DNA from: Candidatus Martarchaeota archaeon
GTDB taxonomy: Archaea > Micrarchaeota > Micrarchaeia > Micrarchaeales > Micrarchaeaceae
DNA: 38,624 nucleotides
Assembly (NCBI GenBank): GCA_023473395.1
Contig: JAMCYO010000032.1
Span: 1 to 38,624 of the forward strand
Reading direction: 5' to 3'
Below the pieces are notes generated by a model, which saw only the letters and a program-made list of their open reading frames with translations, made no database searches and had not been told where the DNA came from. This document shows positions 1 through 38,624 of this stretch, one piece after another. A program made the position numbers and the translations under genes. Numbering within the stretch: position 1 is the stretch's first letter; each line of letters begins with the position of its first letter.

Positions 1-1
1 G

Positions 2-349
2 GCAGGGGCCGATGCGATATTTGTAGAGGCCTTGGAGGCGAAGGAGGAATTCGCCGAATGCGCAAAAAAGATAAAAGCCCCGCTTCTGGCCAACATGACA
101 GAGTATGGAAAAAGCCCGCTTATGTCTGCTAAGGAACTGGAAGCCATAGGGTATAAGATCGTCATATTTCCGTTGACGGCATTCAGGGCGTCGTTAAGAG
201 CTATTGAAGAGGTGTATAGGGATTTATACGCTGAAAAATCGCAGAGGAACATGCTCGGCCGCATAATGACGCGCGAAAGGTTTTATGAGACAATAGGCTA
301 TGACGAATACGAAAAAGAGGACAACGAAATATCAAGAAAAAGCGATTGA
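2..349 (+). CDS. prpB: PEP mutase/isocitrate lyase superfamily protein, C-terminal part (2-methylisocitrate lyase-like); truncated by window start
   Basis: Frame open from base 2 (AGADAIFVEALEAKEEF...); GADAIFVEA and PLLANMTEYGKSPLMSAKELEAIGYKIVIFPLTAFRA match the C-terminal half of methylisocitrate lyases. Confidence 0.75.
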   Translation, partial: AGADAIFVEALEAKEEFAECAKKIKAPLLANMTEYGKSPLMSAKELEAIGYKIVIFPLTAFRASLRAIEEVYRDLYAEKSQRNMLGRIMTRERFYETIGYDEYEKEDNEISRKSD

Positions 350-351
350 AA

Positions 352-1149
352 TTACTGGTTTGTTATAAACTTGTTTAGGTAATGGCTGAAGCTCTTCGTG
401 TTTTCATACATTGGGCAATGCTTGCTCTTTTTTATTATGACAAGCTTCGATCCCTTGAGTTTCTTGTTCAGGCCCCTCAATTCGCTTATGCTCCTGTTCT
501 TGTCGTGGACGCCAAATATTAGAAGGGTGCTACATCCTATCTCCTTGAGCCTGCCTTCGAGCCTTATCCTCATTATCGCCCTTAGCGTACCTATTACAGA
601 GCTCTTGCTCATTTTTAACCCTTCATGGGTAAACCTATCGAGCTCTTTTTTGCTTATGCTGTCGAAGAGGCTTGCAACTACCCGTATGACCAGGGATTTA
701 TAATCGCGGTTTGCTTCCTTTACCCACAATGGGACCAACCTTGAAGGCTTCTCCGCCGAATCCACTACAACAAGCTTATTAACAAAGCGCTTGTGCCTGA
801 TTGCCATATACATCGCCACTTGGCCACCCATAGAGTGGCCCACAACTATGGCATGCTTCAGACCCAGTTTCTTTGCAGCCCGGTAAACCTCATCGGCAAG
901 TGTTGGAAGGCCGTATCCATTTTCAGGCTTGCTTGAATTGCCGAAACCTTTAAGGTCAAAAGCAACAGCTCCGAATCCTTTAGGCAGTAGCTTGGCATAC
1001 CTTTCCAATATAAGTGACGAGCCGGCCCATCCGTGCAATAGCACAATAGACTCTGCACCCAAAGTGCCGTAGATGCGGCAATACAACTTTGTATTGCCGC
1101 CGATGTCCACGTATACGCCTTTCATTTCACATGTTGGAGATTTCCTCAA
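352..1149 (-). CDS. alpha/beta hydrolase fold protein
   Basis: 265 aa; IVLLHGWAGSS, nucleophile elbow VVGHSMGGQVA, late SKHCPM His region. Confidence 0.85.
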   Translation of the reverse strand: MRKSPTCEMKGVYVDIGGNTKLYCRIYGTLGAESIVLLHGWAGSSLILERYAKLLPKGFGAVAFDLKGFGNSSKPENGYGLPTLADEVYRAAKKLGLKHAIVVGHSMGGQVAMYMAIRHKRFVNKLVVVDSAEKPSRLVPLWVKEANRDYKSLVIRVVASLFDSISKKELDRFTHEGLKMSKSSVIGTLRAIMRIRLEGRLKEIGCSTLLIFGVHDKNRSISELRGLNKKLKGSKLVIIKKSKHCPMYENTKSFSHYLNKFITNQ

Positions 1150-2497
1150 GGTGCATCTTTGAGCTCTTCGGGCCTATCAGCAGTATGTCGGCTATTACTA
1201 TTGCTATCAGGATGAATATTCCTATGAAGGTAACCAACAGGCCATGGCTAATCACCAAAGCCACCATGAAAAGCGGCACCGTTGCTGAGGCAAGTGCGTT
1301 TATGGACTGGCCAAGGCCGGTTGCGCTTCCCCTGAGCTTTGTCGGAAATATCTCAGCCTGGTACTGGTGGAAGAAGTTGCTCATGTTCCAGAACGAGAAC
1401 TGTATGAAGAACCCTAAGGCCAACATCAGGTAAAGGTTCGAGGTCACAGCAAACAGCAATCCCAATATTCCTGCAATGAAGATGAACATCACTATTCCGA
1501 ACTTCCTTTCTATCCTGTCGATTATTGGTATGTTGAATATGCTTCCGATTACAAATCCAGAGAATATTACCATTGAGAACAGTATGGACGATGTTATTGT
1601 ATAACCTTTGTCCACGAAGAAAAGCGGTACCAAGACGTTGAATGTGAACGCTGCGCCGCTTTGGGCATATTGGAATATTATTATCATTAGTGTCCTAAGC
1701 CTGAGCTTTTTGGAGAACAAAGCGCCCCATCCGACCCTCTTGTTTGGCACTACTGGAGTAGTTTTGGTTATTGGAGGCAGTTTCCTAAGGTGGTTATATT
1801 TCATGACCCTCTTTTCTATTTCCTCGGTCTCCTCTTCCGCCTGTTTCTTCTTGCCCACGCCCTCAAGCCATCTTGGCGATTCGACGATCTTGCGCCTAAG
1901 TATCCACATTATTGCGGAACCTATTGCGACTATTATTAATGTGAGCCTCCAGCTGAGGTCAAGATTGAATCCGGACAACCCGTACATCACTAAAGCAGCA
2001 ACAGGTGCGCCAATGACTGCAATCGTATACACGAGCGCTAGCCTAGCCCCCCTGGAATTCTTTGGCATAACTTCGCTCACATAGGTATCGGCTATGCCCA
2101 ATTCAGGCCCTACGCCTATGCCTATTATAAACATGAATATTGAGACCAATATATAGTTTGGCATTATCGCAGCAAGAAGGCTTGCTATCGCGACAATACC
2201 GAGATTGACGAAATATATGAACCTTCTGCCTTTGGTGTCTGCCAATCTGCCAAGGGCTAACGTGCCAATCAACATTCCCAAATAGAATGATGTTGGTATT
2301 ATTAGCGTTCCGACGACCGCGCTCAACCCAAGCGCGTGTTCAACGAGAACGGCCAATGAACCCTGACCGAATATCATGAACAAAGCGAAAAATTCACCGC
2401 CTGCAATGAGAAGCAGAAACTTAAGATGGAACCTGCTGAAAGGCAATCTGTCTAGCCTATCCCCTACATTAGTTTCCTTTTTGGAATGCAACGCCAT
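1127..2497 (-). CDS. MFS transporter, sugar-porter-like
   Basis: 456 aa, about 12 hydrophobic segments; GRLADTKGRRFIY loop motif between TM2 and TM3; internal loop between halves. Confidence 0.85.
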   Translation of the reverse strand: MALHSKKETNVGDRLDRLPFSRFHLKFLLLIAGGEFFALFMIFGQGSLAVLVEHALGLSAVVGTLIIPTSFYLGMLIGTLALGRLADTKGRRFIYFVNLGIVAIASLLAAIMPNYILVSIFMFIIGIGVGPELGIADTYVSEVMPKNSRGARLALVYTIAVIGAPVAALVMYGLSGFNLDLSWRLTLIIVAIGSAIMWILRRKIVESPRWLEGVGKKKQAEEETEEIEKRVMKYNHLRKLPPITKTTPVVPNKRVGWGALFSKKLRLRTLMIIIFQYAQSGAAFTFNVLVPLFFVDKGYTITSSILFSMVIFSGFVIGSIFNIPIIDRIERKFGIVMFIFIAGILGLLFAVTSNLYLMLALGFFIQFSFWNMSNFFHQYQAEIFPTKLRGSATGLGQSINALASATVPLFMVALVISHGLLVTFIGIFILIAIVIADILLIGPKSSKMHLEEISNM

Positions 2498-2560
2498 TCA
2501 ACCACTTAAACTTAATTGTATCGGTTGATTTAAATACTTATCTAATCAAAAGCCAGGGAA

Positions 2561-2571
2561 AATTTAATATA
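2561..2571 (+). promoter_or_regulatory. putative TATA box for the secreted-protein gene
   Basis: AATTTAATATA about 27 nt upstream of ATG 2594, consistent with a leaderless or near-leaderless archaeal promoter. Confidence 0.35.
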
Positions 2572-2593
2572 CATAGCGAACAAAACCAATATT

Positions 2594-3601
2594 ATGCATG
2601 GAAAAGCAGCGCTTTTCGCAATAGTGATTTTTACTTTTGCCTTTGGAATTTCATACGCGTCTTATTATCCAAACGCAAACCTTACAGGCGGTTTTTACAA
2701 CGGCTCTGAGGTAGAGTATGTTTATACTGGCAATTATACCTGCTATCCCGCCTTGGCAACTTCGAATTCTAGCCTCGCCCAAGTGGCGAATTCGTATCCA
2801 TGCTATTCTGGGATTCAGACTGCACAATCGCAGGCACTCCCTGACTGGCAGATTATCCCAGCATATGCAGGCATAAGCATCTTTGGCAAAAACTCTTCAG
2901 GCGGAATGCCAAAGTACCGCAATGCAACAGTCTATGTAAACTGCGGCGCAGGAAACAGCACGTCAATGTGCGATTCCGATCCAGAATATGGATATTCGCC
3001 AGAGTTTGCTGCAATAGAAAGAACTTTGAACATTACAAGCTTTGAAGGAAAGCCTTTTGGCGTTATGCCCTTGCCTGCCCATTCGCACATAGTAAACAAC
3101 ACGTTTAACGGGGACCCAATACCTTGGTATGTAATTGATGTTTACGTTTTTGACCCGAATATAATGCCAAACGCAACAACTGGAAGATGTTCCCAGATTG
3201 TAAGCTCCAATGTTTCAGACCCTACCGCAAATTGCCTTACTTCCGCAAATGCCGTAGAACTTGCAGCAGGTACATACGACAACGCAACTGCAAACGCAAA
3301 CGCGGACAATCCGGTTTGGATTGCTTTAGGCAGCCCTAAAACCGAGGTTTACATACCAGGTTATGGGAATAACACGCGTTTTGGCTTGCCCAACACCAAT
3401 GTCGTAGTTCCGTTTGCAGTTAAAGCAGTAGATTTTTATTCTAATTCGTCGTTAGCCAAGAAAATAACCACTACGACCATAGTAACCAAACCCAAGATGG
3501 AAAATACATTTGGATACGGTGCTGCGTTAGTGATTGCAATCGCAATTGCGGTTGCTATTCTATACAAAATGCGTATAAGCAAGTATAAGCAAAAGCAGTG
3601 A
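2594..3601 (+). CDS. secreted protein with N-terminal signal and C-terminal TM anchor, unknown function
   Basis: 335 aa; hydrophobic N-terminus, many N-x-S/T sequons, several Cys, C-terminal TM followed by basic tail (KMRISKYKQKQ). Confidence 0.75.
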   Translation: MHGKAALFAIVIFTFAFGISYASYYPNANLTGGFYNGSEVEYVYTGNYTCYPALATSNSSLAQVANSYPCYSGIQTAQSQALPDWQIIPAYAGISIFGKNSSGGMPKYRNATVYVNCGAGNSTSMCDSDPEYGYSPEFAAIERTLNITSFEGKPFGVMPLPAHSHIVNNTFNGDPIPWYVIDVYVFDPNIMPNATTGRCSQIVSSNVSDPTANCLTSANAVELAAGTYDNATANANADNPVWIALGSPKTEVYIPGYGNNTRFGLPNTNVVVPFAVKAVDFYSNSSLAKKITTTTIVTKPKMENTFGYGAALVIAIAIAVAILYKMRISKYKQKQ

Positions 3602-3726
3602 CGTAGTGTTATTTCCAGCAGTATGGAAAAACCCATAGGAACCGTTAATGGATTTGCTGTAATCATTTTAAAGATTAAACTTTCTAATATTGATATTATA
3701 TGCTGTAAAGCTGCAAAGTAGATATT

Positions 3727-4251
3727 ATGCACGAATTTCCACCGCTCGAATCCATAAAGGTAAGGCGCAAAAGATTGGGATTGACACAGCAATTCGTTGC
3801 CAAGCATACTGGGATAAGCCAATCGTTGTTGGCGAAAATAGAAATGGGCAAGGTAAAACCCAATTATGAAATAGCCAAACGCATTTTTGAGAATCTGGAT
3901 GCAATGGAAAATTCAGATTCCAAGAAAGCGGTCGACGTTATGAACAAGAAGGTTATAATGCTCAAGCCTGAAGACACGGTTTCCAAAGCCGTGAATCTGG
4001 CGTTAAGGCATGGAATATCGCAATTTCCAGTGGAGCAAAACGGCAGCATTATTGGCACAATAACCACTTCTGACCTTTTAGATGCAGGCAAAAAAGACAA
4101 GATTGGAAAATACATATCGCCTGCCATGCCAACGGTAGGCAAAAGCATGCCGGCTTCGACAATAAGAATCATGTTGAAAAACAATGCTGCAGTGCTCGTA
4201 ATGGATTCCGGAAAGGTTATGGGAATCATAACCGCTGAAGAGCTTTTATGA
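3727..4251 (+). CDS. XRE-family HTH + tandem CBS domain transcriptional regulator
   Basis: 174 aa; RKRLGLTQQFVAKHTGISQSLLAKIEMGKVKPNYEIAKRI (HTH) followed by two CBS-like repeats (VIMLKPEDTVSKAVNLALRHGISQFPV / GKVMGIITAEELL). Confidence 0.85.
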   Translation: MHEFPPLESIKVRRKRLGLTQQFVAKHTGISQSLLAKIEMGKVKPNYEIAKRIFENLDAMENSDSKKAVDVMNKKVIMLKPEDTVSKAVNLALRHGISQFPVEQNGSIIGTITTSDLLDAGKKDKIGKYISPAMPTVGKSMPASTIRIMLKNNAAVLVMDSGKVMGIITAEELL

Positions 4252-4308
4252 GAGTGCTTTGCAGCAGGAAGGCCCTAGCTGCATAAAGGAATAAGCGCCT
4301 TCATTGGT

Positions 4309-4339
4309 CACGGCAGCCTGCCGAAAGGCCGCTGCCGTG
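4309..4339. other. perfect 9-bp inverted repeat with inner 3-bp stem and GAAA tetraloop (RNA hairpin candidate)
   Basis: CACGGCAGC-CT-GCC-GAAA-GGC-C-GCTGCCGTG in intergenic DNA. Confidence 0.55.
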
Positions 4340-4499
4340 CGCAACAATAAAGTTAAATCCACCCGAGGATAACGTTTCGTTTGCATGGTTGGCATTCGGT
4401 TAATGCATGCCACTGGCAAACGCAACAAGTAGATTATTCTTGAAATATTATATAATATACAACCCTTACAACGTCAATTGTCAAATGCCGTAGAAATTT

Positions 4500-5003
4500 T
4501 CACTGCTCTATGCCCCCACGCCTCAGGTACTTTCTTAAGGTATCTGCTTCGCTATCACTAAGGTTCACTATGTTCGAGCGTTCCAGATTATCAACCATCT
4601 CCTTGTCGGCTTTTGCGAGCGTGTCCATTAGCCTGCTTATCTGTTTTATGTCCCCAAGATGCTCGGGCTTTTCCGATTCGCCGTCAAGATACTCGAGCAA
4701 CTGCTCTATGTCATTATGCCTTAGGGCCCTAAAGCTTTTGTTTTCCAAGAATGGGCCAACGGCCTTGCAGAACTTATCGACATCGCCCTTGGCTATGTCT
4801 GTATAAAGTACGTATATGTCGTCGTATTGTGTAATACGAGGATCGTCATTTATAATTGCATCATAAAGCTTTTTTATGGTATCATTATGCTTCCCGCTAA
4901 CCAGTTTATATTTTAAAAAGTCCAAGTTATACCTTTCTATTTCGCTAAGCATCTCTTTTATGGTTACTTTTACGTTACTTCCTTTTTTTACCATGAAAAC
5001 CAC
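4500..5003 (-). CDS. hypothetical protein, predicted helical
   Basis: 167 aa ORF (start codon at 5003) with no recognisable domain; AT-rich intergenic DNA upstream; ordinary amino-acid composition. Confidence 0.6.
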   Translation of the reverse strand: MVFMVKKGSNVKVTIKEMLSEIERYNLDFLKYKLVSGKHNDTIKKLYDAIINDDPRITQYDDIYVLYTDIAKGDVDKFCKAVGPFLENKSFRALRHNDIEQLLEYLDGESEKPEHLGDIKQISRLMDTLAKADKEMVDNLERSNIVNLSDSEADTLRKYLRRGGIEQ

Positions 5004-5110
5004 AAATAGTTATTGCGCTTTTCCATATATTTATTATTTTCCGTAGCTGAAGCTCGGGTAAAAAACAAACCTATTTATATTATATAAAACGCTTTTCTAA
5101 GGTGCGCATA

Positions 5111-6346
5111 ATGGTGCCTTGGATGACCACAAAAAGAGTAGATATGGCTGACTATAAGATGAAAGCTTCTACTTTAAGCAAAATAAAGGAAATAGGCCTT
5201 GTAAATTACTTTGACGAAAAGTGGGAAGGAGAATTAAGATTCAACAGCTACAGGGAAGTATCAGACTTTGTAATCGAAACGGCATTGAATGGGGATGACA
5301 GCCTGTTCCATGATGCGGTTATGGCTGCCAAGGCGATAATTTACGAAAGTAAAGGCAACCCAGAAGCAAGGCATGTCAAATCAACGGCTGGAAAGCTTGC
5401 AGCGGAATACGGGAACTGGAGGGGTATGGCATTTGGCCTTTCGGTAATATCCGAAAGCTTTTCGCACGAAGAAAAATCTGAATACTCCGAATACTCTAAA
5501 CATGTGCTCCTGAATTTTGGAGCAATTGGCGAATTCAGAGATGTTATAAGGGACTCCGCAGTCGCAATAGTATTTGAAACAGGGAATTCGCATGACAGGC
5601 AGGAATACAGCCAGTTTTTGCTCTCGTCATCGGAAATGACAAAATACAACGCCTTGGATATGCTTAACCCTAGGTTTCCAAGCGACGCGCTTACCTTAAT
5701 GGAGTTATGCGGCGATGAAAGCGCATTTGTCAGAAGTTCTGCTTCTTCAATGCTCCTGAATTGGATACCGAAGATGGGGAGAAAGCCGCTCGATGCTATT
5801 TCGGACAAACTTTTGGAGCTGTTCAAAGAACAGGAATTGAGCAGAAAGGATAGCAAACCCCACACCAGCCTTACTAGTATAGAAAAGTCGGTCCTGGCAA
5901 TGGCTTTATACGCATCCGACGAGGCACTTTCAGGGTATTCGGAGCTGCCAGTTATGTTAATGCATGAACGGGACAAGGATGCACAGGCTTTGGGCTATTT
6001 GCTACTTTCAAGGTTAGAGGCGAGAAATCCTAAAGGTTTAGATGGGCTTGCAGCCGTGCCAATGCTTGATTTTGATGTTTATTGCTCCGCACAAAGACTG
6101 GAATGCGAAAGTTTAGGCATGCCTTTCAGCCTGACTGACGCGTACAAAAATTATATAGAAGGCATTAGGGCGTACTATTCTGCGGGTTATATTAGCGAAC
6201 CCGAATACCAAAAAGCCCTAGATCTCGAAAAAGAAGTGGTTAGCAAAGAAAAAAACGCGATGGAGAATGCGAGGATGATATTGGGATTGTTTATGCGTGG
6301 CGATAATAAGAACTACAAAAGCGATTTTCATGAAAACGAAAAATAA
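5111..6346 (+). CDS. hypothetical helical-repeat (HEAT-like) protein
   Basis: ATG 5111 preceded by GGTG (5101-5104); about 411 aa; segment DESAFVRSSASSMLLNWIPKMG resembles HEAT-type repeats. Confidence 0.65.
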   Translation: MVPWMTTKRVDMADYKMKASTLSKIKEIGLVNYFDEKWEGELRFNSYREVSDFVIETALNGDDSLFHDAVMAAKAIIYESKGNPEARHVKSTAGKLAAEYGNWRGMAFGLSVISESFSHEEKSEYSEYSKHVLLNFGAIGEFRDVIRDSAVAIVFETGNSHDRQEYSQFLLSSSEMTKYNALDMLNPRFPSDALTLMELCGDESAFVRSSASSMLLNWIPKMGRKPLDAISDKLLELFKEQELSRKDSKPHTSLTSIEKSVLAMALYASDEALSGYSELPVMLMHERDKDAQALGYLLLSRLEARNPKGLDGLAAVPMLDFDVYCSAQRLECESLGMPFSLTDAYKNYIEGIRAYYSAGYISEPEYQKALDLEKEVVSKEKNAMENARMILGLFMRGDNKNYKSDFHENEK

Positions 6347-6893
6347 TGATGCTGCTACAGTGCAGTTACGCAGGGAATATATATCCGGGTTTGAAGACCA
6401 TGAAAGGGCTATTGAAGTTGCGGATGCAATATTCAAGAATTCCATAAGGGTTGTTGGGGAGTTTAAGGAAAAAGCGACCAAGATTGCAAGCAATAAAAAA
6501 GACCCGGTAAGGGCATACTGGTCGATACTTAGGCTAGAGGCACAGGCGTATAAAAAGGCGAACAGCTCAAACTTCAAGCTGCTTGAAAAAAGCAATGTTA
6601 TGCCGCATTCGGAACTGAGGCATTTGCTTTTTTCCAGCATGGAGTACAAGGCATCTATGCTTAACGACAGGCTTTACCTGATGCATGAAGTGGACTTCCA
6701 GGCAAGATTTAATGCGATTAAGTCCATTTCCGATTCCGCGCGCAAAATGAACGAGAAACTTTTGGAAACTGTTTCTGGGCATGCACACGAAAGCGGTTAC
6801 GCGCAGGCCATAGCATCGGAATACGAGTATAGAGAGCTTATCAAGGGAATAGATTCAATCAAGGGTGACTTGATTTCCAGGATTAGGCGTTAA
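6330..6893 (+). CDS. hypothetical protein, predicted helical
   Basis: Overlaps the end of the preceding gene; ATG at 6330 (upstream GTG at 6297 also possible). Confidence 0.6.
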   Translation: MKTKNNDAATVQLRREYISGFEDHERAIEVADAIFKNSIRVVGEFKEKATKIASNKKDPVRAYWSILRLEAQAYKKANSSNFKLLEKSNVMPHSELRHLLFSSMEYKASMLNDRLYLMHEVDFQARFNAIKSISDSARKMNEKLLETVSGHAHESGYAQAIASEYEYRELIKGIDSIKGDLISRIRR

Positions 6894-6917
6894 TGGCTGT
6901 AGCTGCGGGATTATAGG

Positions 6918-7688
6918 CTACTTATCGTTGTTTCTAACCATTTTGCCAATTATGAAATAGTGCAAGGCTAGCATGCGGTTCATGGCAATCTTTTCGCTTT
7001 CTATGTCCTCTTTTCCCAGTTCTTCCCTGGTAAGCAGGGCTATATTATGCCACTCGCCTTTCTTCGATCCTGTTGAAGCCTTGTAACAGGAGTTGACGAA
7101 TTCGTGGAAGCGCTTCCGTTCCATGAGCCCGTAATTGGAAATCAGGCTCGTATAAAGCTCTACCGGAAGCCTGTCGAGAGTTAATGGCTCTTCTACAATC
7201 CCCCCCTTCCTCTTTAGGATTTCCGGGATTATAAAAGTATTTGAGGCAATCATGTTGAGCAGCTCTATTGACTTGGATGCATACTTGGGATCTTCCATTA
7301 GCTTTTCTGCCAGTTTGAAATCCATATCGAGAAGGTTTTTGCTCTTGCCTTCTATACTGTACTTGCTGCCTATGTCATCGGATACGTCAACGGTTGCCAC
7401 AATGCCAACCAGGATGCTTGCAATATTCTTCTCCATTTTCTTTTTTACATTGGAATTAGCGCCGTAGGTTGCTATGATATCATTGCCTTTTTTCAAAAGC
7501 TTTTCAAGCCTAGGGTCGTTTATAAAATCGACCATGCTATTTTTGATTGTAGGGGTTTCGGAATAAAATTTAAGCAGACTGTTAATGTATCTCCCCGGCT
7601 TCTTAAAAATCAGGCCATAGCGTTCGCTGAGCTCTGCGAGCCTATTTTGGGGATAATCGGAATTGCGCGGCTCCTTATCCTTTTCCAT
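6918..7688 (-). CDS. hypothetical protein
   Basis: 256 aa ORF, charged/helical; convergent with the preceding gene. Confidence 0.65.
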   Translation of the reverse strand: MEKDKEPRNSDYPQNRLAELSERYGLIFKKPGRYINSLLKFYSETPTIKNSMVDFINDPRLEKLLKKGNDIIATYGANSNVKKKMEKNIASILVGIVATVDVSDDIGSKYSIEGKSKNLLDMDFKLAEKLMEDPKYASKSIELLNMIASNTFIIPEILKRKGGIVEEPLTLDRLPVELYTSLISNYGLMERKRFHEFVNSCYKASTGSKKGEWHNIALLTREELGKEDIESEKIAMNRMLALHYFIIGKMVRNNDK

Positions 7689-7784
7689 GATAGTAATTAT
7701 GTTTTAATAATATTTATGCATGCCGCATTATGGTTATATTCGTGTGAACATAGTAGAATTTACCTAAAAGGAATTTGCCGAAAA

Positions 7785-7802
7785 GGATTAATCAGTTAAT
7801 CC
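7785..7802. promoter_or_regulatory. perfect 7-bp inverted repeat GGATTAA-TCAG-TTAATCC upstream of metallo-hydrolase gene
   Basis: Direct reading; ends 21 nt before ATG 7824. Confidence 0.35.
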
Positions 7803-7823
7803 ACAAATAGCATATGTGATTGA

Positions 7824-8489
7824 ATGGTTGACTTCAAATGGTTGGGGCATGCGGCATGGCTGATAGACTTTGGAACCGTCAAGGTTGCCATAGACCCTTT
7901 TCTGGACAGCAATCCCTCTTCGTCGATGAAAAGCTCCGAAATCGAAGGGATAGGCTATGTCTTCGTAACGCATAACCACTTCGACCATATGGGAGACGCA
8001 GTAAAGATAGCGAATGCAAACAATGCTAAGCTTGTGGCGGTTTTCGAGACTGCCGAAGAAGCCAAGAAATCGGGGCTTAGGGAGGAGCTCGCCGTAGGCA
8101 TGAATGTCGGCACATATGCAAATCTTGGCAAGGTTGAGGCAGCGCTTACTTATGCGCTGCACAGCGGCAACGCCTCCGGAGTTGTAATAAGGTGCAATGG
8201 CACGGTGGTTTACCATGCTGGAGATACCGGGCTTTTTGGTGACATGAAGCTTATAGGCGAGATGTACAGGCCCGATGTTGCAATGCTGCCCATAGGAGGG
8301 TTTTTCACAATGGGGCCGAAGGAGGCTGCTACGGCTGCGGAGTGGCTCGGGGCAAAGGTTGTTTTGCCTATGCACTTCAACACGTTCCCAGCAATAAAAC
8401 AAAACCCTGAAGAGCTTAAGGAAATGCTTGAGGGCAAGGCGGAAGTGCCAATAATGAAGCCTGGAGACACGTATTCTTTTAACAAGTGA
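7824..8489 (+). CDS. UPF0173-like metal-dependent hydrolase (metallo-beta-lactamase fold)
   Basis: 221 aa; KWLGHAAWLI, FVTHNHFDHMGDAVKIA (HxHxDH), VYHAGDTGLFGDMKLIGEMYRPDVAMLPIGGFFTMGPKEAA, LPMHFNTFP. Confidence 0.9.
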   Translation: MVDFKWLGHAAWLIDFGTVKVAIDPFLDSNPSSSMKSSEIEGIGYVFVTHNHFDHMGDAVKIANANNAKLVAVFETAEEAKKSGLREELAVGMNVGTYANLGKVEAALTYALHSGNASGVVIRCNGTVVYHAGDTGLFGDMKLIGEMYRPDVAMLPIGGFFTMGPKEAATAAEWLGAKVVLPMHFNTFPAIKQNPEELKEMLEGKAEVPIMKPGDTYSFNK

Positions 8490-8518
8490 CAAGGCGGGAT
8501 TTGAAGGTTTGCAATCGC

Positions 8519-10177
8519 TTAGCCTTTGGAATAAACCGATATGTTTTCATTGCCATACGCATGCACTATGCCGTCATATTCAAGCAGATTGAACTTCTTT
8601 AGCCGTGGCGGGATCACAAAAGGCCCTGCTGCCACGCGAAGGCCGCATTCTTCTGCAAAGCTGCTGTTTGATTCAGTGATGATAAAATCCACAGAAGCCG
8701 CAGTGGTGCAGTTTGGGTAGAGCCCGTTGAAATACGCTGGTTTCGCATTTGAATACAGGCCGATACGTATGAGATCGTAGCTCGTAGCGAAACTTGCATT
8801 ACTTAAACCGTTTACAAATGAAATCCCTTGCATTAGTGGATAAAACGAAGCGTATTCTGACATCCCTACAAAATAAATTGAATATGAAGCCTGCAGTGCG
8901 AGGAGCAGAAATATGGCAATAAATGCGTAGAGAAAAGCCTTGCTATGGCGCTTTGCCCTTGATAGGCTCTCGGCACCTAGGCCCACCATCAGAGCAAGGG
9001 CTGGAGCGAGTATCAACGAATACCTTAACTGGGGGGCTATCAATATGTATTTGTGTATGCTCATTGTGCCGAAAATCAGATATACTAGAGTTATTGAGAA
9101 CCATACCGCGGGCAGCGATATCTTCCTGTCTCCCATGGCGAAGGCCAGAATCGCAGCTGCAATTGCAAGATATGCGAGCCATGAATACTGGAAATCCTGC
9201 ATTCTGTGCGGCACATGGCCATAGCTAGGGAGCAGATAAGAAGCAATGGATGAATTTCCCGAATAAAAAACAGGGAAAATCGAATTTATGTACGTGGAAA
9301 AAGTATTGCTAAGTGGCGTACCATACCATATGCTCTGGCTATACCACGAACTGTCTAAAGAAAATTGGAGTATCGGGCTTGCCCCAAGCGCGACATTGAA
9401 AAGCATAATTAGCATAACCCCCATTGCAATCCCTACGATAAAACCCATGGGAAGAACGTAATCCCTTCTGCGCAGTGCGGAATAGGATACGACGGCGAAT
9501 ATTGGGAGCAGCATTATCAGCTGCTCTGCCGTTATTAAAAACCCAAGCGACGTCACGAAAGAGGCAAAAAATATTAGTATAAATGAGCTATTTTTGCCCT
9601 TAGAGGTATACGCGGCATAGGTAGCATACATTGCCATAGTTGCCAAAAAGGCCATCGGCACCGCGTCCCCAACGGTAGACGCTCCCGTAACCGCAATCGG
9701 CATCACCGCATATGTGGCGGCAGCCATTATTCCGGATATGTTTCCAGAAAGCTTTTTACCGAAGAAAAACAGCAATATTATAGTGCCGATGAAACATAAT
9801 TCCCCGAATACAGTGCTTGCGAATATCGTCCTGCCAAAGATATAATAGAAAAGCGAGATTCCGACATTCATTATGTATTTCTGCCCTATCACGCCATTAT
9901 AAGGCAATGAGGCAATATTGCCATTGTATACCGACATTGAAAGGGCGGTGTATGTGTAAGAATCGGTAGTGTATTCGCTGGGGCCGTAGAAAAAGGCGTA
10001 GCTTAGAAAAACACCTATGATTACCACAACAGTTAGCAGAACGAACCATTTAATTTCAGCCCGGCCAAATGCGTTTTTGGGCTTTGTTGCAGTGGTGCCA
10101 CGGTATTTTTTACGCGATCTCAGATAATCACTTCCGCAAACGGGTTGAAGGCGCTCAGGCTTCGGCCACTTCGGCAA
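8519..10177 (-). CDS. polytopic membrane glycosyltransferase-like protein (GT39/ArnT/PMT_2-like)
   Basis: 552 aa, about 11 or more hydrophobic segments; early acidic loop YGPSEYTTDSYTYTALSMS and the general layout of GT-C enzymes. Confidence 0.65.
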   Translation of the reverse strand: MPKWPKPERLQPVCGSDYLRSRKKYRGTTATKPKNAFGRAEIKWFVLLTVVVIIGVFLSYAFFYGPSEYTTDSYTYTALSMSVYNGNIASLPYNGVIGQKYIMNVGISLFYYIFGRTIFASTVFGELCFIGTIILLFFFGKKLSGNISGIMAAATYAVMPIAVTGASTVGDAVPMAFLATMAMYATYAAYTSKGKNSSFILIFFASFVTSLGFLITAEQLIMLLPIFAVVSYSALRRRDYVLPMGFIVGIAMGVMLIMLFNVALGASPILQFSLDSSWYSQSIWYGTPLSNTFSTYINSIFPVFYSGNSSIASYLLPSYGHVPHRMQDFQYSWLAYLAIAAAILAFAMGDRKISLPAVWFSITLVYLIFGTMSIHKYILIAPQLRYSLILAPALALMVGLGAESLSRAKRHSKAFLYAFIAIFLLLALQASYSIYFVGMSEYASFYPLMQGISFVNGLSNASFATSYDLIRIGLYSNAKPAYFNGLYPNCTTAASVDFIITESNSSFAEECGLRVAAGPFVIPPRLKKFNLLEYDGIVHAYGNENISVYSKG

Positions 10178-11750
10178 ACAATGCGGCTTTTTCTTCCCTT
10201 AGTGTCATTGGATTGAACACTGAGACCTTTACCCTGTTGCCTTTCCTAAGCTTGACCTTGTAAAACGGTATGTAAAAAACGTCATACGACTCCAATCTGC
10301 AACCCGGATAGTTTAATTCCACAGCAGTTGCGAGCAGCTTTTCGTTCGGATCAAGAACGACTGCTTTTTCGTATGCGGGTGCGTCCAATGTTTGGGGCAG
10401 CTTTTCGCGGCTTTTCCTTATTGGATGTACGGCGTAGTTTTTACCGTCGAACCCGACCATACCCTTGCGCTCCAATCCCATCAAAATCTTTTCGGCTTGC
10501 TCCAAGCTTAAGCCCAATTCCTTGGATATTTTTGTGGCATCGGCATGCTTGAGCCTCCTCAAGCGCTCCAGGAGCGCTACCTCGCGTGCGTCCGGAGGGC
10601 GAACCTCTTTCGGGGCGTGGGCAAGCACCTTTATGCTTTTATTTATGGCTACCTCCCTCATGCTGTTGTCATAGACCCGGTCTATCTCGTAGTATTCAGT
10701 GCCACGCCCCCGCGGCACCATTATCCTGGCCGCAATGAAAGGCACATAAACCGGAAGTATGTCTTCTATCGAATACCTGCCGAAGCTGACAAGCCTTAGC
10801 GGGCCTTTCGTGCCTTGGAGCCTTTGTTCCAGCTCTTCCGGCGCATACGCTCCGCTTATGACGCTCAACTTTTCCGTAGGCCCAGAAACCGCAGGCTTTC
10901 GATGGGTATTTTGGACAGCAGCGGGCTTCATGCTCCCAGCCCCCTGGCCCTTAATGCTGGCTATTATGGAATCCAGACTCACATCGTTTGTGTCATCATA
11001 GTTTAAAACAGGGGTGCTGCCAGAATGCGCGACGCTCCTAGGTTTTACCTTGAATACCTCATCCCTGCCCAGGCCGAAAGGAAGGAATTCCCCGGTCGAT
11101 AGCTTGGCGACCTCTTCCATGCGCTTCCTGTTCTCAAGCAATATGCTTATGCTGTCGAAATCGTTTTCTATCGTTAGCCTTCCGATGAAGCCGTATGAGC
11201 ACTGCGCGAGAACGTTCTTGCTTATGTTTGCAGGCCTCTGCGTGGCCACCAGCAGGCCTATGCCTCGCTTCCTGCCGCGCACGCTTACCTCCTCTATGAC
11301 ATTTATCTTGTTCTTGACAATTTGGGGAACGAACTTGTCTGCCTCTTCTATTATTATCAGATACGGGCTCCTCAAATCCTCTTCAACAGTGTAAAGCGCC
11401 TTTATTGCGGAGTATACCGCCTGCTGCTGGTCTATGGCTTCGGAAACGTCCATCACTACAGGTTTTTTCGCTTGTATGCTCTGCCTGAACAACAGCTTAT
11501 AATCGGTATCTATACCAAGGTTTGCCTCGGGGCCATTTCCTACGACAATCAGGTTGAAGGCCTTGCCTAGATTGGTATATTCCCCTTCGGTATCGATTAT
11601 TAGGAACGGAAGGTGCGCCCTTGCTAGCTCCTCTGCCAAAACGCCTATGAGGAACGATTTACCGGAGCCGCTCTGCCCTATGACGCAGCACCTGCCAGTC
11701 ATTACCTTTTGGGCGTCTATGTCAAACCCTTCGGAGATATTGATTTGCAT
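10155..11750 (-). CDS. HerA/FtsK-superfamily ATPase (DUF87/COG0433-like) with C-terminal winged-helix-like region
   Basis: 531 aa; Walker A GQSGSGKS, LIIIEEADKFVP Walker B, RGRKRGIGLLVATQRPANISKNVLAQC sensor/Arg region. Confidence 0.85.
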   Translation of the reverse strand: MQINISEGFDIDAQKVMTGRCCVIGQSGSGKSFLIGVLAEELARAHLPFLIIDTEGEYTNLGKAFNLIVVGNGPEANLGIDTDYKLLFRQSIQAKKPVVMDVSEAIDQQQAVYSAIKALYTVEEDLRSPYLIIIEEADKFVPQIVKNKINVIEEVSVRGRKRGIGLLVATQRPANISKNVLAQCSYGFIGRLTIENDFDSISILLENRKRMEEVAKLSTGEFLPFGLGRDEVFKVKPRSVAHSGSTPVLNYDDTNDVSLDSIIASIKGQGAGSMKPAAVQNTHRKPAVSGPTEKLSVISGAYAPEELEQRLQGTKGPLRLVSFGRYSIEDILPVYVPFIAARIMVPRGRGTEYYEIDRVYDNSMREVAINKSIKVLAHAPKEVRPPDAREVALLERLRRLKHADATKISKELGLSLEQAEKILMGLERKGMVGFDGKNYAVHPIRKSREKLPQTLDAPAYEKAVVLDPNEKLLATAVELNYPGCRLESYDVFYIPFYKVKLRKGNRVKVSVFNPMTLREEKAALFAEVAEA

Positions 11751-11792
11751 CGTTTTATTATGGCTCCAAATATTAAATAAGATTAAGCCTGC

Positions 11793-12605
11793 TTAGCTGC
11801 TTATGAAGTTTGCAGTTAGGGCAGAAGGTGATTTTAGGGATATCTGCGTCTGTATCGCATTCGCGTTCGCTATGCTGGAGTTGGGAGACTCCAATATCCA
11901 TTCGTTGAACTGGTACCCATTGGGCGTTATCGCGTATATTGTGTAATTCCCCTGCTCCAATGGCACAGTAACCTCGTTGCTATAGCTTATCCCGTCAATC
12001 ACTATTCTGGCTATGCTTGGCTGGGCGTATAGCGAAAGATTTATCAGCTTCGCTGCCCCTGGAGAAATTTCCTGGATGGAAGTTCCCGTTGAGGTATACG
12101 GGCCCGAGCACGATTTTCCGCTGCAGGTATAGTAGCTTACCTTAAACGTGTCGCTTACGCTGCTGTACATCTTAGGCTCTACCGGCCCGTATATGTCGGC
12201 GTAGCATATTACTTCGGTGCCTGGATGGGCAATCTGCGGACCGCAGCTTCCTGTGCTGTTCAGGACGCCGGACTGCCCGACGTTCAAGGTAGTAACGTTG
12301 AACGGGTCCTTCGTGAAGTTAAGCGTTACGCCGAGGTTGTTAGTGAATATCAAGGTAAACTTTATGGGTTCGCCGGAATTAATAGCAGGAGCAAGATATG
12401 TATGTTGGCAGAGCATTAAAGGTTCGATATTGCAACTGGAGCCAAGGTATTGTGCCGGGGAAAAAGGGCCGGTCATGGCAAAAACGAGCGCAACTACCAT
12501 CGCTATCAGGATTATCGCCCATGAATATACGCTGAGCATTTCTATTGCCGATTGGGCGCGCGCCTTTATGAAGGCTATCGAATGTAAACCCTTGGTTTTT
12601 CGCAT
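11793..12605 (-). CDS. surface protein with class III (type IV pilin-like) signal and C-terminal InlB/Flg_new_2-like repeat
   Basis: 270 aa; ARAQSAIEMLSVYSWAIILIAMVVALVFAM N-terminus; C-terminus NYTIYAITPNGYQFNEWILESPNSS...ALTANF. Confidence 0.75.
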   Translation of the reverse strand: MRKTKGLHSIAFIKARAQSAIEMLSVYSWAIILIAMVVALVFAMTGPFSPAQYLGSSCNIEPLMLCQHTYLAPAINSGEPIKFTLIFTNNLGVTLNFTKDPFNVTTLNVGQSGVLNSTGSCGPQIAHPGTEVICYADIYGPVEPKMYSSVSDTFKVSYYTCSGKSCSGPYTSTGTSIQEISPGAAKLINLSLYAQPSIARIVIDGISYSNEVTVPLEQGNYTIYAITPNGYQFNEWILESPNSSIANANAIQTQISLKSPSALTANFISS

Positions 12606-12736
12606 CGATATACTGCTTGAATCAGCAATTATTTATACCTGACATGCTACCAAAGGCGATGGATAGAGGATTAGTTAGACCGGCAGCGCAAAGCATAAAT
12701 ATAAAAAAAGGCTTAATAAGGAATGAAGGTGGTGCG

Positions 12737-12946
12737 ATGAGCAAAACAGAAAAGGGCACTAAGAAGAAGACAAAAGCGGAACTCAAGGCAAGGATAAAAA
12801 AGAGGTACAGGTCTACCGACGCGCACAAGGAACTATATTCTAAGGAGTATCACGAAGTGAAATACTCTAAGGAGCACATATGCCCCATCTGCGGAAGCAG
12901 GATCGATGAGAACGGGATGTGCGCCTGCGGCGCAGGGGATTCATAA
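12737..12946 (+). CDS. small basic zinc-ribbon-like protein
   Basis: 69 aa from ATG 12737 with GGTG just upstream; C-terminus CPICGSRIDENGMCACG (CxxC...CxC). Confidence 0.65.
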   Translation: MSKTEKGTKKKTKAELKARIKKRYRSTDAHKELYSKEYHEVKYSKEHICPICGSRIDENGMCACGAGDS

Positions 12947-13008
12947 TCCCGGCGCAAGCCGCGCATGCTTATGCCAAGATATTTAGCCTTTATAAGGCAT
13001 AGGTATGT

Positions 13009-13422
13009 GTGGAACGCCCAAAGATTCGCACTGAAATAATCAACCAGATAACCGGAGCCGGCAATACCTTGGAAGACAGGTATTGGCTGCTTGTGAACTC
13101 AAGGCTATCCGTTGACGAACTGGCAGAGGTTGCTATGCATACAGAACTGCCGACGTTATCGTGCAAGGCTTTTTCTATGATAAAAGATGAGGGGCTAAGG
13201 TGCGAATTGCTCGGAAGGATATTTGACGAAAAAACCCATGGAAACCTTGAACTGATAACCCGCGAAGCTGTTTCTGGAATAGAGGACAAGGGATTGCTTT
13301 GGGACCTGTATACACGCAAGAGCACTCCTCTCAGGGTAAAGGCGTATTTGGAAGACGAGATAAACGGCAGATGGAAAGACGCGCCAAAAATATCCGAAAT
13401 AATACGCGTCGAAAAAAAGTGA
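13009..13422 (+). CDS. small HEAT-like repeat protein
   Basis: 137 aa; repeated ...IKDEGLRCELLGRIFDEKTHGNLELITREAVSGIEDKGLLWDLYTRKSTPLRVKAYLEDEI. Confidence 0.6.
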   Translation: MERPKIRTEIINQITGAGNTLEDRYWLLVNSRLSVDELAEVAMHTELPTLSCKAFSMIKDEGLRCELLGRIFDEKTHGNLELITREAVSGIEDKGLLWDLYTRKSTPLRVKAYLEDEINGRWKDAPKISEIIRVEKK

Positions 13423-13440
13423 AGTTGTAGGTTTACTGCT

Positions 13441-16965
<3,525 letters not shown>

Positions 16966-17147
16966 TTTTTCACCGAATACTTTTTGATTCCAAAACCTCT
17001 AATACCTTATCATCAAGAGATACGTTTCAGCTACAAGGCACTCACTTGAATTCGCGCTGGCAGGGTTCCACAGACGGATATTATAAAAGAAAAGTATAGA
17101 TATTTGGACGCACACCAAAGAAAGCAAATCTTAAAACGGTGTCGTTA

Positions 17148-17702
17148 ATGGAGCATAAGAAATTGCATAAGAATGAAAGGCATGTCGTCCACTCAACAGC
17201 TACGGTTTACGCTTCGGAGGCGTTGATAAAAGAGTTTGAATTTTATAAGGAGTACGGCATAGTCACTACCGAGGTTCACAAATCGGCTTTAAACGATGCT
17301 ATTGAATTAATGAAAAAGGACAGCGATAGGATAGCATCTTTCTTGAAAGGTGACACCTTCGAAATAGGTGATCCGGAACCGAAAACCGAAGAAGATTACA
17401 ATAATCAATCCACTGCGGCACTGTTTTTCAGGCTACTAAGGGCCAACAACGTAGAAATGAAACCTGAAAATATATACAACATAGTAAACTTTTCTTTAGA
17501 GTATTTGGAATCGAATGCAAAACGTATATATTATAGTTGGGTCAAGATTACCAGAAGCGCGATGCTGCGATCATATTTTGAAAACCTGGCTTCTGGCAGA
17601 AAGGATGTATCGCAAGAGATAGCTTTTGAATCCGCAAGGCTCGAGGGATTCAAGAGGGATATAAAAATACTGTTCAGGATGGAAAAAGAAGGAAGCGATT
17701 GA
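17148..17702 (+). CDS. hypothetical protein
   Basis: About 184 aa; HKKLHKNERHVVHSTATVYASEALIKEFEFYKEYGIV...; no recognisable family. Confidence 0.6.
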   Translation: MEHKKLHKNERHVVHSTATVYASEALIKEFEFYKEYGIVTTEVHKSALNDAIELMKKDSDRIASFLKGDTFEIGDPEPKTEEDYNNQSTAALFFRLLRANNVEMKPENIYNIVNFSLEYLESNAKRIYYSWVKITRSAMLRSYFENLASGRKDVSQEIAFESARLEGFKRDIKILFRMEKEGSD

Positions 17703-17725
17703 CAAGTATAGGTCTTGTACGAAAC

Positions 17726-18157
17726 TCACGACACCTTCTTTAAGCCGTCAATCACTTCTGTTATAAATTTATCAGCTGCGCTTTTTATCATGTTATTGCC
17801 CATCGCAGCGGCTATTCCGCCGACGTTTACATCAGCGTCCCACGAGACCGAGGAGGCATTTTTGCCGGCTTCTTTCAGTTCGAATTTGGATAGGAAATCT
17901 ATCGATGTGCCTGCGCCGCTTCCCACCCCTTTAAGTTCTACATGATCTATCTTAGGGGTGCCCAAGACGCGTATTTTAACATTGAACTTGCCTTTTATGA
18001 AGGAGTAGCCGACCATCACCACCATTTTGACCCAGTCTCCTTCTTTTTCATAGCTTTGAATCCCTGGAACAAGCTTGGCGATTTCCTCGGGATTGGAGAG
18101 TATTTTATATAATTTTTCCCTGTCCATGCCTATGGTGGAATTACCCTGTAATTTCAT
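17726..18157 (-). CDS. coxG: CoxG-like SRPBCC-fold protein
   Basis: MKLQGNSTIGMDREKLYKILSNPEEIAKLVPGIQSYEKEGDW...; ATG 18157 with GGTG RBS (complement 18163-18166). Confidence 0.8.
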   Translation of the reverse strand: MKLQGNSTIGMDREKLYKILSNPEEIAKLVPGIQSYEKEGDWVKMVVMVGYSFIKGKFNVKIRVLGTPKIDHVELKGVGSGAGTSIDFLSKFELKEAGKNASSVSWDADVNVGGIAAAMGNNMIKSAADKFITEVIDGLKKVS

Positions 18158-18291
18158 GAAAGCACCTAGTCCGTTGATTAGTGTACATGCAAAAGATAAA
18201 TATGGGCCCAATAATTCCGTTTATAATTATACAAGCAGAAGTTTTAACGGCTTAAATATATTATTTGCCAAAGCTAAGTGGGGTTGTCAAG

Positions 18292-19161
18292 ATGCTTCCT
18301 AAAAGTTTCGATTACGTTGCTCCGGAAAGCCTTGAAGAGGCAATAAAGATAATCTCTTCTGATCCATATTCAAGAGTGCTTGCTGGGGGTCAGTCGCTCA
18401 TCCCGATGATGAAACTTAGGCTAGCCTCCCCCGGACGTTTGGTTGACATATCTAAGATAAAGTCGCTCTCGGGGGTTTCGGAATCCAAGGAATCCCTAAA
18501 TATTGGCGCTATGGAAAGGGTCGCGGAATTGGCAGACAGCCAAAAGGTAAAGAAAATGGTGCCCGCATTGCATGATGCGGCATCAGAAATAGCTGACGTA
18601 CAAATAAGGAACATGGGAACGCTTGGCGGAAATATTTCAAACGCAGACCCGAGCAATGACATGCCAGTCGTAGCCCTCGGATGTGGTGCTAAAATGTTGA
18701 TAAAAGGCAAATCCGGGGAGCGGGAGGAGCCTTCTGATTCTTTTTTCTTGGGCCCGTATACCACAAAGCTTGAACAGGGTGATATACTTGTTCGCATCGA
18801 TTTCCCATTGAATGGCAAGGGTTCGGGTAGCGCCTACTCTAGAGTAAACAGAAGGGTGGGTGATTACGCATTGGCGTCTTGCTGCGCTATGTTAAAACTC
18901 GATGAGAAAGGATTGTGCATTGGAGCACGGATAGCAGTATCTGGCCCTGAAAAGGCTGTAAGAGTTGAAATGGCTGAAAAGCTCATTATAGGGAAAACCG
19001 TTTCAAAAGAGTTGTTTGCGAGAGCCGGAAAGTCAGCTAGCGAATCGATTTCCGTCGAAGACAGCTATTACGCCTCAGCCGAAATAAAGCGCATGGCAAT
19101 AGCCCACGCCGCAAGTGAAGCGCTTGAAAAGGCGTATGCACGGGCAAAGAGCAACAGGTGA
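18292..19161 (+). CDS. coxM: xanthine dehydrogenase family FAD-binding subunit (CoxM-like)
   Basis: FDYVAPESLEEAIKIISSD, VLAGGQSLIPMMKLRLASPGRLVDIS, IRNMGTLGGNISNADPSND. Confidence 0.92.
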   Translation: MLPKSFDYVAPESLEEAIKIISSDPYSRVLAGGQSLIPMMKLRLASPGRLVDISKIKSLSGVSESKESLNIGAMERVAELADSQKVKKMVPALHDAASEIADVQIRNMGTLGGNISNADPSNDMPVVALGCGAKMLIKGKSGEREEPSDSFFLGPYTTKLEQGDILVRIDFPLNGKGSGSAYSRVNRRVGDYALASCCAMLKLDEKGLCIGARIAVSGPEKAVRVEMAEKLIIGKTVSKELFARAGKSASESISVEDSYYASAEIKRMAIAHAASEALEKAYARAKSNR

Positions 19162-19166
19162 AAAAC

Positions 19167-19649
19167 ATGGAAGCAATGAATGTTAAGATAACGATAAACG
19201 GGAAAGAACATTCGGCAAAAGTGGAAACAAGGCAGCTTTTGGTGCATTTCATAAGGGAAAGTGCTGGCCTTACAGGTACGCACGTAGGCTGCGATACCAG
19301 CAATTGTGGGGCATGCACAGTGCTGCTTGACGGCAAACCAGTAAAGTCGTGCACTGTACTAAGCGCACAGGCAAATGGCAAGGAGGTCACCACCATAGAA
19401 GGCTTAGGCAGCATCAAGGGCATGGACAAACTCCAAAAGGCGTTCATAAAGCACGACGGATTGCAATGCGGTTTCTGCACCCCTGGAATGATAATGGAAG
19501 CGCATTACTTGCTTAAGAAAAATCCGAATGCAAGCGAGGAAGAGATAAGGTCCGGAATCGACGGGAATCTATGCAGGTGCACCGGCTATGTGGGTATAAT
19601 CGAAGCCATAAAAAGCGTGCAGAATGGTGCTGATAATGGAAAGGCTTGA
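19167..19649 (+). CDS. coxS: xanthine dehydrogenase family [2Fe-2S] subunit (CoxS-like)
   Basis: CDTSNCGACTVLLDGKPVKSC and CGFCTPGMIMEAHYLL...DGNLCRCTGY; start ATG 19167 with GGTG 19157-19160. Confidence 0.93.
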   Translation: MEAMNVKITINGKEHSAKVETRQLLVHFIRESAGLTGTHVGCDTSNCGACTVLLDGKPVKSCTVLSAQANGKEVTTIEGLGSIKGMDKLQKAFIKHDGLQCGFCTPGMIMEAHYLLKKNPNASEEEIRSGIDGNLCRCTGYVGIIEAIKSVQNGADNGKA

Positions 19650-21642
19650 ACGTTTTGTAAGGGGAATGGGACAGTACGTGGACGACATAAAGGTTGAGCA
19701 TCCGCTTTACATGGCAGTCGTAAGAAGCCCTTATGCAAGGGCAAAACTCATCAATGTCAAAGGCGGAGTCTCGGCAGCGGATTTTGACGCAAAACTTGCT
19801 TCTGTAGGCGAAGGAGCGCAGGGGCGCGATTCAAACCCTGCGGCGCACCCGATATTTGCAAAAGGATTTGTTAATTACGTAGGGCAACCTGTTGCTGCGG
19901 TTTTCGACGAAGACAGATATAAGGCAGAAGACCAGTTGGAAAGCGTGGATGTGGATTATGAGCCTTTGCAACCGGTTGTTAGCCCAGAAGCCGCGATAGA
20001 TTTTGAACCAATACACGAAGGAATGAAAAGCAACATAATAAGCGATAGATATCTGGGAAAGGATTTTGCCGACGGCGCTGAAATAGTCTTGGAAGACAGG
20101 CTCGAAAACCACAGGATAGCGACCAATGCGATAGAGACAAGGGGCATCCTTGCGGATTTTACAGAAGGAAGGCTTATTGTCCACGTTTCAACGCAATCTG
20201 TTTTCAGCATAAAACGCGGGCTTGCAGGCACGCTTGGGCTTCCAGAAGAAAAAATAAGGGTAATACAGGCAGATACGGGAGGGGGCTTTGGCCTTAAAGG
20301 AGGGCTACAGCCAGAACACGTCATAGCAGCTTACGCCGCCATGAAATACAAAAGGCCGGTAAAATGGATAGAGACAAGAATAGAGCATCTTATGGCAGCC
20401 AACCAAGGCAGGGGTGCAATAGGAAAAATGAGGCTTTATGCAAACAATTCCGGAAAGATACTAGGAATAAAAGGCACAATAATAGTCGATGCGGGAGCAT
20501 ACGCAGAGGGATTGGCAGGGTTTGCGCCTGGATTCATAGCGCATCAACTAACTGAACAATACGGAATAAAAAATGGATATGTTAGGGCCATGAGCGTACT
20601 TACCAACAAGGCCCCGTACGGGCCGTACAGGGGAGCTGGAAGGCCGGAGGCTGCGTTTTTCATGGAGCGCATGGTAGACATGCTTGCGGACAGGCTTGGT
20701 ATGGACGACGCCGAAATACGCCTGCTTAACTCCACCGATAAACCATTTACATCGCCTTTTGGCATGCACATAGAAGCCTCAAAGCCGTTTATGGAAAAGG
20801 CGCTCGAGGCGCTTGATTACAGAAAAATGAAAAAAAGCAAAGCTGGCATAGGCTTCTTCGTACTGGTTCCAGGGGCAGCACCTGGCGAAGGCGTGAGACT
20901 GGCAGTAAAGGATAAAAAGCTCCATGTCTGGCTGGGAAGCAATCAGCATGGACAAGGGCACGACTTTTTTATAAAGAAGCTCGTCAAAGAGGAGCTTGGC
21001 ATTGGCGAAAACGAGATGGTAATCGAAGTGCCTGATACAGACAATATACGTTCCGGAATAGGGACTTGGGGAAGCAGATCGGCAATGGTGGGCGGCTCGG
21101 CATTGGTGGATGCTGCAAGGCATATTAAAGATGAGGTAAAACGCAAGAACGGCAAATATTCTAAGGCGCTCCTTCTTCATGGCAATTATGATTATTTTGA
21201 ATTTTACAAGTTCGATGGCGAAATAAACTCGTTCGGGGCCAACCTTGCAGTTGCTGGAATTGGGCCGGTTAACGAAGTCAGGGCGCTTGAAGTTCGTGCG
21301 TTTTATGATGTGGGAAGGGCCTTGAGCAAGGAAATGGTAAAAGCGCAAATAGAGGGAGGAATGATACAGGGGGCAGGCCAGTTTATAGGCGAAGGGGTTA
21401 TATACGACGAAAACGGGCAGCTTTTAACCGCCAGCATATCGAATGCTGGAGTTATGCGTGCGACGAAAGCGCCAAAATGTGTTGTCAAGATAATCGAAAA
21501 TCCTTCGGATCTCCCTGACAAGGCAAAAGGGCTTGGGGAAGCCCCCACAATTGGCACTCCTATAGCGTTGATTCGCTCGCTGGAACACATAAGCGGTAAG
21601 CGCTTTAGCACTACTCCAGTAAGGCCAGAGGACCTCATTTGA
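19636..21642 (+). CDS. xanthine dehydrogenase family molybdopterin-binding subunit, form II CoxL/aldehyde oxidoreductase-like
   Basis: About 668 aa; GGGFGLKGG, PYRGAGRPEAAFFMER, NQHGQGHDFF, KGLGEAPTIGTPIAL; GGTG 19626-19629 before ATG 19636. Confidence 0.92.
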   Translation: MERLERFVRGMGQYVDDIKVEHPLYMAVVRSPYARAKLINVKGGVSAADFDAKLASVGEGAQGRDSNPAAHPIFAKGFVNYVGQPVAAVFDEDRYKAEDQLESVDVDYEPLQPVVSPEAAIDFEPIHEGMKSNIISDRYLGKDFADGAEIVLEDRLENHRIATNAIETRGILADFTEGRLIVHVSTQSVFSIKRGLAGTLGLPEEKIRVIQADTGGGFGLKGGLQPEHVIAAYAAMKYKRPVKWIETRIEHLMAANQGRGAIGKMRLYANNSGKILGIKGTIIVDAGAYAEGLAGFAPGFIAHQLTEQYGIKNGYVRAMSVLTNKAPYGPYRGAGRPEAAFFMERMVDMLADRLGMDDAEIRLLNSTDKPFTSPFGMHIEASKPFMEKALEALDYRKMKKSKAGIGFFVLVPGAAPGEGVRLAVKDKKLHVWLGSNQHGQGHDFFIKKLVKEELGIGENEMVIEVPDTDNIRSGIGTWGSRSAMVGGSALVDAARHIKDEVKRKNGKYSKALLLHGNYDYFEFYKFDGEINSFGANLAVAGIGPVNEVRALEVRAFYDVGRALSKEMVKAQIEGGMIQGAGQFIGEGVIYDENGQLLTASISNAGVMRATKAPKCVVKIIENPSDLPDKAKGLGEAPTIGTPIALIRSLEHISGKRFSTTPVRPEDLI

Positions 21643-21700
21643 TTTGACAATTGTTGGCTTTTTTTAGCTTTTTTATTTCTAGGTTTTTGAAAAAGATAAC

Positions 21701-21717
21701 GCCTTATAGAATAAGGC
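21701..21717. promoter_or_regulatory. perfect 7-bp inverted repeat GCCTTAT-AGA-ATAAGGC
   Basis: Direct reading of intergenic DNA between the molybdo-hydroxylase and transmembrane regulator genes. Confidence 0.4.
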
Positions 21718-21727
21718 CAAGGATTCC

Positions 21728-21761
21728 TATTTTGTATTCATAAAAAAATAAATACGAAATA
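21728..21761. promoter_or_regulatory. 11-bp near-perfect inverted repeat TATTTTGTATT...AATACGAAATA
   Basis: One mismatch, 12-nt spacer; upstream of the transmembrane HTH regulator. Confidence 0.35.
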
Positions 21762-21867
21762 TAAAGCGAAGCATAAAAACATGTTTTTAATAAATCGGAT
21801 GCGTGAAAATAGATGGGATTAAAGCTTTTGAAAAAAAACGAAATAAAAAGCGAACCAATTCAGAAAG

Positions 21868-21880
21868 CATATAAATATTA
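21868..21880 (+). promoter_or_regulatory. putative archaeal TATA box
   Basis: CATATAAATATTA about 25-30 nt before ATG 21899; suggests leaderless transcript. Confidence 0.4.
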
Positions 21881-21898
21881 TAAAAAGAAATTATCCGT

Positions 21899-23452
21899 AT
21901 GTCAAAGTATGGTAAGACCAAGTCAGAAATGTTGCGCCTTATAAGTCAGCGCAAGGACACGCTCAGTGCTATAAGCGCTGAGCTAAACCTTGCGCCTTCT
22001 ACCGTAAGCAAGCATCTCGACGAACTACAAGAGCTTGGAGCCATAAGGCTGGTGGAAAGCGAATACGCTAAAAAATGGAAGCATTACAGGATAAATTCCG
22101 ATTTTGAAGGCGAGTTCCCGGAAACCATTGCAGCGAAAATAAACTACAGCAGAAGCCAAAAGCCCAAATACGCCTTTGCAGGTTTTCTGATTATAGCTGC
22201 AATAGCTGGTCTGCTCGCCTTTATGTTTTTCAATGCAGGTTCGAATAGCACTGTTCCGGTTGCTATAACCGACCCGCCATATCTCCCAGCCGGAACCACT
22301 TCCGTAAGCGTAAATTATTCATCGATAGTCTTGAATTACAGCTATAGGAGTAAAAATTATACAGCAATAATAAACGCCAGCGGCGCGCTGAACGTCACGA
22401 AGTTGGTAAACGTCACAAAGGTCATAGCGCTTGCAGACATAAGGAAAGGATCTAAGATAACCGGTATTTCAATAAATATAAGCTCTGGAGAAATAACCAT
22501 AAACAATTCGACTTACAATCTAACCATACCAATAAAGCACTTCTACACACCCGTAGTAAGCAATGCAACGGTAAATTCTTCCACATCGGTACTTATAGAG
22601 CTATCGAGCATAGTTGTTCCATATTTCTCGCCTGGCTCCCAAAGTCCAGAATCGTTTGCATTCGTCCCTAAGTTTTCAGGAATGACCGGACCTGGGATGC
22701 AATATATGGAATTTGTAAAGGGCGACCAGGCCGGCGGCATGAAGTATATAGGGAACATGACGTTTCCCATAAACAATTATTGGAAGAGGCCGGGAATGCC
22801 TTTCAACCAGCAGCCGAGCATCAAGATAGAAAATGTTTCTACGCGCGACTCGAATGGCACCTCCGGATTTAATGTCGTAGTAAAGAATACAGGGAACTCT
22901 ACATTAAACGTAAGCGGCATAGCCATACTTTCTTGCAATGCGCAGGATTTAATGGAAAGAAACACAGACATCATAGGGCGTAATGGAAACTTTGGATCCG
23001 GAGGCAGGTTTTACAGCATTAAAAACGGCACGCTCACGATAAACATGACAAACATTAGTGCTGGAACTTCCAGACCATTTTTTGAGAACATAAGCGTCAA
23101 CGGATCAAAAGGCATAAGGAGGGTAGTCGTAATTGATAACGTAGGAAAACCAGATATGTTTAATATGGACGGACAGATGCAAACGCCATTCTTAGGGATA
23201 GCGTTTGGAGTACTGAACAATGGGACCTTGGATAATTCTTATTGGTACATGCCAATGCTTGGAAACGGCTATGCAATTGCGCCTGGGAAAAATTTCAGGT
23301 TAGAATATAGTTCTAATTCGAGTTCCTTGCAAGGAAAGGTGCTATATAATATAACATCAAGCCCGGATTATAGGATAATTGTCATGAGCTCGAACGGGAT
23401 GCTGCTTTACGATTCGAATTCAAGCTCGCCGGACTGCGATAAAATGCCGTGA
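21899..23452 (+). CDS. transmembrane one-component regulator: N-terminal ArsR/MarR-like wHTH, one TM, large extracytoplasmic domain
   Basis: 517 aa; SEMLRLISQRKDTLSAISAELNLAPSTVSKHLDELQELGAIRLVE, TM YAFAGFLIIAAIAGLLAFMFF, ectodomain rich in N-x-S/T with VVKNTGNSTLNVSGIAI. Confidence 0.8.
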   Translation: MSKYGKTKSEMLRLISQRKDTLSAISAELNLAPSTVSKHLDELQELGAIRLVESEYAKKWKHYRINSDFEGEFPETIAAKINYSRSQKPKYAFAGFLIIAAIAGLLAFMFFNAGSNSTVPVAITDPPYLPAGTTSVSVNYSSIVLNYSYRSKNYTAIINASGALNVTKLVNVTKVIALADIRKGSKITGISINISSGEITINNSTYNLTIPIKHFYTPVVSNATVNSSTSVLIELSSIVVPYFSPGSQSPESFAFVPKFSGMTGPGMQYMEFVKGDQAGGMKYIGNMTFPINNYWKRPGMPFNQQPSIKIENVSTRDSNGTSGFNVVVKNTGNSTLNVSGIAILSCNAQDLMERNTDIIGRNGNFGSGGRFYSIKNGTLTINMTNISAGTSRPFFENISVNGSKGIRRVVVIDNVGKPDMFNMDGQMQTPFLGIAFGVLNNGTLDNSYWYMPMLGNGYAIAPGKNFRLEYSSNSSSLQGKVLYNITSSPDYRIIVMSSNGMLLYDSNSSSPDCDKMP

Positions 23453-23456
23453 TACG

Positions 23457-24188
23457 ATGGTACAAAAAAACTCTGAGACTGTGATAAGTTTTGATAATGT
23501 CCAAAAGGTGTACTCAAACAAGTCGGGCATGACTTATGTTGCATTGAGAGGAATAAGCTTCGAGATAAAAAGAGGGGAATTCGTAGCAATAATGGGACCT
23601 TCTGGCTCAGGGAAGACAACAGTATTGGATTTGATAGGCACGCTTGACAGCCCTACTGCCGGGACAATAACCATATCTGGGAAAAGGGTTACCGAAATGA
23701 GCAATTCCGAGCTTGCTACGTTGAGAAACGAGGAGATAGGGTTTGTTTTCCAGTCATATAACTTAGTTCCATACCTCTCAGCAATTCAGAACGTAACGTT
23801 GCCCACGCTGGTATCAAAAAGGCGCGGTGAAGAAGTGATGCGCACCGCTGCGAAGCTCCTTGAAGAGGTTGGATTAGCGGGAAAGTTCGAAAAGAAGCCA
23901 AACGAATTGAGCGGAGGCGAACAGCAGAGGGTTGCTGTAGTAAGAGCATTAATCAACAACCCAAAAATTTTGCTTGCCGACGAACCGACAGGAAACCTTG
24001 ATACAAAATCGGCAATTGCCGTACTGCAGATACTGGCAAGGGTAAACAGGGAATACGGCACCACGATAGTGTTAAGCACTCACGACCCTGAAGTCGGAAT
24101 ATTCGCCAAGAGAAGGATCTTTATAAGAGACGGGATCATAACCAAGGAGAACATGATGCAAAAGCTTAGCGAAACAAAAAAACTTTGA
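23457..24188 (+). CDS. ABC transporter ATP-binding protein (LolD/MacB-type)
   Basis: 243 aa; Walker A GPSGSGKT, Q-loop FVFQSYNLVP, signature LSGGEQQRVAVVRAL, Walker B ILLADEPTGNLD, H-loop STHD. Confidence 0.95.
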   Translation: MVQKNSETVISFDNVQKVYSNKSGMTYVALRGISFEIKRGEFVAIMGPSGSGKTTVLDLIGTLDSPTAGTITISGKRVTEMSNSELATLRNEEIGFVFQSYNLVPYLSAIQNVTLPTLVSKRRGEEVMRTAAKLLEEVGLAGKFEKKPNELSGGEQQRVAVVRALINNPKILLADEPTGNLDTKSAIAVLQILARVNREYGTTIVLSTHDPEVGIFAKRRIFIRDGIITKENMMQKLSETKKL

Positions 24189-24227
24189 TTGCATTTATAT
24201 GATGTATAATGAAACGATGTGGTAAAA

Positions 24228-25916
24228 ATGAAGAGATATATGTTAATCGGCGCCCTGGGCTTTCTGCTTATGACGTTTATGTTTGGAGTAACTTCGGCTT
24301 CCCCTACCAACGCATCGTGCGTAAACCCGAATACAATAACGAGTTTCAATATAGTGGGAGTTAAATGGGGCTTGCCGCAATCGCAGAACGCGAACATAGG
24401 TTCCAACCAGTCCAATGAAGTGAGCAGTATTGCAGCCGGGCCTGGGCAAAAAGGAGTTCCGATAACGATAACAGTTGATAACAATAACAACTGCGAACTT
24501 GTCGACGTTCAAGCGAAAATGCCGTTGGATTCGTACTTTACAACGACAAATGGTTCGTCTACTGCGGTTGACTCGATACAGAGCGTTCAGCCTTTTTCGT
24601 TCTTCAATGTGGTTTACTATCTAGACATCGCGAACAACACACCGGTTGGCCCTTATGGGGGAGAATATGAAACTCTAAACCTTTACTGGAACTATACGAA
24701 TAGCAATGAGGGTTATGAATACTCGAGGAGCTTTTTGATACCGATGAAGGGTTCGGACAACCTTTATTTTAATACCTCCCAGCAGCTGATTGCAGGTAAG
24801 ATTTCTAATATATCGATAAGCGTGAGAAATGAGGGTACAGGGTATGCTTATTCGATACAGCCTTCTGTAGCTTCTAGTTCAAGCATAAGCCAGGCAGGGC
24901 GGGCGACAAGCATAAGCGTGCTTATCCCTAATGCAACAGGGAAAGTGACCATACCTGTTTACGTTTCCCCGTCTGAGGCAGGGTCAACAATCCCAGTAAC
25001 GTTCGACATTGACTACCTCAACGCATACGGCTACAATGTGACGCAGCCGGTCACATTCGGCATGTATGCAGTGCCTGCACCGAACAAGGTTTCCATTGGA
25101 ATGTCGTCCAATGAGATAACCATAGGGCAGCTCCAGAATGATTCGATAATGATATACAACAATGCAAGCTCTTCTATCTCGAATGTTTCCGTCACGTTAA
25201 CTGCCGCATCGCCATTGACGCTTATAGGCAGCGACGGGTATTATACAATAGGGTCAATAGCTTCAGGCAAAAGCGCGGCCATTCCAGTTGAACTGTACAT
25301 AACTTCGTCCACTGACGTGGCTACTTTGGAAGCCCAGCTAAGCTATGTGCTTGACGGCCAGGAGTATTCGGTGACGCGTTCCTTGAGCCTGCTCTCGCCA
25401 GGGTATGTTAACATAACGAACACCGGCACTACGCAGCTGCCTGCTACGGCAGAACCTGGTTCTGTTGTCTCGTTGACCGGAACGCTTCTTAATACCGGAT
25501 CCATATCCGCTAGCGCGGTAACGTTGATTGCGCACAACGAGTCGGGCATATCGGTTTTGGGGGACAATTCAACGTTCCTCGGCAGCATTGGCACATATTC
25601 GCCAACCGCTTTTACTGTGAGCCTGACATTGGGAAAGAGCATAAAACCCGGTACGTATGAAGTGCCGATAACCTTGGATTACATAAACAACCTCAACCAA
25701 AAGGAAAGCGAAAACATTGAAATGCCTTTGATAGTATCCTCGTCAAGCACGAGCGGATTCTCCGCAAGCGCTTATGGCTCGGCCATAGCAAAGTACAGGA
25801 GGGGCTCGGGCTCAGGCCTGCTTTATGCGATAATAGCAGTGATTGCAATAGCCGTAGTTGGTGGTTTCTTTTACAAAAGGCGCAGCCACAGGAAGGCGAA
25901 GAAGCAGTCTAAATAA
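24228..25916 (+). CDS. COG1361/NEW3-like multi-Ig surface protein with signal peptide and C-terminal TM
   Basis: Repeated beta-domain segments (KISNISISVRNEGTGYAYSIQPSV, VVSLTGTLLNTGSISASAVTL); C-terminal TM YAIIAVIAIAVVGGFFYKRR. Confidence 0.75.
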   Translation: MKRYMLIGALGFLLMTFMFGVTSASPTNASCVNPNTITSFNIVGVKWGLPQSQNANIGSNQSNEVSSIAAGPGQKGVPITITVDNNNNCELVDVQAKMPLDSYFTTTNGSSTAVDSIQSVQPFSFFNVVYYLDIANNTPVGPYGGEYETLNLYWNYTNSNEGYEYSRSFLIPMKGSDNLYFNTSQQLIAGKISNISISVRNEGTGYAYSIQPSVASSSSISQAGRATSISVLIPNATGKVTIPVYVSPSEAGSTIPVTFDIDYLNAYGYNVTQPVTFGMYAVPAPNKVSIGMSSNEITIGQLQNDSIMIYNNASSSISNVSVTLTAASPLTLIGSDGYYTIGSIASGKSAAIPVELYITSSTDVATLEAQLSYVLDGQEYSVTRSLSLLSPGYVNITNTGTTQLPATAEPGSVVSLTGTLLNTGSISASAVTLIAHNESGISVLGDNSTFLGSIGTYSPTAFTVSLTLGKSIKPGTYEVPITLDYINNLNQKESENIEMPLIVSSSSTSGFSASAYGSAIAKYRRGSGSGLLYAIIAVIAIAVVGGFFYKRRSHRKAKKQSK

Positions 25917-25940
25917 AGGCAAACGGTTGATGGTGCACTT

Positions 25941-27275
25941 ATGAATCCGAAAGACGTGTTGAAGCTAAGCATACAGGGCATGTCCCAGCGCAAGCTTCGC
26001 ACCGGGCTCACTGTGCTTACCGTAATGATAGGAGTAGCAACAATAATTGCCCTTATATCGCTTGTCACTGGAGTAACGGCAAGCATAACGCAGTCCCTGG
26101 ACACCATAGGCCCTACCACAATATACATGTCGGCTTCAGGCCCTGACGGGTTTTTCACGGATGCGCAGATAAGCGAAATAGAATCACTGCCGAATGTTAG
26201 CTCTGTTATACCAATACTCAGGTTTTCGGCGAACATAACTACTAGCACCGGTTCGAGTTCCGAAACTGTGCTTGGCATAGAGAATTCTAGCCTTGCTTCG
26301 GTACTGGGCAAACTGAACATAGCGGAAGGCGTTCCTTACAACGATTCTGGAAACAACCAGGCGCTGCTTGGTTACAGCATAGCTAACCCCACAACAGGTT
26401 CAGCGCCAAACATAGAATTGGACCAGCCGCTTTACCTTTCAAATGTAAGGGCCGCTACTGGGACTAAGACTGTGCCCATAGTGCCCACTGGTATATTGGG
26501 GGATTACGGAACCTCTTTCTTCGTGGACCCTGATACTACAATATTCATGCCGCTTACCGAGGCTGAAAGCATAATCAACAAATATTCCTACAACGTTCTT
26601 GTAATAAAAGCTTCGAGCTTGAATTCTACGTCGGCGCTCACAACAGTTCTTGATGATATATTTGGCAACAGCGCCATAATACTTTCAGTGCAAAGCATAA
26701 CCTCGACTGTGTCGTCCATAACCGGAACATTGGGATTGCTGCTTGGGTCTATAGGCGGAATATCGTTGATAGTGGCTGGAATAGGCATACTTAGCATAAT
26801 GATGGTATCCGTTTCTGAAAGGACAAAGGAAATAGGAATACTTAAGTCAATAGGCTTCAAACAGCGCGATATAATGCTGCTTTTCCTTTCCGAAGCAATC
26901 ATGATAGGGGTAATAGGCGGCGCCGTAGGAATGGTCGCTGGAGCAGGCGGATCGTATATATTGCCTGCGGCGCTGTCGCACAGCTCGGGCTCAACCGGAT
27001 TTTCTTCAAGCAGCGCCACAACGCATTCCGGGTTCTCAGGGGCGGGAAGATTTGGTTCGGGGGGCGCAGCGGGCGGCGGATTTGGGGGAAGCGCTGGATT
27101 TGGCGGTGCCGCCGGAGGGGCTTCAAGCGCTTCCGTGAGCTTCAGCCCGGTAATAACCGTGCAAACGCTGTTATTGGCATTCGGAATAGCCATATTGATA
27201 AGCATAGCTGCCGGGCTTTACCCTGCGTGGAGGGCCTCGAAGGTCGACCCGATAATGGCTTTAAGGAGCGAATAA
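25941..27275 (+). CDS. ABC transporter permease, MacB/FtsX family, with Gly/Ser-rich extracytoplasmic insert
   Basis: 444 aa; LKLSIQGMSQRKLRTGLTVLTVMIGV N-terminus, MMVSVSERTKEIGILKSIGFKQRDIMLLFLSEA, GLYPAWRASKVDPIMALR C-terminus; GGTG RBS 25932-25935. Confidence 0.92.
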   Translation: MNPKDVLKLSIQGMSQRKLRTGLTVLTVMIGVATIIALISLVTGVTASITQSLDTIGPTTIYMSASGPDGFFTDAQISEIESLPNVSSVIPILRFSANITTSTGSSSETVLGIENSSLASVLGKLNIAEGVPYNDSGNNQALLGYSIANPTTGSAPNIELDQPLYLSNVRAATGTKTVPIVPTGILGDYGTSFFVDPDTTIFMPLTEAESIINKYSYNVLVIKASSLNSTSALTTVLDDIFGNSAIILSVQSITSTVSSITGTLGLLLGSIGGISLIVAGIGILSIMMVSVSERTKEIGILKSIGFKQRDIMLLFLSEAIMIGVIGGAVGMVAGAGGSYILPAALSHSSGSTGFSSSSATTHSGFSGAGRFGSGGAAGGGFGGSAGFGGAAGGASSASVSFSPVITVQTLLLAFGIAILISIAAGLYPAWRASKVDPIMALRSE

Positions 27276-27282
27276 GCGTATT

Positions 27283-27588
27283 TCAGCTTTTAGCCACAAC
27301 AAGGTTTGCAGATATGGCGCACGCGCCCATCATATACGCCTCTTTTGCATTGCAATTCAATAGGCAGCTTAGGTCGACATAGAGAGTATTGGAATCCTTG
27401 AAAGAATAGCTTCCCATCCTGTCTTCAGGATTTGCCCTTGAATAGGATTCCAAAAACTTCCCATGGGGAAGATAGTTTATATATATTACATCGCAATGCT
27501 TGCCGCACGACTTTTCGAAGCCTTTCCTAAAACTCTTTAAATTATTCAATGCCTTTTTAATGTCGAAACTTGTATCGTTTTCTACCAT
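27283..27588 (-). CDS. small hypothetical protein
   Basis: 101 aa, ordinary composition; convergent with the permease gene. Confidence 0.5.
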   Translation of the reverse strand: MVENDTSFDIKKALNNLKSFRKGFEKSCGKHCDVIYINYLPHGKFLESYSRANPEDRMGSYSFKDSNTLYVDLSCLLNCNAKEAYMMGACAISANLVVAKS

Positions 27589-27698
27589 AGCATCAATAAT
27601 ACCGCAGCTTACTTTATATTTACCGTTTTCTGTCTGATTGGAATGCCATGGCAGTAAGGGGCAATGCGTAAATAGGCCGTTTAAACGCCTTTCACAAG

Positions 27699-28424
27699 CT
27701 ATTTAAGCCCATAGGGCTTCCTCAGCTGGCTTAAGAGCTTGGCCATGCTCTTGTGGCCCAGGCTTATTGTAACGATGGCGAATATCGGAAGGCCTATGAG
27801 CCCTGCCAGATGCACCAGGCTTATGTTGAGATATGAATATATCAGGATTAGCGCAATTGCAAGGAAACCGAGCCTTATGTTCATTAGGTATGCCATGCGC
27901 TTAAGGCTTCCGCGCATCTTGGGCTGGTCCAAGGCCCTCGCTTTGGTATAGTAATAGATTTCCAAAAACATGAAAACAGCGACAAAAAGGCACATGTCAA
28001 AGCCTATTATAGAGGTGCCAGTGGCTACCTTTAGCTTTATATCAACGAATTTGGAAAAGTAAAGGTACGACATTATAGAGGCCATATAAGTAGATATTAC
28101 CGCAGAGAGGAATACGTATTCCATCCTTATCGCGCCATTTGTCACCTTTTTTAGGTACCCGAAATAGTAGCCAGCGCCCCATATTAGCAATGCAACAACA
28201 AGGAAATTCGACACGATGCCTATGAAAATTCCGCCCTGCGATGCGGCAAGAAGGCAGTTTTCCAATGGATTAAATGGCGCCGTGGCAAGCAGAAACGAAT
28301 TGTTCAGGTTTGGATTAGCGCAACTGCCCTCGAAAATGGCAACTATGAAGTATATAGACATGAAAATGAGCGCGTATTTTGCACCGGTTGCTGCGTAGGC
28401 GAAACCGTTTGCTTTCTTTCCCAT
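27699..28424 (-). CDS. polytopic membrane protein, unknown function
   Basis: 241 aa, about 6 hydrophobic segments; GGTG RBS complement 28430-28433. Confidence 0.7.
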   Translation of the reverse strand: MGKKANGFAYAATGAKYALIFMSIYFIVAIFEGSCANPNLNNSFLLATAPFNPLENCLLAASQGGIFIGIVSNFLVVALLIWGAGYYFGYLKKVTNGAIRMEYVFLSAVISTYMASIMSYLYFSKFVDIKLKVATGTSIIGFDMCLFVAVFMFLEIYYYTKARALDQPKMRGSLKRMAYLMNIRLGFLAIALILIYSYLNISLVHLAGLIGLPIFAIVTISLGHKSMAKLLSQLRKPYGLK

Positions 28425-28507
28425 TTTTGCACCAAAAAGCTGTACAAAAGGATTTTATTGCAAAAATATAAATAATAAAAAAAGGAGTATTGACTCTTGG
28501 CATTTGC

Positions 28508-28975
28508 ATGAACATGGAATTTACATCTATGGGCCCCTATTTCTGGATGGAGAATTATTTTGACGAAAGCTTGGCTTCAGAGCTTGCAGTAGAAAAGGCA
28601 ATATACGATTCGATAGCCAATGACTCAGATTTTAGAATATTCGCAATAGGACTATATGCTAAGGACTTGGACAGGCTTTCATCGGTATTAAAGGATGTTG
28701 TATCGTTTGAATCCGTAAGGGTGTTTTCCGATTCGGTCACTCTTGCAAAAAACGCATCAGAGCTTGGCGATTACGCTACGATCGAAAAAGATGCCAGAAT
28801 GTCGGTGCTCATAACTAAAGGGCTTGGCTCCGCCGATCAGGAAGGCGCGATCTTAATACGCTCGTTTAGGAGGGCCGAAGGGTTGCTTGAATTAAGGGAG
28901 GGTTTGTTCAGAGCGTTAAGGGAGGATAAGGTTAACAGGCCTGGCAAATCGCACGAAAGGACAGAGAATATGTAA
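28508..28975 (+). CDS. hypothetical protein
   Basis: About 155 aa from ATG 28508; no recognisable domain. Confidence 0.5.
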   Translation: MNMEFTSMGPYFWMENYFDESLASELAVEKAIYDSIANDSDFRIFAIGLYAKDLDRLSSVLKDVVSFESVRVFSDSVTLAKNASELGDYATIEKDARMSVLITKGLGSADQEGAILIRSFRRAEGLLELREGLFRALREDKVNRPGKSHERTENM

Positions 28976-29115
28976 AATATGTCGTAGCTAACAAATGATT
29001 TTTAACAAAACCGCAACGCATAATACCGAATGTTCCGCTCATACCGCTTTACAATTGGAATAGTCAAGTATTTTATTAGTTTTTATTTATTGTATAAATA
29101 AGAGGGTGCAAGATA

Positions 29116-31062
29116 TTGATTAATGCAAAACAAACTTATAAGAAAGCCCAATCCGCAATGGAATACCTGATAACGTACGGTTGGGCAATACTGATTATCG
29201 CAGTGGTAATATCGCTTCTTTACCTCTACATTGCGGTTCCCAAAGTCATCGTTCCTTCTACGTGCAGTTTCGTGACTGGCGCGGTATGCCAAGACCTCAT
29301 ATTCGGCACCAACACAACCACGCACGCAACCGAACTTGGTTTATTCATAACAAATTCAAGAAAGTATCCGGTATATGACCCCATGATTTATGCAAGCATA
29401 AACGGGAAGAATACCTCTGCCGTTGCGTGCAAACCATCGTTCGTATTGGCAGGAGGTTCCATAATATGCGTGCTACCCACTTCCGTGACTTCCACATTGG
29501 GGCAGTTCTTCTCGGGTGGGGTATACCTCAACGTTTCGTACTGCGGCCTTGCGCCAAATCCGAATTCGCCATCGTCATGCGCAACTGCTCCAAAAGAGAC
29601 ATACGCTGGAACCTATAGCGCGCACGCTGAACCACTTGTTTCGCCTAGTTATACAATAACGCTTTCGGTTCAAAATTCAACACAGCCATCTAACAACGCC
29701 AAGGACAAACTCACCGCAAGGGTTACCCTTCTGGGTTACCCGCAAAGCGGCGCAACCGTGAATTTCACCGCAACGTTTACAAAGAACGGTACCAACGCAA
29801 TACCTCCCTATTCGTTCCAGAGCCAGTATGTTACCACTGGAACGAATGGTGAGGCCGTTGATTACATATGGGGGACAAAGGTTGCCAATGTTACAGTAAC
29901 AGCAAATTATGCAGGGCTGAACGCGTCTAAGACAATAAACTTCGTCGCGGTAGTTCCTGTTTATTTCGCGATATCCAACATACCATCAAACCTGCAGAGT
30001 TCTACATCCGACATAGCGACAATAGACGGAGTCGGGTATTCGTATTCGCAACTTACAAAAAAGCCGACGTCCTTCGAGTTCGGGTGCAACACTACGCACA
30101 CCTACGACTTCAATCCGATAATATACAACTCCTCAGGTACAAGATACGTATTCCAGAGCGTTTCAATAAACGGTTTCAGCTCCACTTCAAACTCTGGAAG
30201 CGTTACTGTCTCAACGTGCAAGACGCAGAACTTCACGGTAGACTACCTTCCGCAGTACGAACTGTATGAAGTTCCTTCGCCTTCCATCGGGGGCAGCGTA
30301 TCCCCAGGAACCTCCTGGTATTATCCATCCAGCAGCGTTACGATATCCGAAACGCCAAACACCACAGGAGATTACATATTCGTAGACTGGACATGCAACG
30401 GCACCGGATGCTATTCCGGAACGGACACTAGCACCTCATTGACGGTAAACAATCCTATAAACGAGACTGCGATATTCAGCAGCACAACCACATCGACATC
30501 AACCACGTCAACATCAACGACAACGTCAACCACTTCTACCTCTACATCAACAACTTCTACATCCACATCAACCACGTCAACATCAACGACTACATCGACA
30601 TCTTCAACAACTTCAACTACGACGTCTTCTACAACATCGACAACAACATCCACAACGTCAACATCCACGACTACATCTACCACTTCTACATCCACATCAA
30701 CCACGTCAACATCAACGACAACGTCGACATCTTCAACGACATCGTCAACGACTTCATCTACAACATCGACGACAACGTCAACAACAACGTCCACAACAAC
30801 TTCAACAACAACGTCAACAACAACATCGACATCTACAATATTGATAGAATCGTGCCTTGAATCTACTGGGTATGGTGGTGTTGGAGTGTGGGAGTATTAT
30901 ACAGATACCAACTGCGGATCCAGCACACCTTATTGTACAGCATATTCTGAAACATATTCATGTAGTTCAGACAATAACATTGGCGGTGGAAACGGTTGTA
31001 CTGCAATATCTCCAGGGCAAGTGCCAAAGGGAGTTACCTCGAGCGGAACGTGTGAGACCTAA
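29116..31062 (+). CDS. pilin-anchored modular adhesin-like surface protein with Thr/Ser-rich stalk and Cys-rich C-terminus
   Basis: 648 aa from TTG 29116 with GGTG 29105-29108; AQSAMEYLITYGWAILIIAVVISLLYLY class III signal; Big_1-like and InlB/Flg_new_2-like segments; about 120-residue T/S tract; six Cys in the last ~75 aa. Confidence 0.8.
   Translation: MINAKQTYKKAQSAMEYLITYGWAILIIAVVISLLYLYIAVPKVIVPSTCSFVTGAVCQDLIFGTNTTTHATELGLFITNSRKYPVYDPMIYASINGKNTSAVACKPSFVLAGGSIICVLPTSVTSTLGQFFSGGVYLNVSYCGLAPNPNSPSSCATAPKETYAGTYSAHAEPLVSPSYTITLSVQNSTQPSNNAKDKLTARVTLLGYPQSGATVNFTATFTKNGTNAIPPYSFQSQYVTTGTNGEAVDYIWGTKVANVTVTANYAGLNASKTINFVAVVPVYFAISNIPSNLQSSTSDIATIDGVGYSYSQLTKKPTSFEFGCNTTHTYDFNPIIYNSSGTRYVFQSVSINGFSSTSNSGSVTVSTCKTQNFTVDYLPQYELYEVPSPSIGGSVSPGTSWYYPSSSVTISETPNTTGDYIFVDWTCNGTGCYSGTDTSTSLTVNNPINETAIFSSTTTSTSTTSTSTTTSTTSTSTSTTSTSTSTTSTSTTTSTSSTTSTTTSSTTSTTTSTTSTSTTTSTTSTSTSTTSTSTTTSTSSTTSSTTSSTTSTTTSTTTSTTTSTTTSTTTSTSTILIESCLESTGYGGVGVWEYYTDTNCGSSTPYCTAYSETYSCSSDNNIGGGNGCTAISPGQVPKGVTSSGTCET
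30478..30836 (+). repeat. degenerate Thr/Ser-codon low-complexity tract with internal duplications
   Basis: Encodes (TTSTST)n-like sequence; identical 38-mer ACTTCTACATCCACATCAACCACGTCAACATCAACGAC at 30553-30590 and 30682-30719. Confidence 0.9.
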
Positions 31063-32343
31063 ATGACCGATATCAATAACCTAAACGGAACGGATGCAAC
31101 AAACGGATCCACACAGGGAGAAACGGCAAACGCGCAAAGCAAACCGGAAGAGCCTAAAATTGAAATTCAAGCAGGAGCTATAAATCCTGATTCGCAAATT
31201 AAAGATTTAAAAAGAATACATGCACACTACCTGTTTGCGATAATAGCAGTTATAGTTGCAGTAACAGTTATGTATGCAGCCTATTCTGTATACCAAAATG
31301 CACATATAAGCAGTGTACATAATGTGACTTCCACCATAACACAAACAAATACAAGCACAAGCAACATTGATGCATATATATATTGTGTGGGGAGTAGGGC
31401 GTATACCCCAAATAACCTAAGTTATTATGCACCGATATATACAAATGGCTCAGTAGGGAATTGGTTAAAGACGACGAATTACCCATATTTTGGATATGGA
31501 TTGGATTGTTTTAGCAATGCAGGATACGTTTACTGCTTGCCGGCAGGCCAGGCAAATAATACTGAAAATAAAAATTTAAATTTGGCATATTATGCCAAGC
31601 TTTCAAGAAATGGCATTGGGAATTGGTCAGAGACGACGAATTACCCTATACCGTTATCTGGGGCCTTGTGCTACCCCTATAAAAACAGAGTTTATTGTGT
31701 TGGTGATGAAAGCAGCGTAGCAAAGAATCAAGTTTATTATGCCAACCTATCTGCAAATGGCATAGGGAACTGGATACAGACAACTTCGTACCCTATACCA
31801 TTTTATGCAGCTAGGTGCGTTGCTTATGACAATTATATGTATTGCATAGGCGATGGTTACCATAATTCGTCAATCTCAAGCGAAAGCTATTATATGCGTC
31901 AGGTAAGATTTGCTAGGATATTGCCTAATGGAAGCATAGGAAACTGGACTGAGACTACCGATTATCCGCTGCCACTTAGCGGGTCTGGATGCTTGCCTTA
32001 TGGCGGTTACATTTACTGCATAGGACCAGCAGTAAACAAATTAGCTACAGATACCTATTATGCGAAGATACTGCCAAACGGGAGCATAGGAAACTGGGCT
32101 AAGTCGGTAAATTACCCGATAGGATTTTTCGGTTCTATATGTACCGAGAACAACGGATTCATGTACTGCATAGGCGACGGCGAGACAGTGTTTGTAAATG
32201 GAACGATATCAAAAAGTTATTTCCCTTATGCAAATCAATCCTATTACGCCAAAATGACCACGAACGGATTTGTAAATTGGACAAGTATAACTAAGTACCC
32301 AATACCGTTTGCTTACTCTTCGTGTGTTGTTAACAATATATGA
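31063..32343 (+). CDS. membrane-anchored six-bladed Kelch-like propeller with one Cys pair per blade
   Basis: 426 aa; N-terminal TM HYLFAIIAVIVAVTVMYAAYSVYQN; six repeats of YYAxLxxNGxIGNWxxTTxYPxP...C-x8-C. Confidence 0.8.
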   Translation: MTDINNLNGTDATNGSTQGETANAQSKPEEPKIEIQAGAINPDSQIKDLKRIHAHYLFAIIAVIVAVTVMYAAYSVYQNAHISSVHNVTSTITQTNTSTSNIDAYIYCVGSRAYTPNNLSYYAPIYTNGSVGNWLKTTNYPYFGYGLDCFSNAGYVYCLPAGQANNTENKNLNLAYYAKLSRNGIGNWSETTNYPIPLSGALCYPYKNRVYCVGDESSVAKNQVYYANLSANGIGNWIQTTSYPIPFYAARCVAYDNYMYCIGDGYHNSSISSESYYMRQVRFARILPNGSIGNWTETTDYPLPLSGSGCLPYGGYIYCIGPAVNKLATDTYYAKILPNGSIGNWAKSVNYPIGFFGSICTENNGFMYCIGDGETVFVNGTISKSYFPYANQSYYAKMTTNGFVNWTSITKYPIPFAYSSCVVNNI

Positions 32344-32347
32344 TTTT

Positions 32348-33889
32348 ATGCCAAAAAAAATAAAAAGGATTAAAAGAGCAAAAAACGGTTATAGAATATT
32401 TTATATAGCAGCAACTGTAATAGCCGTATTGTTTTTTGTATCAATCTTCTACAACGGTTTTTCCATTAATGCCAGTGTTGACTCTTGCCCTATGGCAATT
32501 CGCAATTTAAATGTATATGGATATCTATCGGGCACTTTTAGGGGTTTGTACTTAAATGGCACGCAGAACAGCAATTTCCAATTCGAATATGATGCATGCC
32601 ATTTATATTATATCGATGGAAGTATAGGCAATTTTACATACCATACGGCAGGATTAACTTCAAATGCCTCAGTCTTGGGTCCGGTAACCCCTTATGCAGG
32701 TATGCTTTTTGTTCCGCTTTCTTCCCCATCCCCAAATTATACGTATGCAGCTAAAGCAGTAAATAATAAGACGTTTTGGGGCGGGATTTTGGCGCTTAAC
32801 CTAACAACTGGAAAACAGGTTTGGGTTAAAATATTTCCAGACCAAATAATGACACAGCCATTAACGGCCAAAGGACTGGTATATGTTGGTTTAGGAAATG
32901 GATACGGTTCATATTATAATGAGACATTTAAAGATGGTAAATTTGTCGGACTTTCAGGCTTGAATGGCGTAGTAGCACTAAATACCACTACGGGAAAAAT
33001 CGTCTGGTACGACCCAACGATAGTGTCGCATATGCCATCTTTTGTATATTATAACAACACTTTAATTGTAGTTCCAGGGGCAGGGGCAGGTAAAGATTCA
33101 ATATTCCTGTATGCCCTCAACGCTTCGTCTGGAAAAGTAAAATGGAAGTTATTCATAGGTGGTTATTCTGCAATGTCGTCCCCAGTATTTGCAGGTGGAA
33201 ACATATATTTTGGTACGGGGGAGGTAGGTAATTATCCAGAATTTTCCGGAAATAATTCCACAAACTTATTAACATACAACGACACATTTTTTGCAGTAAA
33301 TCTCAGCACTAGAAGCGTCATATGGTCGCACAAGTTTAATTCTAACGACGGAACGCAGGATAGCTCGCCTATATATTATAACGGAATCGTGGTAACTGGA
33401 TTCGATCCGCTCAACAGTTCGGCGGCTCCAAGCAACATTCCTGCAAACGTGGTAATAAATGTAAATCTGGCCGCATTCAACGCAAAAAATGGCAGCTTGC
33501 TTTGGACTTTTTATGAAGGCGCCGGTTTTCAAAACCAGTATATAAACCTTCCACCGCTTACCGCTTATGACGGAGTCGTTTATAGCGATACGGTGAGCGT
33601 CGGTAAGCTTTGGGCCGTAAATTTAACAACAGGTAAAGGGCTATGGTCCTTCAATACTGGAAAGGAATCGGGTAATGTCAATATATACGGTAGCCATATA
33701 TACGTAAGCAACATGAACGGAACCCTTTTTGTACTCGACTTAAACGGTACCCTTTATAAAAAAATTAATATTGGGATTGGAGGAGGCCCTGAAAATCTTC
33801 TTTTTATGGGAAAGAATATTTTGATTTATGGCATTGGCAATAGCGTTGAATCAATTCCAGTAAGCAAACTTCTTAATTTGTCAAGCTAA
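32348..33889 (+). CDS. membrane-anchored PQQ-like (WD40-like) beta-propeller protein
   Basis: About 513 aa; N-terminal TM IFYIAATVIAVLFFVSIFY; repeats such as GILALNLTTGKQVWVKIF, GVVALNTTTGKIVWYDP, LYALNASSGKVKWKLF, LWAVNLTTGKGLWSFNTG. Confidence 0.85.
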   Translation: MPKKIKRIKRAKNGYRIFYIAATVIAVLFFVSIFYNGFSINASVDSCPMAIRNLNVYGYLSGTFRGLYLNGTQNSNFQFEYDACHLYYIDGSIGNFTYHTAGLTSNASVLGPVTPYAGMLFVPLSSPSPNYTYAAKAVNNKTFWGGILALNLTTGKQVWVKIFPDQIMTQPLTAKGLVYVGLGNGYGSYYNETFKDGKFVGLSGLNGVVALNTTTGKIVWYDPTIVSHMPSFVYYNNTLIVVPGAGAGKDSIFLYALNASSGKVKWKLFIGGYSAMSSPVFAGGNIYFGTGEVGNYPEFSGNNSTNLLTYNDTFFAVNLSTRSVIWSHKFNSNDGTQDSSPIYYNGIVVTGFDPLNSSAAPSNIPANVVINVNLAAFNAKNGSLLWTFYEGAGFQNQYINLPPLTAYDGVVYSDTVSVGKLWAVNLTTGKGLWSFNTGKESGNVNIYGSHIYVSNMNGTLFVLDLNGTLYKKINIGIGGGPENLLFMGKNILIYGIGNSVESIPVSKLLNLSS

Positions 33890-34129
33890 AAAGGTTTGGC
33901 AGTAACAATTGGCACTGCTTATAATGGGTTTGGTTCTAGTCAAGACCTGTACAAAAGCAATATATACTTGAACCGGAGTTAAAAATCGTGAGTGATGTGT
34001 ACCAATCACAAAAGCAGTAGGGCAGTTAACGCGTTGCAGTAATGTATACGCTCTTGTTTTTAACCTTTTCAATCTGAATATTAGCAGTGTTGTTTCTACC
34101 TGTTTTGCTACTTACAATGGGATGGTTTT

Positions 34130-35434
34130 ATGATAACGACGAAATATGTGAGGGATCATATACAAGAGATACGGGCTTCCTTGGAGAGGAGGAAAAGCGA
34201 TTACCCTATAGACGAATTGCTTAAGCTTGATGAGCAATGGAGGGCAAATAAGACAGAACTGCAGGGTCTGCAGGCTAGAAGGAACAAAACCAGCCTTGAG
34301 ATTTCAAAGATAAAGAAGGGGGGAGGCAATGCAGACGATAAAATAAAGGAGATAGCATCCGCCAAGGAGAAAATGCAGAGTCTTGAGAACGAGATATCCG
34401 AAATGGAAAAGAAGATTGAAAACCTGTTGCTAAACATGCCGAACACGCTCCACGAGAGCGTACCCTACGGGCTTAGCGATGATGACAACCTTGAAATAAG
34501 GAAATGGGGCGACGCCAGCAAGAAGCTTGAATTCGGCCACGAGGATATACTTACAAAGATGGGGCTCATAGACATAGAACGCGCTGCCAAGATATCCGGT
34601 GCAAGGTTCTACTACTTGAGGGGAGACATAGCTATGCTGGAACAGGCCCTCATAAGTTTTGCCCTTGATGAGCTGGTAAAAAAAGGCTATACTGCCATAG
34701 CGCCGCCGCTTATGATGAAGAGGGAGTATTACAAGGGAGTCACGGCGCTTGGGGATTTCGAGGAACAGCTCTACAGGGTCACGGATCCAGCCGATGTAAA
34801 CGACGTGAAGGATTATGAGCACATGGAAGAGGACCTTTACATGATTTCCACAGCCGAACACCCCATGGCTGCAATGCACGCCGGCGAAGTGTTCAGCTCA
34901 AAGGAGCTTCCGATAAAATATGTGGGCATAAGCCCTGCTTTCAGGAGGGAAGCCGGCTCGCACGGCAAGGATTCGAAGGGAATCTTCAGGGTGCACCAGT
35001 TCTACAAGGTAGAACAGTTCATATTCTGCAAGCCGGAGGAATCCTGGGGCTATTACAAGGAGCTGCTTGCCAATTCCGAGGAGCTTGTGCAAAAGCTAGG
35101 AATACCATATCATGTAGTAGATATATGCACCGGAGACATAGGCGTAGTGGCCGCGAAGAAGAACGACATAGAGGCTTACATGCCAGGGCAGGGCAAATAC
35201 AGGGAGATAGTATCGTGCTCGAACTGCACCGACTGGCAAAGCTTGAGGCTCGATATAAAATACGATGAGAAGGGGGAGAGAAGATACGTGCATACGCTCA
35301 ACAGCACAGCTATAGCCATTTCCAGGATGATAGTCGCGATAGTGGAGAACTATTACAACGGCGATGGGACCATAACCATACCCAAGGTATTGGTTCCGTA
35401 CATGCACAAGGATAGGATAGGCTCCAAGGATTAG
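34130..35434 (+). CDS. serS: seryl-tRNA synthetase
   Basis: 434 aa; N-terminal coiled coil, STAEHPMAAMHAGEVFSSKELPIKYVGISPAFRREAGSHGKDSKGIFRVHQFYKVEQF, GQGKYREIVSCSNCTDWQSLRLDIKY. Confidence 0.95.
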   Translation: MITTKYVRDHIQEIRASLERRKSDYPIDELLKLDEQWRANKTELQGLQARRNKTSLEISKIKKGGGNADDKIKEIASAKEKMQSLENEISEMEKKIENLLLNMPNTLHESVPYGLSDDDNLEIRKWGDASKKLEFGHEDILTKMGLIDIERAAKISGARFYYLRGDIAMLEQALISFALDELVKKGYTAIAPPLMMKREYYKGVTALGDFEEQLYRVTDPADVNDVKDYEHMEEDLYMISTAEHPMAAMHAGEVFSSKELPIKYVGISPAFRREAGSHGKDSKGIFRVHQFYKVEQFIFCKPEESWGYYKELLANSEELVQKLGIPYHVVDICTGDIGVVAAKKNDIEAYMPGQGKYREIVSCSNCTDWQSLRLDIKYDEKGERRYVHTLNSTAIAISRMIVAIVENYYNGDGTITIPKVLVPYMHKDRIGSKD

Positions 35435-35527
35435 TATTTTATTGTTTGGGGAAGAATAATCCTTGCCTATTGCGGCTTTTGCCTTTGAAAAAGGGCTTTT
35501 GTTTTCGAAAGTTCAACAGTGTAAGAT

Positions 35528-36724
35528 ATGAAAGATGAATACAAGATAAAGAAGGAGCTCAAAAGGCTCGCCTCGATAAAAGGCTCGGGGACTGAGCTAA
35601 TAAGCGTATACATACCGCCGGGCTTCCCGATAAGCGATGAAGTAGCGAAGCTCAGGGACGAGCATGGCCAAGCTTCTAACATAAAGTCCAAGACCACAAG
35701 GCTGAACGTCCAAGGCGCACTCGAAAAGATTATGCAGTACCTTAAGCTTTACAAGATGCCGCCGGAGAAGGGATTGGCGATATTCTGCGGGAATATAAGC
35801 AACGAGCAGTCCAAGCCCGACATAGAGCTTTTCTCAATGGAGCCCCCTGAGCCGATAAAAGTCAACATATACAGGTGCGATTCCACGTTCCTGCTTGAGC
35901 CGATACAGCGCATGATGGAAACGACCGACAAATATGCGGTTGTGATAATGGACGGAAGCGACGCCACAGTGGGCGTGCTTTCAGGGTCGCAGTTCATTGT
36001 GGACAAGAAGCTCAGGTCCTTCGCCCACCAAAAGGTGCACAAGGGAGGCCAGTCTGCAGCAAGGTATGACAGGGCACGAGAGGAGAGCATAGACGATTAT
36101 TACAAGGCAGTCGCCGAGGCCATAAACGACTTATTCATAAAGCACGAGTTCAAGCTGAAGGGGCTTATCGTTGGAGGCCCTGGCCCGGCAAAGGAGGACT
36201 TCGTAAAGTCAAAGAACCTGAACTACCAGATAAAGGTCGTAGGGGTTTTCAACACCGGCTATACGGACGAAAATGCAGGATTCAGGGAGCTGCTTGAGCA
36301 GGCCAAGGACGTTCTTTCGGAGCAGCAGGCGATACAGGAACAGAAGATAATGGGAAGGTTCCTTAGCGAGATATCGCGAAACGGGCTTGCGACTAATGGC
36401 TACGAAAAGGTCAAAAAGGCGCTGCAGTCCAACAATGTGGCCATGCTGATAGTGAGCGAGGACCTTGAACTCTACTCCGTGCATTACAAGTGCAACACCT
36501 GTGGCACAGAGTTCGACGCGCTCGAACAGGGTAACCAACGGCAGATAAAGCACAGCGACGGAGGCAACCTTTCCATAGTGGAGGAACACGACGCAGTGGA
36601 GGAACTCGTGGACATGGCCGACAAGCTCGGCGTCCAGATATCTTTCATATCATCCGAGAGCCAATATGGCAAGGAGCTGCTTTTGGGGTTTGGAGGGATT
36701 GCGGCGCTCCTAAGATATAGATGA
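35528..36724 (+). CDS. prf1: archaeal peptide chain release factor 1
   Basis: 398 aa; SIKGSGTELISVYIPPGFPISDEVAKLRDEHGQASNIKSKTTRLNVQGAL (NIKS motif), VHKGGQSAARYDRAREESI (GGQ motif). Confidence 0.96.
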   Translation: MKDEYKIKKELKRLASIKGSGTELISVYIPPGFPISDEVAKLRDEHGQASNIKSKTTRLNVQGALEKIMQYLKLYKMPPEKGLAIFCGNISNEQSKPDIELFSMEPPEPIKVNIYRCDSTFLLEPIQRMMETTDKYAVVIMDGSDATVGVLSGSQFIVDKKLRSFAHQKVHKGGQSAARYDRAREESIDDYYKAVAEAINDLFIKHEFKLKGLIVGGPGPAKEDFVKSKNLNYQIKVVGVFNTGYTDENAGFRELLEQAKDVLSEQQAIQEQKIMGRFLSEISRNGLATNGYEKVKKALQSNNVAMLIVSEDLELYSVHYKCNTCGTEFDALEQGNQRQIKHSDGGNLSIVEEHDAVEELVDMADKLGVQISFISSESQYGKELLLGFGGIAALLRYR

Positions 36725-36798
36725 TTGGGCAAAAACACGCAAATTAAAAAACCAAAAGGAAGAGAACTTGTTTTTAATGTTTTAAAAAATTTAAATAT

Positions 36799-36939
36799 TC
36801 AGTTTTTGTTGTCGGCCCAGACTATGCTGTAGACATTCTCCCGTTCCTTGACTATCGCTACCGGCCTTGCGTTCTTTGAATCCTTTTCCAGAAACTTGTC
36901 AAGTTTCCTGTATTTCATGTTTTTTACAAAGTTTAGCAT
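36799..36939 (-). CDS. 46-aa hypothetical protein (not in ORF track)
   Basis: Hand translation MLNFVKNMKYRKLDKFLEKDSKNARPVAIVKERENVYSIVWADNKN*; GGTG 5 nt upstream (complement 36945-36948). Confidence 0.55.
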   Translation of the reverse strand: MLNFVKNMKYRKLDKFLEKDSKNARPVAIVKERENVYSIVWADNKN

Positions 36940-36957
36940 ATTTACACCTGTTGGCAA

Positions 36958-37095
36958 TCATGCCTTCATGGACATGTATTTCCTGAATATCTTCATCTGC
37001 AGCCTTTCCATATCCTCGCGTATTTCCGGGTCCTCTTCTATTATTTTCATGACCGAACCCTTTATCCCTGATCCTAATATGCTTGGCATCTTCAT
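36958..37095 (-). CDS. 45-aa hypothetical protein (not in ORF track)
   Basis: Hand translation MKMPSILGSGIKGSVMKIIEEDPEIREDMERLQMKIFRKYMSMKA*; ATGA overlap with the upstream gene's stop. Confidence 0.55.
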   Translation of the reverse strand: MKMPSILGSGIKGSVMKIIEEDPEIREDMERLQMKIFRKYMSMKA

Positions 37096-37394
37096 TTTAA
37101 GACCCTCTGTATCATTGCGGCGCTGACAAATTTTCCATACGAAGGGCCGACTATCTTAGGTATTTTGCTCTCTACCTTGCTGTAGGAATCATCTGAGAAT
37201 ATCGCAGTCACGTTGTATCCCAACGTCCCGGACTTTATATTGACTTCCTTTATGCATTCCATCTTCATAAGCTTTGAGGCGAGATCCTCTGCGCTTGTGT
37301 TATCTTCAGGTTTTATGAAGAAGAAATTGTGCGAAGTATTTCCATACCTCCTTGAATCACGTACACTATCCTTAGGGGTTTTATTTCCATTCAT
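37092..37394 (-). CDS. small hypothetical protein
   Basis: 100 aa from ATG 37394 with AGGTG RBS (complement 37401-37405); MNGNKTPKDSVRDSRRYGNTSHNFFFIKPEDNTSAEDLASKLMKMECIKEVNIKSG... Confidence 0.6.
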   Translation of the reverse strand: MNGNKTPKDSVRDSRRYGNTSHNFFFIKPEDNTSAEDLASKLMKMECIKEVNIKSGTLGYNVTAIFSDDSYSKVESKIPKIVGPSYGKFVSAAMIQRVLK

Positions 37395-37825
37395 TATATG
37401 CACCTGTAGACTTCAAGAACATGAAGTGCCCTCATTGGCACATACTTATTGAAAAAAGAAGAAAAATTAGAAAAAAGGGTTAGGAATGGGGAATTATTAT
37501 TTTTATTTGAATTTCTAGTTAGGGTGGGAAGCCAGAGGGTATGGTTGGTGGGGTAAAACTCGGGATAAGAAAAATCATAAGTTTTGCTTTCGGATTTTTC
37601 TATCATTTTATTACCCCCTGGCTCGATAAATACTATGTACTTAAAAGTATAAATACCATTCGGGATATTTTAGACTATTTAAAATATATAATACTAAAAA
37701 CTTTAAGCAAAAATTCATAAATTTGTAATTTTAGGATTATTTATATCAATAAAAACCAAAAATAGTAAGAAATAAATATATTTAAGGATGTTTTATATAC
37801 TGTGATTAAAAACAAAAAGGCCAAT

Positions 37826-38624
37826 ATGCCTGCCAGGGTGGCCGAGCTTGTCGAAAGGCTAAGGAGGGCCTCGAAGCACAACATAGAGGTAAAAAGGATC
37901 GGCAACGGGTATTATGTATACGAATACATGTTCAAGAACGACAATGGCAGGCAGAAGAAGCTCTCGTTCTACCTCGGGAAATCCGACAGCGAAGGAAACT
38001 TCAGTGAGGGCAGGCACAGGTTCCTCAAGACGCGCTCGAGGAGCCTTGACGAATACCTTGAATCGTCGGAGAGGGGCGAAAGGCCCGAAAGCGTGAACGA
38101 GCTCATATATCCAGACGACATAGACAAGGAGATTCTGAAGAAAATAAGCATGGACTCGAAGGCGTCTGCGTATTCGATAAGCAAGGCACTCGGCATAAGC
38201 CCAAACACCGTTGCATACAGGATAAAGAAGCTCGAGAGGCTTTACGGGATAAAGTACACAATAGAGCTAAGGCCAGGCACATTCGGCTTCGAGAGGTATT
38301 TCATAACCATAAGGTTCATACGTGGCAAACCCTCGCAGGATGAGCTGCAAAAGCTTTTTGCCGCAGAGCCCAGGATACAGTTCGTTGCCGCGCTTAGCGG
38401 GTATTACAGCATGCTGATATACCTGCTCGCCGAAAACAACGTTACGCTTGAAAACATAATCTACAAGCTCAGGAGCAGCAGCGTCTTCGGCTCGTGCACC
38501 TCCATATGGAACATAGGCTATACTTCGGAATCCGAGACGTGGTACGTGCCATTTAGGGATGACTTCTTCGAATTGCTCAGGGAGAAGGTCTGGCACAGGA
38601 CCAGGGAAAACCCAAGGAGGAACG
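37826..38624 (+). CDS. Lrp/AsnC-like transcriptional regulator with unusual N-terminal domain; truncated by window end
   Basis: Frame open to the window end (absent from ORF track): MPARVAELVERLRRASKHNIEVKRIGNGYYVYEYMFKNDNGRQKKLSFYLGK... then YSISKALGISPNTVAYRIKKLERLYGIKYTIEL... (HTH) and a RAM-like domain. GTG 37802 is an alternative start. Confidence 0.75.
   Translation, partial: MPARVAELVERLRRASKHNIEVKRIGNGYYVYEYMFKNDNGRQKKLSFYLGKSDSEGNFSEGRHRFLKTRSRSLDEYLESSERGERPESVNELIYPDDIDKEILKKISMDSKASAYSISKALGISPNTVAYRIKKLERLYGIKYTIELRPGTFGFERYFITIRFIRGKPSQDELQKLFAAEPRIQFVAALSGYYSMLIYLLAENNVTLENIIYKLRSSSVFGSCTSIWNIGYTSESETWYVPFRDDFFELLREKVWHRTRENPRRN

Follow-up and report, generated by a model that had tools for sequence, protein, structure and literature searches.

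Unrelated tips on a conserved pilin-like stem: a candidate modular adhesin family of Candidatus Micrarchaeum and its relatives

The locus and its genes

The window analysed here (the whole stretch of DNA, 38,624 nucleotides) comes from a 666-kb genome, 79.5% complete, that belongs to Candidatus Micrarchaeum, a host-dependent DPANN lineage, and the guess of a small archaeon made in a first-pass annotation from the letters alone was therefore sound. Among named relatives the closest are Ca. Micrarchaeum sp. A_DKE (80% across the stem of the protein described below) and other Micrarchaeota MAGs. The window contains a gene for a putative adhesin, whose parts and relevant neighbours are as follows.

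8519-10177, reverse strand: PMT_2 family membrane glycosyltransferase, candidate O-mannosyltransferase (Pfam, 2.9e-7, above cut-off)
11793-12605, reverse strand: second class III protein of the window, with an InlB-like C-terminus (syntenic homologue in A_DKE)
29102-29108, forward strand: GAGGGTG, possible ribosome-binding site, 7 nt 5' of the TTG start (sequence and inference)
29116-31062, forward strand: whole adhesin gene, 648 aa plus stop, TTG start (homologues in relatives)
29116-29148, forward strand: class III leader, residues 1-11, predicted cleavage after A11 (sequence; invariance of Q12 and E16)
29149-29235, forward strand: pilin N-terminal hydrophobic helix, residues 12-40 (alignment, AlphaFold model)
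29257-29640, forward strand: pilin-like beta-sandwich head with six invariant Cys, residues 48-175 (alignment; AlphaFold mean pLDDT 87)
29650-29979, forward strand: Big_1, or invasin-intimin-type, Ig domain, residues 179-288 (Pfam in homologues, PDB profile, AlphaFold, Foldseek)
29983-30249, forward strand: first InlB-like beta segment, residues 290-378 (AlphaFold; tandem copies in relatives)
30250-30486, forward strand: second InlB-like segment, Flg_new_2-type, residues 379-457 (Pfam in homologues, AlphaFold)
30478-30837, forward strand: Thr/Ser stalk, residues 455-574 (composition; predicted disordered)
30838-31059, forward strand: 74-aa six-Cys tip, an orphan (sequence; searches without homologue)
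31063-32343, forward strand: next gene, TM anchor and kelch-like propeller (Pfam kelch, 1.8e-6)
32348-33889, forward strand: following gene, TM anchor and PQQ-type beta-propeller (TTG at 32309 also a possible start)

Domain architecture

Compared on its own with Pfam and NCBIfam, the full-length window protein matches no family at E<=0.1, and family-level scans were needed. The leader reads MINAKQTYKKA followed by QSAMEYLITYGWAILIIAVV, with the cut-site motif KKA/QSAMEYL (the slash marks the predicted cut) and Glu at +5; Q12, A14 and E16 (+5) are invariant in an alignment of 22 homologues. The class III (prepilin) signal read by the first-pass annotation is borne out. The same alignment shows the six invariant Cys of the pilin head to be C50, C58, C105, C118, C143 and C155. 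In the AlphaFold model an N-terminal helix is followed by a beta-rich head, as in modular pilins, with a generic fold match: the Foldseek matches of the head are generic beta-sandwiches, with Kir-channel and CARDB-type structures at the top and the Sulfolobus AAP filament ranking only 28th, and this search is not diagnostic.

Confident folds extend over residues ~50-456 of the model, and intimin and invasin are among the best Foldseek matches, so that the Ig-like folds on which the annotation had made its reading depend are predicted. Its invasin-like segment is recovered as a Big_1 domain by Pfam in 18 of the 22 homologues (best 3.4e-11; the window copy alone gives E=0.0015, under the Pfam gathering score), and the stem profile retrieves intimin from the PDB at 4e-7. 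As for the two InlB/Flg_new_2-like segments that it proposed, the beta folds are predicted and Flg_new_2 matches half of the family (11/22 homologues, best 6.5e-12), while the window copy by itself is not among the matches. Relatives G027 and G011 carry tandem arrays of the first InlB-like unit, and in members of the order tandem InlB arrays are found in proteins of up to 1893 aa. Such C-terminal modules are not specific to type IV pili (T4P), whether they are the Ig and InlB-like domains of the window protein or the propellers, Gly-rich regions and Hint modules of its relatives.

What had been estimated as a Thr/Ser tract of about 120 residues and a tail of about 75 proved to be exactly 120 consecutive residues (75 T and 45 S, uninterrupted), encoded by an imperfect repeat array, and a 74-aa tip with six Cys and no C-terminal TM. 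At the position of this stalk, two other members (L064 and L045) have low-complexity linkers of other kinds (TNAA and TATN repeats). For this putative disulfide-rich tip AlphaFold gives a pLDDT of about 25-53 and no confident fold, no homologue of the tip occurs in 165 genomes of the order, and a PDB search with the tip alone returned noise only. We found no support for the tip being a frameshift artefact: nothing in the other frames resembles a known tip, and the stop is followed directly by the next gene. Nor is there support for a remnant of a Hint module, for which the window protein gives no match.

The protein contains 14 N-glycosylation sequons, and its own genome encodes an STT3 homologue. 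Apart from the PMT_2 glycosyltransferase in the window, others occur elsewhere in the genus; since PMT_2 is a broad family, O-glycosylation of the stalk is no more than possible.

Conservation of the stem and gene order

We refer to the first ~457 aa as the stem. Each of the 60 relatives searched carries the stem, in full or at least in its N-terminal part, and across the phylum it is present in 179/302 genomes at E<=1e-15; these include nearly all genomes of the order's two families, and elsewhere there are weak matches only. None was confirmed in viral contigs. Between the window and its congeners the stem retains 76-81% identity, and dN/dS between congeners is about 0.04-0.08, an approximate ratio because dS is near saturation. 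The stem is thus under purifying selection.

This conservation in sequence is accompanied by differences in position. In A_DKE the second stem gene sits between homologues of the window genes g15088 and g17139, in genome G001 both stem genes lie on the same side of g15088, and the window has nothing at the g15088-g17139 junction, its stem gene being found 12 kb off, near SerRS. Within the genus the stem gene either changes place or is lost and later regained. The surroundings differ on a larger scale as well: a 31.6-kb block (window 2498-34129) separates the gene for an MFS transporter from SerRS, the two are 1.3 kb apart in A_DKE, and much of the block lies there about 160 kb away, an arrangement that points to translocation.

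Type IV pilus machinery is encoded in the same genome (G000), with three matches to the T2SSE ATPase, and on contig C37 an ATPase accompanied by two T2SSF platform matches. All 14 relatives with a completeness of at least 90% have a prepilin peptidase; none was found in the window's own, 79.5% complete genome. In other genera, shorter paralogues of the stem lie within a T4P ATPase operon (L202), next to an ATPase (L070) or next to the prepilin peptidase (L203), and these neighbours tie the pilin module to T4P biology.

Diversity and replacement of tips

Beyond the stalk the picture changes. We aligned the stems, compared the full ORFs and tested similarity between tips against shuffled tips in a P-value-like test. 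The window tip is within the range of shuffled sequences when compared with any congener tip. Two pairs exceed the shuffles: the tips of G003 and A_DKE copy b, probably owing to a shared Hint start, and the YVTN and A_DKE copy b tips, where composition is a possible reason. Both tandem copies of G001 end in a YVTN propeller; the G003 tip has a kelch-like propeller and, after it, the beginning of a Hint module; A_DKE copy a (G002a) ends in an orphan and copy b (G002b, L040) in a Cys-rich region plus Hint. Across the order we found Pfam Gly_rich_2 tips, a large homologous Gly-rich group and further orphans, and Cys-rich tips also terminate two other adhesins (L046 and L062). The window tip is one of many unrelated tips on a stem that is conserved order-wide.

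The complete genome of A_DKE shows tip replacement directly. Its copies a and b share 95.3% DNA identity across 1647 bp, from the leader through the end of the Thr/Ser tract, and past this point no match is left and the tips are unrelated. In copy b, near 454 kb, a nonsense change interrupts the frame within the second InlB-like segment, yet the part that encodes the Cys-rich and Hint tip remains open. A second comparison involves A_DKE copy a and the gene of G003, which occupy one syntenic locus and have stem and stalk in common with unrelated tips. The neighbouring genes show 88-92% DNA identity (dS 0.49-0.72), and the stem has a dS of 1.34. From the unrelated tips and these distances we conclude that the tip was replaced at a fixed position; the stem at this locus was probably also exchanged or converted. 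Recombination would be the route of tip replacement.

A possible source of tips is suggested by the gene downstream of the window adhesin, which is missing from most congeners. Its kelch-like propeller matches the tip of the G003 adhesin (G003:C1:38015-38569, E=4.2e-8), and hence one fold occurs in two settings, in an anchored protein with a gene of its own and as a tip; a TM-anchored kelch gene of this kind may have become an adhesin tip. A polytopic membrane protein in the same genome as the window (L075:4156-5799, reverse strand, contig C38 of G000) combines Cys-rich modules with a Thr/Ser linker and resembles the tip of the G014 adhesin, so that a tip-type module is present on another scaffold too.

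One or two Hint/intein-like modules end nine adhesins (L044, L045, L048, L049, L054, L057, L061, L064 and L040). In profile searches they match BIL and intein structures at 6e-11 to 1e-4 (alignment A3). They begin with Cys or Ser at position 1, most have another residue in place of the usual TxxH His, and the C-terminal HN is absent, which leaves their activity uncertain.

Function and alternative explanations

To account for a constant stem with changing ends, we propose, as the moderately likely explanation, that in Ca. Micrarchaeum the protein is a modular type IV pilin that works as an adhesin on the cell surface and displays interchangeable tips beyond the S-layer. A class III prepilin peptidase would cut the precursor after A11, and the exposed N-terminal helix would either hold the protein in the membrane or let it join a type IV filament as a minor or tip subunit. 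Anchoring draws support from the sequence and from the position of the shorter paralogues in or beside T4P genes. Pilin head, Ig domain and the two InlB-like domains would form a rigid stem, on which the 120-residue Thr/Ser run, probably glycosylated, would space the C-terminal tip past the S-layer, where it could contact another cell or the biofilm matrix. The platform of stem and stalk would be fixed, and recombination at the junction of stalk and tip would swap the tip, leaving each species or paralogue with a different binding head. The very different ends that relatives carry on the shared stem and stalk make the protein a good candidate for recognising partner cells. Cryo-ET shows filaments running between Micrarchaeum cells and the host, and these may be host-made (PMC8975820).

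A plausible, if somewhat doubtful, alternative is that the protein stays anchored in the membrane at the cell surface and is never built into a pilus, its class III helix being simply the anchor of an S-layer-penetrating strut or of a part of the cell coat. This reading overlaps with the explanation proposed above, which leaves membrane or filament open. The full-length adhesin genes examined, including the Micrarchaeum stem genes, do lie outside T4P operons, the beta domains and bristle would suit a strut, and the adjoining genes encode TM-anchored propellers. However, a plain anchor would not need the invariant Q12 and E16 of the prepilin motif, and the shorter paralogues are found in an operon with the T4P ATPase or beside the peptidase.

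We consider it unlikely that the protein belongs to the cell coat or biofilm (through self-adhesion, matrix binding or as an S-layer component) rather than to host contact, with tips that diverge by drift or by escape from viruses. Surface receptors for viruses commonly diversify, and proteins with propeller, PKD and CARDB domains are found in archaeal S-layers; kelch and YVTN surface proteins are described in the related Mia14 (PMC5498576). Drift, however, does not account for a 95%-identical stem and stalk with a wholly unrelated tip in one genome, and escape from viruses is met by the lack of confirmed relatives when viral contigs were searched. That the orphan tail is the degraded, non-functional remnant of a longer tip would fit its 74 aa with neither homologue nor confident fold, and a broken family copy does exist in A_DKE (G002b), but we regard this as improbable given that the six Cys are kept, a clean stop stands immediately before the next gene, the other frames hold no tip match and other members (L046, L062) end in Cys-rich tips too.

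The modular pilin with interchangeable tips can be extended, quite tentatively, to a system of tip exchange across the Micrarchaeales, in which a single pilin stem, recombining at its Thr/Ser repeat tract, would take up new binding heads that set partner specificity, some of them first separate TM-anchored genes such as the downstream kelch gene. Where a member ends in a Hint module, it may in addition process its own C-terminus or attach it covalently.

Relation to known systems

Parts of this architecture are familiar from elsewhere. The Big_1-type Ig domain is shared with invasin and intimin, which differ in their anchor: the window protein has no outer-membrane beta-barrel, and the pilin helix at its N-terminus takes that place. 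Among archaeal T4P, DUF2341 proteins have been predicted as tip adhesins in a survey whose main text does not mention DPANN or ARMAN (PMC4858521). Like the window adhesin they are secreted or class III proteins proposed for the pilus tip, but the window adhesin has no Pfam match to DUF2341. A separate 533-aa class III protein of the same genome (L078:4665-6263, contig C35 of G000) has a weak match to this domain (0.0018). In Mia14, an ARMAN-2-related archaeon, kelch/YVTN surface proteins, some of them linked to T4P loci, have been proposed for host contact (PMC5498576). These are likewise propeller surface proteins of a related lineage, but the part of that report available presents them as surface-layer proteins fused to CARDB-like modules and does not describe a shared pilin stem with replaceable ends. 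No description of the adhesin family was found in the literature, which was covered in part.

In A_DKE (Ca. M. harzensis), a symbiont in culture whose host is known, the family provides specific candidate genes for host recognition by ultrasmall DPANN archaea, and it leads to a prediction: same stem, different tip, different partner. Pilus-dependent host binding has already been shown for ultrasmall bacterial episymbionts (PMC12206443), and an archaeal parallel would be informative.

The closest precedent is provided by the bimodular type IV pilins PilB and PilC of Streptococcus sanguinis, with adhesion shown for PilB, in a paper whose main text does not contain the word "archaea" (PMC8179133). 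There, as here, an unrelated functional module is grafted C-terminally on a class III leader and pilin module for display, and grafting as such is therefore already known from bacteria. Unlike PilB and PilC, the proteins described here are archaeal, they place an Ig/InlB stem and a long Thr/Ser stalk between pilin and tip, and their tip is exchanged inside one conserved family. The apparent novelty lies in a stem that is conserved, bears a stalk and carries interchangeable heads, in archaea that depend on a host. This form would extend modular pilins to the Archaea, and in it tip replacement is visible even between two nearly identical copies in one genome.
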